Source of the DNA: Spiractinospora alimapuensis
GTDB taxonomy: Bacteria; Actinomycetota; Actinomycetes; Streptosporangiales; Streptosporangiaceae
Length of the DNA: 64,000 nucleotides
Direction: 5' to 3'
Assembly (NCBI RefSeq): GCF_018437505.1
Contig: NZ_CP072467.1
Coordinates: 1,922,001 to 1,986,000 of the forward strand
Shown: piece after piece, positions 1 to 64,000 of the stretch
Numbering within the stretch: the first letter of the stretch is position 1
How the letters are laid out: every line of letters begins with the position of its first letter
Translations under genes and position numbers: made by a program
The notes under the pieces: model-generated
Database searches by the model: none
What the model saw: only the letters and a program-made list of their open reading frames with translations
What the model was told of the DNA's origin: nothing

Positions 1-326
1 TCCACCCCACCACCCCCCACGCCGAGGAGGGCGCCGAAGTCCTCCTCACCCTCGGCATCGGCCCCCTCGCCATCCCCGCCCCCTGCCGCGTCGTCTACAC
101 CATCGACGAACCCCGCCGCCAGGGCTACGCCTACGGCACCCTCGACGGCCACCCCGAACAGGGCGAGGAACTCTTCTGCCTCCACCATCTCCCCGACGAC
201 CGCGTGGTCCTCACCATCACAGCCTTCTCCCGCCCCACCCTCTGGTGGAGCCGCCTAGGCGCGCCCGTGAGCCGGCTCGTCCAGAAGTCGATCACGGAGA
301 GGTACCTCAGGGTGCTGGAGGGATAG
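1..326 (+). CDS. DUF1990 family protein, C-terminal part
   Basis: The reading frame is open from the window edge (first full codon at base 3) to a TAG at 324-326, giving the last 107 residues. The stretch GYAYGTLDGHPEQGEELFC, followed by a short basic C-terminus ending in RYLRVLEG, is typical of the DUF1990 family, small actinobacterial and plant proteins of unknown biochemical role. The N-terminus lies outside the window. A hairpin follows at 407-436. Family assignment rests on the motif; no function can be stated. Confidence 0.7.
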   Translation, partial: HPTTPHAEEGAEVLLTLGIGPLAIPAPCRVVYTIDEPRRQGYAYGTLDGHPEQGEELFCLHHLPDDRVVLTITAFSRPTLWWSRLGAPVSRLVQKSITERYLRVLEG

Positions 327-406
327 GGACGCGAATATCCCCTACGTGGCCTTGGCACGTGGAGCATGTTCCGGCGGGTGGACTCGATGCGGCGGCGTAC
401 GTGAAT

Positions 407-436
407 GGGGCCCGCGGACTCTTGTCCATGGGCCCC
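407..436. terminator. Hairpin between convergent genes
   Basis: GGGGCCC (407-413) pairs with GGGCCCC (430-436), and an inner GGAC/GTCC pair closes a TCTT loop. It sits between the DUF1990 stop and the stop of the convergent exporter gene, so it probably ends transcription from both sides. There is no T-run, as is usual for actinobacterial terminators. Confidence 0.55.
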
Positions 437-453
437 TCCACATCTCCCGGTGC

Positions 454-1986
454 CTACACCAGCCGGGCGTGGCGTAGGCGCCACAGGACGACCGCGATGG
501 CGAGGGCCGCGATCACGGAGCCGAAGATGAAGGCTCCCTGGGTGGCGAGGGTGATGGACTCCGCGGCCGCGTCGACGAGGGTGTCGCCCAAGCCTGCGGG
601 GAGTCCCTCGGCGACGGAGACCGCGCCTCCGGCGCTTTCCTGGGCGGCGGACAGGTCGCCGCCGGTGACCTCGTTTGGCGCGGAGTCGCCCAGGGACCAG
701 CGGTAGATCGCGTTGCCGATGCTTCCCACCAGGGCCAGACCGATGGCGTATCCGAAGCCGGAGCTCACGTCGTTCATGGCAGCGGCGGAACCGGCCCGCT
801 CCTCGGGGGCGACGCTGACGACCAACTGCGCCGCCAGGGTGAGGGCGACCGCCGCGCCGGCGGAGAGCACGGCGAGTCCCACGAGGATTGGCCACACGAC
901 CCCTGTTCGCAGGGCGACGATCACCACCGCCGCGCCGGCGACCGCGACCGCGAGGCCCGCGGACAGGGCGACGGCGGGGCGGAGGAACCGGGTGATGACG
1001 GGGACGAGCATCGTGGTGACGATGGAGGCCACGGCGGGAACCACAAGCAGCAATCCGACCCGGGCGGGGCTCAGGCCCAGGGACACCTGCAGGTGCTGGG
1101 TCATGAAGAGGTCCGTCGCGCCGAAGGCAAGCAGCGACAGCAGACCGACCAGCAGCGCCGCGGGGACACTGGGGCTGGTGAAGAAGCGCAGGTCCAGCAG
1201 CGGGTCGGCGAGGCGGCGCTGACGACGGATGAACATGGCGCCGAGAACGAGGCCGACCACGACCGACGCGACGTAGAGCGGCTTGACGCCGTAGGCTGCG
1301 CTCTCCTGCAGTCCGAAGATCAAGGCCATGACTCCGCCGACGGACAACGCGATGCTCACGGCGTCCAGGCGGCCGACGAGTGGGTCACGGTAGGCGGGCA
1401 GCAGGAAGGGTGCCGCGACGAGGACCACGATCGCGACGGGAACGTTCGCGAGGAAAACCGAGCCCCACCAGAAGTACTCCAACAGGACTCCGCCCAGAGG
1501 TGGGCCGAGGGCGGCTCCGCCGGAGAAGGAGGTCATGACGGTGGCGAACGCGACGCCGAACTGCTTGGGGTCGGGGAACATCGTGCGCAGCAGGCCGATG
1601 GCCGACGGCATGGCGGTCGCCGCCGCGACCCCGAGCAGGGCCCGCATGGCGATCAACATCTCCGCGCTCGTGGAGAAGGCCGCGACCAGGGACGCGGTGC
1701 CGTAGGCGGCGACGCCGATCATGAGCAGCCGGCGACGTCCGATGAGGTCGGTGAGACGGCCCATGGTGAGGACCAGGCCGGCCGCGAGGAACTCTCCCAC
1801 GTGCAGCGTCCACAGCAGTTGCGCACCAGTGGGGTTGAGGTCCGCCGTGATGGACGGAATGGCGATGAACAGCACCGACATGTCGGTGGCCAGCATGAAG
1901 ACGGGGAGTGTCAGCACCGCCAGACCGAACCAGGCCCGCAGCGGCGCCTTGGGAGGTGCCTCGGTCTCGGTGTCGATGGTGGTCAT
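454..1986 (-). CDS. MFS drug exporter, DHA2 (14-TM, EmrB/QacA) family
   Basis: A 510-residue integral membrane protein with the 14-helix layout of proton-coupled multidrug exporters. Motif A is visible as GRLTDLIGRRRLL, and the antiporter motif C as GAALGPPLGGVLLEYFWWG followed by VFLANVPVAI. It should export hydrophobic or antibiotic-like compounds across the cytoplasmic membrane. I chose ATG 1986 (MTTIDTETE) over an in-frame upstream start because AAAGGA lies just before it. It is 64 nt downstream of the flavodoxin-fold gene, probably in one operon, and that operon is divergent from a SARP regulator. Substrate unknown; production-linked self-resistance is inference. Confidence 0.88.
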   Translation of the reverse strand: MTTIDTETEAPPKAPLRAWFGLAVLTLPVFMLATDMSVLFIAIPSITADLNPTGAQLLWTLHVGEFLAAGLVLTMGRLTDLIGRRRLLMIGVAAYGTASLVAAFSTSAEMLIAMRALLGVAAATAMPSAIGLLRTMFPDPKQFGVAFATVMTSFSGGAALGPPLGGVLLEYFWWGSVFLANVPVAIVVLVAAPFLLPAYRDPLVGRLDAVSIALSVGGVMALIFGLQESAAYGVKPLYVASVVVGLVLGAMFIRRQRRLADPLLDLRFFTSPSVPAALLVGLLSLLAFGATDLFMTQHLQVSLGLSPARVGLLLVVPAVASIVTTMLVPVITRFLRPAVALSAGLAVAVAGAAVVIVALRTGVVWPILVGLAVLSAGAAVALTLAAQLVVSVAPEERAGSAAAMNDVSSGFGYAIGLALVGSIGNAIYRWSLGDSAPNEVTGGDLSAAQESAGGAVSVAEGLPAGLGDTLVDAAAESITLATQGAFIFGSVIAALAIAVVLWRLRHARLV

Positions 1987-2050
1987 CTCGATGGTCCTTT
2001 CCGGGAGGTGCCGTGCGACGCTGCTCCGCACGGAACGGTTGAGGTCATGG

Positions 2051-2605
2051 CTAGGGGTGGCGGGGGTAGCGGCGCCTGGCGTCGCGGAGCACTCGTGCCC
2101 ACCAACAGAGCCGGTCGAGGAAGTCGTCGGTGTCCTTCTCGGACTGGGCGCTCGGGTTGCGCGGGTCCTCCGAGGGCGGGCCGCGCCGAATGATCAGGGG
2201 CGGCAGGGTGTGGCCGTTGGGGACGCCAGGCCACAGCCGCTGGAGCGAAAGGTGTTCCGCTGTGCCTTGGTTGTCGAGGACCAGCCCGACCGGCCGGTGA
2301 GTCCAGGCGTCGGCGAACCAGGACCAGGCGGTGTTTGGGGCGGAGACCTCCCAGCGGGGCGAGGTCACCACGATGAAGCCGTCGGCGGTGCTCATTCGGG
2401 GCAACAGCGCGGCGATCGCGCCCGGCATCGGGTCACGCTCGCTGTGGTGGTTCCCCACAGCGGCGAGGGACGTGAGGTCGATCTCATCGATGGTCAGGGC
2501 GCTGTTCTCCCGCGCCCTCCGCGCGAGGTCGCCGGCGGTGTGACAGGCGCGTATTTCGTCGTTCGCCCTCATCACGGCGATGCGTAGCCGGTCAAAGTCG
2601 GTCAT
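2051..2605 (-). CDS. NADPH-dependent FMN reductase-like (flavodoxin-fold) protein
   Basis: 184 residues. The segment DGFIVVTSPRWEVSAPNTAWSWFADAW, then RPVGLVLDNQGTAEHL, resembles the central part of NAD(P)H-dependent FMN reductases (family motif PxYxxSxPxxLKNxxD), but with altered flavin-loop residues. It may be a reductase or a non-catalytic relative. ATG 2605 follows GAGGGGCGG. It is the first gene of a probable operon with the downstream MFS exporter and starts about 55 bp from the SARP-type repeats, so the SARP regulator is its likely activator. Family assignment is moderate. Confidence 0.6.
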   Translation of the reverse strand: MTDFDRLRIAVMRANDEIRACHTAGDLARRARENSALTIDEIDLTSLAAVGNHHSERDPMPGAIAALLPRMSTADGFIVVTSPRWEVSAPNTAWSWFADAWTHRPVGLVLDNQGTAEHLSLQRLWPGVPNGHTLPPLIIRRGPPSEDPRNPSAQSEKDTDDFLDRLCWWARVLRDARRRYPRHP

Positions 2606-2660
2606 GTCCGCCCCTCGGTGGTCCCGGTCTCTCGGCGACTTTCAGACTCCCCGGCGGGGG

Positions 2661-2704
2661 CTCCAGAAGGACTCCAGAAGGGCTCCAACGGGACTCCAGT
2701 CGCT
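2661..2704. promoter_or_regulatory. Four direct repeats at 11-bp period (SARP-type operator)
   Basis: CTCCA begins at 2661, 2672, 2683 and 2694, an exact 11-bp period; the repeat unit is about CTCCAGAAGGR. SARP activators are known to bind heptameric direct repeats separated by 4 bp, one face of the helix per turn, near their target promoters. The array lies between the divergent reductase/exporter operon and the SARP gene, so it probably controls one or both. Confidence 0.7.
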
Positions 2705-2757
2705 GTTCGAGGGCACGGTGGCCAGCCCGCCTCGGGGCACTGCCATACGGTGGGGAC

Positions 2758-5700
2758 ATGCGTTTCGGGATCCTTGGGCCATTAGTTCTGTGGGACGAGT
2801 CCGGGGCCCCAGTGCCGATCCCCGAGGCCAAGGTGCGGAGCCTGCTCGCGGCGCTGCTGGCGCGGGAGGGCGGCGCCGTCTCCGCGGACCGGCTCGTCGA
2901 GGACCTGTGGGGGCGTTCGCTGCCGGCCAACCCGGCACGCGTGCTGCGCGCGAAGGTCTCCCGGCTCCGTGGCGTCCTGGCGGAGGTGGAGAGTGACGGC
3001 CGCGACCGGCTGCGTCACGGCTCCGCCGGCTATCAGCTCCGCGTCGCCATGGGAGACGTGGACGCGCTCCGCTTCGCGGCGATGGTGCGGTGGGCCCGCA
3101 AGGAGGGTGACCCACGCGCGCGCGCCACCCAACTGGACGAGGCCTTGGCGCTGTGGCGTGGGCCGGCGCTCGCCGGTCTGGCCGACGAAGAGTTCGCCGC
3201 GCCCCTCGCCGCCCGGCTGGAGGACGAGCGACTCTCCGCACAGGAAGACCGCGCCGAGGCACACCTCGCGTTGGGCGGGCACCCGGGACTCGCCGACGAG
3301 CTGGCCGCGGTCGTGGCCGAGCATCCCCTCCGGGACCGACTCCGCGCCGCCCACATGCGGGCGCTCTACCAGTCCGGCCGTCAGGCCGACGCGCTGGCCA
3401 GCTTCGACGACCTGCGGCACCGGTTGTCCGAGGAACTGGGCGTGGATCCGGGCCCCGAGGTCCTGCGCCTCCACCAGGAGATCCTGCGCCAGGACGAGAA
3501 CCTGAACGCCCGGAACCACGAACCAGCGTCCCCCACGGCTCTGGCGGAAGCACCCACTGTCCGCGTGACGGCGTCCCCACGGTCAGCCCCGCCGCGCTCC
3601 GTCGACAGCACCATCGCCCGAGAACACGAGATCAGCGAGGTTCGCTCGGCGCTGCTTTCTGGCCGGTTCGTGACACTCACCGGGATCGGTGGCGTGGGCA
3701 AGACCCGCATCGCACTCGAGGTCGCCCACCAGCCCCCCGCCAACCATCCCGCCGACCAGTCCAGTCCTGCCAAGGCCGCCCCGCGGGCCTGGTGGATCGA
3801 ACTCGGTGCCCTCTCCGCCGACGCCACGAAGGGCGACGTGCTGGACGCGATGGAGACAGGTGTAGGTGTCCGTGAGGCGACGTCGAGCACCGGGGTGGCG
3901 GCCCTGGCCTCCGCAGTCGGGTCAGGGTTGCTGGTGCTGGACAACTGTGAGCACGTCATCGACGCTACGGCCGATATCGTGCACGATCTCCTGCGCATCG
4001 CACCGGAACTCCGCGTCCTCGCCACCAGCCGGGAACCCTTGAACGTCGAGGGGGAGGTCGTGTACCCCGTCCCGCCCCTCACCGTGCCCGCCGAGGGCGA
4101 GACCCCCACCGTGGAGGACGCGCTCCCCGCGGCGATGCGGTTGTTCGTGCGGCGGGCCGCCGCCGCGGCCCCCGGGTTCCGGCTCGACGACGGGAACGTC
4201 GACGCCGTGGCGGCCATCTGTCGCCGGTTGGACGGGTTGCCCCTCGCGCTGGAATTGGCGGCGAACGCGGTTCGATCCCTTGGCGTGGCCGAGCTGGCCA
4301 AGCGGCTGGACGACCGGTTCTCCGTGCTGGCGTCACCCAAGCGCGGCGCTCCCCAACGGCAGCGGACCCTGCGCGCGATGATCGACTGGAGCTGGGAACT
4401 GCTGGACGAGGTCGAACGCACGGTCCTTCGTCGGATGTCGGTGCACGTGGGGGGATGCACGCTCGACGCCGCGGAGCGGATCACCGACGGCCCCACACTG
4501 GTGCCGGGCGGAGTGGTGGGGCCACTGTCCCGGCTAGTCGAACGCTCCCTGATCGCGGTGACGCACGCGGAAACCGGCACGCGCTACCGGCTGCTGGAGT
4601 CCATCCGCGCCTACGCCCACGACCGGCTGGTGGAGGCGGGCGAGGCGGCGGCGCTCGCCGAAGAACACCTGAACTACTACACCGACCTCGCCCAACACGC
4701 CGACGGTGCCCTCCGTGGGGGCGAACAGCGCTTCTGGCTCATCCGCCTGGACGAGGAGAACGCGAACCTGCGCGCCGCGCTCGACCACACGCTCCGCACT
4801 GGGGATTCCGACGGCGCGCTGCGTCTCGCCGCGGCGACCTACTGGTACCGGTGGCTGCGTGGCCGGTATGGGGAGGCCAAGCGGGTGTTGGAGGAGGCCC
4901 TCACGCTCGACGGAGGTGACGACGCCCGACGAGCCGTGGTGCGAACCTTGCACGCGGCGGCACAGACCACGGTCCGCGAGCCGGTCGACTGGGCCACGGT
5001 CACCGACGAGGCGATCGCGGCACTGGATCCGGAGGGAAACCCGACGCTGCACGGACGGATCCTCGCGCACGTGGCGACGGTGCTGGTGGAGGCCGGGGAG
5101 GTCGCCGCCGCCGACAGGCATCTCCGCACGGCTCTGGACCTCGTCGAGACTACTGGCGACGTCTGGGGGCGGGCCGCGGTGCTGTGTGGTCTGGTCTGGG
5201 TGCGGTCGTTCTCCGACATCCCCAGCTCCGAGCGCTCTGTCCTCGCCCAGGAGTCCCTCGCCTTGTTCACCCAGGTCGAGGACCAGTGGGGGCAGCTCCA
5301 GGCCATGGCGACGCTCTCCCACGCGACCGAGCCCGACGGCGTGATCGCGGACCTGCCCGCCATGAACCGTGAGGGCGTACGGATCGCCGACGGGCTGGGC
5401 ATGTTGGCGGAGAAGTCCTTCTGGCTGTCCGTCGTCGCCTCGGACGAGGCCGACCGAGGCGACTACACCACCGCCCGGGAGACACTCGAGCGGTCCCAAC
5501 GGCTCGCCATCGACATTGGCTACGTCTTCGGCGAGCGCTACGCGGAGCTCAGCCTGGGAATGCTGGCCCGCCGCGCCGGCCGCCACGCCGACGCCGCCGC
5601 CCACCTCGAGACCTACCTCGCCGACGAGCGCTTCGAGTGCCAGTCCGCCGACGTCGTCCTCGCCTACACCGAACGCGGCTACACCGCCGAACTCATGGGC

Positions 5701-6033
5701 GACCTCGACGAGGCCTTCCGCTACCAGTGGCTCGCCATCGACCACGCCACCGCCCACGGCCCCCTCCCCTCCCTGGCCCAAGCCCTCCAAGCCCTGGCCT
5801 CCACCCTCGCCGCGGCCGGCCACCCGATCCCAGCCGCCCGACTTCTCGGCGCCACCCACCCCTACCGCGGATCGCACCCCACCCCCCTCACCGACTCCGA
5901 CGATGTCGCCCGGACCGAGAACACGGTGAAGGCGGCGCTCGGAGCGGAAGCACTCGCCCAAGAATTCATACACGGCCAGGCCATGGACCTCCACGAGACG
6001 GCGGAATGGGCGAGCAGCGTCGGGGGCGGGTAG
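2758..6033 (+). CDS. AfsR/SARP-type regulator with BTAD, NB-ARC-like ATPase and TPR region
   Basis: 1091 residues. Residues 1-95 form the OmpR-like winged helix of SARPs (FGILGPLVLWDESG... KVRSLLAALLAREGGAVSADRLVEDLWG). A bacterial transcriptional activation domain follows to about 245 (GLADEEFAAPLAARLEDERL... ELGVDPGPEVLRLHQEIL). A STAND/NB-ARC-like ATPase carries Walker A GIGGVGKT near 311 and Walker B LLVLDNCEHV near 391, with ATSREPL as sensor. The C-terminal third is helical repeat, TPR-like. Such AfsR-like regulators activate antibiotic or export genes in response to a ligand or protein signal. The direct repeats just upstream fit autoregulation plus control of the divergent exporter operon. 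Length matches the large SARP class. Confidence 0.9.
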   Translation: MRFGILGPLVLWDESGAPVPIPEAKVRSLLAALLAREGGAVSADRLVEDLWGRSLPANPARVLRAKVSRLRGVLAEVESDGRDRLRHGSAGYQLRVAMGDVDALRFAAMVRWARKEGDPRARATQLDEALALWRGPALAGLADEEFAAPLAARLEDERLSAQEDRAEAHLALGGHPGLADELAAVVAEHPLRDRLRAAHMRALYQSGRQADALASFDDLRHRLSEELGVDPGPEVLRLHQEILRQDENLNARNHEPASPTALAEAPTVRVTASPRSAPPRSVDSTIAREHEISEVRSALLSGRFVTLTGIGGVGKTRIALEVAHQPPANHPADQSSPAKAAPRAWWIELGALSADATKGDVLDAMETGVGVREATSSTGVAALASAVGSGLLVLDNCEHVIDATADIVHDLLRIAPELRVLATSREPLNVEGEVVYPVPPLTVPAEGETPTVEDALPAAMRLFVRRAAAAAPGFRLDDGNVDAVAAICRRLDGLPLALELAANAVRSLGVAELAKRLDDRFSVLASPKRGAPQRQRTLRAMIDWSWELLDEVERTVLRRMSVHVGGCTLDAAERITDGPTLVPGGVVGPLSRLVERSLIAVTHAETGTRYRLLESIRAYAHDRLVEAGEAAALAEEHLNYYTDLAQHADGALRGGEQRFWLIRLDEENANLRAALDHTLRTGDSDGALRLAAATYWYRWLRGRYGEAKRVLEEALTLDGGDDARRAVVRTLHAAAQTTVREPVDWATVTDEAIAALDPEGNPTLHGRILAHVATVLVEAGEVAAADRHLRTALDLVETTGDVWGRAAVLCGLVWVRSFSDIPSSERSVLAQESLALFTQVEDQWGQLQAMATLSHATEPDGVIADLPAMNREGVRIADGLGMLAEKSFWLSVVASDEADRGDYTTARETLERSQRLAIDIGYVFGERYAELSLGMLARRAGRHADAAAHLETYLADERFECQSADVVLAYTERGYTAELMGDLDEAFRYQWLAIDHATAHGPLPSLAQALQALASTLAAAGHPIPAARLLGATHPYRGSHPTPLTDSDDVARTENTVKAALGAEALAQEFIHGQAMDLHETAEWASSVGGG

Positions 6034-6117
6034 GGGGTTCCCTCTCGTGCCCAACGAGCTCGTTGAGTCCGAAGCTTCGCGTTGGTTGAACGAGGTCCGG
6101 CGTCCGGAGGATGTCTC

Positions 6118-6867
6118 CTAACCCCACCCTCCCCCGCTCAGCTCCCTGCCGATGGCGTCCGCTGTGGCCAGCAACGCAGGGAGGTGCTGCTGCTGCAGCA
6201 CAGTGAGGTCGGCTTGGGGGCGTAGGGCTGTGATGGAGATGGCGGCGTGGAGGGATTGGGTGGGGATGGGGGCGGCGAGGCAGTTGATGAAGTCTTCGAA
6301 CTCGCCGTCGTCCACGGCCCAGCCGCGTTGGGCGGTGTGGTGGAGTTCCTCGCGGAATTGGGTCCGTGAGGTGATGGTGGTTGAGGTGAAGCGGGCGAAG
6401 TCGCAGTCGGTGAGGAGTTCGTTGGCGGTCGACTCGGGGAGACTGGCGAGAATGGCCTTGCTGACGCCCGCGGTGTTGAGCTGGACGGGTTTGCCGACCT
6501 GGGAGTAGAGGCGGATGGAACCCGTCGACGGCTCCACCTTGTCGACGTAGACGATGCGGCGGTCGACGACGGCCGCGAGGTGGACGGTGTGTCCACACTG
6601 TTCCCCGAGGGTGACCAGGTGGAAGTGGGCGAGGGTTCGTAGGTCGAACTGTTCGCTGGCCTGGTTGGCGAGGCCGATGAGGCGGTATCCGGCGCGGTAC
6701 TGACCGTCGGCCTCGCGTCGCAGCAGCCCTCCGTTGGCGAGGGTCTGGATGAGCCGGAACGCGGTGGACTTGTGCACGCCGAGGAACTCGGCGATCTCAC
6801 TCAGGCTCCGTGGTCGCTCACTGACGTGTTCCAGGATTCCGATGGCGCGCTCCACCGTCTGGGACAT
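6118..6867 (-). CDS. IclR family transcriptional regulator
   Basis: About 249 residues. The N-terminal winged helix reads VERAIGILEHVSERPRSLSEIAEFLGVHKSTAFRLIQTL, a typical IclR HTH, followed by the IclR effector domain (GYRLIGLA... YVDKVEPSTGSIRLYSQVGK... LNTAGVSKAILA). I chose ATG 6867 rather than the in-frame ATG at 6885, because GGGGAAAGGG sits directly before it. It is divergent from a DapA-like enzyme and TRAP transporter genes and most likely controls them in response to the transported organic acid. Direct repeats in the intergenic region are candidate operators. Confidence 0.9.
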   Translation of the reverse strand: MSQTVERAIGILEHVSERPRSLSEIAEFLGVHKSTAFRLIQTLANGGLLRREADGQYRAGYRLIGLANQASEQFDLRTLAHFHLVTLGEQCGHTVHLAAVVDRRIVYVDKVEPSTGSIRLYSQVGKPVQLNTAGVSKAILASLPESTANELLTDCDFARFTSTTITSRTQFREELHHTAQRGWAVDDGEFEDFINCLAAPIPTQSLHAAISITALRPQADLTVLQQQHLPALLATADAIGRELSGGGWG

Positions 6868-6890
6868 GTCGGACCCTTTCCCCATCTCGG

Positions 6891-6979
6891 ATGATCACGA
6901 CGCACATGATCACTCTTGACAGTCGACGCCATGAGTAGGATATTTGCAAAGATTACATCATGCGATGCAATATTTGCAA
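6891..6979. promoter_or_regulatory. Promoter and direct-repeat operators between IclR gene and DapA/TRAP operon
   Basis: ATGATCAC occurs at 6891-6898 and 6906-6913 (15-bp period). ATATTTGCAA occurs at 6940-6949 and 6970-6979 (30-bp period, about three helical turns). A TTGACA (6916-6921) with 17-bp spacing to GATATT (6939-6944) gives a plausible promoter for the DapA-like gene, and the first ATATTTGCAA overlaps its -10. The repeats are probably IclR sites; which pair it binds cannot be told from sequence. Confidence 0.5.
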
Positions 6980-6990
6980 CGGAGCTGGTT

Positions 6991-7923
6991 GTGACTGTCG
7001 ACGCATCTCCCCAGGGTCTCCTGCGGGGCGTGTGCCCCGTGCTGGAGGTCCCCTTCACCTCCACCGGGGCCATCGATCCCGATGGGTTCGCCGCCGTGGT
7101 CCGTCACGTCGCGGGGACCGGGGTGTCGGCCGTCATGTGGCCGGGTTTCGCCTCGGAGTTCCTCAAGCTCAGCGAGAGCGAGTCCGCCACCCTTCGCGCC
7201 ACGCTGCTCGCCGAGACCGCGAACCGTGATGACCTCGCCGCCGTCGTCAGCGTGGCCGACCATGCGACCTACCACGCCGTCCGGCGCGCGGTGGAGGCGG
7301 CCGAGCTCGGGGCGGACGCCCTCAACCTGCTCCCTCCCTACCTCATGAACCCGTCCTCCGCACAGGTGGTCGGGCACATCGCCGAGGTGCTGCGGGCGGT
7401 GGCACCGCTGCCGGTGGTGCTCCAGCACGCTCCCGCCCTGACGGGTTCTTCGTTGGGAACCAACGACATCCTCGGTCTCGCCGCCGAACACGACAACCTC
7501 GTGATGGTCAAGGTGGAGGCGGTCCCGCCAGGCCCCGTCATCAGCGCGCTCGCCGAGGCCGCGACCCCACTGCCGAGCATGGTGGGCTACGCCGGTGTGC
7601 TGCTCGCCGACGCCCTGCGCCGCGGCGTCACCGGCGTCCAGCCCGGCTGTAGCTTCGTGGAGATCTACCAGGCGATCTGGCGACTGTGGCATCAGGGCGA
7701 CGAGGACGACGCCCTCGCCCTGTACCAGCGCCTCCTCCCCTACGTCAGTTACTGGATGACGAGCGCGGAGCTCATCGTGGCCGCCGAGAAGCGTGTCAGC
7801 AGGGAGCGCGGGTGGTTCGCCAGCGACCACTGCCGGTCCCCGCGCCGCGAGCTCGATTCCGAGGAGCGGGCGACGATCGACCGTTTCCTGGAGGAGTTCA
7901 GCGACCTCCTCACCCCCCGCTAA
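6991..7923 (+). CDS. Dihydrodipicolinate synthase/N-acetylneuraminate lyase family protein
   Basis: 310 residues from GTG 6991, which follows GGAG at 6981; an upstream in-frame ATG at 6916 lies inside the promoter and is unlikely. It is a class I (Schiff-base) TIM-barrel aldolase-family protein. The Schiff-base Lys is K174 in NLVMVKVEAVPPG. The usual LYNVP loop with the catalytic Tyr reads LQHAP (Gln145, His146), and the GGTGE loop reads GFASE, so it is not a true DapA. Relatives acting on 2-keto-3-deoxy sugar acids, some being dehydratases, carry changes at this loop. Its place before a TRAP transporter suggests cleavage or dehydration of an imported sugar acid; substrate unknown. Confidence 0.85.
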   Translation: MTVDASPQGLLRGVCPVLEVPFTSTGAIDPDGFAAVVRHVAGTGVSAVMWPGFASEFLKLSESESATLRATLLAETANRDDLAAVVSVADHATYHAVRRAVEAAELGADALNLLPPYLMNPSSAQVVGHIAEVLRAVAPLPVVLQHAPALTGSSLGTNDILGLAAEHDNLVMVKVEAVPPGPVISALAEAATPLPSMVGYAGVLLADALRRGVTGVQPGCSFVEIYQAIWRLWHQGDEDDALALYQRLLPYVSYWMTSAELIVAAEKRVSRERGWFASDHCRSPRRELDSEERATIDRFLEEFSDLLTPR

Positions 7924-8026
7924 CCCCCGTCCTCTTCCCGCGCAGGGCCTCACGCCCGCCGCCACAGTTGTTCCCGTGTTCCCGGCACCGTGTGTGACCG
8001 CCGCCCCCCAACCCCTGGAGAGTCCG

Positions 8027-9073
8027 ATGCCGTTCCCTGGTCGGCCACGCGCCTCGTCCCCACGCCGATGGCTGGTCACGTCGCTGGCCGTCGGTCTGGG
8101 TGTGACGGTCACCGGCGCGTGTGGCCCCCCGGATGACTTCTCGGTGGATGGTGTGGTGACGATCGACGTCGGCCACAACCAGGCGTCCACGACGGCGCAG
8201 CACGAGGTCCTGGAGGAGGTCGCCGAGCGCATCAGTGAGGAGACCGACGGCACGGTGGAGCTCCGCCTGTTCGCCGACTCCCAGCTCGGTCAGCTCGGTG
8301 ACGTGCCCGACCAGTTCACGGCGGGATCCCCCACGATCGGTGGGGTGAACGCCCCGATCACCGCGGAGTACGGGGTACCGGAACTCGCGGCGCTCAACAT
8401 TCCCTACGTATTCGGAGAGCCGCGGGACATCGAGCGCTTCGCGGCGTCCGATCTGCACGACGACTGGCAGGACCGCCTCTACGAGCAGGGGTTCGTGCTC
8501 ATCGCCTTCAACTGGTACCAGGGTGAACGGCACATCATCTCCGACAACCCCGAGGGCTACCCGACCCCGGAGACGATGGCGGGCGATTCCATCCGGATCC
8601 CGGCCGGGGACAACTGGGCCGCGTTCTTCGGCGACCTTCCCATCGACGCCCAGCAGATGGACGGCACCGAGGTCTACACGGCGATCCAGCAAGGGATTCT
8701 CAACGGCGCCGAGGGCCCCTACGAGCAGATCCTGGGCTGGTCACTGGATGAGCTCGGCACGACGGTCACGCTCACCAGCCACAACTTCGATATCGCCGGA
8801 TTCGCGACGGGCACGACACTGTGGGAGTCCCTGACCGAGGAGGAGCGCGACGTGGTCGAGTCGGCGTTCCTGTGGGGTGGGGAGGAGTTCTCCGAACGCA
8901 CGCTCGCGGCGGAGGACTCCCTGCGGGAGCGGCTGGAGGAGGCGGGTCTGGAGTTCGTCGAGGCGGACCAGGACGCCTATCGGGCTGTCGCGGAGGAGTC
9001 GATCACGGATGCCCGCTTCCCGGAGTACTCGGACGACGTCCTGGAGGAGATCCGTTCCCTCGGAGACTCCTGA
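8027..9073 (+). CDS. TRAP transporter solute-binding lipoprotein (DctP type)
   Basis: 348 residues from ATG 8027 with GGAG at 8017. A basic N-terminus and hydrophobic helix end in a lipobox-like TGAC (Cys near residue 27), so it is probably membrane-anchored outside the cell. The mature part matches the DctP fold: VDVGHNQ-like start, VELRLFADSQLGQLGDVPDQ, then a conserved NWYQGERHI segment and NGAEGPYEQILGW. It captures a carboxylate ligand and hands it to the Q/M membrane subunits encoded 48 nt downstream. The ligand class fits the sugar-acid aldolase gene upstream. Confidence 0.88.
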   Translation: MPFPGRPRASSPRRWLVTSLAVGLGVTVTGACGPPDDFSVDGVVTIDVGHNQASTTAQHEVLEEVAERISEETDGTVELRLFADSQLGQLGDVPDQFTAGSPTIGGVNAPITAEYGVPELAALNIPYVFGEPRDIERFAASDLHDDWQDRLYEQGFVLIAFNWYQGERHIISDNPEGYPTPETMAGDSIRIPAGDNWAAFFGDLPIDAQQMDGTEVYTAIQQGILNGAEGPYEQILGWSLDELGTTVTLTSHNFDIAGFATGTTLWESLTEEERDVVESAFLWGGEEFSERTLAAEDSLRERLEEAGLEFVEADQDAYRAVAEESITDARFPEYSDDVLEEIRSLGDS

Positions 9074-9121
9074 CCAGCGTCGCCTTCGACCAACCCCCGC
9101 TTCTCGCCCCTGGAGGACCTG

Positions 9122-9727
9122 ATGCGATCCGATCATCCCCTGACGCGTGCCGTACGCGTCGGTGTCACCGCCGTCGAGGAGTGGGTGCCCTCCCTGTTAC
9201 TCCTCGGGATCACCCTCCTGGTCGCCTACGGCGTGCTCGCGCGCTACGTCTTGGGCCAGCCGGTGGCGTTCATCAACGAGTTGGCCGTCCTGGTGGCGGC
9301 CTGGGTGGTGTTGCTGGGTGCCGCGGCGGCCACCCGGCGCCGGATGCACGTGGGGATCGACGCGTTGATCGCCAGGTTGACGGGACGCCCCCGGGCGGCG
9401 GCGGACGCCGTGATGAGTCTCGCCGTGTTCGTCGGGGTCGGCGTGCTGGCGTACCTGAGCGTCGAGTTCGTCCTACACGCCCGGGGTGACCTATTCGTGC
9501 TGGGGATCTCGAAGAAGTGGCTGTACGCGAGCCTCCCGGTGGGGTTGTGCCTGATGACCCTGCACCTGGGGACACAGGCGTTCGGCGCGGTGCGCGGCCT
9601 GTGGACGGGCGAGTACTCCGTCACCGCGTCGTTGCAGGCGCAGAGCGACATGTCAGCCGAGAGCCGGGGCGCCGGGGCGGACACCGCCGCCGGTCTCGAC
9701 ATCCGCTCCGAAACCACGAACCGCTAG
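9122..9727 (+). CDS. TRAP transporter small permease (DctQ type)
   Basis: 201 residues with four predicted membrane helices (VPSLLLLGITLLVAYGVLARYVLGQ; LAVLVAAWVVLLGAAAATRR; MSLAVFVGVGVLAYL; and a C-terminal helix). The layout and the RRRMHVGIDAL loop are typical of DctQ subunits, which pair with the large permease. GGAGGACCTG precedes ATG 9122. Genes P, Q and M are consecutive and closely spaced, so they form one operon. The C-terminal 45 residues are poorly conserved. Confidence 0.88.
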   Translation: MRSDHPLTRAVRVGVTAVEEWVPSLLLLGITLLVAYGVLARYVLGQPVAFINELAVLVAAWVVLLGAAAATRRRMHVGIDALIARLTGRPRAAADAVMSLAVFVGVGVLAYLSVEFVLHARGDLFVLGISKKWLYASLPVGLCLMTLHLGTQAFGAVRGLWTGEYSVTASLQAQSDMSAESRGAGADTAAGLDIRSETTNR

Positions 9728-9737
9728 GAGCAGGCTG

Positions 9738-11009
9738 ATGGGTCCCGGTGTCGTTGCACTTCTGGTGTTCTTGGGCGCGCCGATCGCGTTCGTCCTGTTG
9801 CTGGCCGCGTTGGTGTACTACCTGTTGTCGCCACAGCCGGCGATGATCGTGGCCCAGCAGGTGATCACGGGGTTGGAATCGTTCCCCCTGTTGGCGGTCC
9901 CGTTCTTCGTGTTGGCGGGGTCGGCGATGGCGCGGGGCGGTCTGGCGCGGGAACTGCTGGACTTCGCGAACCTGCTGGTGGGGCGTCGGCGCGGCGGCCT
10001 GGCGCAGGTCAACGTGCTGAACAGCGTGATGATGGGCGGCATGTCGGGTTCGGCGATCGCCGACGGCGCGGTCGACGCCAAGGTCCTGGTCCCCGTGATG
10101 GTGCGGCACGGCTACACCCGGGTCTTCTCCTCGGCGTTGAGCGCCGCGACCGGGGTCATCGCGCCGATCATCCCGCCCGGCATCGGGATGATCATCTACG
10201 GTCTGGTGGCGCAGGTGTCGGTGGGACACCTGTTCGTCGGTGGGATCGTGCCCGGTCTGCTGCTGGCGGTGGCTCTGATGATCACTGTTTCGATCATCGC
10301 CCGCCGTCGCGGCTACGGGACGAGCCTGGATCATCGGCCCTCCGCGTCGGAGATCCTGAAGGCGGGCCGGAGGGCGCTTCCGGCATTGCTGATGCCGGTG
10401 TTGTTGATCGTCGGTCTGCGTGCTGGGGTGTTCACCCCGACCGAGCTCGGCGCGATCGCCGCGATCTACACCCTGCTCGTGGGAGCGTTCGTCTACCGGC
10501 AGATCACCGTGCGCAATATCGGTGAGGTGCTGCGGGACGCCGTCTTCGCGACGGCGGTCGTGATGTTCATGCTCGCCGCCGGCTCCGGCCTCGGCGCGGT
10601 GTTCACGTTGGAGCAGATCCCCCAGACTCTGGCCGGTTTGTTGCTGGGTGTCTCGGACAACCCGTGGGTCGTCCTGATTGTCATCAACGTGCTGCTGTTG
10701 GTGCTGGGAATGGTCATCGACGCGACCACCCTGACGATCATCCTGGCTCCGATCCTGGCCACGGCCGCCGTCGGCCTGGGGGTGGACCCCATCCACTTCG
10801 GAGTCGTCATGGTGGTCAACCTGACGATCGGCGGGATCACGCCTCCGCTCGGCGTCGTGATCTTCACGGTGGTCGGCATCACCAAGGCGGATCTCACCCA
10901 GACCTTTCGGGAGATCCTGCCCTTCGTGGCGGCGTGTGTGGTGGTCCTGTTCCTGATCACGTTCATCCCGGACCTGGTTCTCTGGCTCCCCAACTTTCTC
11001 CTGGGATAA
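9738..11009 (+). CDS. TRAP transporter large permease (DctM type)
   Basis: 423 residues, about 12 membrane segments, starting 10 nt after the DctQ stop with AGGAG before the ATG. The stretch SFPLLAVPFFVLAGSAMARGG and the MMGGMSGSAIADGAVD loop are hallmark DctM sequences. GVIAPIIPPGIGMIIYG and GGITPPLGVVIF are the paired re-entrant-loop motifs of this sodium-driven family. It forms the transport channel with DctQ. The gene ends 9 bp from the convergent small gene at 11019. Confidence 0.92.
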   Translation: MGPGVVALLVFLGAPIAFVLLLAALVYYLLSPQPAMIVAQQVITGLESFPLLAVPFFVLAGSAMARGGLARELLDFANLLVGRRRGGLAQVNVLNSVMMGGMSGSAIADGAVDAKVLVPVMVRHGYTRVFSSALSAATGVIAPIIPPGIGMIIYGLVAQVSVGHLFVGGIVPGLLLAVALMITVSIIARRRGYGTSLDHRPSASEILKAGRRALPALLMPVLLIVGLRAGVFTPTELGAIAAIYTLLVGAFVYRQITVRNIGEVLRDAVFATAVVMFMLAAGSGLGAVFTLEQIPQTLAGLLLGVSDNPWVVLIVINVLLLVLGMVIDATTLTIILAPILATAAVGLGVDPIHFGVVMVVNLTIGGITPPLGVVIFTVVGITKADLTQTFREILPFVAACVVVLFLITFIPDLVLWLPNFLLG

Positions 11010-11018
11010 GGCGAGGGC

Positions 11019-11522
11019 TCACTCCACGAGGCGCCGGGCGGCTGCGCTGACCTGTGCGTCGACGTCCTCGACGGTGAGGTCGGTGACGTCGAGGCTGGCG
11101 TAGACGTCGTCGAGCTCCCACAGCTCCTCGGCGGGACCGGCCTGGTGTCCGAACATCCAGTGCGCGACGTGGGTCAGTTCCCAGGGTTCCAGCTCGCCGC
11201 GCAGATGGCGGCGGCACAGCGCCCGGAGAGCCGCGTCGTTCGCGGTCGTGCTGTACCGGGGATGGTGGGAGATCCCGAGTTCGGCGAGAGCCGTTTCCAG
11301 GAGTTCCGCCACCTCGTACCCCGGGTCGGTGGCTCCGGGTTGGGTGGACACCGCAGCGAGCGTTCGCAGTGTCTCACCGTCCAGTCCCGCCACCAGGGAC
11401 GCGCACGCGGCCTCGACCACGGCCTCCGCCGACCCGAGTCCAGCGCTCCACAGCGCCGCGGCGTCGGCGAGTTCCGTCGCCGCCCGCGATCCGCTGTCAG
11501 TGGTCGGGACCTCACGCTCCAT
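11019..11522 (-). CDS. Hypothetical protein, soluble, acidic
   Basis: 167 residues from ATG 11522, which follows GAGG; a longer in-frame start at 11558 lacks a better site. I do not recognise a family. The protein is mostly helical, acidic and without membrane segments. It contains LRRHLRGELEPWELTHVAHWMFGHQ and a C-terminal LDDVYASLDVTDLTVEDVDAQV, the kind of ending seen in small hypothetical actinobacterial proteins. It is convergent with dctM and divergent from the GbsR/ABC operon, so neither neighbour gives a job. Confidence 0.6.
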   Translation of the reverse strand: MEREVPTTDSGSRAATELADAAALWSAGLGSAEAVVEAACASLVAGLDGETLRTLAAVSTQPGATDPGYEVAELLETALAELGISHHPRYSTTANDAALRALCRRHLRGELEPWELTHVAHWMFGHQAGPAEELWELDDVYASLDVTDLTVEDVDAQVSAAARRLVE

Positions 11523-11647
11523 ACGCCGCCTCGCCTTCGTCGTCCCACCGGCCGGCACGACGCCGGGCGCCCCAGTATCGCCTCCCCCTCGAACCGGTGG
11601 GCCGAGCCACCGATCGGTTCACCCGCCACACATCATAACCACCCAAC

Positions 11648-11667
11648 GTTTCAGAATATTTTGAAAC
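11648..11667. promoter_or_regulatory. 20-bp palindrome upstream of GbsR/MarR-type regulator
   Basis: GTTTCAGAATATTTTGAAAC is a palindrome with one mismatched pair (arms GTTTCA/TGAAAC, core AATATT). It lies 52 bp upstream of the regulator start in an AT-rich island of otherwise GC-rich DNA, so it is the likely operator for autoregulation of the regulator-ABC operon. Confidence 0.6.
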
Positions 11668-11719
11668 TTCAGCGATTCAACTGTATTGTTTCGTGTGTGT
11701 CCTTGGAGAGGCGGTGTAC

Positions 11720-12223
11720 ATGTCGTCTGACCCGCTCCGTGAGGAGCGTCTACGACTCGCGGAGGAGTTCGGCCAGTTCTTCGACGAGAACGGTCTGCCC
11801 CGGGCGGAGGGGCGACTGCTGGGTTGGCTGGTGGTGTGTGATCCTCCGGAGCAGTCCGCGGAGGATCTCGGCGAGGCGCTGGGGCTCAGCCGCGGCGGAA
11901 TCAGCATGGCCATGCGGATGCTGATGCGCGCCGAAGCGGTGGAACGTGCCGTCATCCCGGGATCCCGCAGGCACTACTACCGGCTGCGCCCGGGCCTGTG
12001 GCGCCGGGAGATCGAACGCCGCGTACAGGAGGCACGTCGCACCCGTGACCTGGCCCTGGACGGGCTGGAACGTCTGCGGACCGCACCATCGGAGCAGCTT
12101 CGCCGCCTCCAGGACATGCGGGACATGTACGACTACCTGGCCCGCGGCTACCAGGATCTCAACGACGAGTGGCAGGCACGAGAGAAAGGCGCCGAGGATG
12201 GCGACCGCCAGAACCACGAGTAA
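11720..12223 (+). CDS. GbsR/MarR-type winged-helix regulator
   Basis: 167 residues from ATG 11720 (GGAGAGG at 11705); the longer in-frame start has no ribosome site. The sequence LAEEFGQFFDENGLPRAEGRLLGWLVVCDPPEQSAEDLGEALGLSRGGISMAMRMLM matches GbsR-type MarR regulators, with a C-terminal coiled segment for dimerisation. Its 3' end overlaps the start of the ABC ATPase gene by 26 nt, so the exporter is translationally coupled and almost certainly its target. It is probably a repressor released by an exported drug or membrane-active compound. Confidence 0.85.
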   Translation: MSSDPLREERLRLAEEFGQFFDENGLPRAEGRLLGWLVVCDPPEQSAEDLGEALGLSRGGISMAMRMLMRAEAVERAVIPGSRRHYYRLRPGLWRREIERRVQEARRTRDLALDGLERLRTAPSEQLRRLQDMRDMYDYLARGYQDLNDEWQAREKGAEDGDRQNHE

Positions 12224-13112
12224 CTCCGTCGTCGCCCCGAACGCGACCTCGCCTGCCGTGATCGAGGTGCGAGACCTGACCTTCACCTACCCGAAGTCCA
12301 CCACACCGGCGGTGCGTGGGATGGGCTTCACGGTCGGCGCGGGTGAGATCTTCGGATTCCTCGGCCCGAGCGGTGCCGGCAAGTCCACCACCCAGAAGAT
12401 CCTGACCGGGCTCCTGCGTGGGCACGGGGGCGACGTCTCCATCTGGGGGGAGAGTCCACAGACGTGGGGCAAGGACTACTACGAGAAGATCGGCGTGTCC
12501 TTCGAGCTTCCCAACCACTATCTGAAGCTCACGGCGCGCGAGAACCTGGAGTTCTTCGCCTCGCTGTACGGGACGCCCACCGAGGACCCCGGTGAACTGC
12601 TCGACATGGTGGGGTTGGGGGACGTCGCCAACACCCGGGTGTCGAAGTTCTCCAAGGGGATGCAGATGCGTCTGGTGTTCGTGCGTGCCCTCCTCAACCA
12701 GCCGCGGCTGTTGTTCCTCGACGAACCGACCTCCGGCCTCGACCCGCGAAACTCCCGCATCGTCAAGGACGTCATCCTCGACCTCAAACGGCAGGGGCGC
12801 ACCGTGTTCGTCACCACCCACGACATGGCCACGGCCGAAGAGCTGTGCGACACGGTCGCCTTCGTCGTGGACGGCCAGATCGCCACCATGGGTCCGCCCA
12901 CGGAACTGAAGGTCGCGCGCAGCCGGCGTTCGGTACGCGTCGACTACCGGGACGAGGACACCCTGACCAGCTCGGAGTTCGGTCTGGACGGTCTCGCCGA
13001 CGACTCCGCCTTCCACGAGCTCCTGCGGAACCGACGAGTCGAGGCCGTACACAGTCAGGAGGCCGACCTCAATGACGTCTTCATCGAGGTCACCGGCAGG
13101 AGCCTCTCATGA
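12198..13112 (+). CDS. ABC transporter ATP-binding protein (fluoroquinolone-exporter-like)
   Basis: 304 residues starting at ATG 12198 inside the end of the regulator gene. Walker A is GPSGAGKST, Walker B is LLFLDEPTSGLDP, and the His loop is VTTHDM. The signature is degenerate (FSKGMQMRL instead of LSGGQ), a form common in ABC-2 drug and lipid exporters. The gene order, ATPase followed by two small ABC-2 permeases, matches the mycobacterial Rv2688c-Rv2687c-Rv2686c fluoroquinolone efflux system. It energises export through the next two proteins. Confidence 0.9.
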   Translation: MATARTTSNSVVAPNATSPAVIEVRDLTFTYPKSTTPAVRGMGFTVGAGEIFGFLGPSGAGKSTTQKILTGLLRGHGGDVSIWGESPQTWGKDYYEKIGVSFELPNHYLKLTARENLEFFASLYGTPTEDPGELLDMVGLGDVANTRVSKFSKGMQMRLVFVRALLNQPRLLFLDEPTSGLDPRNSRIVKDVILDLKRQGRTVFVTTHDMATAEELCDTVAFVVDGQIATMGPPTELKVARSRRSVRVDYRDEDTLTSSEFGLDGLADDSAFHELLRNRRVEAVHSQEADLNDVFIEVTGRSLS

Positions 13113-13819
13113 GTCGCCTCGCCTCCACCATCAGGATGGAGGGCCGCCTCCAATTCCGCTACGGCTTCGTCTATGCCGCCCTGTTCACCGGTGTGATGTG
13201 GCTGTCGATCCTGCTGCCCATCCCCTCCTCGGGGCGGCCCGCGGCGGGGCCGCTCGTCCTGTTCGCCGACATCGCCATCGTCGGGTTCTTCTTCATCGCC
13301 GGATCGGTCTTCTTCGAGAAAGGGCAGCGCACGCTCTTCGCGCTGGTCATGACCCCGCTCCGCTTTGGTGAGTACCTAGGCGCGAAACTCGCCACCCTCA
13401 CCGCGCTGTCCTTGGTGATCGCGTTCCTCGTGCTGATCCCGGCGCACGGCCTGGAGTTCAACGTGGGCGTCGCAGCGGTCGGGATCATCCTCACGACGCT
13501 GCTGTTCCTGCTCGTGAGCTTCGTGTCCACGGCCCCCTTCGCCTCGATCACCGACTGGCTCATGCCCGGGGGCCTGGTTCTGTTGTTCATGAGCCTCCCG
13601 CTCATTCACTACGCCGGACTGTGGACCAACCCGGTGTTCTACCTACACCCGACGCACGGTTCCCTCATCCTGTTCGGCGCCGCTTTCGGCACGCTGACGC
13701 CGTCGCCGTGGGAGTTCGTCTACAGCGTCGCGTATCCCGTCGCGTGGATCGTGGGGCTCGGCCTCGTCTCCCGCCGCGTGTTCGACACCTACATCGTCGC
13801 CGGTCGAGGAGGGTCCTGA
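13109..13819 (+). CDS. ABC-2 type permease, subunit 1
   Basis: 236 residues and six predicted membrane helices. It overlaps the ATPase stop as ATGA, so translation is coupled. The N-terminal RLASTIRMEGRLQFRYGFVYAALFTGVMW, a long hydrophobic core and GSVFFEKGQRTLFALVMTPLR are typical of ABC-2 half-exporter permeases (Rv2687c/Rv2686c type). It probably pairs with the next gene as a heterodimeric channel. The substrate is not deducible. Confidence 0.85.
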   Translation: MSRLASTIRMEGRLQFRYGFVYAALFTGVMWLSILLPIPSSGRPAAGPLVLFADIAIVGFFFIAGSVFFEKGQRTLFALVMTPLRFGEYLGAKLATLTALSLVIAFLVLIPAHGLEFNVGVAAVGIILTTLLFLLVSFVSTAPFASITDWLMPGGLVLLFMSLPLIHYAGLWTNPVFYLHPTHGSLILFGAAFGTLTPSPWEFVYSVAYPVAWIVGLGLVSRRVFDTYIVAGRGGS

Positions 13820-14583
13820 TGGCCACCCAGTCCACCGTGCGCCCCACATGGCCGAGGATCACCGCGGCCTTGGGCGGAAACGACCGCAGGAGCGTGTTCC
13901 GCGACCCGCTGTTGATCATGGTGTTGGCGAGCCCGCTGCTCTACATCATCATGGTGCGGATTCCGGTCCCGCCCCTCACCGATCACCTGGCGAGCGGCTA
14001 CGGGTTCGACCTCGTCCCCTACTATCCCCTCATCGTGTCGAGTTTCCCGATGCTGGGAACGATGTTGCTGCTCGGCTGCGCCGGCGGGCTCATGCTGTTG
14101 GAGGAGAAGGACACGGGAACCCTGCACGCGCTACGGGTCACGCCGATGCCCCTCGCCGTGTTCGCCGCCTACCGGTGCGCCACCATCATCGTTGTCTCGA
14201 CCGGTTACGTCGCCGCCGCCATGTGGCTCAGTGGTATCGCCCCCACGAGTCTTCTCCCGGCCGTGCTCGTACTCGGCCCCCTCACTGGACTGCTGGCCAT
14301 CGTCATCGCCCTGGCGATGGCGGGTATCGCCAACAACAAGGTCGAGGGTCTGGCGATGATCCGCGCGCTCGGGTTCGTACTGTTCATGACACCGGTCGGC
14401 GCCTTCATCGTCGACGAGCGATGGGAGACGGCGTTCTGGCTCGTGCCGTCGTACTGGCCGTCCAAGGCACTGTGGGTGGCGTGGGACGGCGGAGACTACT
14501 GGCCCTACGCGCTCGTCGGTGTCCTGTACAGCGGCGCCGTCATCGCTGCCCTGGGCCGCGTGTTCGTGCGCAGGGCCGGGTGA
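13819..14583 (+). CDS. ABC-2 type permease, subunit 2
   Basis: 254 residues from ATG 13819, sharing one base with the previous stop (TGATG). Six membrane helices are predicted; the loop LMLLEEKDTGTLHALRVTPMPLAVFAAYR is the conserved cytoplasmic coupling region of ABC-2 permeases. It is the last gene of the regulator-ATPase-permease-permease operon. Its stop lies 25 bp from the stop of the convergent VOC gene. Confidence 0.85.
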   Translation: MATQSTVRPTWPRITAALGGNDRRSVFRDPLLIMVLASPLLYIIMVRIPVPPLTDHLASGYGFDLVPYYPLIVSSFPMLGTMLLLGCAGGLMLLEEKDTGTLHALRVTPMPLAVFAAYRCATIIVVSTGYVAAAMWLSGIAPTSLLPAVLVLGPLTGLLAIVIALAMAGIANNKVEGLAMIRALGFVLFMTPVGAFIVDERWETAFWLVPSYWPSKALWVAWDGGDYWPYALVGVLYSGAVIAALGRVFVRRAG

Positions 14584-14608
14584 CCCGACGGTCGACGGTG
14601 CACGGCCC

Positions 14609-15019
14609 CTAGCCGGCGGCTCCGGTGTACGTCCCGAACGTCCACAGTCCGCCCTCGGGGTCGCGCACCGTGAACGCGTAGGCCTGGCCCCCCGAACCGA
14701 AAGTCGTCGTGTGTGGGGCCTGAACGACGTCCGCCCTGGCCGTGACGGCCCGTGTGTGGACCCCCGTCACGTCGTCGGTCACGACATACAGCGCGTTCCC
14801 TGGCCCCAGGCCACCGTGGACGCCGCCCGTGTGCTTGGTCCCGCCCACCACGACCCGTCCCCCGCCCGGCCATCCGAGCTCCGCGTGGACGACATCGCCG
14901 TCGTCGTCCCGCGCGGCGACCCACTGGTGGAATCCCAGCACGTCGACCAGGAACCGCACGGCGGACGCGGGGTCGTGGTAGTGCAGTATCGGCCAAATCG
15001 ACGAGCGTTCCTCGGTCAC
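14609..15019 (-). CDS. VOC (glyoxalase/bleomycin-resistance fold) protein
   Basis: 136 residues, GTG start. The sequence IWPILHYHDPASAVRFLVDVLGFHQ, then AELGWPGGGRVVVGG and the end VRDPEGGLWTFGTYTG, is a single vicinal-oxygen-chelate unit pair, as in small glyoxalase-like and drug-binding proteins. Candidate metal ligands (His near 13, Glu in the final strand) are present, but activity cannot be assigned. It stands alone, 19 bp after the APH-like gene in the same direction, so the two may be co-transcribed. Confidence 0.8.
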   Translation of the reverse strand: MTEERSSIWPILHYHDPASAVRFLVDVLGFHQWVAARDDDGDVVHAELGWPGGGRVVVGGTKHTGGVHGGLGPGNALYVVTDDVTGVHTRAVTARADVVQAPHTTTFGSGGQAYAFTVRDPEGGLWTFGTYTGAAG

Positions 15020-15038
15020 GGCGTCAGGCTACTCGGGA

Positions 15039-15896
15039 TCAACGGGTGTCGGGGCGCAGCGCGTGGAAAGCGGCGAGGCGTCGCCGCTGGTAGTCGACGT
15101 CCTCCGCGTCGGGGGTCGGATTCACCGCCCGGTCGTAGGCCGTCTCACGGCGGATTCGGGCACGGATGAGCTGGCGGATCGTCACCTCGTCGAGCTGGGT
15201 GGCAGGTCCTCCCGCGACGGTGTACCGGTGGACGAAGTCCATGGCCGCGGAGATGTCGAGGGTGTCCGGGGTGTCGCTCCACTCGAACGCGGCGCCGGAG
15301 ACGTCCCACTCCGGTGCGTCGAGTGTCGCCTCGTCCCAGTCGAGCAGGGCCACGACTCGTCCGGTACGGGCGAGGACGTTGGCGTGGTAGACGTCCCCGT
15401 GCACCGGTCGGCGGGGCCGCCCCCGACGGAAGGCGGCCAGCCAGGCGTCGAGTTCGGCATCGGCCAGTTCCGGGACCGGCGCCGCGGGAACGTCGCGACG
15501 CGGCCTCGGCGGAGTCTTGGTCCGCGACAGCGTGCGGTGTACCCGCGCCAGGAGGTGAGCGACCCGCCTGCACTGGTCGTCGTCCTCGGGGTCACCCCAC
15601 TCCCCGGCGACGAAGGGCCACACGGTGACCGGCCGGCCCGAGACGCGGATGACGGTTCGGCCGTCCGTCGTGGGCACCGGGGCGACCGCCTCGGGAACCT
15701 CCTCGGCCGCGGCGGACGCGACCTCACCGCACCAGGCGATGTCGGCCGTACTTCGCCAGGGTGCGCCGACTCGCACCACGTGGGCGCCGATCCGAAACGC
15801 GGACGACTCGTCCCCGCCGTACAGTGGTTCGGGGGTGTGGACGGCGACGGCCCAAGCGGTCGACACGGCCCGTGCCATGTCGGAGGTCAGTTCCAC
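15039..15896 (-). CDS. Aminoglycoside phosphotransferase (APH)-family kinase-like protein
   Basis: 285 residues from GTG 15896, preceded by AAGGGAA. The kinase catalytic loop reads PVHGDVYHANVLA (Asp in HGD, Asn downstream) and the metal-binding motif is ALLDWDEATLDAPEWDVSG, both standard for APH and choline-kinase-like phosphotransferases. N-terminal GGDESSAFRIGAHVVRVG corresponds to the nucleotide-binding strand region. The family includes resistance enzymes and metabolic kinases; the substrate here is unknown. An unspecified small-molecule kinase is the safe call. Confidence 0.85.
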   Translation of the reverse strand: MELTSDMARAVSTAWAVAVHTPEPLYGGDESSAFRIGAHVVRVGAPWRSTADIAWCGEVASAAAEEVPEAVAPVPTTDGRTVIRVSGRPVTVWPFVAGEWGDPEDDDQCRRVAHLLARVHRTLSRTKTPPRPRRDVPAAPVPELADAELDAWLAAFRRGRPRRPVHGDVYHANVLARTGRVVALLDWDEATLDAPEWDVSGAAFEWSDTPDTLDISAAMDFVHRYTVAGGPATQLDEVTIRQLIRARIRRETAYDRAVNPTPDAEDVDYQRRRLAAFHALRPDTR

Positions 15897-16010
15897 GTCG
15901 TTCCCTTCGCTCGGCTCCCCATGTGCCCGTCTCCTCTGTCATCGCCCCTTCACCCTGGCCGGCCCAGCCCGTAGTGTCGCGGTGACGGGTCGTTGGGGTT
16001 CGGGAGTGAC

Positions 16011-16571
16011 GTGTCGGTAGCGATGAGGCGGGGCCTGGGGGCTGTGACGTTTCTGGTCGCGATCGTGGGGGTCTATCTCGCGCCGATGTTCCGTGTGACC
16101 TTCGACTTCTCACGACCAGGCGTTTCCGGGGAGGGCGGGAGCACCGTGATGCGGATGGCGGACCAGCTCCCGCTGATGTGGGCGGAGTTCGTCTCCCCAC
16201 GTTGGAGTCCCGACTCCGAGGTCTACGAAACGCCGCAGTGGCTGGCCGTCATCATCCTGGGGCTGCTGATCGCGGGCGGAGTCAATGCCGTGCGCGGTGG
16301 GTGGCGCCCCGCGTTCATCCTGGCCGGGGTCGCCGCCCTGCTGGTCGGGTACAACCTATTCACGGTCCCCCTCATCCTGCATCGCGGCTTCGACTCCGGA
16401 TTCAGCGCGATCAGCGGCCGGTCGACCCTCACGACGGACCCCCATCCGGTGGGGATGACGGTCATCGTGCTGAGCCTGCTCCTGCCACTCGCGGTGACCG
16501 CCGCCGGGTGGGCGGCGGGGCGTCGGTGTCCCATCCCGGACACGGGCACGGAGGTGGCCGAGCCACGCTAG
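16011..16571 (+). CDS. Hypothetical membrane protein, 4 TM
   Basis: 186 residues from GTG 16011 (GGGAG at 16002); an in-frame TTG further upstream and an ATG at 16023 are alternatives. Predicted helices: GAVTFLVAIVGVYLAPMF, WLAVIILGLLIAGGVNAV, AFILAGVAALLVGYNLF and VGMTVIVLSLLLPLAVTAAGWAAG. The periplasmic loop between helices 1 and 2 is about 55 residues. I recognise no family. It precedes another membrane protein gene in the same direction by 63 nt, which may form an operon with it. Confidence 0.6.
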   Translation: MSVAMRRGLGAVTFLVAIVGVYLAPMFRVTFDFSRPGVSGEGGSTVMRMADQLPLMWAEFVSPRWSPDSEVYETPQWLAVIILGLLIAGGVNAVRGGWRPAFILAGVAALLVGYNLFTVPLILHRGFDSGFSAISGRSTLTTDPHPVGMTVIVLSLLLPLAVTAAGWAAGRRCPIPDTGTEVAEPR

Positions 16572-16634
16572 CGACAACCAACCCCCGAATTGACGCGTCC
16601 ACCTGGAGAGGACTAGCGCGGAGGGGGCGGAGGC

Positions 16635-17411
16635 ATGCGCGGAATCGGGAATGTGCTTCTTTTTGTCGGGCTCACCGCGATGTCGGCGGTGGCTCTGTTC
16701 ACGGGCTCTCCCGTGTGGGGCACGATCGGGATCCTGCTCTTCGGCGGCGGGGGCATCCTGTACTTCGTTCTGACGCGCAACAGCGGGGCAACAACCCGCC
16801 GAAGGCCCGCACGCACCACATACGGACACCTCCCTGGGATGCGCCGGTTCACCGACGAGCCCGCCGGCCTGGTGTTTCCTGGGTCCCGTCTGAGCACCGT
16901 GGCCACGTTGCTCGGGTCGCTGGTCTTCGTGGTGGCTGGCCTCGCCATGGTGGCCATGGCATTCGCTCCTTCGGCTTCCCACGGACCTGCGGGGCCCGTG
17001 CTCCTGTTCCTCGTCGGTTTGGCCGGGATCACCGTGTTCTCGGTCTTCGGTGTCCTCGCGCTCCTGGCGTTGGCGCGGGGCGGAAACGGAATCGCTCTGG
17101 TCGCCGACGGCGTGTACTTCCGCGCCCCCGCCGGACGTGCCTGGGTAGGGTGGGACGACCTCAAGAGCGTGCGTCTGGGTGACGGGATCCAGTTCCTCGT
17201 CCACTCCCCAGAACAGATCACCCTGACCGGACTCAACCGGTGGCTGCACCGCGTCAACCGAGACAGGTTCGGCATGGACGTCGGCTATCCCACGATGCTG
17301 CTGAAAGGCGACCCCGGCGACGCGTTGGAACGAATCACCTACTTCCACAGCGCCCCCGAGGCCCGCGTCTCCCTCCGCGACCCGGGAACCGCGAATCGGT
17401 CGATCCCGTGA
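16635..17411 (+). CDS. Hypothetical membrane protein with cytoplasmic PH-like C-terminus
   Basis: 258 residues, GGAGG-like site before ATG 16635. Two N-terminal helices (NVLLFVGLTAMSAVALFTGS, WGTIGILLFGGGGILYFVL) and two central ones (LLGSLVFVVAGLAMVAMAF, VLLFLVGLAGITVFSVFGVLALLAL) flank a cytoplasmic loop. The C-terminal 90 residues (GIALVADGVYFRAPAGRAWVGWDDLKSVRLGD... ITLTGLNRW) look like the beta-rich domain found in small actinobacterial membrane proteins. Function unknown. Confidence 0.65.
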   Translation: MRGIGNVLLFVGLTAMSAVALFTGSPVWGTIGILLFGGGGILYFVLTRNSGATTRRRPARTTYGHLPGMRRFTDEPAGLVFPGSRLSTVATLLGSLVFVVAGLAMVAMAFAPSASHGPAGPVLLFLVGLAGITVFSVFGVLALLALARGGNGIALVADGVYFRAPAGRAWVGWDDLKSVRLGDGIQFLVHSPEQITLTGLNRWLHRVNRDRFGMDVGYPTMLLKGDPGDALERITYFHSAPEARVSLRDPGTANRSIP

Positions 17412-17561
17412 CGCGGCGACCGCGAAGAGATCGTTCGCGATGTGAAAGGTGTTGATCCGGGTCTTGGCCAGCGGTGGTGGATTCCGTGAGTGGATTCTGT
17501 GGAACGCGCTGGCTCACGTCTGGAGTCGTCCCCGCCTCGCGGATCAGAGTGTCCTGGTTCG

Positions 17562-17583
17562 TCACGGCCACGCTCGGCCGTGA
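17562..17583. terminator. Hairpin between convergent genes
   Basis: TCACGGCC (17562-17569) pairs with GGCCGTGA (17576-17583) across a 6-nt loop, between the stop of the membrane protein gene and the stop of the YCII gene. It probably serves both. The rest of the 178-bp gap shows no coding signal. Confidence 0.55.
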
Positions 17584-17589
17584 TCCGCG

Positions 17590-18030
17590 CTAGCCGTGCT
17601 GGTGTTCGCGTTCGCGCAACTCCCGTTCCCGGTCCTTGAGGTGCTCGGGCATCTCGTCCCCGAAGTCCTCCACCTCGGCGATGCGGCGTAGGTGCAGCGT
17701 CATCGGGGTGTCGTCCCCCTCCGGCGGGTGGGGGCAACGCTTCGCCCACCGCACCGCCTCCTCGAACGACTCCACCTGAAGGACCCAGTAGCCGGCGATG
17801 AACTCCTTGGCCTCGGTGAACGGGCCGTTCACCACGGTGGCCTTCCCGTCACGGAAGGTGACCTTCGCTCCTTCGGCGGTCGGCGCCAATCCCTCACCGG
17901 ACAGCAGCACGCCCGCCGCGAGCATCTCCTCGTTGTAGGCGGCCATCGCCTCGAAGATCTCGGGGCCGGGTTGGAAACGGGGGTCGGTCTCGGACTGGGG
18001 ATCCGACATGATCGACATCAGGTATCGCAT
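17590..18030 (-). CDS. YCII-related (DGPF) domain protein
   Basis: 146 residues from ATG 18030 with GAAGAGG upstream; the longer in-frame ORF start at 18159 is not supported. MRYLMSIMSDP, EEMLAAGVLLSGEGLAPTAEGAKVTFRDGKATVVNGPFTEAKEFIAGYWVLQVESFEEAVRWAKRCP is the classic DGPF/YCII-related sequence. The last 35 residues are an unusual charged extension (EDFGDEMPEHLKDRERELREREHQHG). Many family members sit beside an ECF sigma factor; none is adjacent here. It follows RidA and Rrf2 genes in the same direction. Confidence 0.9.
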   Translation of the reverse strand: MRYLMSIMSDPQSETDPRFQPGPEIFEAMAAYNEEMLAAGVLLSGEGLAPTAEGAKVTFRDGKATVVNGPFTEAKEFIAGYWVLQVESFEEAVRWAKRCPHPPEGDDTPMTLHLRRIAEVEDFGDEMPEHLKDRERELREREHQHG

Positions 18031-18186
18031 GGTGTTCGCCTCTTCTCGTGCGCGGATGGGCTCCGCGCACTCCCCCACGTGTCGAACGGGGTGGCCGCGA
18101 AACGACTCGCCCCGGAGGTTGCCCTCTGTGGTCGCCCTACCCGCGACACCGATGTTCACCCAGGTCGGATCACCTGTTTCGTTCGT

Positions 18187-18600
18187 TCATTCCGTTGGTC
18201 GCGTCTCGTTGGGACCACGCACCGCGAGCGCGTCGACCTCGAACAGCATCCCGGGCATGGCCAACGACGCCACTCCCACCAACGTCTGCGCGGGAGGACG
18301 CCCGTGCCACAGGGTGTTGACGTGGCGGGCGACGACCGCCAGCCGGTCACTGTCGTGGTCGACGACGTGGGTGCCCAGTCGGACCACGTGCCGCAGGTCC
18401 AGGCCGACGGCACGCAGGGCGATCCGTAGATGGTCGAAGGCCAGTTCCACCTGGTCGGTGAATCCGGTGACGGCGACCTGCCCGTCCGGACCGGACGCGT
18501 ACTGACCGGCGACGGCGACGAGCCCGGTTCCGGAGTCCACCACGTGGGAGTAGCCGAACGGAACGGGGTCGTGCAGGGTGGCGGGCTGGATGACGTTCAT
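18187..18600 (-). CDS. RidA (YjgF/YER057c/UK114) family protein
   Basis: 137 residues from ATG 18600, preceded by AAGGAAGGG. GLVAVAGQYASGPDGQVAVTGFTDQVELAFDHLRIALRAVGLDLRHVVRLGTHVVDHD and HGRPPAQTLVGVASLAMPGMLFEVDALA match the RidA fold, including the conserved P-x-x-T-x-V segment near the end. The usual active-site Arg of archetypal RidA is not obvious (LAMPGMLFEVDALAV), so it may belong to an Rid subfamily without enamine deaminase activity. It lies between Rrf2 and YCII genes. Confidence 0.88.
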   Translation of the reverse strand: MNVIQPATLHDPVPFGYSHVVDSGTGLVAVAGQYASGPDGQVAVTGFTDQVELAFDHLRIALRAVGLDLRHVVRLGTHVVDHDSDRLAVVARHVNTLWHGRPPAQTLVGVASLAMPGMLFEVDALAVRGPNETRPTE

Positions 18601-18697
18601 GTCGTTCCCTTCCTTGAGAGATCGGGCCCTGCTGCCGCCCCGCCCGCGCGGGGCGTACGTCGTCGTCGAGGGTGGGACGTTGGGGAGGAGGCACCGC

Positions 18698-19168
18698 CTA
18701 GGGACCCGCGAACCACCGCCGCGTGCGTACGGGCACCTCCGGGGAGCTGGCCTCCACAGCGGCCTTGATGTCAGCCAGCGTCCGCCGAGCCAGCTCCGCT
18801 CGCCACGCCAGCTCCGCCCGTCGCATGACCTGGTCGACCTGGCACGGATCCACGGGGGCGACGTCGTCGGCCCCCGGTCCCCGCTGTCGAATCTCCGCGC
18901 ACCGAAAGGCCGGCTCTCGGCCCTCGATCGCCGCCACCACATCCATGACCGTGATCTCCGCCGGCGCGCGGGCCAGCCGGAACCCACCTCCCGGCCCCGG
19001 GGTGGAGTACACGATCCCCGCCCGCGCCAGGGCCTGGAGCTGCTTGTTCATGTAGCCCGGCGGCAATCCGTAGTACTCCGCGAGTCGAGCGCTGGACACG
19101 GCGGACTCCGCTCCGACCCAGGCCAGGTTGAGGCAGCTATGCACTCCCCATTCGACGCCCTCATTCAT
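18698..19168 (-). CDS. Rrf2 family transcriptional regulator
   Basis: 156 residues from ATG 19168 (AGGA eight nt before). The winged helix WGVHSCLNLAWVGAESAVSSARLAEYYGLPPGYMNKQLQALARAGIVYSTPGPGGGFRLAR is typical of Rrf2. A single Cys lies in the linker (FRCAEIRQRG) and another in DPCQVDQVM, with no clear three-Cys Fe-S cluster, so it probably senses something other than an Fe-S cluster. A perfect palindrome ten bases upstream is its likely operator. RidA and YCII genes follow downstream in the same direction. Confidence 0.88.
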   Translation of the reverse strand: MNEGVEWGVHSCLNLAWVGAESAVSSARLAEYYGLPPGYMNKQLQALARAGIVYSTPGPGGGFRLARAPAEITVMDVVAAIEGREPAFRCAEIRQRGPGADDVAPVDPCQVDQVMRRAELAWRAELARRTLADIKAAVEASSPEVPVRTRRWFAGP

Positions 19169-19177
19169 TCGCACAAT

Positions 19178-19198
19178 CCTGGATATTAGGTATCCAGG
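19178..19198. promoter_or_regulatory. Perfect 8-5-8 palindrome, probable Rrf2 operator
   Basis: CCTGGATA (19178-19185) and TATCCAGG (19191-19198) form a perfect inverted repeat around TTAGG, ten bases upstream of the Rrf2 start codon. The position implies direct autorepression. Confidence 0.65.
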
Positions 19199-19284
19199 TT
19201 AACTTCCGCAAGCCGTGCGCGCGCTGGACCAAGGGCGTCGGGCCGTCACGAGAACGCGGAGCTCGCCGGTTTCACCCGCTCGGG

Positions 19285-19938
19285 TCACACCGCGCTGACG
19301 ACCGTGGCGTTCCCATGGGCGAGATGGATCTGCTGGTCCGCCGGGGTGGCGGGGTCGTGGGTGGCGTGGACGATAGTGATCCCACGCGCGCGCAGACCGG
19401 ACACGACGTCGGCGAGGCGGTGGCGGGTGTCGGAGTCGAGCCCCGTTTCGGGTTCGTCGAGCAGGAGCAGGTCGGAGCGCTGGGCAAGCCCCTGGGCGAG
19501 GAGAACTCGTTGGCGCTGTCCCCCGGAAAGGCTGGCCAGGGGGCGACGGGACAGGTGAGCGATCCCCAGGGCCTCCATCGACTCGGCCACGATGGCGCGG
19601 TCGGGGGCGGTGATCCTGCGCCAGGAGCCTCGGTGGGCCCAGCGGCCCATGGTCACGACCTCGCGGACGGTCACCGGCAGCGCGTCGGGGACGGCGCTTC
19701 GCTGGACCACCAACGCGGGCCGGTGTCGGTGGTGACGACACACCTCCCCGGTGACGGTGGGCCCGACGCCGCCCAGCACCCCGAGCAGCGTTGACTTCCC
19801 CGACCCGTTCGCGCCCACCAGCGTGGTGATCCGCGCCCCGGGGATCTCCAGCGTGATGTCGCTCAGGACCACCCGGCGACCGTAGGCGGCGCCGACTCCC
19901 ACCAGTTCGACGGCGCTCCGTGGTGCGTCGTGACTCAC
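19285..19938 (-). CDS. aztA: Zinc ABC transporter ATP-binding protein (AztA/ZnuC type)
   Basis: 217 residues, GTG 19938 with GGGAGG upstream. Walker A is GANGSGKST, signature LSGGQRQR, Walker B DLLLLDEPETGLD, His switch VHATHDP. Small size and sequence place it with the metal-type ATPases of cluster A-I importers. It is divergent from the permease gene, and the 48-bp gap holds a Zur-like box. Together with the permease, the binding protein and AztD it makes an AztABCD-type zinc importer; zinc specificity rests on the AztD genes and the box. Confidence 0.88.
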   Translation of the reverse strand: MSHDAPRSAVELVGVGAAYGRRVVLSDITLEIPGARITTLVGANGSGKSTLLGVLGGVGPTVTGEVCRHHRHRPALVVQRSAVPDALPVTVREVVTMGRWAHRGSWRRITAPDRAIVAESMEALGIAHLSRRPLASLSGGQRQRVLLAQGLAQRSDLLLLDEPETGLDSDTRHRLADVVSGLRARGITIVHATHDPATPADQQIHLAHGNATVVSAV

Positions 19939-19955
19939 ACAAACCTCCCATGGAA

Positions 19956-19972
19956 ATGAAAACGGTTTTCAT
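19956..19972. promoter_or_regulatory. Zur-like box between divergent aztA and aztB
   Basis: ATGAAAACGGTTTTCAT is a perfect 8-1-8 inverted repeat. It contains the 7-1-7 core TGAAAAC-G-GTTTTCA, very close to the actinobacterial Zur consensus (TGAAAATNATTTTCA). It lies 17 bp from the aztA start and 14 bp from the aztB start, so it can switch off both divergent transcripts when zinc is plentiful. Confidence 0.85.
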
Positions 19973-19986
19973 TGTAGCGTTCGACC

Positions 19987-20865
19987 ATGGATTGGTTGTT
20001 GTCCCCCTTCGAAGCGCAGTTCGTCGCCCGGGCCCTGTGGGGAGGAGTACTGGTTTCCTGCGTGTGCGCCCTGGCGGGAACGTGGGTCGTCCTGCGCGGC
20101 ATGGCGTTCCTCGGCGACGCGATGTCGCACGGGATGCTTCCGGGTGTCGCCCTCGCTGCTCTCCTCGGCGGGAACCTCGTGCTCGGGGCGGCGGTCAGCG
20201 CCGTCACCATGGCCGTCGGAGTCCACGCGCTCTCCCGCTCGCCCCGGTTGTCACAGGACACCGCCATCGGTCTGCTCTTCGTCGGGATGCTCGCCACCGG
20301 AGTGATCCTGGTGTCCCGCTCGCCGTCGTTCGCCGTCGACCTGACCGCGTTCCTCTTCGGTGACGTCCTCGCGGTCGGCACCAACGACCTGCTGGGCCTG
20401 GCGGTCGCCCTCGCCGTCGCCCTCGTCGTCACCCTGCTGGGCTACCGCGCGTTCGTCGCCCTCGCCTTCGACCCCCGCAAGGCGCACACCCTGGGTCTGG
20501 CACCCCGCGCCGCGCACCTGGTGATGCTCGGGCTGGTCACGTTGGCGATCGTCGCGTCGTTCCACGTCGTGGGAACTCTGTTGGTCTTCGGGTTGCTCGT
20601 CGCACCACCGGCCGCGATGGCGCTCTGGGGGCCACGAATCCCCGTGACCATGCTCGGCGCCGCCCTCATCGGATCGGCGTCCACCTTCGTGGGGCTGCTC
20701 CTCTCCTGGCACCTGGGGACAGCCGCGGGCGCGACGATCGCGGTCACCGCGGTCGTCGCCTTCTTCCTGTCCGCGCTGGCCGCCTCGGTCGTCCAACGCC
20801 GCCCCGCGCCCTCCCAGGCCGCGCCCATCCCGTCCCGCCCGTCCCGGACCGAGGTCGCCGCATGA
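19987..20865 (+). CDS. aztB: Zinc ABC transporter permease (AztB/ZnuB type)
   Basis: 292 residues, ATG 19987. No ribosome binding site is visible and the start lies only 14 bp after the Zur-like box, so the message is probably leaderless. FEAQFVARALWGGVLVSCVCALAGTWVVLRGMAFLGDAMSHGMLPGVALA and GLLFVGMLATGVILVS are hallmark sequences of the ABC-3 metal permease family, with eight to nine helices. The C-terminus is a proline-rich tail. It forms the membrane channel with AztA and overlaps the next gene by 4 bp (ATGA). Confidence 0.9.
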   Translation: MDWLLSPFEAQFVARALWGGVLVSCVCALAGTWVVLRGMAFLGDAMSHGMLPGVALAALLGGNLVLGAAVSAVTMAVGVHALSRSPRLSQDTAIGLLFVGMLATGVILVSRSPSFAVDLTAFLFGDVLAVGTNDLLGLAVALAVALVVTLLGYRAFVALAFDPRKAHTLGLAPRAAHLVMLGLVTLAIVASFHVVGTLLVFGLLVAPPAAMALWGPRIPVTMLGAALIGSASTFVGLLLSWHLGTAAGATIAVTAVVAFFLSALAASVVQRRPAPSQAAPIPSRPSRTEVAA

Positions 20866-22078
20866 GTCGCCCGCACCACTCCCCCGCCACCCGCCGCCCG
20901 ACCACCGTTCGTGGAGTCGCGCTCGGCCTCGCCACGGCGGTGGCCGTCACCGCCTGCGGCACGGAGCCGCCTGCCCCGGCGCCCGAGGAGACACCGCACG
21001 GCTACGTTGAGGGACCCGAGGAGACGGACAGCCCCCAGGTCCGGTTATTGGCGGTCGACGCCGAATCCGGGGACGCCTCGCTGTTCGACCCGGAGACCGA
21101 AGACGCCGTCGAACTCGACCTCCCTGGCGGGCCCGTCGACGACGTCGCCACCGACGGGCGCTACGGCTACGTCAGTGGCAGCGACGAGGCGGCCGTCGTC
21201 GACACCGGTGTGTGGACCGTCGACCACGGCGACCACAACCACTACTACCGAACCGATCCCGACGTCCTCGGCACGGTGCCGACGGGGTCGGACCCGCGGG
21301 TCCTGGCGGACGTCGCCGTCACCGTCCTCTCCTCCTCCGACGGGGTCCAGGTGTTGGACCGCGATTCCCTGGACGACGGGGAGATCACCACGCTGCCGGC
21401 CCCGGACACGGAGGCGCTGCTGCCCCTCGGCGACCGACTTCTCGGCGTCGGCGGGTCCGAGGACGCGGCAACCCCGCACCTGTTCGACCTGGACGGCGCC
21501 CCGACCAATGACGAGTTCACCGATACTTGCGCCGAACCAGGCGGCTCCGCCGTCACCCGTCGCGGCGCTGTCCTCAGCTGCGCCGACGCCACTCTCATCG
21601 TTGACGAAGACGACGATGCCGCCACCGTCACCGCCGTGGAGAACCCCGACGCGTTCGACGGTGACGCCGCGCCCCGCCTGCACCACCGGGACAACTCTTC
21701 GGTGCTGGCAACGCTCGACGCGGATGCCAGGCCGTGGATCCTGGACGTGGCCGAGGAAGAGTGGCGGCCCCTCGACAGCGACCCCGTGGTGTCGGTACTG
21801 GCGACGGGGGAGAGACGCCCGTACTCACCCTGACGGATGACGGCCACCTGTCCGCCTACGACCCGCACAGCGGCGAGGAAGTGGCGAGCACGGACCTGAT
21901 CGAGCCGTCGGCCGACGGCGCTCCGGCGCCGTCCCTCACCGCCGATTCCCAGCGCGCGTACGTGGCCGACCCCGAGACGCGTCAGATCCACGAGGTCGAC
22001 TACGTCGACGACCTGCGGGTGGCACGCACCTTCGACCTCGACGTCCGCCCCGACCACGTCGTCCAGACCGGATGGTGA
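20862..22078 (+). pseudogene. AztD-like secreted protein, broken by a 1-base frameshift
   Basis: The first frame (20862-21833, 323 residues) starts with a lipoprotein-like signal (ATAVAVTACGTEPP) and a beta-propeller-like series of strands. It stops at GERRPYSP. The next frame, open to 22078, continues without a gap as GGETPVLTLTDDGHLSAYDPHSGEEVASTDL... VADPETRQIHEVD. Adding one G to the run at 21805-21810 restores a protein of about 405 residues, equal in length to the intact AztD at 23075. The N-terminal half carries a histidine cluster VDHGDHNHYY (near residue 127). It may be a true mutation or a sequencing error. Position between permease and binding protein fits a zinc chaperone. Confidence 0.8.
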
Positions 22079-23013
22079 CCTCCATGCGTTCCCACAGCCA
22101 TGGCGGCGCGGTTCTCGCCGCCCTCTCCCTGGCCATGCTGCCCGGCGTGGCCGGCTGCGCCGCCCTCAGTTCCGACCGCACCGACATCGTGGTCACCACG
22201 AACATCCTCGGCGACATCACCAGCAACGTCCTCGGCGACGAAGCCGACGTCAGTGTGCTGATGCCGCCCAACGCCGACCCGCACTCCTTCGGAGTCTCCG
22301 CCCAGGAGGCCGCCGAGATGGCCGAGGCGGAGCTCCTCATCTACAACGGGCTCGGTCTGGAGGAAGGCGTCCTGCACAACGTCGAAGCCGCCGCCGAGGC
22401 CGGTGTCCCCACGCTGGAGGTCGGCGCGGCGATTGACCCCATCGACTACGCGGAGGGCGAGACCGCGGGCGAGGACGACCCGCACTTCTGGACCGACCCG
22501 CTGCGTGTCGCCACCGCCGTCGACGCCATCGCCGACGCCGTCATCGACACCGGCGGCGTCGATGAGGAGGTCGTTCGGGACAACGCCGAGGATTACCAGT
22601 CTCGGCTCGAGGACCTGCACGAGGACCTGACGGAACAGTTCGCCGCCATCCCCAGCGAACAGCGCGCGCTCATCACCAACCACCACGTGTTCGGCTATCT
22701 CGCCGAGCGCTACGACTTCGACGTCATCGGCGCCGTCTTCCCGAGTGGGACCACTCTCGCTTCACCCAGCAGCTCCGACCTCCAGTCCCTGACCGACGCG
22801 ATCGAGGAAGCGGGCGTCGGGGCGGTATTCGCCGACTCCTCCCAGAACGATCGCCTCGCCCAGGTGTTGGCCGACGAGGCCGACGTCCACGTCGAGGTGA
22901 TCTCCCTGTACTCAGAGTCGCTGACCGAGGCGGACGGCGGCGCGCCCACTTACCTCGCCATGGCGCGCGCCAACGCCGAGGCCATCACCGCCGGGCTGAC
23001 GGCGACCCCATGA
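22072..23013 (+). CDS. aztC: Zinc ABC transporter substrate-binding lipoprotein (AztC/ZnuA type)
   Basis: 313 residues from ATG 22072, overlapping the preceding frame; ATG 22084 is equally possible. A signal helix ends in the lipobox VAGC. Cluster A-I metal ligands are visible: PNADPHSFGVS (first His), DDPHFWTDPLR (second His), TNHHVFGYLAERY (third His) and AVFADSSQND (Asp-type region). The acidic stretch DYAEGETAGEDDPHFW replaces the long His-rich loop of ZnuA, as in AztC proteins. It captures zinc outside the membrane and delivers it to AztB. The closely coupled gene order supports one operon with aztB. Confidence 0.9.
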   Translation: MVTSMRSHSHGGAVLAALSLAMLPGVAGCAALSSDRTDIVVTTNILGDITSNVLGDEADVSVLMPPNADPHSFGVSAQEAAEMAEAELLIYNGLGLEEGVLHNVEAAAEAGVPTLEVGAAIDPIDYAEGETAGEDDPHFWTDPLRVATAVDAIADAVIDTGGVDEEVVRDNAEDYQSRLEDLHEDLTEQFAAIPSEQRALITNHHVFGYLAERYDFDVIGAVFPSGTTLASPSSSDLQSLTDAIEEAGVGAVFADSSQNDRLAQVLADEADVHVEVISLYSESLTEADGGAPTYLAMARANAEAITAGLTATP

Positions 23014-23074
23014 CCTCGTTTCCCCGGCCCCGGCCGCCGGCGTGACGGACCGACGCAAGAACAAGGAAAGAGGA

Positions 23075-24265
23075 ATGACAGCGATGAACATCCCCGTACC
23101 CCCACGACGTCCGCGTCCCCGCGCGGCGATCCTGCCGAGTGCCGTGATCGCCGCCCTGGCACTGAGCGCGTGTGGCGCTGACGCCGACACCCGTGCCGAG
23201 ACGGATGACGGCGGCGAGGTGGAGGTGAACGCCCCCGTCGTCGCCACCTACGACGGCGGCATCCTCGTCCTGGACGGTGAGTCCCTGGAAGTGGAGGCGG
23301 ACCTGCCGCTGGACGGGTTCAACCGCCTCAACGCGGCCGGGGACGGCCGGCACGTCCTGGTGTCGACGCAGGCGGGCTTCCAGGTGCTGGACGCCGTGGG
23401 CGCGGAGCTCACCGAGGACACGTTCGACGCCGCCGAACCGGGCCACGTCGTCCCGCACGCGGGCGCGACCGCGCTCTTCGCGGACGGCACTGGTGAGGTT
23501 ACCCTGTTCGACCCGACCGAGCTCGGCGATGGTCTCCCCGACGCCGAGACGCTCACCACCGAGCACGCGCACCACGGCGTCGCGGTGCTGTTGGAGGACG
23601 ACGAGCTGGCCCTCACCCTCGGAGACGACCAGGAGCGCACCGGCGTGCGGGTCCTGGACGCCGACCGCGAGGAGGTCGCGCGCACCGAGGAGTGCCCCGG
23701 GGTGCACGGTGAGGCGACCGCCGAGGGCGGCGTCGCGGCCTTCGGGTGCGAGGACGGCATGGTGATCTACCACGACGGCGACTTCACGAAGGTGGAGAGC
23801 CCCGACGACTACGGCCGGATCGGCAACCAGGCCGGACACGACGACTCCGGCTACCTGCTCGGCGACTACAAGGTGGACCCCGACGCCGAGCTGGAGCGCC
23901 CGGAGCGGGTCGCGGTGGTCGACGCCGGCTCCGGCGACCTGGAGCTGGTGGACCTCGGCACCAGTTACAGCTTCCGGTCCCTCGCCCGAGGACCGCACGG
24001 CGAGGGACTCGTCCTGGGCACCGACGGGGCGCTGCACGAGATCGACCTGGAGTCGGGTGAGATCACCGACAGTCTCCCCGTCGTCGACGCCTGGGAGGAA
24101 CCCATGGAGTGGCAGGACCCGCGCCCCACGATCCACGTGCGCGACCACACCGCCTACATCACCGACCCCGACGCCCGTACGCTCACCGCCGTCAACACCG
24201 ACACCGGTGCCGTCGAGGCCGAGACGGAGCTGCCCGAGACCCCGAACGAACTCACCAGTCCCTGA
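23075..24265 (+). CDS. aztD: Zinc metallochaperone AztD
   Basis: 396 residues from ATG 23075 (AAGGAAAG upstream); ATG 23084 is an alternative. A signal helix ends in LSACGAD, so it is a lipoprotein. The repeated strands GGILVLDGESLEV... RHVLVSTQAGFQVLD... TALFADGTGEVTLFD form a beta-propeller. AztD family landmarks are EPGHVVPHAGATALF, TEHAHHGVAVLL, CPGVHGEATAEGGVAAFGCEDGM and GYLLGDYK. In the Paracoccus Azt system AztD passes zinc to AztC. The N-terminal HGDHxHYY cluster seen in the upstream paralogue is absent here. A strong terminator follows. Confidence 0.88.
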   Translation: MTAMNIPVPPRRPRPRAAILPSAVIAALALSACGADADTRAETDDGGEVEVNAPVVATYDGGILVLDGESLEVEADLPLDGFNRLNAAGDGRHVLVSTQAGFQVLDAVGAELTEDTFDAAEPGHVVPHAGATALFADGTGEVTLFDPTELGDGLPDAETLTTEHAHHGVAVLLEDDELALTLGDDQERTGVRVLDADREEVARTEECPGVHGEATAEGGVAAFGCEDGMVIYHDGDFTKVESPDDYGRIGNQAGHDDSGYLLGDYKVDPDAELERPERVAVVDAGSGDLELVDLGTSYSFRSLARGPHGEGLVLGTDGALHEIDLESGEITDSLPVVDAWEEPMEWQDPRPTIHVRDHTAYITDPDARTLTAVNTDTGAVEAETELPETPNELTSP

Positions 24266-24276
24266 CGCCCACAGTC

Positions 24277-24316
24277 ACCCAGCGGTGCGCGTTCCCCCTC
24301 CGTCGCACCGCTGGGT
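24277..24316. terminator. Terminator after the azt operon
   Basis: ACCCAGCGGTGCG (24277-24289) pairs perfectly with CGCACCGCTGGGT (24304-24316), loop 14 nt, 12 bp after the aztD stop. It lies between aztD and the convergent small gene. Confidence 0.8.
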
Positions 24317-24351
24317 CCCCTCCCCCACGCCAGTCACCGCTCCGCGCGGTC

Positions 24352-24720
24352 TCAGGTCTCCAGCAAAGGACGACCGAGCTGGCGCGGCCATTCTGGACGC
24401 ATTCGAGCCAAGAACCGGTCGAAGTCATCCCGAACGAACCGCGCCTCCACCGGTTTCAGGCGCAGCTGCGGGCGATCGTCCGCCCACCACACCTCGAAGT
24501 CGGTGGCAGTGCCCTCGACCGGCCACCGGGCGGGGTCCAACGGCAGAAGGACCACGTCGACGAAGCCCCCCACGCATACGGGGACGTCCACGAAGATCCC
24601 GATCGCCCCGGGCCTCGGTACCCGAACGACCACGCCCGCCAGCCGCTGTCCGAACGTCAGGCGGCGCCGTTGCCGCTCCCATTCCTCCGCCGTCACCGTG
24701 GAGGCCCCGTACCCACGCAC
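24352..24720 (-). CDS. Small S1/OB-like hypothetical protein
   Basis: 122 residues, GTG start assumed at 24720 (start uncertain). RLTFGQRLAGVVVRVPRPGAIGIFVDVPVCVGGFVDVVLLPLDPARWPVEGTATDFEVWW has the pattern of an S1-type OB fold (G-x-V-x-x... G-x-F-V-D... G-F-V-D). It ends in a conserved-looking helical tail, RFVRDDFDRFLARMRPEWP. Similar single-domain proteins occur in actinomycetes, but no role is known to me. The gene stands alone between the azt terminator and an IclR regulator gene. Confidence 0.55.
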   Translation of the reverse strand: MRGYGASTVTAEEWERQRRRLTFGQRLAGVVVRVPRPGAIGIFVDVPVCVGGFVDVVLLPLDPARWPVEGTATDFEVWWADDRPQLRLKPVEARFVRDDFDRFLARMRPEWPRQLGRPLLET

Positions 24721-24974
24721 TCGCCCACCCCCGCCACTCGCGGATCGCCTTCGGATCGTCCCGCACGCCGTCGAGTGGTGAGTCCACCCCTGTACCTCTC
24801 GTTCGACCGCCCGAATTTCTCAGACGTAGCGCACGTGAATTCTGGGAACAACCTGGACTTCACACCAGACTTGTGGTGATCACCGGACCGCTGTGACCAG
24901 GACCCTCATGCGGATCTAACCGGGCAGAGAAGAACCGTGGAGACCTATTACCCACTACGGTATTTTCTTCTGTT

Positions 24975-25757
24975 ATGCAGAATAAGCCCCTGTACCCTAT
25001 CCAGTCAGTGGACAATGCCCTCACGATGTTGCTGCTTCTGCGGTCGAGGGAGAAGCTGCGCATCACCGAGTGCGCGGAGGAGGTCGGCGTCGCGCCGTCC
25101 ACCGCGCACCGGCTGCTCGCCATGTTGGAATTCCACGGCCTGATCCAGCGGGAGCAGGACGCGCACAGTTTCCGGGCCGGCCCCGCGTTGCTCTCGCTCG
25201 GGTTGGCGTCGGTGCGGCGCCTCGACATCCGCCGGCGAGCGCGGCCGTACATGAAGCGGCTCGCCAGCGAACTGCGGGAGACGATCAGCCTTATCGTCTT
25301 GGAGGACGACCACGTCCGGTTCCTCGACGCGGTCGAGAGCCCACACGTGCTGCGGATCTCCGGACGGGTTGGCCTCTCCCTGCCCGCGCACCGCACGTCG
25401 GCGGGCAAGGCGATGCTGGCCACCCTCAGCACGGAACGTTTGCGCGAGCTCTACCCGGACGAGGAACTCTCCCACACCACCGAGTCCTCTCTCACCACCC
25501 GCTCCGAGCTGGAGGCGGAACTGGACCGAGTCCGGGCGGAGGGCTACGCGCTCAGCGAGGGCGAGAGCGACCCCGACACCGTCGCGATCGGCGTCGCCAT
25601 CGGTGGCGGGCTGGACCACGTCCAAGCCGGGCTCGGCATCGCGGCACCCACCAGCCGGAGCAACCCGGAGCTGTTGAAGGAGCGCGCGGTCGCCGCCGTC
25701 GCCGTCGCCAACGAACTGCGTGACGTCCTCGTGGACGACTCCGGACTCCCGTCGTGA
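24975..25757 (+). CDS. IclR family transcriptional regulator
   Basis: 260 residues. The N-terminal IQSVDNALTMLLLLRSREKLRITECAEEVGVAPSTAHRLLAMLEFHGLIQRE is the IclR winged helix. The effector domain follows (LRETISLIVLEDDHVRFLDAVESPHVLRISGRVGLSLPAHRTSAGKAMLA... GVAIGGGLDHVQAGLGIAAP). No ribosome site precedes ATG 24975, so it may be leaderless. No catabolic genes adjoin it: an HD hydrolase gene follows in the same direction, so its target is not evident from context. Confidence 0.9.
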   Translation: MQNKPLYPIQSVDNALTMLLLLRSREKLRITECAEEVGVAPSTAHRLLAMLEFHGLIQREQDAHSFRAGPALLSLGLASVRRLDIRRRARPYMKRLASELRETISLIVLEDDHVRFLDAVESPHVLRISGRVGLSLPAHRTSAGKAMLATLSTERLRELYPDEELSHTTESSLTTRSELEAELDRVRAEGYALSEGESDPDTVAIGVAIGGGLDHVQAGLGIAAPTSRSNPELLKERAVAAVAVANELRDVLVDDSGLPS

Positions 25758-25775
25758 CCAGCCGGGACGTCCCTC

Positions 25776-26234
25776 GTGCCATCCACTGATCACCCCATCC
25801 GCACCGTCGCCGACGCCGACGCCGTGGCCGCCGCCGCTCACGCCGGCCAGTCCGACAAGGCGGGACGACCCGCCATCGAGCACGTCCGCGCGGTCGCCGC
25901 CGCGCTGCGCGACCACGGCGAGCACGCCGAGATCGCCGGACTCCTGCACGACGTCGTGGAGGACACTCCCCTCACCACCGAGGAGCTCCGCCGCCGCCAG
26001 TGCCCCGAAGCCGTCGTGCGCGCGATCGACGCCGTGACCCGCCGCCCCGATGAGCCCTACCTCGACATGGTCGCCCGCGCGGCGGCCGATCCGCTGGGTC
26101 GCCTCGTCAAGCTCGCCGACAATGCCCACAACGCGGACGAGAGCCGACTTCGGCGGCTCGCCCCGGCCACGGCGGAACGGTTGCGCCGAAAGTACGCGGC
26201 CGCCCGCCAAATCCTCACCCGGGAACCCGCCTGA
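25776..26234 (+). CDS. HD-domain hydrolase, SpoT/MESH1-like
   Basis: 152 residues from GTG 25776. The HD signature is seen as AAHAGQSDKAGRPAIEHVRAVAAAL (first His), AGLLHDVVEDTPLTTEEL (HD pair) and LVKLADNAHNADES (final Asp region). This is the arrangement of the (p)ppGpp hydrolase domain of Rel/SpoT and of small alarmone hydrolases. No synthetase or regulatory domain is present. It might hydrolyse an alarmone or a related nucleotide; activity is inference. It lies 18 bp after the IclR gene, likely co-transcribed. The next 234 bp hold no convincing gene. Confidence 0.8.
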   Translation: MPSTDHPIRTVADADAVAAAAHAGQSDKAGRPAIEHVRAVAAALRDHGEHAEIAGLLHDVVEDTPLTTEELRRRQCPEAVVRAIDAVTRRPDEPYLDMVARAAADPLGRLVKLADNAHNADESRLRRLAPATAERLRRKYAAARQILTREPA

Positions 26235-26468
26235 ACAAGCACTCATCCACGGCGTCGGTGTGGTCCTCACGCTCCTCGACCTCGGGCGCCGATCGGGGGA
26301 CATCCGTCTCGTCGCGTCGTCGCCGCGCTGGCCGCTCGCGTGGGCGTCGCTCGCCGCCCAGGTTCGGGCCCAGACCTTCCAGAAGCGCCGCCCCTGAGCG
26401 ACACCCACGCACCCGTCGCCCGCCCCCACCTCCATCGAGCGTGACGCACCTCCAAAAGGTGGGTGTGC

Positions 26469-27119
26469 TCATTCACCTGCCTTAGCGTGGTCAACGCACA
26501 CCTGACGAACGAGGGTGTCGTAGACCCACTCCTGCCAACGCGGCGCCGACCACTCCCGTTCACGCGTGAACATCAGGAACAGCTCCGGACTGAGTAGCCC
26601 GTAGAGCACGTCCGCCACATCGGCGGCGGACAGGTCCGGGCGGATTCCCGGCTTGCCCAGCAAGGCCTCCGCCGTCGCCCGCTGCACCTCATATCGGGGG
26701 TCGCCGGGAGTGTCCCACAGCCCTTCCACGTCGGGGTCAACGGCGGTGGCGACGCGCAGCATCTCCACGATGCGGGCCACCCTGCCGAGCACCGCCGTCG
26801 TGCCCTCAACGTGCAACCACAGGTGCTCGTGCGCGGTCGACGCCGCGATCGCACCGCGGAACCACTCCCGGTCCATCGTGGCGACCGGCTCGTCGTCTCC
26901 GGCGATCGCGGTGTCCACGACCTCCTTCAGTAGCGCCCGCTTGTTGCCGAAGGTGAAGTAGATCGTCTGCACCGCCACCTCAGCGCGCTGCGCGATCCCC
27001 TGCAGCGTGGTGACTCCGTAGCCGTCGGCCACGAACATCTCCTCGGCCGCCCGCACCACCCGCCGCCGCGTCTGACGCGCCTTCTCCGTCCGCTTCTGCC
27101 TGCCCTTGACCTCAGCCAT
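26469..27119 (-). CDS. TetR family transcriptional regulator
   Basis: 216 residues. TRRRVVRAAEEMFVADGYGVTTLQGIAQRAEVAVQTIYFTFGNKRALLKEVVDTAI is a textbook TetR DNA-binding domain; the C-terminal ligand domain is unassigned. ATG 27119 has no ribosome site, and a TATACT (-10) read on the minus strand at 27131-27126 lies seven bases away, so the message is probably leaderless. The gene is divergent from two tandem methyltransferases, and the gap holds a nested double palindrome that should be its operator. Confidence 0.9.
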   Translation of the reverse strand: MAEVKGRQKRTEKARQTRRRVVRAAEEMFVADGYGVTTLQGIAQRAEVAVQTIYFTFGNKRALLKEVVDTAIAGDDEPVATMDREWFRGAIAASTAHEHLWLHVEGTTAVLGRVARIVEMLRVATAVDPDVEGLWDTPGDPRYEVQRATAEALLGKPGIRPDLSAADVADVLYGLLSPELFLMFTREREWSAPRWQEWVYDTLVRQVCVDHAKAGE

Positions 27120-27133
27120 TTTCTTAGTATAAG

Positions 27134-27178
27134 TCTAGAGTTCTTCACTAGAGTGTAACTCTAGTGGGTGACTCTAGA
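27134..27178. promoter_or_regulatory. Nested double palindrome, probable TetR operator
   Basis: The inner pair ACTAGAGT (27147-27154)/ACTCTAGT (27158-27165) and the outer pair TCTAGAGT (27134-27141)/ACTCTAGA (27171-27178) share exactly the same centre, base 27156. Four ACTCTAG half-sites in one symmetric block suggest two TetR dimers binding together, as known for QacR. It overlaps the probable leaderless promoter of the regulator and lies just before the methyltransferase ribosome site. Confidence 0.75.
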
Positions 27179-27190
27179 TTGGAGGTTCCT

Positions 27191-28033
27191 ATGGTCACGG
27201 TCGCGAATCCGTCGCAGGAGGAAGCCTGGAACGGCTGGGAGGGGCAGGCCTGGGCAGCGCACGCCGCACGGTTCGACGCCATGCTGGGCGGATTCAACGA
27301 ACCACTCTTCGCCGCCGCTTCGATCGACCCAACGGACCGGGTGGTGGACCTGGGCTGTGGCACCGGGCAGACCACGCGGCTGGCCGCCTCCCGCGCCGTC
27401 CGGGGACGCGCGTTGGGGATCGACCTGTCAACCCCGATGCTCGACCACGGACGCGCGACAGCCGAACGCGAAGGACTGGACAACATCGCCTTCGAGAAGG
27501 GCGATATCCAGGTCTATCCCTTTCCCGAGCATTGCTTCGACGTCGCCATCAGCCGTGGCGGGGTCATGTTCTGCGATGACCTGACGGCTGCCTTCACCAA
27601 TATCCGCGGCGCGCTACGTCCCGGAGGGCGACTGGCGATGATCACAGCAGTCCACGACCCCGACGGTGAGGAGAGTCGTGCGACCGCCGCGCTCGCTCCC
27701 CACATGACCTCTCCGTCACCGGCGGCGGTCGGCATGATGTCTCTCGCGGAGCCGAGACGAATTCACGACGTCCTCGCTGGCTCCGGATTCTCCGACGTGT
27801 CGGTGACCTCGTGCGAGGCCGAGATGCGTCTCGGCGCGGATGCGGCCGACGCGGCCGATTTCCGACTCTCCCTCCCGCCGGTGGCGCACAACCTCCGCAC
27901 CATCGATCCCGCGCGACACGCACGACTGCGCGCGGAACTACGCGCCGGGTTCCTTCCGCACGAGACCCCGACCGGAGTCCTGGTGCGGGGGACCGTGCTC
28001 CTCACCACTGCCTCGGCACCAACCAACCTCTGA
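27191..28033 (+). CDS. SAM-dependent methyltransferase, class I
   Basis: 280 residues from ATG 27191, which follows GGAGG at 27181; the longer in-frame start lies inside the operator. Motif I is VVDLGCGTGQTTRLAA (residues about 56-71), then GIDLSTPMLDHGR (acidic residue after strand 2), GDIQVYPFPEHCFDVAISRGGVMFCDD (motif post-II) and LRPGGRLAMI (motif III). The substrate is unknown. It is paralogous to the next gene, sharing the opening AWNGWEG/AWNGYEG. Under control of the divergent TetR, both may modify a toxic small molecule or lipid. Confidence 0.88.
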   Translation: MVTVANPSQEEAWNGWEGQAWAAHAARFDAMLGGFNEPLFAAASIDPTDRVVDLGCGTGQTTRLAASRAVRGRALGIDLSTPMLDHGRATAEREGLDNIAFEKGDIQVYPFPEHCFDVAISRGGVMFCDDLTAAFTNIRGALRPGGRLAMITAVHDPDGEESRATAALAPHMTSPSPAAVGMMSLAEPRRIHDVLAGSGFSDVSVTSCEAEMRLGADAADAADFRLSLPPVAHNLRTIDPARHARLRAELRAGFLPHETPTGVLVRGTVLLTTASAPTNL

Positions 28034-28058
28034 CGACGCAGACGAAAGGCCATCCGCC

Positions 28059-28895
28059 ATGGAGATCGTGAACACGCGGCAAGCCGCGGCCTGGAACGGT
28101 TACGAGGGAACGCACTGGGCGCGACACCAGAAGCAGTACGACGACGTCAACAGTGGCTACAACGAACCTCTCCTCGCCGCCGCCGCGATCCAGCCCTACG
28201 ACCAGGTGCTGGATGTCGGCTGCGGGAACGGGGAGTCCACCCGCCTGGCCGCGCGGCGGGCGGTCCATGGGCACGTCACCGGGTTGGACCTGTCGGGCCC
28301 CATGCTGGAGCGCGCCCGGGTGACGGCGGTGCGCGAGGGGGTGGACAACGTCAGCTTCCTGCATGGAGACGCTCAGGTCTACCCGATCCCCGAGCGGAGC
28401 TTCGACGTGGCCATCAGCAGGTTCGGCATCATGTTCTTCGCGGCGGCCGTCGCCGGTTTCACCAACATCGCCCGCGGTCTACGTCCGGGCGGCCGGGTCG
28501 CCTTCCTCGCGATGGGCACCGACCCGTTGGACGGCCTTCAGGTGCTCTTCCGTCGCATCTCCGGCGACCTACCGGGGATCGGCCCGTCCGACGACAGGGG
28601 CGGCCCGCTGTCGTTGTCCGACCCGGCCTACGTCCGCGAGGTCCTGGGTGCCGCGGGGTTCCGCGGCATCACCAGCACCCGCGTCGACGCCGACCAGTAC
28701 TGGGGGGACGACGCGGACGCCGCGACCGAGTTCCTGTGGGGCTGGGGCCCGGTCCGCCACCACTGGTCGTCGGCGGACTCGGCGAGGGCGACACGCGCCC
28801 ACACCACCCTGCGCGCCGCCATGGAGGACTACGCGACGCCCGACGGCGTCCGCCTCCCCTCGCACGGCTGGCTCGTGACCGCCGAACGGGGGTGA
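28059..28895 (+). CDS. SAM-dependent methyltransferase, class I (tandem paralogue)
   Basis: 278 residues from ATG 28059 (GAAAGG upstream), 25 nt after the first paralogue. It shares the layout AAWNGYEGTHWARHQKQYDDVNSGYNEPLLAAAAI, motif I VLDVGCGNGESTRLAARRA, GLDLSGPMLERAR, GDAQVYPIPERSFDVAISRFGIMFF and LRPGGRVAFLA. A Trp-rich segment ATEFLWGWGPVRHHW near residue 225 is not in the first copy, so substrate or regiochemistry probably differs. A tandem duplication followed by divergence is the simplest origin. A 15-bp terminator stem follows. Confidence 0.88.
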   Translation: MEIVNTRQAAAWNGYEGTHWARHQKQYDDVNSGYNEPLLAAAAIQPYDQVLDVGCGNGESTRLAARRAVHGHVTGLDLSGPMLERARVTAVREGVDNVSFLHGDAQVYPIPERSFDVAISRFGIMFFAAAVAGFTNIARGLRPGGRVAFLAMGTDPLDGLQVLFRRISGDLPGIGPSDDRGGPLSLSDPAYVREVLGAAGFRGITSTRVDADQYWGDDADAATEFLWGWGPVRHHWSSADSARATRAHTTLRAAMEDYATPDGVRLPSHGWLVTAERG

Positions 28896-28909
28896 GCACC
28901 CATCACACC

Positions 28910-28948
28910 GGACACGGCCTCCGGCCCCCTCCTCCGGAGGCCGTGTCC
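28910..28948. terminator. Strong terminator after the methyltransferase pair
   Basis: GGACACGGCCTCCGG (28910-28924) and CCGGAGGCCGTGTCC (28934-28948) form a perfect 15-bp stem with a 9-nt loop, 14 bp after the stop. It separates this operon from the convergent transporter gene. Confidence 0.85.
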
Positions 28949-29006
28949 TCTCGCCATCGATCCGCCACGTCCGCGGACCGTCGTGAGGTGCGGGTGCTCC
29001 TCCGGT

Positions 29007-30371
29007 TCAACGAGCCTCGGACACCGGAGTCTCGGCCGCCGGGGACAGGTCAGTGCTTCCCGGGCGCGGCCCCTCGTCGGTGTAGACGAGCTTGTTCCGA
29101 AGTCCGTACAGGCACACCGTGGTGATCGTGGCGACGACGGCGATGTAGAGGCAGATCAGCCACGGGGACTCCCCGCCGCGAATGAGGAGGAAGGTGAGGA
29201 TCATGGGGGTGAGTCCGCTGGAGACGATGCTGGCGAACTGGAAGACGACCGAGATCCCGCTGTAGCGGACCCGGGCGTCGAACAGTTCGGAGTAGAGCGC
29301 TCCCTGGGGGGCGAACATCAGTGGGTAGGCGATCCCGAAGACGACGATCAGGACCAGGGTGACGACCAGGAAGGAGCCGGTCTCGAACAGGAAGAAGGAG
29401 GGGAACGCGACCAGCGCGAGCACGACGGAACCGACGCCGTAGACGCGGGCTCGGCCGACGATGTCGGACGTCAGTCCCCACAGTGGGATGAAGAAGACGC
29501 CGAACACGGCCGCGATGGTGACGGCGATGAGGACGGAGTCCTCGGTCATCCCCTGCTGCGCCGTGAGGTAGCTGACGGAGAACACTGCCCAGGTGTTGAA
29601 GGCGACACCCTCGGCCCACTTGGTTCCCATGGCGAGCAGGATCGGGGTCTTGGGCGTCTTCATCAGTTCCTTGAGCGGGGCCTTGGCGACCTCGCCGCTG
29701 TCCTTCAGTTCACGGAAGGCCGGGCTGTCCATCAGTTTCAGCCGAATCGCGAGGCCCACGACGATGAGCACGACGGAGAACAGGAAGGGGATGCGCCATC
29801 CCCAGGCGAGCATCTGTTCGTGCGTGGTGGACAGGGTGAGTACGGCGAACACACCGGTGGAGAGAACGAGGCCGACGGGGACCCCGATCTGTGGCCAACT
29901 GCCGTAGAGGCCGCGGCGGTTGCGCGGAGCGTACTCGACCGCGAGGAGCACCGCGCCGCCCCACTCGCCCGCGATCGCGATTCCCTGGGCGATCCGCAGG
30001 ATCATCAGCAGGAGCGGCGCCCACACGCCGATGGAGGCGTAGGAGGGCAGGAGGCCGATGAGCGCGGTACAGATCCCCATGATCATCATGGTGGTGACCA
30101 GTGCCGACTTCCGTCCGATGCGGTCACCGTAGTGGCCGAAGATGAGCGCGCCCACCGGTCGACCGATGTAGCCGACGGCGAAGGTCCCGAAGGCGAGCAG
30201 GATGCCGACGAGTGGGTCGCTCTCGGGGAAGAAGACCACGTTGAAGACGAGTCCGGCCGCGAGGCCGTAGATGAAGAAGTCGTACCACTCGATCGTCGTC
30301 CCGACCGCTGACGCTAACGCTGCCGTCCGTCGCTGCTTGGCGGACGGTTCCGTCCCAGATACCCCAGACAC
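29007..30371 (-). CDS. MFS transporter, metabolite:H+ symporter (MHS) family
   Basis: 454 residues, GTG 30371 with AGAGGGAACCC upstream. ALASAVGTTIEWYDFFIYGLAAGLVFN, GRPVGALIFGHYGDRIGRKSALV (motif A) and RIAQGIAIAGEWGGAVLLAVEYAP are diagnostic for the MHS family, which imports aromatic acids, citrate, shikimate, betaine or dicarboxylates with protons. Twelve membrane helices. It lies at the end of a minus-strand pair with the NicX-like gene and belongs to the 29-37 kb catabolic island, so it should bring in that pathway's substrate, probably an organic acid or zwitterion. Confidence 0.92.
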   Translation of the reverse strand: MSGVSGTEPSAKQRRTAALASAVGTTIEWYDFFIYGLAAGLVFNVVFFPESDPLVGILLAFGTFAVGYIGRPVGALIFGHYGDRIGRKSALVTTMMIMGICTALIGLLPSYASIGVWAPLLLMILRIAQGIAIAGEWGGAVLLAVEYAPRNRRGLYGSWPQIGVPVGLVLSTGVFAVLTLSTTHEQMLAWGWRIPFLFSVVLIVVGLAIRLKLMDSPAFRELKDSGEVAKAPLKELMKTPKTPILLAMGTKWAEGVAFNTWAVFSVSYLTAQQGMTEDSVLIAVTIAAVFGVFFIPLWGLTSDIVGRARVYGVGSVVLALVAFPSFFLFETGSFLVVTLVLIVVFGIAYPLMFAPQGALYSELFDARVRYSGISVVFQFASIVSSGLTPMILTFLLIRGGESPWLICLYIAVVATITTVCLYGLRNKLVYTDEGPRPGSTDLSPAAETPVSEAR

Positions 30372-30465
30372 GGGTTCCCTCTTTCACTCGGGCGTCGTCC
30401 AAAGATTCCGTGCCCCCGAGGTGTACGGCGGGCACGATTCGTCACGGGTTCAGGGCCGCGGGCGC

Positions 30466-31440
30466 TCAGGAGTCGACCAGTTGGCCGTCGCGCATGAGGG
30501 TGACGCCGTCGATCTCGATCGACGGCTCCCGGAACACCATGTCCACGTGGATTCCGGCGTGCACGATGTCGATTCCCGGATCGGCCGGTGTCGTGCCGAC
30601 CGCGATGTGGGCGGTCCCGTAGCAGGATTCCGCGCTGGTCACGTTGTCGATCATCATGGCCGCGTCGTTCATGCCGATGCCGAGTTCGGAGACCTCGAAG
30701 GCGTGTGGGCTGCCGGTGTCCCGCAGGATCCTGGTGAGTTCCTCGGCCCGCGGGGAGCCGCTGATGCGCTCGGCGCGCCCGTTCGCGACCTCCACGGTGA
30801 ACGGTTCGTCGATGAGTCCGAGCTCGACACAGTAGGCGTCGACGACGATGGTCCCCTGGGTGGATCCCCGAACGGGGATGACGCCGGCTTCCAGGCAGGG
30901 TGGGGCGCCGAACTCCCCCGGATTCGTGGCGAGGCCGGTGAGGGCTCGTCCTGGTCGCCCCTCAGCGGACAGCGTGACGTCGGTGCCGGCCTTGGTGGTG
31001 AGCCGGATCGTGGTGGCGGAGGTAATGAGTTCGGCGATCCGCTCGATGCGGGGTGCGAGGGCGTTGAAGTCGGCGTACACCGCTCCGGGGCCGGCTAGCA
31101 TTGCCTCGTCGATGTCCCCGACGAACAGGTACCGCAGTCCGTTTCGTTGTCCGCTCTGGCGCGCCTCGCTGTGCTGGACGAACTGGGTCGTCAGCTCGAT
31201 GACCACGTCGGCGCCCGTGATCCCGGCGGCCGCGACCGGAGAGGGTTGGGATCGTGCCACCTCCTGACGCCGCATCTGGACGATGGTGACCTCGCCGCCT
31301 CGGCGTTCGACCGCGTCACGGAAGACGTCACACACTCCGGCCTGCAGCCCGTCGTCGGTCAGGATGAGCACCTGCTCACCAGCCCGGATGCCGGCGCACT
31401 CGACCAGCCGGTCGGCGCCCTGTCGTGCCTGTTCCCTCAT
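30466..31440 (-). CDS. NicX/M29 aminopeptidase-like protein, paralogue 1
   Basis: 324 residues, ATG 31440. The layout (AGIRAGEQVLILTDDGLQAGVCDVFRDAVERRGGEVTIVQM... ELGIGMNDAAMMIDNVTSAESCYGTAHIAVG... DIVHAGIHVDMVFREPSIEIDG) is that of the M29-aminopeptidase-like family that includes 2,5-dihydroxypyridine 5,6-dioxygenase NicX. Candidate metal ligands are Glu in SELGIGMN, His in GTAHIAVG and His/Asp in IHVDMVF. It may be an iron dioxygenase or a metallopeptidase-type hydrolase. A second, diverged copy lies at 33739. GntR-type sites precede it. Confidence 0.75.
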   Translation of the reverse strand: MREQARQGADRLVECAGIRAGEQVLILTDDGLQAGVCDVFRDAVERRGGEVTIVQMRRQEVARSQPSPVAAAGITGADVVIELTTQFVQHSEARQSGQRNGLRYLFVGDIDEAMLAGPGAVYADFNALAPRIERIAELITSATTIRLTTKAGTDVTLSAEGRPGRALTGLATNPGEFGAPPCLEAGVIPVRGSTQGTIVVDAYCVELGLIDEPFTVEVANGRAERISGSPRAEELTRILRDTGSPHAFEVSELGIGMNDAAMMIDNVTSAESCYGTAHIAVGTTPADPGIDIVHAGIHVDMVFREPSIEIDGVTLMRDGQLVDS

Positions 31441-31465
31441 CGGGCCACCCCTAAGATCATTTGGT

Positions 31466-31510
31466 CTTTGGTCAGGCCAAAGTAAAGTAGTAGCCTTGTA
31501 TGGTCAAGAC
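31466..31510. promoter_or_regulatory. Probable GntR operators in divergent promoter
   Basis: CTTTGG (31466-31471) and CCAAAG (31477-31482) form a perfect inverted repeat around TCAGG, and TATGGTCAAGAC lies at 31499-31510. Both contain TGGTC and resemble the paired sites at 34752 and 34837. They sit between the NicX-like gene and the GntR gene and probably control both. Confidence 0.55.
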
Positions 31511-31590
31511 TTTGATTGTTAAATCCCGGGACATGTTGATCTTCGGCCACATCACGTCGTTCCAGCGCACACGGAAAGGATGGCCCTGCC

Positions 31591-32328
31591 ATGGATCTGG
31601 AGTTGGAGCCGGTAGACCGCGCACCAACCTATGAGGTCGTCATATCGCGCTTGAAGAACGAGATCCTCTCCGGTCGACTCCGGGCCGGCGATCGACTGCC
31701 GGGCGAGCGTGCCCTCTCCGAGCAGCTCGGGGTGTCCCGAGCGTCGGTACGTGAGGCGGTTCGCGCCCTGCAGGCGTTCGAGATCGTCCAGGCCCGCCCG
31801 GGCAACAGCCCCACCTCCGGGCTCACGATGACGGCACGCCCCCGCATCGCCCTGTCGAACCTCTTCCGGTTGCACGTCGGGTTGGCCAGCTACTCCGTCG
31901 AGGAGGTGATGGCGGTGCGGGTCGGTCTGGAGACGCAGGCCATGCTGACCCTGGCGGAGAAGACCGACCTCGACCTCGCGGGCCTCCACGCGTTGCTCGA
32001 CCGCATGTCCGACCCGGAGATCACACCCGAGACGGCGCAGGACCTCGACGCCGAGTTCCACCTCTCCTTGGCGTCGCAGACCAACAACCACCTCATCGCC
32101 GACATGATGCAGGCGCTGCGCGACGCCATCGCCGCCCCGATGCTCGCCTCGTTCAAGGCCCAACCCGACTGGCCCTCGTTCTGCGCCACGATCGTCGAGG
32201 AGCATCGATCCATCCTGCGCGCCCTGGAGGCCCGCGACGGCCGATTGGCGGCGCAGTTGACGCGTGACCACGTCGAGGGCTTCTACCCGGCGGTGACGGA
32301 CTCGCAGGAGCCCGACTCCACGCGGTAG
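31591..32328 (+). CDS. GntR family regulator, FadR (FCD) subfamily
   Basis: 245 residues. YEVVISRLKNEILSGRLRAGDRLPGERALSEQLGVSRASVREAVRALQAFEIVQARPG is the GntR winged helix; the FCD effector domain follows (VEEVMAVRVGLETQAMLTLAE... DLDAEFHLSLASQTNNHLIADMMQAL... EEHRSILRALEARDG). The Asp/His residues (D..FH, H in EEHRSI) that bind a metal in FCD domains are present. It lies in the middle of the catabolic island, and sites of one TGGTC-type motif stand before both outward operons, so it probably controls the whole island in response to a pathway acid. Confidence 0.9.
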   Translation: MDLELEPVDRAPTYEVVISRLKNEILSGRLRAGDRLPGERALSEQLGVSRASVREAVRALQAFEIVQARPGNSPTSGLTMTARPRIALSNLFRLHVGLASYSVEEVMAVRVGLETQAMLTLAEKTDLDLAGLHALLDRMSDPEITPETAQDLDAEFHLSLASQTNNHLIADMMQALRDAIAAPMLASFKAQPDWPSFCATIVEEHRSILRALEARDGRLAAQLTRDHVEGFYPAVTDSQEPDSTR

Positions 32329-32358
32329 TGCCTCCGGAGACCCAGCGGGGGCCGGGTC

Positions 32359-32387
32359 GGGGGTGGTGATCATCGATCGCCACCCCC
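32359..32387. terminator. Hairpin between convergent GntR and aminotransferase genes
   Basis: GGGGGTGG (32359-32366) pairs with CCACCCCC (32380-32387) across a 13-nt loop, between the GntR stop and the stop of the convergent aminotransferase gene. Confidence 0.7.
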
Positions 32388-32401
32388 GGCTCCCCCTCAT
32401 C

Positions 32402-33715
32402 TCAGGGTCGAACCGCGGCGTCGAGTGCCCGGCCGAGCATGGCGAGGGCGGCCGCCGCGTCGTCGGTGGAGAGCGTAGTGGGCGGCATGAGGCGCAACAC
32501 GTTCTTGTGGACCCCACAGGGGATGATGAGCAGGCCTTCCTCCGCGGCCCGTCGGCACGTGGCGGCCAGGACGTCGCTCGCCGGGCTCCCGTCGGGATGG
32601 CGGAGCTCCACCCCGAGCATCAGCCCGAGGCCGCGGACGTCGCTGCGCAACGGAAGGTCGGTCACCAGGGCCTCGAGACCCGCCCGGAGCCGCGTCCCCT
32701 GGCGCCGGGCGTTGTCGAGACCGCCGTCCCGCAGGACGTCGAGCACGCCCAGCGCGGCGGCGCAGGCGACGGGGTTCCCGCCGAAGGTCCCACCATGTGC
32801 CCCGGCGGGCCACCGGTCCATCAGCTCGGGGGTGCCCACGATCGCGGACAGTGGGAGTCCGTTGGCGATGCCCTTGGCGAGGACGAGCACGTCAGGCCGC
32901 ACGTCCATGTGTTCGTAGGCGAACATCGCTCCCGTACGCCCGAATCCGGTCTGGATCTCGTCGAAGATCAACGCGATGCCGTGCGCGGAACACCGTTCTC
33001 GCAGCCCGCGGAGGAACTCCACGGGTGCGGGCTGGTACCCGCCCTCGCCCTGGACCGGTTCGACCACCAGTGCCGCGACCTCGTTCGCGGGCACCACGAG
33101 CTCGAACAGCTCGTCCAGCTCGGCCAGACACCGCGCGCTCTCGGCGGCGGGGGTCGAGTGCTGGTTGAACGGGTCGGGGAAGGCCACGTGCTGGATCGTG
33201 GGGAGGGCGGCGAGGTAACCGGCCCTGTAGTTGGCGCTCGAGGCGGACAGTGCCGTGGTGGTGAGCGTGCGCCCGTGGAACCCGCCCTTGAAGGCGATGA
33301 GGCCGTTGCGTCCGGTCGCCCGCATGGCGAGCTTGACTGCGGACTCCAGCGCCTCGGCTCCACTGTTGCCGAAGAACACCTTGCGGTCGGGGTGCACGAG
33401 ACCGACGAGCCGTTCCGCGAGCTCCACGTAGCTGGGGTAGACACCGATGTTGTGCCCGGCGTGTACGAGGGTCGCCATCTGTTCCTGGATCCTGCGCATC
33501 ACCACGGGGTTGCCGTGTCCCACGTTGGTGACGGCGACCCCGCTGGCGAAGTCGAGTAGCTGTCGGCCGTCGTCGGTCTCGACGCGCGTGCCCTCGGCGC
33601 GCACGAAGGCGAGGTCGGTGTGGCGGGCCGCGGCAGGGGGGAACACCGCCCGGGCTCGTTCCGTGAGTCCACCGGACCGGAGTTCGCGGCCGTGTTCCAG
33701 CGCTGTGTCAGTCAT
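32402..33715 (-). CDS. Class III pyridoxal-phosphate aminotransferase (GabT-like)
   Basis: 437 residues from ATG 33715 with GGAG upstream; an in-frame GTG 24 bp earlier overlaps the neighbouring stop. Landmarks are VAVTNVGHGNPVVMRRIQEQ, FFGNSGAEALESAVKLAM (phosphate loop), AFKGGFHGRT, LIFDEIQTGFGRTG (PLP ring Asp) and DVLVLAKGIANGLPL (Schiff-base Lys in LAKG). The family transfers omega-amino groups, e.g. from 4-aminobutyrate, to a keto acid. In this island it probably removes the amino group from the imported compound or its ring-opened product. It starts 23 bp after the stop of the NicX-like paralogue 2. Confidence 0.9.
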   Translation of the reverse strand: MTDTALEHGRELRSGGLTERARAVFPPAAARHTDLAFVRAEGTRVETDDGRQLLDFASGVAVTNVGHGNPVVMRRIQEQMATLVHAGHNIGVYPSYVELAERLVGLVHPDRKVFFGNSGAEALESAVKLAMRATGRNGLIAFKGGFHGRTLTTTALSASSANYRAGYLAALPTIQHVAFPDPFNQHSTPAAESARCLAELDELFELVVPANEVAALVVEPVQGEGGYQPAPVEFLRGLRERCSAHGIALIFDEIQTGFGRTGAMFAYEHMDVRPDVLVLAKGIANGLPLSAIVGTPELMDRWPAGAHGGTFGGNPVACAAALGVLDVLRDGGLDNARRQGTRLRAGLEALVTDLPLRSDVRGLGLMLGVELRHPDGSPASDVLAATCRRAAEEGLLIIPCGVHKNVLRLMPPTTLSTDDAAAALAMLGRALDAAVRP

Positions 33716-33738
33716 TGGTCGCTCCGACTCCCGTGCCA

Positions 33739-34728
33739 CTACTGGGCGAGGTCAACGTTGGGAAGGACGGGAACCCCGTCGGCGAGGATCGGCTGGCCGT
33801 CGACGCAGACGTAGGCGTCCCGGGTCACCAGGTCACAGTGGCCCGGTGCCCGAATACTGCTGCCGAAGGTGATCCCGTTACCGATGCCGACGTGCATCGT
33901 CCCCAGCTCGGCCTCGTCCTCCAGGCCCCCGCCGGATCCGATCCGCGCCTTGGGGTTCATCCCGAGGCCGAGCTCCACCGCGCTGTACATCGCGGGGTCC
34001 TCGTAGGACGCGAGCATCTCCCGGAAGCGGTCGGCCTGCGGGCCACCGTCGATGGAGACGATCTGGCCGGCCTCGAAGACCACCCGCACGGGAGAGTCGG
34101 CGGGGCCGCCGGGGACCAGTGCCCCGTCCACGACCATCGTGCCCTCGAGAGTGCCCTCGTCCGGCGCGACCGCGACCTCGATGCAGGGAGGCGGCGAGAT
34201 CGTCCCCGGCTCGTGGCACACGCCGGACTGCGGAACGGCGGACTTCGTGCCGATCCGCGCGGAGAGGTTCGTGCCGCCCGGGGTGGTCACGGTGTAGGTC
34301 CTTCCGTGGTCCAGCACCCGGGCGAGCTGGTCGATGACCCGCTTCCTCTCGGCGAAGTCGATGTCCAGCGAACCGTCGAGGAAGACCTCGTCGCACACGT
34401 CCGGCATGAAGATCAGCCGTGCGCCCGCGGCCGACGCGGCGATCCTGGCCTGACTGTGGTTCACGGAGAAGGTGGTCGGTGCGACGATCGCGTCCGCGGC
34501 GGCCATCGCCGCGGCGACGGGCGGAGGTGGCTCCTCGCCGTGCCGGGACCGCGGCGTCATCGTCAGCCGAACCACCTCGGCCCCCACGATGTGACCCGCG
34601 GCGGCGAACGCCTCCCCGTATCGCTCGGTCGCCGTGTCGGTGAGCACCAACAGCGTCTCGTCGGCACGGAGCGCGAGGCACTGTTCGAGGATCCGGTGGG
34701 CGGGCCGAAGCAGGAAGTGGTCGATCAC
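33739..34728 (-). CDS. NicX/M29 aminopeptidase-like protein, paralogue 2
   Basis: 329 residues, GTG 34728 with AAGGAGGGAGC upstream. Same layout as the 30466 copy: LRADETLLVLTDTATERYGEAFAAAGHIVGAEVVRLTM, PTTFSVNHSQARIAASAAGARLIFMPDV, VELGLGMNPKARIGSG, ELGTMHVGIGNGITFG and GHCDLVTRDAYVCVDG. The metal-ligand candidates Glu (VELGLG) and two His (GTMHVGIG, APGHCDLV) are kept, so both copies look active. The two are clearly diverged, suggesting different substrates or a heteromer. It is the first gene of a minus-strand operon with the aminotransferase and divergent from the CoA-transferase operon. Confidence 0.75.
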   Translation of the reverse strand: MIDHFLLRPAHRILEQCLALRADETLLVLTDTATERYGEAFAAAGHIVGAEVVRLTMTPRSRHGEEPPPPVAAAMAAADAIVAPTTFSVNHSQARIAASAAGARLIFMPDVCDEVFLDGSLDIDFAERKRVIDQLARVLDHGRTYTVTTPGGTNLSARIGTKSAVPQSGVCHEPGTISPPPCIEVAVAPDEGTLEGTMVVDGALVPGGPADSPVRVVFEAGQIVSIDGGPQADRFREMLASYEDPAMYSAVELGLGMNPKARIGSGGGLEDEAELGTMHVGIGNGITFGSSIRAPGHCDLVTRDAYVCVDGQPILADGVPVLPNVDLAQ

Positions 34729-34751
34729 GATAGCTCCCTCCTTGGAGTAAA

Positions 34752-34847
34752 GTCAGACCATATATACATAGTCCATAGAGGGTCAACTGTCGTCGATCGT
34801 CCGGGGCCCACGCGAAATCGATTCATCAGACATATGTATGGTCTGAC
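34752..34847. promoter_or_regulatory. Paired 11-bp inverted sites in divergent promoter
   Basis: GTCAGACCATA (34752-34762) and TATGGTCTGAC (34837-34847) are perfect reverse complements 74 bp apart, one close to each divergent start codon (NicX-like gene and CoA-transferase). They match the TATGGTC motif before the GntR gene, so they are its likely binding sites. The region is AT-rich compared with its surroundings. Confidence 0.65.
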
Positions 34848-34872
34848 ATTACAGCGCGAGAAGGGAGACCCC

Positions 34873-36060
34873 ATGTCCGCTCTTTCGGGTATTCGTGTGC
34901 TCGACTTCAGCCAGGTGTTGGCAGGCCCGTTCGCCGCGATGCTGCTCGCGGATCTCGACGCCGAGGTGGTCAAGGTCGAACCACCGGCACACGGGGACCA
35001 CAGCCGGCAGATGGCGCCACGGGTCCAGGACGGTCTCAGCGGGGCGTACCTCGCCGTGAACCGCAACAAGCGCGGCGTCGCGCTGGACCTGAAGGACGAA
35101 CGGGGCCGTGCGCTCGCGCACCAACTCGCCGCGCAGGCCGACGTCGTCATCGAGAACTTCCGTCCCGGTGTCGCCGCCCGGCTGGGGATCGACTACGCGA
35201 CCCTCGCGGCGTTGAACCCCCGCCTGGTCCACTGCTCGATCTCCGGGTTCGGTCAGACCGGGCCGTACTCCAGCCGCGGCGGCTTCGATCTCGTCGCGCA
35301 GGGGATGACGGGTCTGATGTCCGTCACCGGCGATCCCGACGGCGCGCCGGCCAAGTGCGGAATTCCGGTCACCGACCTGGCGACCGGCCTCTTCGCGGTG
35401 TACGGGATCCTCGCCGCCCTCAACGCCAGGGAGCGAACCGGGCGTGGGCAACAGGTCGACGCCTCACTGTTCGACACCGGAATCGGTCTCGCGGTGTGGG
35501 AGGCCGTGGAGTACTTCCACACCGGGAAGACTCCCGGACGCACGGGCTCCGCACACCGCCTCGGCGCGCCGTACCAGGCGTTCCGCACCTCGGATGGCTA
35601 CTTCACGGTCGGCGCCGACGGGGATCGGCACTGGCCGCGCTTCTGCGAGGTCATCGGCCTGCCCCGACTCCCGGAGGATCCCCGCTTCACCACGAACGAC
35701 GATCGCCTGGCGAACCGTGAGGCGTTGGTCGCCGCGATCGAGGAGCGGACGACCACGCGAACGCGGGACGAGTGGCTCACACTGCTGGAGGAGGTCGGGG
35801 TGCCGGCCGGGCCGATCAACTCGGTGCCCGAGGCGCTGTCCGACCCCCACACCCAGGCCCGAGACATGGTCGTCGACGTCGAGCACGAGACGTTGGGCAC
35901 CGTCCGCACCCTCGGGCCTATCGTGAAACTGTCCGACACCCCCGCCACGATCCAGTCCCCCGCCCCCGGGCTCGGCGAGCACTCCACCGAGGTGCTCACG
36001 CGGTTGGGCGTGGACGAGTCCACCATCAGCGCCCTGCGCAACGAAGGGGTCATCGCATGA
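34873..36060 (+). CDS. Family III CoA-transferase (CaiB/BaiF/Frc family)
   Basis: 395 residues from ATG 34873 (AAGGGAG upstream); the long upstream extension of the frame is not coding. SGIRVLDFSQVLAGPFAAMLLADLDAEVVKVEPP, NRNKRGVALDLKDERGRALAHQLAAQADVVIENFRPGVAARLGIDY and CSISGFGQTGPYSSRGGFDLVAQGMTGLMSVTG are family hallmarks. The catalytic Asp is probably D201 in VDASLFDTGIG. The enzyme moves CoA from one acyl-CoA to a carboxylic acid, so it would activate the acid made in this island. It overlaps the crotonase gene by ATGA. Confidence 0.93.
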   Translation: MSALSGIRVLDFSQVLAGPFAAMLLADLDAEVVKVEPPAHGDHSRQMAPRVQDGLSGAYLAVNRNKRGVALDLKDERGRALAHQLAAQADVVIENFRPGVAARLGIDYATLAALNPRLVHCSISGFGQTGPYSSRGGFDLVAQGMTGLMSVTGDPDGAPAKCGIPVTDLATGLFAVYGILAALNARERTGRGQQVDASLFDTGIGLAVWEAVEYFHTGKTPGRTGSAHRLGAPYQAFRTSDGYFTVGADGDRHWPRFCEVIGLPRLPEDPRFTTNDDRLANREALVAAIEERTTTRTRDEWLTLLEEVGVPAGPINSVPEALSDPHTQARDMVVDVEHETLGTVRTLGPIVKLSDTPATIQSPAPGLGEHSTEVLTRLGVDESTISALRNEGVIA

Positions 36061-36824
36061 CAGCGCTCACCCGCCTCGAGATCGACGGCCACGTCGCGAC
36101 CCTGTTCCTCGACAGCCCACCGCTGAACATCATCACCACAGAGATGCGGCCGGAGATCCTCGCGGCCCTGGACACCGTGCGCTCCACCCCCGAGGTTCGG
36201 GCGTTGGTCGTCACCGGGGCGGGAGACCGCGCCTTCTGCGCCGGGGCGGACCTGAACGAGGAGGCCGAGCTGACCCCGGCCACGGTCCGGGAGTTCCTCG
36301 AGGCCGACCGCCAACTGTTCGACGGACTCACCTACCTGCCGATCCCGGTCATCGCCGCGATCAACGGGCACTGCATGGGGGGTGGTCTCGAGCTCGCGTT
36401 GTCCTGCGACCTGCGGGTCACCGCGGAGAACGCCAAGCACCGGGCGGCAGGCGTCCGGATGGGCCTCGTCGTCAGCACGACGCGTATGACGCACATCGCC
36501 GGTCCCGCGGTCGCCAAGGACCTGATCCTCACCGGACGCACCTTCACCGGCGAGGAGGCGCTTCGTCTGGGGCTCGCCAACCGCGCGGTCCCCGACGACG
36601 AGGTCCTCGCCCGCGCGACGGAGCTCGCCCGAGAGATCGCCTCCCGGGCGCCGCTGGCCGTCCGACGCGCCAAGACCGCCATCGCCGAGGCCGAGGAGAT
36701 GGAGTTCGACGAGGCCATGGCGCGGGAGTTCGACCACTTCGCGGAGCTGTCGGCCTCGACCGACCACAAGGAGGCCATCCAGGCGTTCTTCGAGCGACGG
36801 CCGCCGGAGTTCGTCGGCGAGTAG
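36057..36824 (+). CDS. Enoyl-CoA hydratase/isomerase (crotonase) family protein
   Basis: 255 residues, start overlapping the CoA-transferase stop (ATGA). Oxyanion-hole segments are AFCAGADL and GHCMGGGLELALSCD, with the first catalytic Glu kept (E112 in GGGLELAL). The second catalytic Glu of true hydratases (in QPEIxLG) is lost: the corresponding region reads AAGVRMGLVVSTTRM. It may therefore be an isomerase, hydrolase or C-C lyase of the superfamily rather than a hydratase. It acts on the acyl-CoA made by the preceding enzyme. Confidence 0.88.
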   Translation: MTALTRLEIDGHVATLFLDSPPLNIITTEMRPEILAALDTVRSTPEVRALVVTGAGDRAFCAGADLNEEAELTPATVREFLEADRQLFDGLTYLPIPVIAAINGHCMGGGLELALSCDLRVTAENAKHRAAGVRMGLVVSTTRMTHIAGPAVAKDLILTGRTFTGEEALRLGLANRAVPDDEVLARATELAREIASRAPLAVRRAKTAIAEAEEMEFDEAMAREFDHFAELSASTDHKEAIQAFFERRPPEFVGE

Positions 36825-36856
36825 CCCGGCCTCGTCGCCTGGCACGGGCGGGAACG

Positions 36857-36881
36857 GGCGGGAACGGGCGTCGTTCCCGCC
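36857..36881. terminator. Terminator between crotonase gene and convergent hydrolase pseudogene
   Basis: GGCGGGAACG (36857-36866) pairs perfectly with CGTTCCCGCC (36872-36881) across a 5-nt loop, inside a short run of GGGAACGGGC direct repeats (36846-36870). Confidence 0.75.
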
Positions 36882-36902
36882 GGTGACGTCGCAAGGACGG
36901 GA

Positions 36903-37800
36903 CTACTCCGCGGGCAGGTGGGGCAGGAACATGGCGTCCCACAGCTCACGGTTACGGGACCGGAAGAGGCCGAAGTGCCCGAGTCGGGACACACCGAGCT
37001 CCTCGGGTGTGTAGTGCAGCCGGGTCACGTCGCTGTTGACGAACCAGCGGTGTACTGACTCGCATCCCTCGCGGGTGATCATCTCGTCGTCGCTGAAGGA
37101 CACGGCGGTGATGGGGACGCGGACGGCCGCGGCGCGCTCTTGACCGCCCATACCGCCCACCATGTAGTCGGGGTCGAAGCACCAGCGGGACCACTGACGC
37201 ATCGCCGGGGCCGGGATGTCGTTGCCCAGGCCGAGCCAGGCTCCGGGACAGTAGCCCAGGGCACGCATGGCGATCGGCGCGGCGACGGTGAGCACCGGCG
37301 GGGTCAGCCACCGGATCCGGGTGGGAAGCATCCGCCAGTAGGCACTGCCCGCCACGACGGTGATCGCCTTGGTGAGTCGGGTGTGGTCGGCGAAGGGCAG
37401 GAACTTGCCACCCAGGCTGTGGCCCAGCCAGGTCAGCGGCGCCCCTTCGGTCTCCGCCGCGAGGTGGGTCAGGGCATCGTCGGCGTCGGCCATCCACTGG
37501 CTCATGTCGACGCGTGCGTGGCGCATCGGACCGGTCAGTGAGTCCCCGAATCCCTGGTAATCGAAGGCGCATCGGACCGGTCAGTGAGTCCCCGAATCCC
37601 TGGTAATCGAAGGTGAGGGTGGTGAACCCGTTCTCGGCGAGCCAGGACGCCAGTGACGAGTAGAACCGCGAGGGCACGGCCATGGCCGGAACGATCAGCA
37701 CCGCACCCCGCGGTTCTCCCCGTGCGGGAAACCAGCGTCCCGCCAGTGAGCCGCCGTCACGGGTGGGGATCGGTGCGACGGTTACGGATGTGGGCGGCAC
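36903..37800 (-). pseudogene. Alpha/beta hydrolase, frameshifted by a 46-bp tandem duplication
   Basis: From GTG 37800 (AGGGAG upstream) the frame reads VTVAPIPTRDGGSLAGRWFP... GFTTLTFDYQGFGDSLTGPMR and then runs into a perfect 46-bp duplication (37520-37611), which shifts the frame. After the duplication a second frame, open to 36903, continues HARVDMSQWMADADDALTHLAAETEGAPLTWLGHSLGGKFL (nucleophile GHSLGG) to the end. Removing one 46-bp copy restores a continuous 283-residue protein that aligns end to end with the intact neighbour at 37957. So it is a recent, single-event inactivation, or an assembly error. Confidence 0.9.
37520..37611. repeat. Perfect 46-bp tandem duplication
   Basis: Bases 37520-37565 and 37566-37611 are identical (both begin GGCGCATCGGACCGG and end GGTAATCGAA). 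Two further bases match, extending the identity to 48 bp. The length is not a multiple of three and breaks the hydrolase gene. Confidence 0.97.
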
Positions 37801-37956
37801 GGCACTCCCTACTGTCGAGCGTGCGGCAGTCCGTTGGTACTCGGCCTGCCGGGGACGCTGGGTTCGACGCGGCGGGGCCGCGGAACGCTCCCCCTCCAGG
37901 GGATGGGCCGTGTGGCCACGTTCGGCCCCCGTCTCGCCGACGGCGCGGGGAGGAGG

Positions 37957-38814
37957 TCAGGCCTCGGGGAGGTGGCGCAGGAACAGGTCTGGCCACAGCT
38001 CGCGGTTGCGCGAGCGGAACAGGCCGAAGTGCCCCAGGCGCGAAACACCGAGCTCGTCGGGCGCGTAGTTCACCCTGGTCACATCGCCGTTGACGAACCA
38101 ACCGTGCAACGCGTCGACCCCACGCGGGGAGATCAGCTCGTCGTCGGTGAACGACAGCGCGGTGATGGGGAGCCTGACGCCACCGAAGCGGTCCTTGGCC
38201 CCCATGGCGCCCACGACATAGTCGGGATCCGCCAACCACTCGCACCACTGACGCATCGCCGGGGCCGGCAGGTCGTTGCCCAACCCGAGCCGGGACCCGG
38301 GGTAATAGCCCAGTACCCGTGTGGTGACCGGGGCCACCACGGCCAGCATCAGTGGGGTCCACCGGCGGATCCGTGGCGGGAGGAGTTTCCAGTATCCGCT
38401 GCCCACCGCGATGGTGATGGCCCGGGAGACCCGCGTGTGGTCGGCGAACGCCATGATCTGCCCGCCGAGGCTGTGCCCGATCCAGGTCAGCGGCAGCCCG
38501 TCGGTCTCGGCGGCGAGGTGGGACAGGGCGTCGTCGGCGTCGGTCATCCACTGGTTGAGGTCGGCGCTGACCTCCCGCAGGGGGCCGACGCGCGAGTCAC
38601 CGAAGCCCTCGTAGTCGAAGGTGAGGGTGGTGTACCCGTTCTCGGCGAGCCAGGACGCGAGGGACGAGTAGAACCGTGCCGGCGTCGCCATCGCGGGCGC
38701 GATCAACACCGCGCCCCGAGGCGTCCCCGTGGGCCAAAACCAGCGCCCACTGAGCGTGGCGCCACCCCTGGTGGGGATGTGCGCGACCGTGTCGCGCCCG
38801 GGGACCGATGTCAC
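37957..38814 (-). CDS. Alpha/beta hydrolase (serine aminopeptidase/lysophospholipase-like)
   Basis: 285 residues, GTG 38814 after GGGAGAACATC. FWPTGTPRGAVLIAPAMATPARFYSSLASWLAENGYTTLTFDYEGFGDSRVGPL, nucleophile elbow WIGHSLGGQIM (Ser about residue 112), acid region ALSFTDDELISPRGV and His near LGHFGLFR give a complete catalytic triad. The family includes esterases and acylglycerol lipases; substrate unknown. It is the intact paralogue of the broken gene just downstream, separated by 156 bp. Confidence 0.88.
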   Translation of the reverse strand: MTSVPGRDTVAHIPTRGGATLSGRWFWPTGTPRGAVLIAPAMATPARFYSSLASWLAENGYTTLTFDYEGFGDSRVGPLREVSADLNQWMTDADDALSHLAAETDGLPLTWIGHSLGGQIMAFADHTRVSRAITIAVGSGYWKLLPPRIRRWTPLMLAVVAPVTTRVLGYYPGSRLGLGNDLPAPAMRQWCEWLADPDYVVGAMGAKDRFGGVRLPITALSFTDDELISPRGVDALHGWFVNGDVTRVNYAPDELGVSRLGHFGLFRSRNRELWPDLFLRHLPEA

Positions 38815-38928
38815 GATGTTCTCCCGCCGAACGTCCGAACGACGCCAGTGACGCTACCGAGCGAACCCCCCACGTTCAAGGCGGCGGCGAAGCGGCCCCG
38901 ACGTAGGCCCGGGTGATAGAACAACCGG

Positions 38929-39894
38929 ATGGAACACGTGCGACTTGGATCCAGCGGCCTGAAGGTTTCCCGCCTGTGCCTGGGCATGATGAGCTTCGGA
39001 ACGTCCGGGCGCGAGTGGAGGGTCAGCGAGGACGAGGGTAACGCCATCATTCGCGCCTACACCGACGCCGGCGGCACCTTCTTCGACACCGCCGACGGCT
39101 ACAACAACGGCACGAGCGAGGAGGTCACCGGGCGGCTCCTCCGCGACCTGTTCCCCCGCCGGGACGACTACGTCCTCGCGACGAAGGTCTACTTTCCGAC
39201 GGGCGAGGGTCCGAACGACCGCGGACTGTCCCGCAAGCACATCATGGACTCGATCGACTCCTCCCTGCGGCGCCTGGGCACGGACTTCGTGGACCTCTAC
39301 CAGATCCACCGCTTCGACCACGAGACGCCCATCGAGGAGACGATGGAGGCGCTGAACGACGTGGTGCGAGCGGGGAAGGCACGCTACCTCGGCGCTTCGT
39401 CGATGTACGCGTGGGAGTTCGCGAAGGCCCAGTTCACGGCGGATCTCGGCGGGTGGACCCGCTTTGTCTCCATGCAGAACCACTACAACCTGCTCTACCG
39501 GGAGGAGGAGCGGGAGATGCAGCCGTTCTGCCTGGACCAGGGCGTCGGCACGCTGCCGTGGAGCCCCCTGGCCCGGGGACTGCTCGCCCGTCCCCGCGGC
39601 GGGGACGCGACCGCGCGGGCCACCACCGACCCGCTCATCAACACCATCTACCCCGACCCCAACCCGGGGGTGATCGACGCGGTGAACGAGGTCGCGGCCG
39701 ATCGAGGCGTTCCGCCGGCGCGGGTCGCGCTGGCGTGGATCCTGCGCAATCCGGCGGTGACCGCGCCGATCGTGGGGGCGACCCGTCGGGGCCACGTCAC
39801 CGACGCCGTGGCGGCCACGACACTCACCCTCACCGACACCGAGGTGGCGCGCTTGGAGGCCCCCTACGCTCCGGCACCCGTGCGTGGGCACTGA
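38929..39894 (+). CDS. Aldo/keto reductase
   Basis: 321 residues. The catalytic tetrad is visible: Asp in FFDTADGY, Tyr in the same segment (DGYNNGTSEE), Lys in YVLATKVYF and His in YQIHRFDHE. RLGSSGLKVSRLCLGMMSFG and the end VTAPIVGATRRGHVTDA (NADP-binding) match the tyrosine-type AKR (AKR11/13-like) subfamily. It reduces an aldehyde or ketone with NADPH; substrate unknown. The gene is divergent from the hydrolase pair and followed by a terminator. Confidence 0.9.
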   Translation: MEHVRLGSSGLKVSRLCLGMMSFGTSGREWRVSEDEGNAIIRAYTDAGGTFFDTADGYNNGTSEEVTGRLLRDLFPRRDDYVLATKVYFPTGEGPNDRGLSRKHIMDSIDSSLRRLGTDFVDLYQIHRFDHETPIEETMEALNDVVRAGKARYLGASSMYAWEFAKAQFTADLGGWTRFVSMQNHYNLLYREEEREMQPFCLDQGVGTLPWSPLARGLLARPRGGDATARATTDPLINTIYPDPNPGVIDAVNEVAADRGVPPARVALAWILRNPAVTAPIVGATRRGHVTDAVAATTLTLTDTEVARLEAPYAPAPVRGH

Positions 39895-39914
39895 GTCCGA
39901 CGCCGGTACCGTTC

Positions 39915-39955
39915 CACGGCGGCGGCCCCCGGCTCCGGCGTGGGGAGCCGCCGTG
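39915..39955. terminator. Bidirectional terminator
   Basis: CACGGCGGC (39915-39923) pairs with GCCGCCGTG (39947-39955) between the stops of the aldo/keto reductase and the convergent VOC gene. Confidence 0.7.
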
Positions 39956-39980
39956 ACGTCGAGGCGAGGTGGACCACCGG

Positions 39981-40397
39981 TCAGACCACGAGGTTCTCCC
40001 AGACCAGGCAGAAGGGGTGACCGCTCGGGTCGGCGTAGACCCGGAAGCCGGACGGGCCGGGGTCGCGAAGCCCCTGCTCCACCTCGCGGTCGGAGTCCCA
40101 GGGGAGCCGACTCGCGCCCATGCTGAGGACCGCCGCCTCCGCCGCGTCGATGTCGTCGACCTCGATGTCCAGGTGTATCTGCATGGGCGACGCGGAGTCG
40201 GGCCAGACGGGGGGCTCGTGGTCGGGCGCGAACTGGAAGCTGAGCCGTCGCCCCGCCGGTTCGCTGATGTCCACCCAGCAGTCCGGGGGATCGCCGTCCA
40301 CGCGGGTGATGGGATACCCGAGGAGTTCGGAGTAGAACCGCGCCAGCGCGTAGGGGTCTCGTGCCTCGAACACGACGGAGTTCAAACGTCCGATCAC
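39981..40397 (-). CDS. VOC (glyoxalase-like) family protein
   Basis: 138 residues, GTG 40397 with GGGAGGAATCC upstream. RLNSVVFEARDPYALARFYSELLGYPITRVDGDPPDCWVDISEPAGRRLSFQFAPDHEPPVWPDSASPMQIHLDIEVDDIDAAEAAVLSMGASRL and the end GFRVYADPSGHPFCLVW are the two beta-alpha-beta-beta-beta units of the glyoxalase fold, of the CFP32/YcsE-like actinobacterial type. Possible metal ligands His (QIHLDIEV) and Glu are present, but activity is unknown. It stands alone. Confidence 0.85.
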   Translation of the reverse strand: MIGRLNSVVFEARDPYALARFYSELLGYPITRVDGDPPDCWVDISEPAGRRLSFQFAPDHEPPVWPDSASPMQIHLDIEVDDIDAAEAAVLSMGASRLPWDSDREVEQGLRDPGPSGFRVYADPSGHPFCLVWENLVV

Positions 40398-40649
40398 CAG
40401 GATTCCTCCCTGCTCAGGATGCGTTCTGTGCCCCCGCGGCAGGACCGCGTGTCCCTTAGCCTCTCATTGCCACACGGCCACCGGACCGAACGGGGCCCGC
40501 TGTGTCTTGGCGCGGCCGCCCGGGTTACCCACCATCGCGGTGGCCGTGTCGAGTAGGTGGAAGGCGCGGGATCCCGCGACGGGGATGCGTCGGAGTTGCC
40601 GATGCCCTACTTTGGGCTGGTTGGGGCGTCCGTAGTCAGGGAGGTGACG

Positions 40650-42311
40650 GTGGGCACATCGGCACACCCGTTCCGGACGGGAACGATGGACCACCACGTG
40701 CTCGCGGTGGCGCGCAGCGTTCCGGCGGCGAGTCGCCTGCTGGATGTGATCCCGCTCCTGGACAGCGAGACGACCAAGGTCTCCTACACGATCCCTCCGG
40801 GGTCGGTGTCCGAGCGCGGAGTGGAGCGGGTCCTGCGAGAAGCGGGAGTCGATCACATCACGCCGTGGGCCGAAGCGCGGCGCGCGCGGTACGGACTCGC
40901 CATGGCCGCGAGCCCCAAGGGAGGACTGCACCGGCTCCGCGCCAGACGGCTGCTGCTCATGCCGCACGGCGCCGGGCACAACCGGCTCGTCAACAAGCGT
41001 CCCGGCGATCTCGTCGTGGCCTCGGGCCTGTCCCCGCGCCAATTGACCCGATGGGGGCTCTTCGGTCGCCGGATCATCCCCTCGGCGCTGGCCCTGCCGC
41101 ACTCCGAGCAGTGGCGCCGGCTCCACGCGGAGGACCCCGACCTCGCGGCCCGCGTGACCATCGTCGGGGATCCGTGCTACGACCGGATCCAGGCACACCA
41201 GGGCCGACGCGAACGCTACCGTAGCCTCCTCGGAGTCGGCCCCGAGCAGCGACTCGTCGTGCTGTCCTCCACGTGGAACAAGGAGTCCCTGCTGGGCGAC
41301 CAACGCGAGATCATACGCGAGCTCATCGCCACACTCCCCACCGACGACTACCAGTTCGCGCTGATCGCGCACCCCAACGTGTGGGCCACCGAGGGGGCCG
41401 ACCAGGTGCACCGGTGGTTCACGGACGAGAAGGCATCGGGTATGCGTATCGTCCCGCCGGAGGAAGGCTGGCGTGCCGCCCTGATCGCCGCCGACCTGGT
41501 GGTCGGGGACCACGGCTCGGTCACCTACTACGCTTCAGCGATCGGTCGACCCGTCCTCCTCGCGGCGTTCGACGGCGACGAACTCGACAGTGCTTCACCC
41601 CTGCTCACCTACCGCGACATGGTGCCCTCACTCGACCCCGCGGAGCCGTTGCCGCCACAGGTACTCCAGGCCCTCAAACAAGCCCCGCCGGACGCTACGC
41701 GTCTGTTGATCGAGCACCCTGGATCGTCAGCGGAACGCCTGCGGGACGTCATCTACACCCTGCTCGAGACCTCCCCACCCGACGATTCGTACTTCGCGGA
41801 GCTCCCCGACCCGCCTGCGTTCGCCCCGAGACCCACCGGCTGGCGTGTCGACGCCGACATCGACGTCACGGTCCCCCAGATGGACCTACGCCGATACCCA
41901 CCGCAGTCCAGTACTCCCGACCACACACACCGCCGGAGCTTGGTCCTTGACCGCGAGGACGCCTCACACCGGTGGCAGGCCGCCGAGGGCTGGTCCAACC
42001 GCACCCCGACCGAAGAGCACCCCGCGGCGGAGTGGCTCGTCCACATCCTCCGGGAAAACCGCCGCGCCACCGTCGCCGTCGCGGACACGACCCTCGGCCA
42101 CTCTCTCGTCCTGGACCGTGAGGGGCGGTACCAACGCGTCCACTCTGAGGGGTTGGACGCGGCGCAGATCGCCGCCGCCGCGGCCGCATGGCGCAAGGAA
42201 CGCCACCCCTGGACCTCCTGGGAACACGGCCTCGCCGTCACCATCGGCCCCCAGAAATCGCGGCTGAGGAGCACCCCCCCCCCGCCCAATTTGCCGATTT
42301 TCCGCGGATGA
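40650..42311 (+). CDS. GT-B-fold (CDP-glycerol glycerophosphotransferase-like) protein of unknown role
   Basis: 553 residues from GTG 40650, which follows AGGGAGG; a longer in-frame GTG at 40557 has no site. The middle resembles the nucleotide-binding half of GT-B glycosyltransferases/TagF-like enzymes: RLVVLSSTWNKESLLG, FALIAHPNVWATEGADQVHRWF, ALIAADLVVGDHGSVTYYASAIGRPVLLAAFDGDEL. No membrane segment is present. The C-terminal 130 residues (after DDSYFAELPDPP) contain two LVLDRE repeats and look like a separate module. Such proteins are found in actinomycetes near signalling or conflict genes. The convergent neighbour is a STAND ATPase, but a link is inference. Confidence 0.65.
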   Translation: MGTSAHPFRTGTMDHHVLAVARSVPAASRLLDVIPLLDSETTKVSYTIPPGSVSERGVERVLREAGVDHITPWAEARRARYGLAMAASPKGGLHRLRARRLLLMPHGAGHNRLVNKRPGDLVVASGLSPRQLTRWGLFGRRIIPSALALPHSEQWRRLHAEDPDLAARVTIVGDPCYDRIQAHQGRRERYRSLLGVGPEQRLVVLSSTWNKESLLGDQREIIRELIATLPTDDYQFALIAHPNVWATEGADQVHRWFTDEKASGMRIVPPEEGWRAALIAADLVVGDHGSVTYYASAIGRPVLLAAFDGDELDSASPLLTYRDMVPSLDPAEPLPPQVLQALKQAPPDATRLLIEHPGSSAERLRDVIYTLLETSPPDDSYFAELPDPPAFAPRPTGWRVDADIDVTVPQMDLRRYPPQSSTPDHTHRRSLVLDREDASHRWQAAEGWSNRTPTEEHPAAEWLVHILRENRRATVAVADTTLGHSLVLDREGRYQRVHSEGLDAAQIAAAAAAWRKERHPWTSWEHGLAVTIGPQKSRLRSTPPPPNLPIFRG

Positions 42312-43288
42312 GGTGACGGGGCGTCCCCGGCCAACGTCGGTCTCCCCCAACGGCAGCGGCCCCGCCTGCTCGATGAACTCGGCGGTGCCAGCGCCTTCGT
42401 CTACCACTGGGCGTGCCTCGCAGAGCAGCGTGCCCGGGGCGACCGGAGCGCGAGGTAGCCGAGCGGTCGATGTTGGTCGGCCGCATCGTCGGTCGCGCCA
42501 CCAATGTCTTCGGGCCGGACGGCCCAACGCCGACCTGGGTCGTGTTCTTTCCGCGCCGTGCCTGTTGGAGGCGCTGTGGGGAGCGCTGGGGGCTCGCGAC
42601 CGACAGAACGACGTTCGCCGCGTCGATCCTTTCGAACAGCCAACCAGGACGTCCAGCACGGATCGTCCCGGGAGCCGAAGCCCGGACCCCCGCTCGGGCG
42701 TCATCGGGAAGCCACCCCAGTAGCTGCGACGCCCACTCCCCCATTCGAAAACCCGCGAGAAACACTCCCGTGGGGGCAGGTGAACGTGTGGCTCCAGCGG
42801 TGAACAGCGACGGACGCGGGGCGGAACACTCGGGCCCGGCCCACGGCGAATCAGAGGTCAGGCCTACCGGGAACGACCGCCGCCTCGTGTTCTTCCCGCC
42901 ACCACCACCCCTGCGGTTGGGCCCTTCGGTCGCGCCCCCATCCCACCGGCACGCCGCCGAGACCGCTGTGCGCGGGTGTAGCCCCCACTGTGCGAGTGAC
43001 GTGCGGCCTGAAGTGCGACCGGGAGTGCGGTGGTAGCCGCGCGGTCGAGGTCGGTCGGCCGCGTCGTCGGTCGCTCCGCTTCGGTCCCGGGCTCCGGATG
43101 ACCCACCGCCTGAGAACGACCGCCCCGCGTGTCCGTCCCGGCACCACTTTCCTGAGACTGGACCTGAGGCAGCGTGCCCCGTCCGACGGGAACGCCGTAG
43201 AACGCTGCTTCGCGCGGCGGGGCTTGAGGACGCGCTGTCGCCAGCGCCTCCCACATCGGGGTGCGGTGTGCGAGGACGTGCGCCGCCG
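42312..43288. repeat. 977-bp convergent non-coding region with degenerate direct repeats
   Basis: No frame here has coding character. Segment 42440-42500 (GCGACCGGAGCGCG... GGTAGCCGAGCGGTCGATG... GGCCGCATCGTCGGTCGC) recurs with about 85 percent identity at 43015-43075. GAACGACCGCC-CG-GTGT-C-TCCCG-CACCAC occurs at about 42871 and 43112. GCAGCGTGCCC occurs at 42426 and 43171. It lies between the stops of the GT-B and STAND genes and looks like decayed, duplicated DNA; no ends typical of an insertion sequence are seen. Confidence 0.5.
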
Positions 43289-45439
43289 CTATCGCGTCCG
43301 GTCGTCGAGCTCGCGGGTGTGGGCATCCATGTGGTAATGCTCGAAGATGCGTCGTTGGCGTTCCTGATAGACGCGGACGTTCTCGGTTTCGCCGCGTTGG
43401 CGGGCGACCTCCTCGAGCGCGCGCAAGGCGCGGACCTCGCGGACGGGTTCCCCCCTTCGCCGTTGGCACAAGAGCCGGGCCCGCTCGGCGTGTGGCTCGG
43501 CCGCGTCGGCGTCGCCGACGGCGAGGTGGGACTCGGCACGGGTCACCTCGATCCGGGCCAGGCGCAAGGTCCAGTCGTGGGGGTCCGTGTCCTTGTGGGC
43601 TCGCGCGAGGGCCTCGGCCTGGTCCAGTTCCGCTCGGGCCTCCTCGTGCTGACCCAGACGGATCCGGATGTCGGCGAGCTGGCAGGTCTGCAGCACGAAC
43701 CCCCGGGCCCGGCCCAGTTCTCGGTGCAGATCCAGGACGCGACGCATCGACTCGACCGCGGCCCGCGATTCGCCACACTGGTCCAAGAGCAGGCCGTGGG
43801 TCTCCAGGACCACCGCGCTGAGTTCGGGGAGAGCGATGATCCCCTCGAGCTCCCGCGCCGTCTCGACCTGCGCGGACGCCTGGTCCAGCCTCCCGAGACG
43901 CATATTGACGCGTGCCTGGTAGCAGCGGGCCTGGGCCAACTGGATATCCCGGTTGGCATGTGCCGCGATCTCGCCCATGAGGTCGAAGATGACGCTCGCG
44001 TGGGTCCACCGGCCGCGCGAGTAGGCGATCGGCCACACCGCCTCCGCGAGTTGGAGGGCGACGTCGGATTGGCGGAGTTCCTCCTCCGCCATACGCATCA
44101 CCGTGGGCACCTGCGCGAGGTGCTGGTCCTGCCACGCGGCGGCCTCGGTGGCGGTGCCGAACGGTAACCGGTGGTTCGCGGTGGGGATGGTCAGCTTCGT
44201 CGCGTCCAGAAGGTGGCCGAAGCGCAGCCGGTCGCCGCCGATCCGTCGATCGGCTTCGCGGTGGGTGACGTTGGCGAACTGGACGACGGCCTTATTGGCC
44301 CGTTCGATTCGGTCGTGCGACGATTTCTTGAGCAACAGCCGGGCGTGGGCTTGAACGAGCTCCACCATCTCCACGTCGTTCCCCTCACCCGTGGGACGGA
44401 CGAGGTCGGCGCGGACCAGTGCGTCCACCGCGGCAGAGCTCCCCTCCCCGACCAGGGCGGCGATTTCCGGCGGCTTGAAGCGCCCCGGGTAGGCGGCCAG
44501 TTGGCTCAGTACCTCGACCTGATCGGGATCGAGCCCGCCCACGCCCAGCCGCACCACCGCCTCCGCCGGGACGAGGGCGGGGTCCCGGAACATCTCCGCG
44601 TCCGCGGCCGCGACGAACTCCTCTACCCCCAGCGTTGGCTGCGTGGCCAGGTGTGCCGCCACCATCCGAAGGACCGAGGGCAGCCCCTGGCACAGCGCGA
44701 TCAGATCGGCGGCGTGCCCGGCGTCGGCGCGGTCGAGTTTGGCGCTCACATCCGGGAAGGAACGCAGGAGTTCCATGGAGTCGGGTTCGGCGAACTCCTC
44801 GAGAAGGACGATGTCCGCTCCAGCGGCGTGGGCCTCCTCTGTACCGGAGAACTCGGCGGCACAGGCGGCAATCACCACCAGTCGCACGGTGGCGTCGGGG
44901 GTGCGGGTGAGGAGCCGCAGCTCGCCGTAGTCGACGACGTCGTCGACGGTCAGCAGGATGGTGCGGGCCTGCCCGGCGCGGGACAGTGCGGCGAGTGGAC
45001 GCGGGGCGGACCGCGTCCGGGATCGAGAGCGCTCCTCACTCGGGACTCCGAGGCCACGCAGCACACTGTCCAACGCCGCGTCGTAGTCGGTGTCGCCCGC
45101 GTCGTCGCGGAACCTGGAGAGCGCGAGATGCACGACATCGCTGAAGTCGTCGGCGTGACGATGCGCGGCCTCACGGAGGAACGCGGATTTTCCGATGTCG
45201 GCCGCGCCCTGGACGAGGACCAGGCCGCCACCGTGACTCGCCCGGAACGCATCGACGTACGCGGCGCACGCGGCGAGCTCCCGGGTCCGGTTGGCGTACT
45301 TGGGGTCTGGCTGTGGCAGTATCCGAACCGACTCGGGCCGCGGCACCTCATTCAGGTTGACCGTGAGGTTCTTGACCGGCCCCGTCTGCACCACGTCCCG
45401 CGCCGCGCCCGAGAGCTCGTTGCGATTCTCCTCCGCCAC
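43289..45439 (-). CDS. STAND/NB-ARC-type ATPase with TPR-like repeats
   Basis: 716 residues, GTG 45439 with AGGAGG six nt upstream. Residues 1-50 contain ELSGAARDVVQTGPVKNLTVNLNEVPRPESVRILPQPDPKYANRTREL, the short leader seen before the ATPase in many actinobacterial NB-ARC/TPR proteins. Walker A is GAADIGKS (78-85) and Walker B ILLTVDD (161-167). A winged-helix-like region follows (LSQLAAYPGRFKPPEIAALVGEGSSAAVDALVRADLV), then from about 430 TPR-like helical repeats to the end. This is a signal-triggered switch of the kind used in regulation or antiphage defence; no effector domain is fused. A membrane protein gene precedes it in the same operon (39 bp). Confidence 0.85.
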   Translation of the reverse strand: MAEENRNELSGAARDVVQTGPVKNLTVNLNEVPRPESVRILPQPDPKYANRTRELAACAAYVDAFRASHGGGLVLVQGAADIGKSAFLREAAHRHADDFSDVVHLALSRFRDDAGDTDYDAALDSVLRGLGVPSEERSRSRTRSAPRPLAALSRAGQARTILLTVDDVVDYGELRLLTRTPDATVRLVVIAACAAEFSGTEEAHAAGADIVLLEEFAEPDSMELLRSFPDVSAKLDRADAGHAADLIALCQGLPSVLRMVAAHLATQPTLGVEEFVAAADAEMFRDPALVPAEAVVRLGVGGLDPDQVEVLSQLAAYPGRFKPPEIAALVGEGSSAAVDALVRADLVRPTGEGNDVEMVELVQAHARLLLKKSSHDRIERANKAVVQFANVTHREADRRIGGDRLRFGHLLDATKLTIPTANHRLPFGTATEAAAWQDQHLAQVPTVMRMAEEELRQSDVALQLAEAVWPIAYSRGRWTHASVIFDLMGEIAAHANRDIQLAQARCYQARVNMRLGRLDQASAQVETARELEGIIALPELSAVVLETHGLLLDQCGESRAAVESMRRVLDLHRELGRARGFVLQTCQLADIRIRLGQHEEARAELDQAEALARAHKDTDPHDWTLRLARIEVTRAESHLAVGDADAAEPHAERARLLCQRRRGEPVREVRALRALEEVARQRGETENVRVYQERQRRIFEHYHMDAHTRELDDRTR

Positions 45440-45478
45440 GCGGGACCTCCTGGGGGTGAAGTCAGGTCGTCACCGATC

Positions 45479-46282
45479 CTAGGATTCCCGGTCGGTGGGC
45501 GCTACCGGTTCCTCGTCCTCCGTCCTCGCCGTCCCGCCGGTCGCCGGGGCGGAGGGAGTGGCGCGGGACCGCTTCAGGATGTCGGTGAACACTTCCTTGT
45601 TCTGCTTGCTCGCGCCGTCGAGCTGTGCGATCGCGAGTTCGTGCAGGCGGTCACGCTCGACCGACCCCATGTCGTCGAGGCTGGCGTGGAGCACGACCAA
45701 GGCTTGGTGCTGCTCGACCGGGCTGTGGGGGGTTTCCATCGCGGCGAAGACCGGCTCCAGGTCGCGGAGATCCGGACGAACCTCCATCACCGCGAGTGCC
45801 GATATCCGCTGCGTGTCATCGGCCGAACGTAGCCAGCCGACGATCTCGGTTCGGTCCAGGGTCTCTTTGAACGCGGCCCGGCGCATCCGACTGATCGTCG
45901 CTTCCAAGGTGACCTTCTGCTCCACCTCGGGGATCCCACGGCGGGGACGCCTACTCTTGGCCGGCAAGGTGGCCAACATGGTGGCTTCGGCCTCGGCGTG
46001 GAGTTGCTCGGCCAGATCCGGGTCACCCTCGGCCTGGGCACGTTCCGCCTGACCGAACTGCTTGGCGGCCCTGTGGTGGGACCGCGTCACCTCTCTCTCC
46101 CAGTTGGAGACGACGTTCCACACGGGAATGATGACCATGGCGCCGCCGATGGCGGTGAGCGCGGCGCTCCCGCCTCCGTTCTCGGTGGTGAAGGTGGCGA
46201 CCGCGCCCAACGTGAGCAGGAAGCCCCCAAGGATCCCAAGGAAGAGCCATCCCCACCGGCCCACACGTTCCATCGCGGCCAC
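45479..46282 (-). CDS. Membrane protein, 2 TM plus helical cytoplasmic domain
   Basis: 267 residues, GTG 46282 with GAGGAGG five nt upstream. Two N-terminal helices (WGWLFLGILGGFLLTLGAVATF, SAALTAIGGAMVIIPVWNVVSNW) form a hairpin. The cytoplasmic part is charged and helical (SHHRAAKQFGQAERAQAEGDPDLAEQLHAEAEATML; FKETLDRTEIVGWLRSADDTQRISALAVMEVRPDLRDL), with a disordered acidic tail. I recognise no family. It directly precedes the STAND ATPase gene, and the pair probably works together, the ATPase signalling to or from this membrane protein. Confidence 0.65.
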   Translation of the reverse strand: MAAMERVGRWGWLFLGILGGFLLTLGAVATFTTENGGGSAALTAIGGAMVIIPVWNVVSNWEREVTRSHHRAAKQFGQAERAQAEGDPDLAEQLHAEAEATMLATLPAKSRRPRRGIPEVEQKVTLEATISRMRRAAFKETLDRTEIVGWLRSADDTQRISALAVMEVRPDLRDLEPVFAAMETPHSPVEQHQALVVLHASLDDMGSVERDRLHELAIAQLDGASKQNKEVFTDILKRSRATPSAPATGGTARTEDEEPVAPTDRES

Positions 46283-46444
46283 ACACCCCTCCTCGGGGGG
46301 GTCAGGGACAAACCGCGCTAATGGTAGCGACCGCCGGTGGTCGGGAGCCAGACGATGACCGGCTCACCGACCGGCCGGCACTGGACATGCGGCGTGCCGC
46401 TCATCGGTGGTGGGCGTTGGCGACCCGGTAGAGCGGGTCGATGT

Positions 46445-46504
46445 GCGCCCCCACCTGATGGATGTGGCGTAATCCCGGTGGAGGAGAAACCCTGATAGGG
46501 GCGC
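46445..46504 (-). ncRNA. Conserved hairpin element, copy 1
   Basis: GCGCCCC (46445-46451) pairs with GGGGCGC (46498-46504) around a loop with core GATGTGGCGTAATCCCGGTG and AACCCTG. The same core occurs at 60305-60367, where the closing stem is a different sequence but again perfectly paired. In minus-strand orientation it starts 20 nt after the HATPase stop and lies 162 nt before the membrane-protein gene. Whether it is an RNA, a terminator or a small mobile repeat is open. Confidence 0.5.
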
Positions 46505-46524
46505 GGACGGACGCGAACGGACGG

Positions 46525-46977
46525 TCACACCGCTCCGGCGTGTACCGAGGCGGAGAAGCCTGGTGGCGGCGTGTCGGGCGTGTGTGGCACCTCGGCGAAG
46601 ACGGTGCGTCCGTCGTCGTGGCTCTTGGTCCACCACTGGCTGCTCAACGCGTTGACGATCTCCAGCCCGTGGCCGGATGTGGCGAAGGGGCCGGCCCGGC
46701 GGGCGACCGGGGCGGTCTCGTCGCTGCCTTGGTCGGTGACCTCGAGGCGTAGTTTGGTGTTGCCGACCCTCAGTCGGACGTGGAACGTTCCCCCGGGCAG
46801 CCCGCTGCGGGTGTGCTCGGCGGCGTTGGCGGCGAGTTCGGCCAGGACCTGGACGGCGTTGGAGCAGAGTTCGGGTTCGACACCGCCCTCGTCCAACTGG
46901 TCGGTGAGCCATCGCCGCGCGAGGCGCACCCCGAACGCGACTCCTGGGAATCGACGTTGCTGTTCGTCTGGGCTCAT
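46525..46977 (-). CDS. HATPase_c (RsbW/anti-sigma-like) ATP-binding protein
   Basis: 150 residues, ATG 46977 with GGGGAGGGA upstream. N box: VQVLAELAANAAEHTRSGLPGGTFHVRLRV; G1 box: LEVTDQGSDETAP; G2-like: GHGLEIVNALSSQWWT. This is the GHKL fold of stand-alone serine-kinase/anti-sigma regulators, very abundant in actinomycetes. No anti-anti-sigma (STAS) or sigma gene is next to it. It lies between the PTS/SIS operon and the membrane protein-STAND pair, all on the same strand. Confidence 0.88.
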   Translation of the reverse strand: MSPDEQQRRFPGVAFGVRLARRWLTDQLDEGGVEPELCSNAVQVLAELAANAAEHTRSGLPGGTFHVRLRVGNTKLRLEVTDQGSDETAPVARRAGPFATSGHGLEIVNALSSQWWTKSHDDGRTVFAEVPHTPDTPPPGFSASVHAGAV

Positions 46978-47050
46978 GACCGGTCCCTCCCCGCCGGTGG
47001 AGTGAAGGTGGGAGTGACCGGTCCCCGCCCGGCCACTCCCACCTCGGTTC

Positions 47051-47824
47051 TCACAAGTAGAAAATGCGGTCCGCGTACTCGTCGAGGAGCTTCGCGTTCC
47101 ATTCGGCCCCGCCGTCGACGTTGGCCGCGAGGAACACGGGAGGGGTGATGTCCCGAGCGAGGAGTTCCTCGATGACCGACGCCATCAGCGCGTGCAGCAG
47201 AGCCGCCGTGGTGACGCCGGATGCGGGAGCGAACTTCTGGGGCACGCCCTCGGTCTCCAGTACGGCGTCCCCCACGCCGACCTTGTTGTCGAGCACGTAG
47301 TCGGCGAAGTCCTTCATCTTCTTACCGGATTCGTGCCGCGAGGTCACGGCATCGGTGTACTCGTGTGAGGTGACACCGATCACGGTGACGCCGCGTTCCC
47401 GCGCCAGCTGGGCCATCTCGATCGGCACGGCGTTCCGGCCTGAGACGGACACCACAATCAGGACGTCCCCGGCACGAATCGGACCGTTGTCCAGAATGGC
47501 CTTGGCGTAGCCCGACAGCTTCTCGATGTCGGAGCCCAACGTGGTCGGACGGGTGTCCACCGCGGCGATGCCCGGCCCGTACACCGGGTTGGCGAGGATG
47601 AGGCCGCCCGCCCGGTAGACGATGTCCTGCACCGGCAAGGACGAGTGGGAGCATCCGAAGGCGAACAGGCGCCCGCCGTCCGCGATGGCGCGTGCGATGA
47701 CGGCACCCGCTTCCCCCACCGCGGGGATCTCCTCGTCGCGCAGCCTTTCCAGCAGCGCGATCGTCTTGTCCAGATAGGTCGATGGCAACGTCGACACTGG
47801 TGTGTTTCCCTTCGTTTCGACCAT
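47051..47824 (-). CDS. SIS-domain sugar isomerase (UPF0309-like)
   Basis: 257 residues. ATG 47824 lies 4 nt after the IIC stop (a GTG at 47797 after AAGGGAAA is an alternative start). The SIS fold is shown by GGRLFAFGCSHSSLPVQDIVYRAGG and IRAGDVLIVVSVSGRNAVPIEMAQLARERGVTVIGVTS, phosphosugar-binding Ser-rich loops. Length and sequence fit the UPF0309 group, phosphosugar isomerases often found with PTS genes. It is the last gene of the IIA-IIB-IIC operon and probably isomerises the imported sugar phosphate. Confidence 0.88.
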   Translation of the reverse strand: MVETKGNTPVSTLPSTYLDKTIALLERLRDEEIPAVGEAGAVIARAIADGGRLFAFGCSHSSLPVQDIVYRAGGLILANPVYGPGIAAVDTRPTTLGSDIEKLSGYAKAILDNGPIRAGDVLIVVSVSGRNAVPIEMAQLARERGVTVIGVTSHEYTDAVTSRHESGKKMKDFADYVLDNKVGVGDAVLETEGVPQKFAPASGVTTAALLHALMASVIEELLARDITPPVFLAANVDGGAEWNAKLLDEYADRIFYL

Positions 47825-47828
47825 GGGA

Positions 47829-49331
47829 CTAGTCGTCCTTACTGATCGACTTCTCGGCCGACTCCTCTGTCGAGGCTCCGGCGTCTGACTCCGCTGACTC
47901 CACGGCCGGTTCCGCCGTCTCGGCCGTTTCGGTGGACTTCGGCTTCCACACGATGGCCGTCACGGTAGCGGCCGCGACCGCGGCGACGGTCAGCGCGGCT
48001 GCCGCGATTCCCCCGCCGGCGCCGAAGATGCGCGCCACACCGTCCAGGACGATGGCGGGGACGATGGCGTCGGGCACGGTGAATCCGAGGCCCAGGGCGC
48101 CCATCGCGGTGAGGTCCCCGAAGATCTCGAACTTGTAGGCGTAACTGATGAGGATCCATCCGAGGAAGCCCCACAGGAACCCGCCCGCCCAGGCGCCGAC
48201 GCGTCCACCGGTGGCGTTACCGAAGATGGCCGCCGCGCCGCAGGCGAAGAACGCCGCGATCATGCTCGGGATGGGAACGGGCCAGCCGATCCCGGCGAGG
48301 AGCGCCATACCCGCCAACTGGCCGAGGACACCGGCGATCAGACCGATGATGAGCGCGTTGGGTGCGAAGGCGAAGATGACCGGGACGTCCAGGGCGGGCT
48401 TGGCGTTCGGGATGAGCTTGCGGGCGATCCCCTCGAAGGCGGGGACGATCTCCGCGATGAGCATGCGCACCCCGTAGAGCAGGATGAGCATGCCGGCCGT
48501 GAACCCGAGCGCGGCGAGGAGCGTGAAGACGGCCCAGTTCTCCCCGTCGGAGATCTCCTCGGCGAACCCGGTGGTGCCGAGCTGGATGAGGGCCGCGATC
48601 GCCGCGGCGAAGGCCACGATGGTCATCACGATGCTGGTCGAGACCGCGATGTCCCGGAAGAAGTTGAGCTTCTCGGGGACCTTGATGTCCTCGGTCGACT
48701 TCTTCGGGTTGCCGATCGCGCGCCCCACCAGGGCTCCCAGGACGTTCAGCAGGGTCTGGCCGTGGCCGAACGCGATGTCGTCCCGCCCGGTGATCTTGCG
48801 CATGAACGGTTGGGCGATGGCCGGGGCGAACGTCATGTACGCGCCGTCCAGCAGGGACGCGAGGACCACTGTGGCGACGGGTCCGAACCCGAGGCTGTGG
48901 AACAGGATGGCGAAGGCGCCGGCGTGCACCCAGATCATGTGCCCGGTCAGGTACACGAAACGGGCCTTGGTGACACGGGCGAGGAACAGGTGGAAGGCGT
49001 AGCCGAAGAGCAGGGTGAGGCCGATGAGCATGCCGATGTTGGCGACGTTCTCGGTCTGGACCGCGCTGACCACGCCCTCGTCGAAGGTGACGAAGGTCTG
49101 GATCCCGCCGGTGGGCAGGGAGTTCTCGAACATGAGCTGGATGGGGCCCAGCGCCGTGGTGAGGACGGTGATACCACCGGCGATGATGAGCATGCTCAGC
49201 ACCGTCTTGATGGTGCCCGCCACCGTGTCACCGAGCGGCTTGCGTTGGACGACCAGGCCGACGAGCGCGATGAGGCCAACGATGATCGCTGGGACCTGGA
49301 TCAGCGCGACGAAGAAGTGCAGGGCTTCCAT
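47829..49331 (-). CDS. PTS permease IIC, ascorbate/galactitol (UlaA/SgaT) type
   Basis: 500 residues with about ten to twelve membrane helices (e.g. AIIVGLIALVGLVVQRKPLGDTVAGTIKTVLSMLIIAGGITVLTTAL). FVYLTGHMIWVHAGAFAILFHSLGFG and GHGQTLLNVLGALVGRAIGNPKKSTEDIKVPEKLNFFRDIAVSTSIVM are typical of the UlaA-like EIIC fold. The C-terminal 45 residues are a hydrophilic acidic tail unusual for the family. It carries the sugar across while IIB phosphorylates it. Six bp separate it from IIB. Confidence 0.9.
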   Translation of the reverse strand: MEALHFFVALIQVPAIIVGLIALVGLVVQRKPLGDTVAGTIKTVLSMLIIAGGITVLTTALGPIQLMFENSLPTGGIQTFVTFDEGVVSAVQTENVANIGMLIGLTLLFGYAFHLFLARVTKARFVYLTGHMIWVHAGAFAILFHSLGFGPVATVVLASLLDGAYMTFAPAIAQPFMRKITGRDDIAFGHGQTLLNVLGALVGRAIGNPKKSTEDIKVPEKLNFFRDIAVSTSIVMTIVAFAAAIAALIQLGTTGFAEEISDGENWAVFTLLAALGFTAGMLILLYGVRMLIAEIVPAFEGIARKLIPNAKPALDVPVIFAFAPNALIIGLIAGVLGQLAGMALLAGIGWPVPIPSMIAAFFACGAAAIFGNATGGRVGAWAGGFLWGFLGWILISYAYKFEIFGDLTAMGALGLGFTVPDAIVPAIVLDGVARIFGAGGGIAAAALTVAAVAAATVTAIVWKPKSTETAETAEPAVESAESDAGASTEESAEKSISKDD

Positions 49332-49337
49332 AGTTCA

Positions 49338-49616
49338 CTACCCCTGGAGTGAGCGCACGGTCTGTAGGGTCTTGGACTTGATCTCGTCCTTGTCCACCAG
49401 GTTGTCGATGAGGACGACTGCCGCGCTGGTTCCGGTGACCTGCCGCTCCATCTCCCGAGGAGCGATCACGACGTCGGCGGGCATGGTCTTGAACGAGCCG
49501 AGGTCGACGGGTTCGACGTTGGCGCTGATGCCTTCGTCGGCGAGGACCCCGCGGACGTTCATCGCGAGCATCATGCTGGTGCCGAGTCCCATGCCGCACA
49601 CGGTCACAATCCGCAT
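49338..49616 (-). CDS. PTS enzyme IIB, ascorbate/galactitol type
   Basis: 92 residues, ATG 49616 with AGGAG upstream. The phosphocysteine is C7 in MRIVTVCGMGLGTSMMLAMNV, the standard IIB P-loop of the lactose/ascorbate group. It receives phosphate from IIA and passes it to the sugar in IIC. Size and fold match stand-alone IIB proteins. It sits between IIA and IIC genes. Confidence 0.92.
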   Translation of the reverse strand: MRIVTVCGMGLGTSMMLAMNVRGVLADEGISANVEPVDLGSFKTMPADVVIAPREMERQVTGTSAAVVLIDNLVDKDEIKSKTLQTVRSLQG

Positions 49617-49647
49617 CTTCTGGCTCCTATCTGGTGGAAACCGCTGG

Positions 49648-50139
49648 TCAGTTGGTCTGGGTGTCCTGGGCCTCGAGTCCCAGGGCGGTGCACAGCTCTT
49701 CGTCGGTGGTCGCCTCGCGCACCCGGTCGAGCGCGGTCTGGTCCTGGAGCAGCGCCACGAGTCGCTGCAGGGTCGCCAAGTGGGCGTCCTTGTCGACCGC
49801 CGCGAACGGGATCACCAGATCCACGGGGTCGTTGGCCGCGTGTCCGAAGGGGACGGGGGTGTCGAGTGTGACGACGGCGATCCCTGGGCGAACCACCCCG
49901 GCTTCGGGACGCGCGTGGGGCATGGCCACACCGGGAGCGAGCACGATGTAGGGGCCGAGATCGCGCACGGCCTGTTCCATCGCCTCGACATAGGGGGGTT
50001 CACAGGCGCCGGCTCGTACGAGGAGTTCACCGGACGCCCGGACGGCCTCCTCCCAGGACGTGACCGCGATCCGCGCGCGGATCGTGTCTGCGGTGACGAC
50101 GCCCGCGAGCCCTGCCGTGCTTCCCATGCGCACCCCCAT
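49648..50139 (-). CDS. PTS enzyme IIA (mannitol/fructose-ascorbate type)
   Basis: 163 residues from ATG 50139; the ribosome site is weak and ATG 50127 is possible. The phosphohistidine is H75 in YIVLAPGVAMPHARPEAGVV, the PTS EIIA-2 signature. VPFGHAANDPVDLVIPFAAVDKDAHLATLQRLVALLQD is also typical. It accepts phosphate from HPr, whose gene lies divergently 97 bp away. It is the first gene of the IIA-IIB-IIC-SIS operon. Confidence 0.92.
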   Translation of the reverse strand: MGVRMGSTAGLAGVVTADTIRARIAVTSWEEAVRASGELLVRAGACEPPYVEAMEQAVRDLGPYIVLAPGVAMPHARPEAGVVRPGIAVVTLDTPVPFGHAANDPVDLVIPFAAVDKDAHLATLQRLVALLQDQTALDRVREATTDEELCTALGLEAQDTQTN

Positions 50140-50236
50140 GCAAGCAACTGTGATCAGATTAGCCTAATATTGCGCAAAAGCACGCAACGCTGTCAAGGTT
50201 TTACCTGGCAAGTTCCAAGTTTCCTGAGGACAACGC

Positions 50237-50530
50237 ATGACCGAGACGCACAGCTCCGAGCACCACAGCCTCGAGATTCCGGTGGAAGCGGCCGAAGGCC
50301 TCCACGCGCGGCCCGCCGCGGAACTGGCCCAACGCGCCTCCGCGTTCCAGGCGGACATCACCGTCCACGCGGGTGAGCGACAGGCGGACGCCAAGAGCGT
50401 GCTCGCCCTGCTCAGCCTGGGTGTGGACAGTGGAACACGGATCCGGCTGGAGGCCCGGGGGGCGGACGCGTCCCACGCCGTCCGTGACCTCGCGGGTGTG
50501 ATCGCACCGGCGTACCGCGCCGCCGAATAG
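50237..50530 (+). CDS. ptsH: PTS phosphocarrier protein HPr
   Basis: 97 residues, ATG 50237 with GAGGACAAC upstream. The active His is H23 in GLHARPAAELAQRASAF, and the second helix region reads DAKSVLALLSLGV, with Ser54 at the usual regulatory-serine position. It shuttles phosphate from Enzyme I to IIA. A ten-residue N-terminal extension precedes the usual start of the HPr fold. Its position in the sugar locus, divergent from IIA, suggests it may be a dedicated or the only HPr. Confidence 0.95.
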   Translation: MTETHSSEHHSLEIPVEAAEGLHARPAAELAQRASAFQADITVHAGERQADAKSVLALLSLGVDSGTRIRLEARGADASHAVRDLAGVIAPAYRAAE

Positions 50531-50585
50531 CGCGGCCGCTCCGCGCGTCGCGGGCGCCCGTGCCGAGGGCACACCCCCCGCTGGG

Positions 50586-51377
50586 TCAGACGCGCACGAC
50601 CTCCACGCCGGCCTCCTCGAAGCGCTCCAACTGCGCGGGGTCGGCGCTCGCGTCGGTGACGAAGGTGTTGACCTCGGAGATCCCGCATATCCGGGCGAAC
50701 GCTCGGTGGCCCACCTTTGATCCATCGGCGACAACGATCACCTGCTGGGCCCGTGTCGCCATGAGGCGGTTGATGCTCGCCTCGCCCTCGTTGTGGCAGG
50801 TCGCGCCGGCGACCGCCTCAATCCCGTTGATCCCCAGGATGGCGACGTCCAACGTGACGTCGTCGAACAGCCCGGTGGACAGCGGGCCCACCAACTCGTA
50901 GGACTGTGAGCGCACGACTCCGCCGGTGACGACGAGTTTGACGTTGGGGCGGACCGTCAACTCGTTGGCGATGTTGATGGCGTTGGTGACCAACGTGAGC
51001 GCGGTCGAGGTGCCGTCCTGCTCGGCGTTGATGTCCGGCCGGGTCGCCAACGCTCGCGCGACCTCCGTCGTGGTGGTCCCGCCGTTCATGCCGACGATGC
51101 TGCCGCGACGTACCAACTGGGCCACCCGGGCGGCGATGCGCTGCTTCTCCGTGGTGTGACGCGCGCTCTTGTAGCGCAGCGGCAGGTCATAGGCGATCGT
51201 GTTCGCGATCGCGCCGCCGTGCGTGCGCGTGAGCATCTGTTGTTGCGCGAGCTCCTCGAAGTCGCGGCGGACCGTCGCCGCCGACACCCGTAGCTCCTGC
51301 GCGGCCTCCTCGACGCTCAGTCGCTCCCGGGCGGACAACAGCTCCAGGAGGAGGTTCCAGCGCTCGTGCTTCCCCAC
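50586..51377 (-). CDS. DeoR family transcriptional regulator
   Basis: 263 residues, GTG 51377 with GGAAGG upstream. ERWNLLLELLSARERLSVEEAAQELRVSAATVRRDFEELAQQQMLTRTHGGA is the DeoR helix-turn-helix. The sensor domain follows (GSIVGMNGGTTTTEVARAL... LTLVTNAINIANEL... VVTGGVVRSQSYELVGP... ILGINGIEAVAGATCHNEGEASINRLM), a phosphosugar-binding fold. It sits in the middle of the PTS island, divergent from the SIS-kinase-aldolase operon, and should repress it until a sugar phosphate appears. Confidence 0.92.
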   Translation of the reverse strand: MGKHERWNLLLELLSARERLSVEEAAQELRVSAATVRRDFEELAQQQMLTRTHGGAIANTIAYDLPLRYKSARHTTEKQRIAARVAQLVRRGSIVGMNGGTTTTEVARALATRPDINAEQDGTSTALTLVTNAINIANELTVRPNVKLVVTGGVVRSQSYELVGPLSTGLFDDVTLDVAILGINGIEAVAGATCHNEGEASINRLMATRAQQVIVVADGSKVGHRAFARICGISEVNTFVTDASADPAQLERFEEAGVEVVRV

Positions 51378-51456
51378 CGTGCACCTTCCAACTGCCGCTC
51401 GTCGGCCCTCTGATCAGGTTCCAGCTTGCCACATGTGCGCGATCACCTAGTTGCCG

Positions 51457-51475
51457 TGATTGTTTATGATTGTTT
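51457..51475. promoter_or_regulatory. 10-bp-spaced direct repeats, probable DeoR operator
   Basis: TGATTGTTT occurs at 51457-51465 and again at 51467-51475, an exact 10-bp period, between the divergent DeoR and SIS genes. Sugar regulators of this family, such as AgaR and GlpR, are known to bind short T-rich direct repeats about one helical turn apart. The surrounding 60 bp are AT-rich. Confidence 0.55.
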
Positions 51476-51540
51476 TTAGCGTATATGTTGCATAGATAGA
51501 CCGTCATGCTCACAATTGGATGCAAGGGGGGATGGGACGG

Positions 51541-52428
51541 ATGACCGAGGCCCACATCGAACGGGAGATCCAGAGCCAGCCGGAGTGCTGGCGTCGTGCG
51601 GCGGACGTCGCGCCGCGACACGCATCGGTCCTGCCGCAGGCGGGCGAGCGTGTGGCTGTCGTCGGTTGCGGGACTTCCTGGTTCATCGCGCAGGCTTACG
51701 CACGGCTGCGCGAAGATGGTGGTCACGGCGAGACGGACGCGTTCGCCGCCTCAGAGATGCCGGAGGGCCGTTCCTACGACCGGATCCTCGCGATCACCCG
51801 GTCCGGCACCACCACTGAGGTTCTCGACCTCCTCAAGCAGGTACGGGGCACCACCCCGACCGTCGCGATCACCGCGGTTCCCGAGTCGCCGATCGCCGAC
51901 GTGGCCGACACGATCGTCTCCCTGGACTTCGCCGACGAGGAGTCCGTGGTCCAGACACGCTTCGCCACCACCGCGCTGATGCTCCTGCGCGCCTCCCTCG
52001 GCGACGACGTCGACACAGCGCTGAGCGACCTGAGCACCGCCCTCACCTCCGACCTCCACCCCCAACTCCTGACCGCGGAACAGATCACGTTCCTCGGTCA
52101 GGGCTGGTCCGTGGGGCTCGCCAACGAGGCGGCCCTGAAGATGCGGGAGGCCGCCCAGGCCTGGACCGAGTCCTACCCCGCGATGGACTACCGCCACGGT
52201 CCCATCAGCGTCACGACCACCGGTCGTGTGGTGTGGATCCTCGGTGCCGCCCCCGACGGCCTCGTCGCTGACGTCGAGCGCACCGGCGGCCACGCCGAGA
52301 CCAGTTCCCTCGACCCTCTCGCCGAACTCGTTCGAGTCCAGCGGCTGGCGCTCGCGACCGCGCGCGCCAAGGGTCTCGACCCGGACCAACCGCGCAACCT
52401 GACTCGTTCCGTGATCCTTGACCACTGA
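51541..52428 (+). CDS. Double SIS-domain sugar isomerase/deaminase (AgaS/GlmS-C-like)
   Basis: 295 residues from ATG 51541, with AAGGGGGG upstream. First SIS unit: GERVAVVGCGTSWFIAQAYARLRE... ILAITRSGTTTEVLDLLKQV; second unit: ITFLGQGWSVGLANEAALKMREAAQAWTESYPAMDYRHGPISVTTTGRVVWILG. The pattern matches AgaS-type ketosamine deaminase/isomerases and the isomerase half of GlmS. The conserved Glu and YRHGP segment are present. In this island it may deaminate an amino-sugar phosphate or isomerise a keto-sugar phosphate before the PfkB kinase. Confidence 0.88.
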   Translation: MTEAHIEREIQSQPECWRRAADVAPRHASVLPQAGERVAVVGCGTSWFIAQAYARLREDGGHGETDAFAASEMPEGRSYDRILAITRSGTTTEVLDLLKQVRGTTPTVAITAVPESPIADVADTIVSLDFADEESVVQTRFATTALMLLRASLGDDVDTALSDLSTALTSDLHPQLLTAEQITFLGQGWSVGLANEAALKMREAAQAWTESYPAMDYRHGPISVTTTGRVVWILGAAPDGLVADVERTGGHAETSSLDPLAELVRVQRLALATARAKGLDPDQPRNLTRSVILDH

Positions 52429-52449
52429 TATGGGAGGAGGGTCGGGATC

Positions 52450-53427
52450 GTGATCCTCACGGTCACTCTGAACGCGGCGCTCGATGTCACCTACGAGATC
52501 GAGCGCCTCGTTCCCAACAGCGCGCACCGCGTCACACAACAGCACGCCCAGGCGGGGGGCAAGGGAGTCAACGTGTCCCGCGTCCTGGCGGCACTCGAAC
52601 AGGACACCTGCGCGACCGGCCTCGTCGGCGGCGCCACGGGACAGGCGATCCGCGAGGAGGTGGTCTCAGGCTTCCCAGAGGCGTTCCTGTCCATCGGCGC
52701 CGAGTCCCGACGCACACACACCATGGTCTCCGGGGCCGACGGCGACGCCACCCTGTTCAACGAGACCGGCCCACGGGTGTCGACGGCGGAGTGGTCGGCG
52801 TTCCGCGACCACTTCACCCGCATGATCGCGACCGTGGACGTGGCGGTCTGCTCCGGCAGCCTACCGCCCGGGGTGCCCGACTCCGCCTACGCGGAACTGG
52901 TCGAGCTCGCCCGGAGCCGCGGCGTGCCCACGGTGATCGACGCCACCGGCGCGGCGCTCACCGCCGCCGCGGCGGCCGGGCCCACCGTGGTCAAACCCAA
53001 CGCCCAGGAACTCGTGGAGACCACGGGGCACCGCGACCCGCTGCTCGGCGCCCGCGCCCTGCGGGACATGGGCGCGCAGTGTGTCGCGGTCTCTCTCGGC
53101 GCCGAGGGGCTCCTCGTGGTGAACGAGGACACGGCCGTGCGGGTCACCCCGCCGGAACGCGTCCGCGGCAACCCCACCGGAGCCGGGGACGCGACCGTGG
53201 CCGCGATCGCCACCGGGCTGGCCGCCGGCCACACCTGGGGCCAGATCGCCAAGGACGCGGTCGCGTTGTCCGCCGCGGCGGTGCACTTTCCGGTCGCCGG
53301 CGGGTTCTCCACGCCCGACTACATCCGATACCAGTCCGCCGTCCGGGTGGAGGACGTCTCCGTCGACTCTCCCTGGCCGACGACAGCGAGTTTGGAGCAT
53401 GAGGATGCCGCTGACGTCCACTCTTGA
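52450..53427 (+). CDS. PfkB-family hexose-phosphate kinase (1-phosphofructokinase/tagatose-6-phosphate kinase)
   Basis: 325 residues, GTG 52450 with GGAGGAGGG upstream. MILTVTLNAALDVTYEIERL, QAGGKGVNVSRVLAALEQ (substrate motif), SGSLPPGVPDSAYAELVELARSRGVPTVIDATG and RGNPTGAGDATVAAIATGL (ATP site with the catalytic Asp in GAGD) are standard LacC/FruK features. It would make a hexose bisphosphate, the substrate of the aldolase encoded next. The C-terminal 25 residues run past the usual end and overlap the aldolase start. Confidence 0.92.
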   Translation: MILTVTLNAALDVTYEIERLVPNSAHRVTQQHAQAGGKGVNVSRVLAALEQDTCATGLVGGATGQAIREEVVSGFPEAFLSIGAESRRTHTMVSGADGDATLFNETGPRVSTAEWSAFRDHFTRMIATVDVAVCSGSLPPGVPDSAYAELVELARSRGVPTVIDATGAALTAAAAAGPTVVKPNAQELVETTGHRDPLLGARALRDMGAQCVAVSLGAEGLLVVNEDTAVRVTPPERVRGNPTGAGDATVAAIATGLAAGHTWGQIAKDAVALSAAAVHFPVAGGFSTPDYIRYQSAVRVEDVSVDSPWPTTASLEHEDAADVHS

Positions 53428-54259
53428 CCTGGTCGCTCCCGCCGCAGCGGCGGGCCATGGTGTCGGGGCCTTCAACGTCGTGCAGTTGGAGCACGCCGAG
53501 GCCCTCGTCGCGGGCGCCGAGCGGGCCGAAACCCCGGTCATCCTGCAGATCAGCGAGAACACCGTGCGCTACCACGGCGCGCTCGCGCCCATAGGCCTCG
53601 CCACCTTGGCCGTGGCCCGGGCCGCGACCGTACCGGTCGCGGTTCACCTGGACCATGCCACCCGCCCTGACCTGGTGGGCGAGGCCGTCGAGCTGGGGTT
53701 CCCGTCCGTGATGTTCGACGCCTCCGCGCTGGAGTACGCGGAGAACGAGGCGGCGACGGCCGACGTGGTGCGGCACTGCCACGCCAACGGGGTCGTCGTC
53801 GAGGCCGAGCTGGGCGAGGTCGGCGGCAAGGACGGTGTTCACGCCCCAGGTGCCCGCACCGACCCCGACGACGCGCGACGGTTCGTCGAACGCACGGGTG
53901 TGGACATGCTGGCGGTCGCGGTGGGAACGTCCCACGCGATGGTGGAACAGACCGCCACACTGGACTTCGCGCTCATCGAACGCCTGCGTGCCGCGGTGAG
54001 CGTGCCGCTGGTGCTCCACGGCTCGTCCGGTGTCTCCGACGACGACCTGGGGCGCGCGGTGCGGGCCGGCATCACCAAGGTCAACATCGCCACCCGTCTG
54101 AACGCGACCTTCACCACGGCCGCCCGGACATGGCTGAGCGACAACCCCAACGGTGTGGACCCACGTCGGTATCTGGGGGCGGCCCGCGACGCGGTCGCCG
54201 GCGAACTGCCGGAGATCCTGCGGACGTTGACCACTCCGGCCGTCGAAGCACCGGCGTAG
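53405..54259 (+). CDS. Class II fructose-/tagatose-bisphosphate aldolase
   Basis: 284 residues from ATG 53405 (GGAG seven nt before), overlapping the kinase end by 23 bp. VGAFNVVQLEHAEALVAGAERAETPVILQISENTVRYHG, zinc ligand VPVAVHLDHATRPDLV, VVVEAELGEVGGKDG, VAVGTSHAM and LVLHGSSGVSDDDLGRAVRAGITKVNIATRLN (phosphate-binding and zinc His) are the class II aldolase motifs, nearest the GatY/KbaY/FbaA group. It splits the bisphosphate into dihydroxyacetone phosphate and an aldehyde phosphate, ending the pathway. Confidence 0.92.
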   Translation: MPLTSTLDLVAPAAAAGHGVGAFNVVQLEHAEALVAGAERAETPVILQISENTVRYHGALAPIGLATLAVARAATVPVAVHLDHATRPDLVGEAVELGFPSVMFDASALEYAENEAATADVVRHCHANGVVVEAELGEVGGKDGVHAPGARTDPDDARRFVERTGVDMLAVAVGTSHAMVEQTATLDFALIERLRAAVSVPLVLHGSSGVSDDDLGRAVRAGITKVNIATRLNATFTTAARTWLSDNPNGVDPRRYLGAARDAVAGELPEILRTLTTPAVEAPA

Positions 54260-55009
54260 TCGCCGAGACGCGAGCGTGGGGCGTGTGGTGGTTCGCGCGC
54301 CGCCAAGCAGCCCACCGGCAGGGACCTGGAGAGCACGGCCCCGGCGCCACACCAGGAAAGCAGGGAGGGGTGCGGGACCACCCAACCAGTGGGACGCGGC
54401 GACCGGAGATGCCTGCGAGCTCCCGGGCCACCGGCGGTCGGGCGACATCGTCCACACCCCGAACGGGGACACCAGCACCTTCCAGCCTCGAACGCACGGG
54501 AGGCGAGCACTCCGCACCAGGGTGCGCGCGACAGGAACGACGAAGCGACGAATCGCACCGAGTGGGAGCCACTCGCAGCGGGCACTTCAGGACACGGTCT
54601 CGGCGCCACGCCAGAAAGGGAACCGGTCCGCCCGCGGTCGAACCGACGGTCCGCGCTCCGCCACCGGGGCACCAGCATCGCTCAGCCTCCGACACTAGGG
54701 ACGCGAACACTCCGCACAGCAGCGGGCATACGACACGATCGGAGCGGACGCCGTGTACGCACCTCGGCCGTCAGGGAACCAACGCTCTCGCCTGAGCGGC
54801 GGTTGCGCGCACACCGGGCGGACGGGCGACCCTGACGTCCGTCGGAACGCTCGCCCCCGGCCGAGGAACGCCGTGCGGGCACTGTAGCTTTCAGCGGGGT
54901 GCGGAGACGGCCGTACCCTCGGCGGGGGCCGCGAGATCGTGGTCACGGGGCGCACACGTCCCGACCCGTACAACCTGGACACGCCACTGCGGACCTGGGG
55001 GAACACACA
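54260..55009. repeat. 750-bp non-coding stretch with degenerate direct repeats
   Basis: No convincing gene lies between the aldolase stop and ptsI. The stretch 54325-54365 (ACCTGGAGAGCACGGCCCC... CGCCACACCAG) is echoed at 54585-54620 (CACTTCAGGACACGGTCTC... CGCCACGCCAG). The stretch 54463-54520 (GGGGACACCAGCACC... GAGCACTCCGCACCAG) is echoed at 54663-54719 (GGGGCACCAGCATCG... GAACACTCCGCACAGC). The ptsI promoter must lie at the right end. Confidence 0.5.
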
Positions 55010-56689
55010 ATGGCAGACCTGATCGGCAAGGGCGTCAGCCCTGGAGTAGCCGTCGGACCGGCACGGCGCATGGCGCGTGACGTGCCCGAACCCGACTCCT
55101 CCGCGACGCACGCCGGGGATGCCGCGGCCGAGACCGCACGCGCCCGCGCCGGGCTGGAGCACGTCGCCACCGATCTCACCCGGCGCGGCGAGAAGGCCGG
55201 TGGCGAGGCCGCGGCCGTGCTCAGCGCCCAGGCCCTGATGGCGCGCGATCCCGCGATCGCCAAGGACGTCGAGAAGCGCGTCAACGCGGGCGCCACCGCG
55301 CAGCGGGCCACCTACGACGCCTTCCTCGCCTACCGCGAGCCGCTGCTGGCGGCCGGCGGCTATCTCGCCGAACGTGTCGTTGACCTGGACGACGTGCGGG
55401 ACCGCGTCGTGGCACACCTGCTCGGGGTGCCAATGCCCGGCATCCCTGAGTCCGGGGAACCTTTCATCCTCGTCGCGGCGGACCTCGCCCCCGCCGACAC
55501 CGCCACCCTGGACCCCGATCGGGTACTCGCCATCGTGACCCGCGAGGGAAGCCCGACCAGCCACACGGCGATCCTCGCACGCACCCTCGGCCTCCCCGCC
55601 GTCGTGGCCTGCCCAGGCACCGACGACATCGTTGACGGAACGCTCGTACTCATCGACGGGACCACCGGCGGCGTCACGCTGGATCCCACCACAGAGCGCG
55701 TGGGGTCCGTGCTCGACGCCGACCGCGTCCGCACCCAAGCTGCGGCCCGAGCGGAGGGCCCCGGAAGGACGGGCGACGGGCACTCGGTCGCGCTGCTCGC
55801 CAACATCGGCGGGCCCGCCGACGCCGAGGCGGCACGGACCGCCGGCGCGGAGGGGGTCGGACTCTTCCGGACCGAGTTCCTGTTCCTCGACCGCTCCGAC
55901 GCCCCGGGGCACGACGAACAGGTGTCGACCTACCGCCAGGTGTTCGCGAGCTTCCCGGGCGCCAAGGTCGTTGTGCGCACCCTCGACGTGGGGGCGGACA
56001 AGCCCCTTCCGTTCCTCCCGCCGCCCGGAGCGGAGCCCAACCCGGCGCTCGGCGTCCGCGGGCTGCGCATGATGCGCGACGTACCGGAGGTGCTGCGTGG
56101 GCAGCTCGCCGCCCTGGTCGAGGCCACGCGGGGAACCACGGTGGAACTCGCGGTCATGGCTCCCATGGTCACCGACCGCGCGGACGCCGAGTGGTTCGTC
56201 GCCCAGTGCCGCGACGTGGGCGTCGAGCAGATCGGCGTCATGGTGGAGGTGCCCGCGCTCGCGCTCAGCGCACGACACGTCGCCCCCACCGTGGACTTCT
56301 TCAGCATCGGCACGAACGACCTCGCCCAGTACACCTGCGCGGCCGACCGGGAGAGCGGACCGCTGCACCACTTCCAGGACGCGTGGCAACCGGCCGTCCT
56401 GGAGCTCATCACCCTGACCGGTACCGCGGCGGCTGCCGCCTCCATCGGCTGCGGTGTGTGCGGCGAGGCCGCCGCCGACCCGGTCCTGGCCTGCGTGCTG
56501 GTGGGCCTCGGCGCGACGTCGCTGTCCATGGCCGCCTCCGCTCTGCCGTTGGTCCGGGCCGCTCTGGCGTCGCACTCCCTGGAGCAGTGCCGCGCCGCGG
56601 CCGAGTCCGCACGCCGTACCGCGAGCCCGGAAGCGGCGCGCGTCGCGGCCCGGGTCCAACTGCCCAACCTGCAGGACCTCGGCCTGTGA
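55010..56689 (+). CDS. ptsI: PTS Enzyme I (phosphoenolpyruvate-protein phosphotransferase)
   Basis: 559 residues from ATG 55010; the frame is open upstream but without coding character. The phosphohistidine is H185 in VTREGSPTSHTAILARTLGLPAVV. The PEP-binding TIM barrel shows GAEGVGLFRTEFLFLDR, RTLDVGADKPLPFL, GVRGLRMM, VMVEVPALAL, FFSIGTNDLAQYTCAADRE and the Cys in CGEAAADP. It starts the phosphate relay EI to HPr to IIA to IIB to sugar. Having EI beside the sugar-specific genes makes the locus self-sufficient. A clean terminator follows. Confidence 0.95.
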   Translation: MADLIGKGVSPGVAVGPARRMARDVPEPDSSATHAGDAAAETARARAGLEHVATDLTRRGEKAGGEAAAVLSAQALMARDPAIAKDVEKRVNAGATAQRATYDAFLAYREPLLAAGGYLAERVVDLDDVRDRVVAHLLGVPMPGIPESGEPFILVAADLAPADTATLDPDRVLAIVTREGSPTSHTAILARTLGLPAVVACPGTDDIVDGTLVLIDGTTGGVTLDPTTERVGSVLDADRVRTQAAARAEGPGRTGDGHSVALLANIGGPADAEAARTAGAEGVGLFRTEFLFLDRSDAPGHDEQVSTYRQVFASFPGAKVVVRTLDVGADKPLPFLPPPGAEPNPALGVRGLRMMRDVPEVLRGQLAALVEATRGTTVELAVMAPMVTDRADAEWFVAQCRDVGVEQIGVMVEVPALALSARHVAPTVDFFSIGTNDLAQYTCAADRESGPLHHFQDAWQPAVLELITLTGTAAAAASIGCGVCGEAAADPVLACVLVGLGATSLSMAASALPLVRAALASHSLEQCRAAAESARRTASPEAARVAARVQLPNLQDLGL

Positions 56690-57058
56690 ACCCGGGGGTC
56701 GGCCCCCTCCCGGCCGTCCCCCGTTGGATGACGGAAGCCCGACCCGCCTCCGAGCTTCCGCCATCCAACCCCCCATTGAATACCACGGTGAGGACGCCCG
56801 GCAGGACCTGGTGAAGGAGGTCGTCCGTGGCCGGAGTCGGAGCCGGCTCGGCCAGGAGCTCCGCCAGTCCGGGGTGTCGTTGTGTGTCCAGGTGTCGGAA
56901 CGTCGCGGGGCCGGGCGTTGGTCCGACGGTCGCGAGCAGCGCCGCGACACCGTTGGTCACGGCGATGGCCTCCATCGCGCGGTGGGGAGCGTCCACGGGA
57001 ATCGCGGTCGCCCGACAGTCCTCGTGACTGAAGGAACCGGCCGCGCGGTCACTCCCGC
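56690..57058. other. 369-bp region without a recognisable gene
   Basis: This gap lies between the ptsI stop and the stop of the convergent monooxygenase gene. It begins with the ptsI terminator. The rest has open frames on both strands (for example a minus-strand frame with VAALLATVGPTPGPATFRHL), but they run into ptsI antisense and resemble no family. I see no RNA gene or repeat. Confidence 0.5.
56723..56769. terminator. Terminator after ptsI
   Basis: GTTGGATGACGGAAGC (56723-56738) pairs with GCTTCCGCCATCCAAC (56754-56769), 16 bp with one A-C mismatch and a 15-nt loop, 34 bp after the ptsI stop. Confidence 0.8.
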
Positions 57059-58243
57059 TCAGTTAGGTGGCGTCCACCGCACGAGTGGGGCCGAGCCCTT
57101 GATCAAGGCGCCGGTAGGGATCAGGCGCATGGCCGTGTTGCGGAGGGACTGACGCGGACCGCCCCCGACGTCTGCCCCCAGCCATTGGTTGATGCGAGCC
57201 TGGCGGGCGAGGGCGCGGCAACGAGGGCGGCGGACGCGGTCGAACTTCGCGAGTGCGTTGCCCAGGCTGTTTCCTCGGACGACCCGCTGCGCGACGAGTG
57301 TCCCCAGGCTCGCTCCGTCCTCCAGGGACGTCGAGGCGCCGGCACCCATGGTGGGAAGGGCGGCGTGGGCCGCATCGCCGACCATGAGGACGCGGCCTTT
57401 GACGTAGTTGGGAAGTCCACCGGGCAGGTGGTAGACGTCGTGGCGCATCAGCTGCTCCGGCTTGGTGTCCTCGATCTGCTCTACGACCTCTGGTGCCCAA
57501 CCGAAGAACCGTGCCCGGGCCGCGGCGACTTCGTCGTCGAAGGTGGCCTTTTCCGGGTGTCGGAAGTATCCGTACCAGTACTGTTCGGATTCGCTGATGG
57601 GCATGGTCCCGAAGTCCGCGTTGGGCCCCAGGTATGCCGAGAGTGCGTCCTCGTAGCCGTTCCGCGGGATGATCGCGCGCCAACTGGTGTGACCGCTGTA
57701 CCGTGGCTTCGCCGCCGGGAAGAGTTCACGCCGTACGACGCTCCACATGCCGTCCGCCGCGATCACGAGGTGGGACTCCACCTGGTGGGCGGTCCCCTCC
57801 TTCTCCCATGTCACCGTGGCCAGGTCACCATCGGGAGCGCCGGGCCGAACTCCGGTGACGGGCGCGCCCGCGATGACCTCAGCGCCGAGTTCAACGGCCT
57901 TCGCGAGCAGCGCGGCGTGGATCCGCTGGCGGTGGACCCCCCACACGTAGAGAGACGGCGGAATGTCATCGCCGGTCGGGCCGCGCAGGAGGCTATGTCC
58001 CTTCAGGTCGCGGTAGCCGACATGGAAGGTCCGGTAGCAGAAGTCATCGATCTCCGCGTCGGAAAACCCGATGGACCGCAGCGCGGTGATGCCGTTTCGG
58101 GGCAGACCGACTCCCGCCCCCTCCTCTCCCGTCTGCTGACGACTCTCCAACACCGTGGTCCGCCAGCCCGCTCGCGTGAGCGTGATCGCCGAGGCGAGTC
58201 CCGCCAGTCCTCCTCCGACGACGGTGGCGTTGAGTTCCCGCAT
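57059..58243 (-). CDS. FAD-dependent aromatic-type monooxygenase (PHBH fold)
   Basis: 394 residues from ATG 58243 (GGGGGAT upstream); the upstream extension crosses the operator. The FAD motif is VVGGGLAGLASAITLTRAGWRTTVLES, the DG motif IAADGMWSVVRRELFP, and the GD motif GRVLMVGDAAHAALPTMGAGASTSLEDG. This is the class A flavoprotein hydroxylase set, nearest to salicylate/3-hydroxybenzoate hydroxylase-like enzymes. It would hydroxylate an aromatic compound with NAD(P)H and oxygen. It is divergent from a TetR gene across a palindrome, so it is probably induced by its substrate. No ring-cleavage gene is adjacent. Confidence 0.9.
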   Translation of the reverse strand: MRELNATVVGGGLAGLASAITLTRAGWRTTVLESRQQTGEEGAGVGLPRNGITALRSIGFSDAEIDDFCYRTFHVGYRDLKGHSLLRGPTGDDIPPSLYVWGVHRQRIHAALLAKAVELGAEVIAGAPVTGVRPGAPDGDLATVTWEKEGTAHQVESHLVIAADGMWSVVRRELFPAAKPRYSGHTSWRAIIPRNGYEDALSAYLGPNADFGTMPISESEQYWYGYFRHPEKATFDDEVAAARARFFGWAPEVVEQIEDTKPEQLMRHDVYHLPGGLPNYVKGRVLMVGDAAHAALPTMGAGASTSLEDGASLGTLVAQRVVRGNSLGNALAKFDRVRRPRCRALARQARINQWLGADVGGGPRQSLRNTAMRLIPTGALIKGSAPLVRWTPPN

Positions 58244-58283
58244 GTCCGATCCCCCATCTCCGGACCTCGCCGTCGAGGACCGG

Positions 58284-58309
58284 CTATTCACTACTGACGT
58301 AGTAAATAG
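58284..58309. promoter_or_regulatory. Palindrome upstream of the monooxygenase, probable TetR operator
   Basis: CTATTCACTAC (58284-58294) and GTAGTAAATAG (58299-58309) form an 11-bp inverted repeat with one mismatch around TGAC. It is 40 bp upstream of the monooxygenase start and 120 bp upstream of the divergent TetR gene. Confidence 0.65.
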
Positions 58310-58429
58310 TATGCGAGGACACGAGAGGGGCCACAGGAGGGTGCGGAAACGCACACACCACTGCTGACCAGCGGTAGAGCGACACGCTACGGGCGGGTGG
58401 GCCGCTCCTCACGGCCTAGACTCAGGGGC

Positions 58430-59056
58430 ATGCCCGCCGCCAATCCGCGTCGCCGGCGTGTCCTCGCGGACGCCGCCATCGCCCTCCTCGCCGAACACGG
58501 CGCCCACGGACTGACCCACCGTTCCGTGGAGAGGCGCGCTGACCAACCGGCGGGAACCGCCTCGAACTACTTCCGGAACCGCGAAGCCCTCCTGGTCGCG
58601 GCGGCGGAACGCGTCCTCGAGCTGCACATGGCCGACGTGGCCGCCGCCACCTCGGCCGGAGGCGCGGGCGCGGCCGGGCCCCGGCCCGAGGACAGGCACG
58701 AGTGGTCGGCCGACGAGCTGGCCGACCTCCTCGCCCACTCGCTGTGGGAGGCCGCGACCACCTACCGCGAGCGCTATCTCGCCGCCGTGGAGCTCCAGCT
58801 CGCGGCCCGCGGCTATCCCGCCCTCGCCGACAGTCTGTCCGCGCTCCTGGGCGATGCGGTGGCCAGCAGCAGACAGCTCCACGTGACGATGGGGACACCG
58901 GTGTCGCCGGAGGCTGTCCGCACGTTGAGCGACATGTACATCGGCGCGTTGTTCACCCTGGTCGCGCAGCCCGTCGAGCAGCTTGACCGCACGGCGGTCC
59001 ACAACCTCGCCACGTCCATGGTGCGTGGAGCCATCCAGCTCGACACCAGCACCTGA
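58430..59056 (+). CDS. TetR family transcriptional regulator
   Basis: 208 residues from ATG 58430. RRRVLADAAIALLAEHGAHGLTHRSVERRADQPAGTASNYFRNREALLVAAAERVLE is the TetR DNA-binding domain; the C-terminal domain matches the small TetR_C group with LLAHSLWEAATTYRERYLAAVELQLAARGYP. A TAGACT -10 at 58417-58422 lies seven nt from the ATG and there is no ribosome site, so the message is probably leaderless. Its likely target is the divergent monooxygenase gene. Confidence 0.88.
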   Translation: MPAANPRRRRVLADAAIALLAEHGAHGLTHRSVERRADQPAGTASNYFRNREALLVAAAERVLELHMADVAAATSAGGAGAAGPRPEDRHEWSADELADLLAHSLWEAATTYRERYLAAVELQLAARGYPALADSLSALLGDAVASSRQLHVTMGTPVSPEAVRTLSDMYIGALFTLVAQPVEQLDRTAVHNLATSMVRGAIQLDTST

Positions 59057-59160
59057 GTTCCCGATCCGGTTACGGTCCACAGCCACCGCATTGCCATATG
59101 TCTGGCTTGCGGGGAATCTGGTAGTCCTCCCGATCCACACTCCTACCCCCCGAGGATCGC

Positions 59161-60282
59161 ATGGCTGAGCACGAGATCCGCGTTGACTACGAGAAGTCCG
59201 TCACCGCGCAGGAGACTGTCGCACACAACCGCTGGCACCCCGACGTGGAGCCCGTGATCACCTGCCAGTCGGGCGACGAGGTGGTCATGGAGACACTCGA
59301 CGCGTTGGACGGTCAGCTCGGGCCCGATGTCGACCTGGAGGACCTTCACTCACTGGACCTGGGGCGGGTCCATCCCCTCACCGGCCCGATCCACGTCGAG
59401 GGCGCGGAACCGGGCGACCTGTTGGACGTCGAGGTGCTGGAGATCCAGCCCGACACCTACGGGGCGACCGGAGAGGTGCCCGGCTTCGGTTTCCTGCGGG
59501 ACCACTTCCCCGAACCGTTCCTCGCGCGCTGGGACCTCGCCGACGGCTGGGCGACCTGGGCGGAGATCCCGGGGGTGCGCGTTCCGGGAGCCCCCTTCCT
59601 GGGCCTTATGGGGGTCGCGCCGAGCCACGAGCTGTTGCGACGCGCCACGGAGCGCGAGACAGCGGCGGCGCGGCGTGGGGAGGAGGTTCTGTTGCCGGAC
59701 CCGGCGGGAGCCGTGCCCGGGGGCGTGGTGGGTGAGGAAGGACTGCGCACCGTGCCACCCCGGGAGAACGGCGGAAACCTCGACATCAAGCAACTCAGCG
59801 CGAGCGCCCGGCTCCAACTGCCGGTGTTCGTGCCCGGCGCCTTGTTCAGTTGCGGCGACGCTCACTTCGCGCAGGGTGACTGCGAAAGCTGCGGCATGGC
59901 GATCGAGATGAGGTCCACCGCGCGGCTGCGCTTCACCCTCCGCAAGGGAGAGGCCGCACGGCGCGGAATCACGACGCCCCACTTCCAGCGGGACGACTAC
60001 TGGGTGGCGCCCCACTTCGCCGCCCCGCGCCGGTTCCTCGCCACGACCGGAATGCCGATCACGAATACCGGCGAGAACCGGTCCGAGGACCTCACCGAAG
60101 CGACACGTCAGGCCCTGCTCGCCATGATCGACCTGTTGGGAGAGCGCGGCTACACCCGCGAGCAGGCGTACGCGATCTGCAGCGTGGCGGTCGACCTCAA
60201 GATCAGCCAGGTCGTGGACGTGCCCAACGTTCTCGTGTCGGCGTTCCTGCCCCTGGACATCTTCGAGGATGAGCTGAGTTGA
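59161..60282 (+). CDS. Acetamidase/formamidase family protein
   Basis: 373 residues, ATG 59161 with GAGGATC upstream. LHSLDLGRVHPLTGPIHVEGAEPGDLLDVEVLEIQPDTYG, GFGFLRDHFPEPFLARWDL, PRENGGNLDIKQLSASARLQLPVFVPGALFSCGDAHFAQGDCESCGMAIEM are hallmark sequences of the FmdA_AmdA family, with the conserved GGN and GD-HFAQGD segments near the zinc/active site. It hydrolyses short aliphatic amides to acid plus ammonia. No amide transporter or regulator adjoins it; expression may be independent. Confidence 0.92.
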   Translation: MAEHEIRVDYEKSVTAQETVAHNRWHPDVEPVITCQSGDEVVMETLDALDGQLGPDVDLEDLHSLDLGRVHPLTGPIHVEGAEPGDLLDVEVLEIQPDTYGATGEVPGFGFLRDHFPEPFLARWDLADGWATWAEIPGVRVPGAPFLGLMGVAPSHELLRRATERETAAARRGEEVLLPDPAGAVPGGVVGEEGLRTVPPRENGGNLDIKQLSASARLQLPVFVPGALFSCGDAHFAQGDCESCGMAIEMRSTARLRFTLRKGEAARRGITTPHFQRDDYWVAPHFAAPRRFLATTGMPITNTGENRSEDLTEATRQALLAMIDLLGERGYTREQAYAICSVAVDLKISQVVDVPNVLVSAFLPLDIFEDELS

Positions 60283-60304
60283 CCCCGCAATAGCGGCTCG
60301 GGGC

Positions 60305-60367
60305 CCACCCCCACACGTTCGATGTGGCGAAATCCCGGTGGGTGTGGAAGAACCCTGGTGGGGGTGG
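60305..60367 (-). ncRNA. Conserved hairpin element, copy 2
   Basis: CCACCCCCAC (60305-60314) pairs perfectly with GTGGGGGTGG (60358-60367) around a loop with core GATGTGGCGAAATCCCGGTG and AACCCTG, shared with 46445-46504. In minus-strand orientation it begins 7 nt after the FGGY kinase stop, as copy 1 begins 20 nt after the HATPase stop. The stem differs from copy 1 but stays paired. It also lies 22 bp after the acetamidase stop, so orientation is not certain. Confidence 0.5.
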
Positions 60368-60374
60368 AGGGGGG

Positions 60375-61868
60375 TCAGAGGTGGGCGAGCTCGTGCTGGA
60401 TGTCGCGGGTGTTCTCGTGCAGCCGACGGTAGAGCCGGTAGAGCTTCTCGTAGGTGGGCGCGTCGGTTCCGGGTTCGATGACGGATCGTGGTGGGTTCCA
60501 GCGGGTGGCGCGGTCGGCGAGACCGACGCCGACCGCGGCGAACTTGGCGTCACCGTAGGCGGCTCCGATGGTGCGGGTGGGGATCTCCTGCCGGTGGCCG
60601 GTCGTGTCACTGACGATGGCCGGCCACAGGTCGGAGGTCGCTCCGCCTCCGACGGCGACGATCCGCCGCAGTGGCACCCCGACGTCGGCGAAGGCGTCGA
60701 GGTTGTGACGGGCTCCGAACGCGGTCGCCTCCAGTAGCGACCGGTACACGTGGCCGGCACCGTGCCGCAGGGTGAGTCCGGCGATGACGCCACGCGCGTC
60801 GGGGTCGGCGAAGGGGGTGCGCTCTCCGTCGAAGTACGGCAGGGCCAGCAGGCCGCCGGACCCGGCGGGCACCGCCTCGGCCTCCGCGACGAGTTCGGCG
60901 AAAGGCCTCTCCCCCGCGATGTCCCGGAACCAGGCGGTGATCGCCCCGGAGCTCGCCATGCCTCCGGCGAGCGTGTGCATCCCGGCGTGCTGCCCGATGG
61001 TTCCCCAGAGGTTCTCGTGGATGACGGGCTGGTCGGTGACCGCGATGAAGAACATCGTGGACCCGTACATGATCATGACGTCGCCGGACTCACGCACATC
61101 GGCGCTCTCCGCCTCGGCCCACGCGTCGATGGTGCCGACCGCTACCGGGGTTCCCTCCGGGATTCCGGTCTCGGCCGCGGCGGCGGCCGAGACCGTTCCG
61201 GCGACGTCACTCGGCCACCGCAGCTCGGGCAGGGTCAGACCGGGCGCGACGACCTCGGCCCACTCCGGGATCCACGTGTTGCGCTCCCGGTCGTAGAGGG
61301 GTTGGCTCTGGCTCGCTGAGTGGTGGTCCAGGACGTAGGCGCCGGTCAGCCGGAACACGGCGTACGAGCTGGCCATGAACAGGCGTTGGGTGCGGCCCCA
61401 GATGTCCGGCTCGTTGCGCGCCAACCAGGTGACCTTCGGTCCCGCCGACTGTGACGACAGCCTGGATCCCGTGCGGCGCAGCACCTCCTCGGCCCCCAGC
61501 GTGCTCTCCAGCTCCGCCGCGATATCGACAGCGCGGGTGTCGACGCCGTAGAGGATCGCCGGGCGCAGCGGGCGGCCCGCCGCGTCGGCGGGGAGGACGA
61601 CCGGCCCGATACCGCTCACGCAGACGCCCTGCACGGCGCTCGGCTCGACCTCGGCGAGCAGGGTCCGGCTGAGGTGGACGACGTCGTGCCACCACACGCC
61701 GTCCGCGTCCTGCTCCACCCACCCCGGGTGAGGGCGGGACACTCCGTGGGCCACCGTGGCCTGCGCGACCACGTCTCCCTCCGGAGTCGCCAGCACGCCC
61801 TTACTACTCGCGGTACCGATGTCGATTCCGAGAAGCAGAGGTGTCGCACCGGGGGCGATACCGGACAT
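60375..61868 (-). CDS. FGGY-family carbohydrate kinase (xylulokinase-like)
   Basis: 497 residues, ATG 61868 with GGAGA upstream. LLLGIDIGTASSKGVLATPEGDVVAQATVAHGVSRPHPGWVEQDADGVWWHDVVHL (phosphate-1 loop and family motif), ADAAGRPLRPAILYGVDTRA, GTIDAWAEAESADVRESGDVMIMYGSTMFF and ALPYFDGERTPFADPDARGVIAGLTLRHGAGHVYRSLLEATAFGARHNLD, VAVGGGATSDLWPAI are FGGY hallmarks. It phosphorylates a pentulose or related keto-sugar. With the upstream dehydrogenase and sugar ABC permease it forms a catabolic operon; sugar unknown. Confidence 0.92.
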   Translation of the reverse strand: MSGIAPGATPLLLGIDIGTASSKGVLATPEGDVVAQATVAHGVSRPHPGWVEQDADGVWWHDVVHLSRTLLAEVEPSAVQGVCVSGIGPVVLPADAAGRPLRPAILYGVDTRAVDIAAELESTLGAEEVLRRTGSRLSSQSAGPKVTWLARNEPDIWGRTQRLFMASSYAVFRLTGAYVLDHHSASQSQPLYDRERNTWIPEWAEVVAPGLTLPELRWPSDVAGTVSAAAAAETGIPEGTPVAVGTIDAWAEAESADVRESGDVMIMYGSTMFFIAVTDQPVIHENLWGTIGQHAGMHTLAGGMASSGAITAWFRDIAGERPFAELVAEAEAVPAGSGGLLALPYFDGERTPFADPDARGVIAGLTLRHGAGHVYRSLLEATAFGARHNLDAFADVGVPLRRIVAVGGGATSDLWPAIVSDTTGHRQEIPTRTIGAAYGDAKFAAVGVGLADRATRWNPPRSVIEPGTDAPTYEKLYRLYRRLHENTRDIQHELAHL

Positions 61869-62025
61869 GGCACGGTCTCCGTTTCAAGTCTCGCCCCTCA
61901 CGGTGTCGTTCGGAGGGGTGGCGGGCGGGGTGGCCGCCCGACGGTCTCCCACAAGGTGGGGCGGCGTGACGCCCCGGGGTCAGTGTCCTCGTGGCGGGCG
62001 TCGAGCCCGCCTGGAGGCGCGGATG

Positions 62026-62922
62026 TCAGGGGGCCGGGTCCGCCAGGTTCACGCCCGCCCGCCGCGCGAGTACCTTCACCAACGCGGAGGCGTTCTCCTC
62101 CCCGAGACCGTCCTGGACGCCGGCTCTCGCGGCCTCCTCGACGACCGCCAGGGCGGGAAGGTCCACGCCGGCCGAGGCCGCGAGGTCACTGACGAGTCCC
62201 AGGTCCTTGAGCAGCAGCCGTAGCGAGAAGTCGGGGCGGTAGTCGTCCCGCAGGACCTTGCGCCCGACCCCCGAGTAGAGCGGTGTACGGAAGTCGGTAC
62301 GGTCGAGGACGTCGAGCACGGCGGAAAGGTCCAGGTTGTTGCGTCTGGCCAGCGTCAGTGCGTCGCCCAGCGACTGGAGCTGGGCGGCGACCAGCATGTT
62401 GCCCACCAGTTTCATCCGGTTCCCGCTTCCGGGCCCGCCCATGTGGTGGACGCTGTCGGCGATGGGATCCAGCACGGGCGCGGCGGCGGCCACGTCGGCG
62501 GCGGCCCCGCCGACGACGACCCACAGACCACCCGCGGCCGCCTCTCCCCGCGACCCGAAGACGGGCGCGTCGAGGAAGCGCGCGCCGCGCTCACCGTAGG
62601 CGGCGTGCTGGCGTTCCCCCAGTTCGGGCGAGACGGTGGAGAGGTCGATGACGAGTGCGCCGGACGGCACCAGCCCCGCCAGACCCCCTTCCGACAGCAC
62701 GACGGCCTCCACGGCCGCGTCGTCGGAGAAGCAGTAGAGCACGTACTCGGCGTCGGCCACCGCCTCGGCCGGCGTGGCCGCGGCGCGGGCCCCGGCCGCG
62801 ACGGCCGGACGGGCACGCTCCGGGGTGCGGTTGTGGACCGTGACCTGGTGCCCGGCGGTGAGCAGGTTCTCCACCATGCCCTGTCCCATGGTGCCCAGTC
62901 CCAGGAATGCCACGCGTGCCAT
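62026..62922 (-). CDS. NAD(P)-dependent beta-hydroxyacid dehydrogenase (3-hydroxyisobutyrate/6-phosphogluconate type)
   Basis: 298 residues. The Rossmann motif is VAFLGLGTMGQGMVENLLTAGHQVTVHNRTPERARP; the substrate motif FLDAPVFGSRGEAAAGGLWVVVGG and the catalytic Lys in GSGNRMKLVGNMLVAAQ follow, then FSLRLLLKDLGLVSDLA in the C-terminal helical domain. The family oxidises beta-hydroxyacids such as tartronate semialdehyde-type, 3-hydroxyisobutyrate or L-threonate-like acids. Its place between a sugar permease and an FGGY kinase suggests oxidation of an imported sugar acid or polyol. 157 bp, with a CGGGCGG hairpin, separate it from the kinase. Confidence 0.9.
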   Translation of the reverse strand: MARVAFLGLGTMGQGMVENLLTAGHQVTVHNRTPERARPAVAAGARAAATPAEAVADAEYVLYCFSDDAAVEAVVLSEGGLAGLVPSGALVIDLSTVSPELGERQHAAYGERGARFLDAPVFGSRGEAAAGGLWVVVGGAAADVAAAAPVLDPIADSVHHMGGPGSGNRMKLVGNMLVAAQLQSLGDALTLARRNNLDLSAVLDVLDRTDFRTPLYSGVGRKVLRDDYRPDFSLRLLLKDLGLVSDLAASAGVDLPALAVVEEAARAGVQDGLGEENASALVKVLARRAGVNLADPAP

Positions 62923-63059
62923 ATCGTCCCCGTTCGTCGCCGCCGCCCTGTCGCGGCGGTTGTGCTCAAAGTGCCGAGTGCGAGTGCTGTCGAGTGTCCT
63001 ACCCGGAAGGAAGCGAGGGTCCGCCCGTGGCGGGGTGCCGTCGAGGGACCCTCGTCGTC

Positions 63060-64000
63060 CTACGTTCGCGGGTCCTGGTCAGTGGTCCGCAGCGCCCCGG
63101 TCGTGTCACCGTCGGGGTCGACGGCCCCGCCGGCCGGGCCGGCCAGCTCGGGTTCCGTCGCCGCGGGCGGCGCGGCGTCCGGCCGTTGGTCCTTCCCCTT
63201 CAGCCAGAACCGCCAGCCCGGGGCACGGGAGCCGTCCCCCATTCGCTGGCTGATGCCGAGGACCGCGATCAGCAGCACGCCCCAGCCGAACTCGGCTGCG
63301 AAGTTGGCGCCGCCCCACGTGCCCAGGGCCATGTTGATGCCGGTCTGGATCTGCTGCATGGCCGCGACCGAGAGCACCACCAGGGCGATGCGCCCCCGAC
63401 CTCCGAAGGTGTCGATCCCGGTGACCACGGCGACGAGGATCGCCTGGATCAGGAACGAGGACCCGAAGGACACGTTCGCCGAGTTGGTGCCGCCGAACAT
63501 GAGGATCCCGGCCAGTGAGGCCAGGATCCCACTGAGGACGTAGGTTCCCACCTGGACGCGGGCGACGTTCATCCGCGCGAACCGGGCCACCTTCTCCGAG
63601 GCGCCGACCGAGTAGACGCGGAAGCCGAACCGGGTGCGGGTCGTGACAACGCTCAGGATGACGACGATCGCGGCGAAGAAGAGGAAGGAGATCGGGATCC
63701 CCGCCACCGTGCCACGACCCAGGGCGTTCAGGGTCCCGGTCCCGTAGACGGTGCTTCCGCCCGTGATGCCGGTGGCGATCCCCGTGAAGATGCCCATCGT
63801 GCCCAGGGTGATCGGGATCGGGTGCACCTTGAGGTAGGAGACCAACAACCCGTTGACCGTCCCGGCGATGGCGCCGACCGTGACGGCGACGAGCAGGCCG
63901 ACGACGGTCGCGGGGCCGGCCCCGAGACTGGGCTCCAGCGCGGTGACGGTCAGGGCGAGCCCGATCGCGGCGCCGTTGGCGACAGCCACGATCGACAGGT
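63060..64000 (-). CDS. Sugar ABC transporter permease (RbsC type), N-terminus outside the window
   Basis: The frame runs off the right edge (open through 64000), so the first helices are missing; at least 313 residues are seen. GTVNGLLVSYLKVHPIPITLGTMGIFTGIATGITGG, RTRFGFRVYSVGASEKVARFARMNVARVQVGTYVLSGILASLAGILMFG (cytoplasmic coupling loop) and NVSFGSSFLIQAILVAVVTGIDTFGGRGRI are typical of the carbohydrate-uptake-2 (ribose/xylose) permeases. A Pro/Ala-rich acidic C-terminal tail of about 50 residues is unusual. It probably belongs to one operon with the dehydrogenase and kinase downstream. Confidence 0.9.
   Translation of the reverse strand, partial: LSIVAVANGAAIGLALTVTALEPSLGAGPATVVGLLVAVTVGAIAGTVNGLLVSYLKVHPIPITLGTMGIFTGIATGITGGSTVYGTGTLNALGRGTVAGIPISFLFFAAIVVILSVVTTRTRFGFRVYSVGASEKVARFARMNVARVQVGTYVLSGILASLAGILMFGGTNSANVSFGSSFLIQAILVAVVTGIDTFGGRGRIALVVLSVAAMQQIQTGINMALGTWGGANFAAEFGWGVLLIAVLGISQRMGDGSRAPGWRFWLKGKDQRPDAAPPAATEPELAGPAGGAVDPDGDTTGALRTTDQDPRT

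Follow-up and report, generated by a model that had tools for sequence, protein, structure and literature searches.

An 11-bp direct-repeat array between a large SARP-type regulator gene and a divergent reductase–exporter operon in Spiractinospora alimapuensis: a predicted local SARP operator

It has been proposed that SARPs can serve as beacons for gene clusters that make antibiotics, and afsS lies near the gene of its regulator. Divergent modules of the TetR/MarR type consist of one regulator and one drug pump or redox operon; the locus described here, located in a 64,000-nucleotide stretch of the S. alimapuensis genome (the whole stretch analysed, hereafter the window), has the same layout of one regulator and one operon, but it appears to combine an activator-type SARP that carries a P-loop/TPR half with a tandem operator, rather than a small repressor with a palindrome. 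Among the closest described systems is AfsR–afsS of Streptomyces coelicolor, in which a SARP carrying NOD and TPR parts acts at 11-bp repeats upstream of a weak −10 (excerpts of PMC10936776). According to the same excerpts, SARP operators contain repeats spaced 11 or 22 bp, with the 3' repeat 8 bp from the −10, and at afsS the repeats extend from −40 to −19 and the weak −10, CACTGT, ends at −7 (PMC10936776). By sequence, the repeats in the window keep the 11-bp spacing exactly and the alignment places the −10 at 6 bp after the last 11-mer, the same gap as can be derived for afsS from the positions given in those excerpts (PMC10936776). The two systems differ in the number of units (two at afsS, four here), in the target, which here is a divergent reductase-like gene followed by an MFS pump, and in the regulator, which here falls below the AfsR equivalog cut-off.

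SARP-LAL operators of the PimR–pimM type are also alike in that heptads with 4-bp spacers lie in the promoter, in relatives between the regulator and its target, and binding to them is cooperative with three heptads being optimal; PimR, however, has a LAL-type C-terminal half and acts on an antifungal cluster via PimM (available part of PMC5930380), whereas the regulator in the window has a P-loop and TPR and no PKS or NRPS genes nearby. The large SARPs PolY and RslR3 share the size class and the domain order but act in biosynthetic clusters (available part of PMC10972967), whereas in this genome about 540 kb separate the locus from the closest ketosynthase match.

Regulator and repeat array in the window

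The features of the locus are as follows.

454–2031, minus strand: MFS efflux pump, DHA2-like, with a plausible alternative start ATG at 1986 (profiles)
2051–2605, minus strand: FMN_red-like protein of 184 aa with degenerate FMN-binding motifs, first gene of the target operon (profile, alignment and model)
2644–2649, minus strand: predicted −10 GAGTCT of the reductase–exporter operon, 6 bp after the last 11-mer (conservation)
2656–2666, minus strand: putative SARP direct repeat 1, CTGGAGCCCCC, nearest the reductase–exporter promoter (sequence; register from the alignment with four close homologous intergenic regions and from the afsS layout in the excerpts of PMC10936776)
2667–2677, minus strand: putative SARP direct repeat 2, CTGGAGTCCTT (sequence and repeat-only register)
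2678–2688, minus strand: putative SARP direct repeat 3, TTGGAGCCCTT (sequence and repeat-only register)
2689–2699, minus strand: putative SARP direct repeat 4, CTGGAGTCCCG (sequence)
2746–2751, plus strand: predicted −10 TACGGT of the regulator gene, at −12 relative to the ATG at 2758 (conserved TANNNT)
2758–6033, plus strand: large SARP-type regulator of 1091 aa, with winged helix (residues 25–92), BTAD (101–243), P-loop and TPR
2947–2964, plus strand: recognition-helix codons R64 to R69; R64, A65 and R69 align with R87, T88 and R92 of AfsR
3682–3705, plus strand: Walker A motif GIGGVGKT in the ATPase region of the regulator (sequence, aligned to AfsR)

In the preliminary description of this DNA, the plus-strand gene was called a giant AfsR-like regulator. 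At the level of domains this is correct: the protein matched Trans_reg_C (PF00486, 29.0 bits, cut-off 26.2, residues 25–92), BTAD (PF03704, 144.4 bits, cut-off 22.1, residues 101–243) and, in its C-terminal part, TPR_12 (33.6 bits, cut-off 30.1), and its best solved relatives by sequence were AfsR (8k60, 8jke, 8hvr) and EmbR. It is not an AfsR ortholog as judged by the NCBIfam AfsR equivalog NF053617, against which it reached 182.7 bits at a cut-off of 1430, and neither NB-ARC nor AAA was matched in Pfam at E 0.001.

CTCCA starts at 2661, 2672, 2683 and 2694, that is, in exact 11-bp steps as first reported, and no fifth CTCCA follows at this spacing beyond the four units of the array. The repeated units are longer than this word: on the minus strand they are 11-mers of the (C/T)TGGAG(C/T)CC type spanning 2656–2699, so that the limits originally given (2661–2704) were slightly off. 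When the four-fold pattern was searched with at most three mismatches, the three matches in the window were all register slides of one array, and the mean in 100 dinucleotide shuffles of the window was 0.00. The single word CTCCA is over-represented in the window (206 occurrences, 131 expected) and thus carries little meaning; it is the spacing that counts.

Within the 5.86 Mb genome, the exact CTCCA triple was found at the array alone (two overlapping forward matches; the remaining matches had two mismatches each), and the exact control gave 0. The two-unit minus-strand form YTGGAGYCCNNYTGGAGYCC likewise had exact genome matches only at the array (three, overlapping). With two mismatches, it matched five other sites in the genome compared to six matches for the backward control, and the genome-wide search that had been proposed for finding a distant biosynthetic cluster therefore yielded no distant target of the same array above background (up to two mismatches). 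As the array occurs once in the genome, there is no sign of a global regulon. Across 150 family genomes, counts taken from the table of matches were 18 for the exact triple (own genome included) and 28 of 150 for the backward control. A view of the array based on CTCCA only was dropped, given that the word is over-represented in the window and the triple is at background in other genomes.

Conservation of period, place and promoter spacing

Homologues of the regulator were collected from the 150 family genomes and from GTDB contigs (best 80 of 587). The 110 loci obtained (L032–L141) and the window gave 104 upstream regions, L032 being the window again and six other loci being dropped for want of the N-terminus or of 250 nt upstream; removal of two duplicates left 102. 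A three-unit repeat score was computed at every period from 8 to 16 with a threshold of at least 19/21. In this set, which includes the best 80 of 587 GTDB matches, 41 of the 104 upstream regions reached the threshold at period 11, compared to 1, 5, 0, 5, 1, 2, 3 and 1 regions at periods 8, 9, 10, 12, 13, 14, 15 and 16, respectively. As a control, the same score was applied within the regulator genes, where the threshold was reached in 0 of 104 genes for period 11 and in 15 for period 12, the latter probably a codon effect. For a second set, 80 fresh loci were chosen by hand from family-genome rows without a locus that matched from residue 1 (lower rows were omitted); one of them, a duplicate of a locus already used, is excluded from the array counts (79 loci) and kept for the leaderless count (80 loci). 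Period 11 was found at 24 of the 79 fresh loci and other periods at 2–9 of 79. Conservation of the repeat in orthologous intergenic regions, on which the initial interpretation had been made to depend, was thus observed. The repeat sequence itself varies among loci (the nearest homologs have TTCCGGA and the window has CTCCAGA) at a constant period, and at the sequence level the conserved feature is therefore the period and the place, not the word CTCCA.

With an array call at a score of at least 18, arrays were found at 64 of 102 loci and at 39 of 79 fresh loci, and none by this scoring rule at the other 38 and 40 regulator loci; some of the scored arrays, such as the poly-C stretch at L201, are evidently repeats that arose by chance. 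The genome of the window contains seven BTAD genes including its own, and for L231, L235 and L236 the script did not locate the start. No second array module was demonstrated among the three other BTAD genes with located starts: L233 scored 18, equal to the cut, and had no hexamer at the expected offset, and L234 and L237 scored 16 each, below it.

The register of each array was set by a profile of the repeats alone, blind to the promoter, and −10 elements were assigned from conservation rather than from a promoter/terminator scan. In the direction of the divergent gene, 46 of 64 arrays had NANNNT at offset 40 and 8 had it one unit further, at offset 51 (53 arrays for the union of both), with no other offset exceeding 3 arrays; the background of NANNNT is 0.024 per position. 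When the rule was frozen and applied to the fresh loci, 28 of 39 arrays had NANNNT at offset 40, and no other offset had it in more than 1 array. The hexamer at the expected offset was absent from 11 of the 64 arrays, the window included, and from 11 of the 39 fresh arrays. The SARP-type geometry initially proposed from the 11-bp period is thus backed by both the period and the fixed −10 spacing in relatives. In the window, the hexamer lies at offset 41 in the blind register, one base off and hence outside the 53 arrays, so its placement rests on the alignment to four homologs; the A and the T of GAGTCT are invariant in all five aligned intergenic regions (window and L033–L036). Counted in a heptad register of the TCGAGCG type, the gap between array and GAGTCT is 8 bp.

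A set of 82 array loci was made up of the 53 and 28 loci with array and hexamer and of the window, which was added by hand at offset 41. The array keeps a fixed spacing from the divergent −10 but lies anywhere from 6 to 171 nt from the regulator start, which indicates that it belongs to the divergent promoter. The original placement of the array between exporter operon and regulator holds, with the correction that it is oriented toward, and spaced for, the minus-strand reductase–exporter promoter. This distance pattern also bears on an autoregulatory function, in which the array would mainly serve the promoter of the regulator itself and control of the reductase–exporter operon would be secondary or absent. 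The array does sit between both genes, at 8 of the 82 loci its proximal edge is at the commonest distance of 19 nt from the regulator start, where a bound protein would meet the regulator promoter, and at L014 and L022 (and L026 by similar sequence) a TTTGGAG array appears by eye to face a SARP-LAL-like regulator. Given the variable distance to the regulator start as opposed to the fixed divergent spacing, and the 46 bp that separate array and TACGGT in the window, we regard autoregulation as the main function as unlikely.

The two promoters also differ in their −10 elements. TANNNT was present 12 or 13 nt before the regulator start at 71 of 102 loci and at 74 of the 80 fresh loci, a spacing that predicts a transcript whose 5' end coincides with the start codon or directly adjoins it; the regulator mRNA thus appears, from its sequence, to be leaderless. 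Among the 82 array loci, the −10 of the regulator keeps TANNNT in 73, whereas the divergent hexamer has the consensus C-A-(C/G)-N-G-T, with C as the first base in 68 and T in 3 loci, and GAGTCT in the window is a poor −10. This departure from TANNNT on one side only fits an activator-dependent divergent promoter. It speaks, together with an array geometry of the SARP activation type, against repression of the divergent operon by an array-bound protein that an inducer would release, as for pump regulators of the TetR type; although divergent regulator–pump pairs are often under repressor control, we consider this very unlikely here. A built-in promoter difference of this kind, mostly CA(C/G)NGT versus TANNNT, is seen at L066, L073 and L183, for example.

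Recognition helix and proposed switch

Positions of the recognition helix were compared with positions of the repeat over the 82 loci using 300 shuffles, which ignore kinship. The strongest pair was residue 64 and repeat position 7 (z 16), with R–C in 10 and R–G in 1 locus, Q–G in 58, Q–C in 3 and Q–A in 1, S–A in 5 and S–G in 1, A–G in 2 and H–G in 1. Residue 65, aligned to AfsR T88, was associated with position 5 (z 10.7), and residue 69, aligned to AfsR R92, with positions 4–5 (z 11–13) and not with position 3. For AfsR, T88 is described as contacting the base at −25, counted here as position 5 of the downstream repeat, and R92 as contacting −27, which is position 3 (excerpts of PMC10936776). 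On a kinship tree built without the DNA-binding domain, the association of residue 65 with position 5 was weak (2 supported pairs), and the R/C trait had 3 supported independent pairs, of which an average of 2.6 went in the same direction (p 0.25 by sign test). The association between helix and repeat is, with few independent changes in these sequences, a lead and not proof.

These data are of relevance for the possibility that the repeats are the site of another protein binding 11-bp repeats, such as PhoP, or a chance tandem duplication. PHO boxes are 11-bp direct repeats too. PhoP recognises the AfsR repeats at afsS (available part of PMC10972967). However, the repeat sequence varies by locus and tracks the recognition helix of the neighbouring regulator, albeit with few independent changes, the genome contains this array only once, and the fresh loci show the same period and spacing, all of which makes this explanation extremely improbable.

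From the sequence comparisons described above, we consider it likely that the array is the SARP operator of the regulator encoded at 2758–6033 and forms a local activating switch of one regulator and one operon. In such a switch, the regulator would be expressed from its own leaderless promoter (TACGGT, 2746–2751) and some signal, for which the pump substrate or an electrophile would be a natural guess, would switch on its ATPase–TPR half. The SARP domains would then line up along one face of the DNA on neighbouring 11-bp units (2656–2699); two SARP pairs could fit on the four units. Bound in this way, the domains would engage RNA polymerase at GAGTCT, the weak −10 at 2644–2649, so that the reductase-like gene and the MFS pump would be turned on. 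By analogy with AfsR, the protomers would touch both the core enzyme and region 4 of sigma, compensating for the weak −10, and the NOD–TPR half would modulate this activity (excerpts of PMC10936776).

Target operon and divergent genes across array loci

The pump matched MFS_1 (126.3 bits, cut-off 33.4), remained below the cut-off of the DHA2, EmrB subfamily model TIGR00711 (136.9 bits, cut-off 230.2), and had QepA and LfrA as its best NCBIfam matches, both below their cut-offs. The 184-aa protein likewise missed Pfam FMN_red (21.2 bits, cut-off 24). Its model, for which homologs were in the modelling alignment, is flavodoxin-like (pLDDT 77.6), and the best PDB matches of the model are FMN-dependent reductases (top match 7f76, E 4e-6). 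In FMN reductases, we take (G/A)SxR to be the FMN loop and PEYN to be a flavin motif. (G/A)S(T/I/V)R and PEYN are kept in 17 of 17 aligned homologs and both are absent from the protein in the window; the alignment left out L151 (short frame) and the flavodoxin-like L166 and L182. Of a second set of 29 reductase loci, at least six of them shared with the alignment, 28 match the loop, L275 reading SSTR, and 23 have PEYN as written. The reading of the locus as an export/redox module is supported by the comparative data, but the loss of FMN-binding motifs that its homologs keep from the reductase-like protein casts doubt on the redox half in this genome. The protein may act in an accessory role without flavin, or it may be an enzyme in the course of being lost. 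With its intact frame and lost flavin motifs, the gene at 2051–2605 is a possible pseudo-reductase with a new role. A second FMN_red-like gene is present in the same genome (G000:C1:4515056–4515385, 38% identity over residues 7–110), about 44 kb from another BTAD gene.

To the right of the regulator gene lie an IclR regulator gene (profile) and then, as judged by eye, a dihydrodipicolinate-synthase-like gene and TRAP transporter genes. In agreement with the early statement that no biosynthetic cluster adjoins the module, PKS/NRPS core genes, which the cluster check covers, are absent nearby: the ketosynthase match mentioned above is the nearest one for PF00109 in the whole genome, and the condensation domain PF00668 had no match anywhere in it.

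The first divergent gene of each of the 82 array loci was picked by a length and third-position GC rule, followed by a Pfam scan and clustering. An oxidoreductase or an MFS pump was found at 79 of them: 23 reductive-aminase-like NADPH reductases, 21 FMN reductase/flavodoxin proteins (Pfam FMN_red itself matches 22 members), 14 MFS pumps, 10 short-chain dehydrogenases, 5 ADH_N_2/zinc-binding dehydrogenases, 4 old-yellow-enzyme-like proteins and 2 FAD_binding_4 oxidases. The three others are L121 (DUF4097), its relative L113, and L092 (alpha/beta hydrolase). In a cruder test, homology to the pump or to three oxidoreductase profiles was found anywhere in the locus in 47 of 53 loci with a validated array and in 19 of the 49 loci without one, the window being counted among the 49. 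L034 contains the full set of regulator, array, reductase with intact motifs and, next to it, an MFS gene.

These comparisons of gene neighbourhoods suggest that many large SARPs control one local redox or pump gene and not an antibiotic cluster. In a 2025 survey of Streptomyces, three of the four SARP subgroups, namely the small, medium and SARP-LAL regulators, are among the regulator subclasses most linked to clusters, and large SARPs are absent from that list, which fits such a local role (PMC12224297). The operator type and the large-SARP architecture were already known. Among the papers listed by searches of the open-licence literature, cluster papers (abyssomicin, rishirilide and others) included, none describes in its title or the start of its abstract the control of a divergent pump or oxidoreductase gene by a large SARP. 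Nor did these listings contain a report of a broad set of large SARPs that each face one redox or pump gene across an operator of this type. We lean, though only somewhat, toward the broader view that one widespread class of actinomycete large SARPs consists of private, leaderless, STAND-type chemical sensors rather than antibiotic regulators, each of which would read its own tandem 11-bp operator through few recognition-helix residues (R64-like/C, Q/G and S/A at position 7) and activate a single divergent gene for an efflux pump or a flavin/NAD(P)H oxidoreductase. The pattern would give many large SARPs a concrete job, the local control of one redox or pump operon, and offers a first guess at a protein–DNA recognition code for this family; with operators predictable from sequence, screens for inducers would be feasible with a simple reporter.

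Several other loci deserve mention. At L113 and L121, both from Nocardia, the divergent gene is of the DUF4097 type (by Pfam for L121, by similarity for L113), the clearest exception to the redox or pump targets. A 728-aa frame at L270 that looked like a reductase–pump fusion was rejected, as the frame crosses a base that is not resolved and the sequence around the join seems to be out of frame; at this locus the two genes simply lie next to each other. Five of the 20 non-window rows with a CTCCA triple were inspected, picked partly because three of them looked alike. L014, L022 and L026 (around 1500–1550), from three other genomes, have exact CTCCA triples beside a BTAD/AAA_16 (SARP-LAL-like) regulator. 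At L014 and L022 the divergent gene codes for a hemerythrin, and by eye the TTTGGAG units seem to point toward the regulator and to be followed, 8–9 bp on, by TACGAT; L026 is similar in sequence. L015 and L029, from another genome (G104), have four CTCCA at 11-bp spacing near a short-chain dehydrogenase gene.
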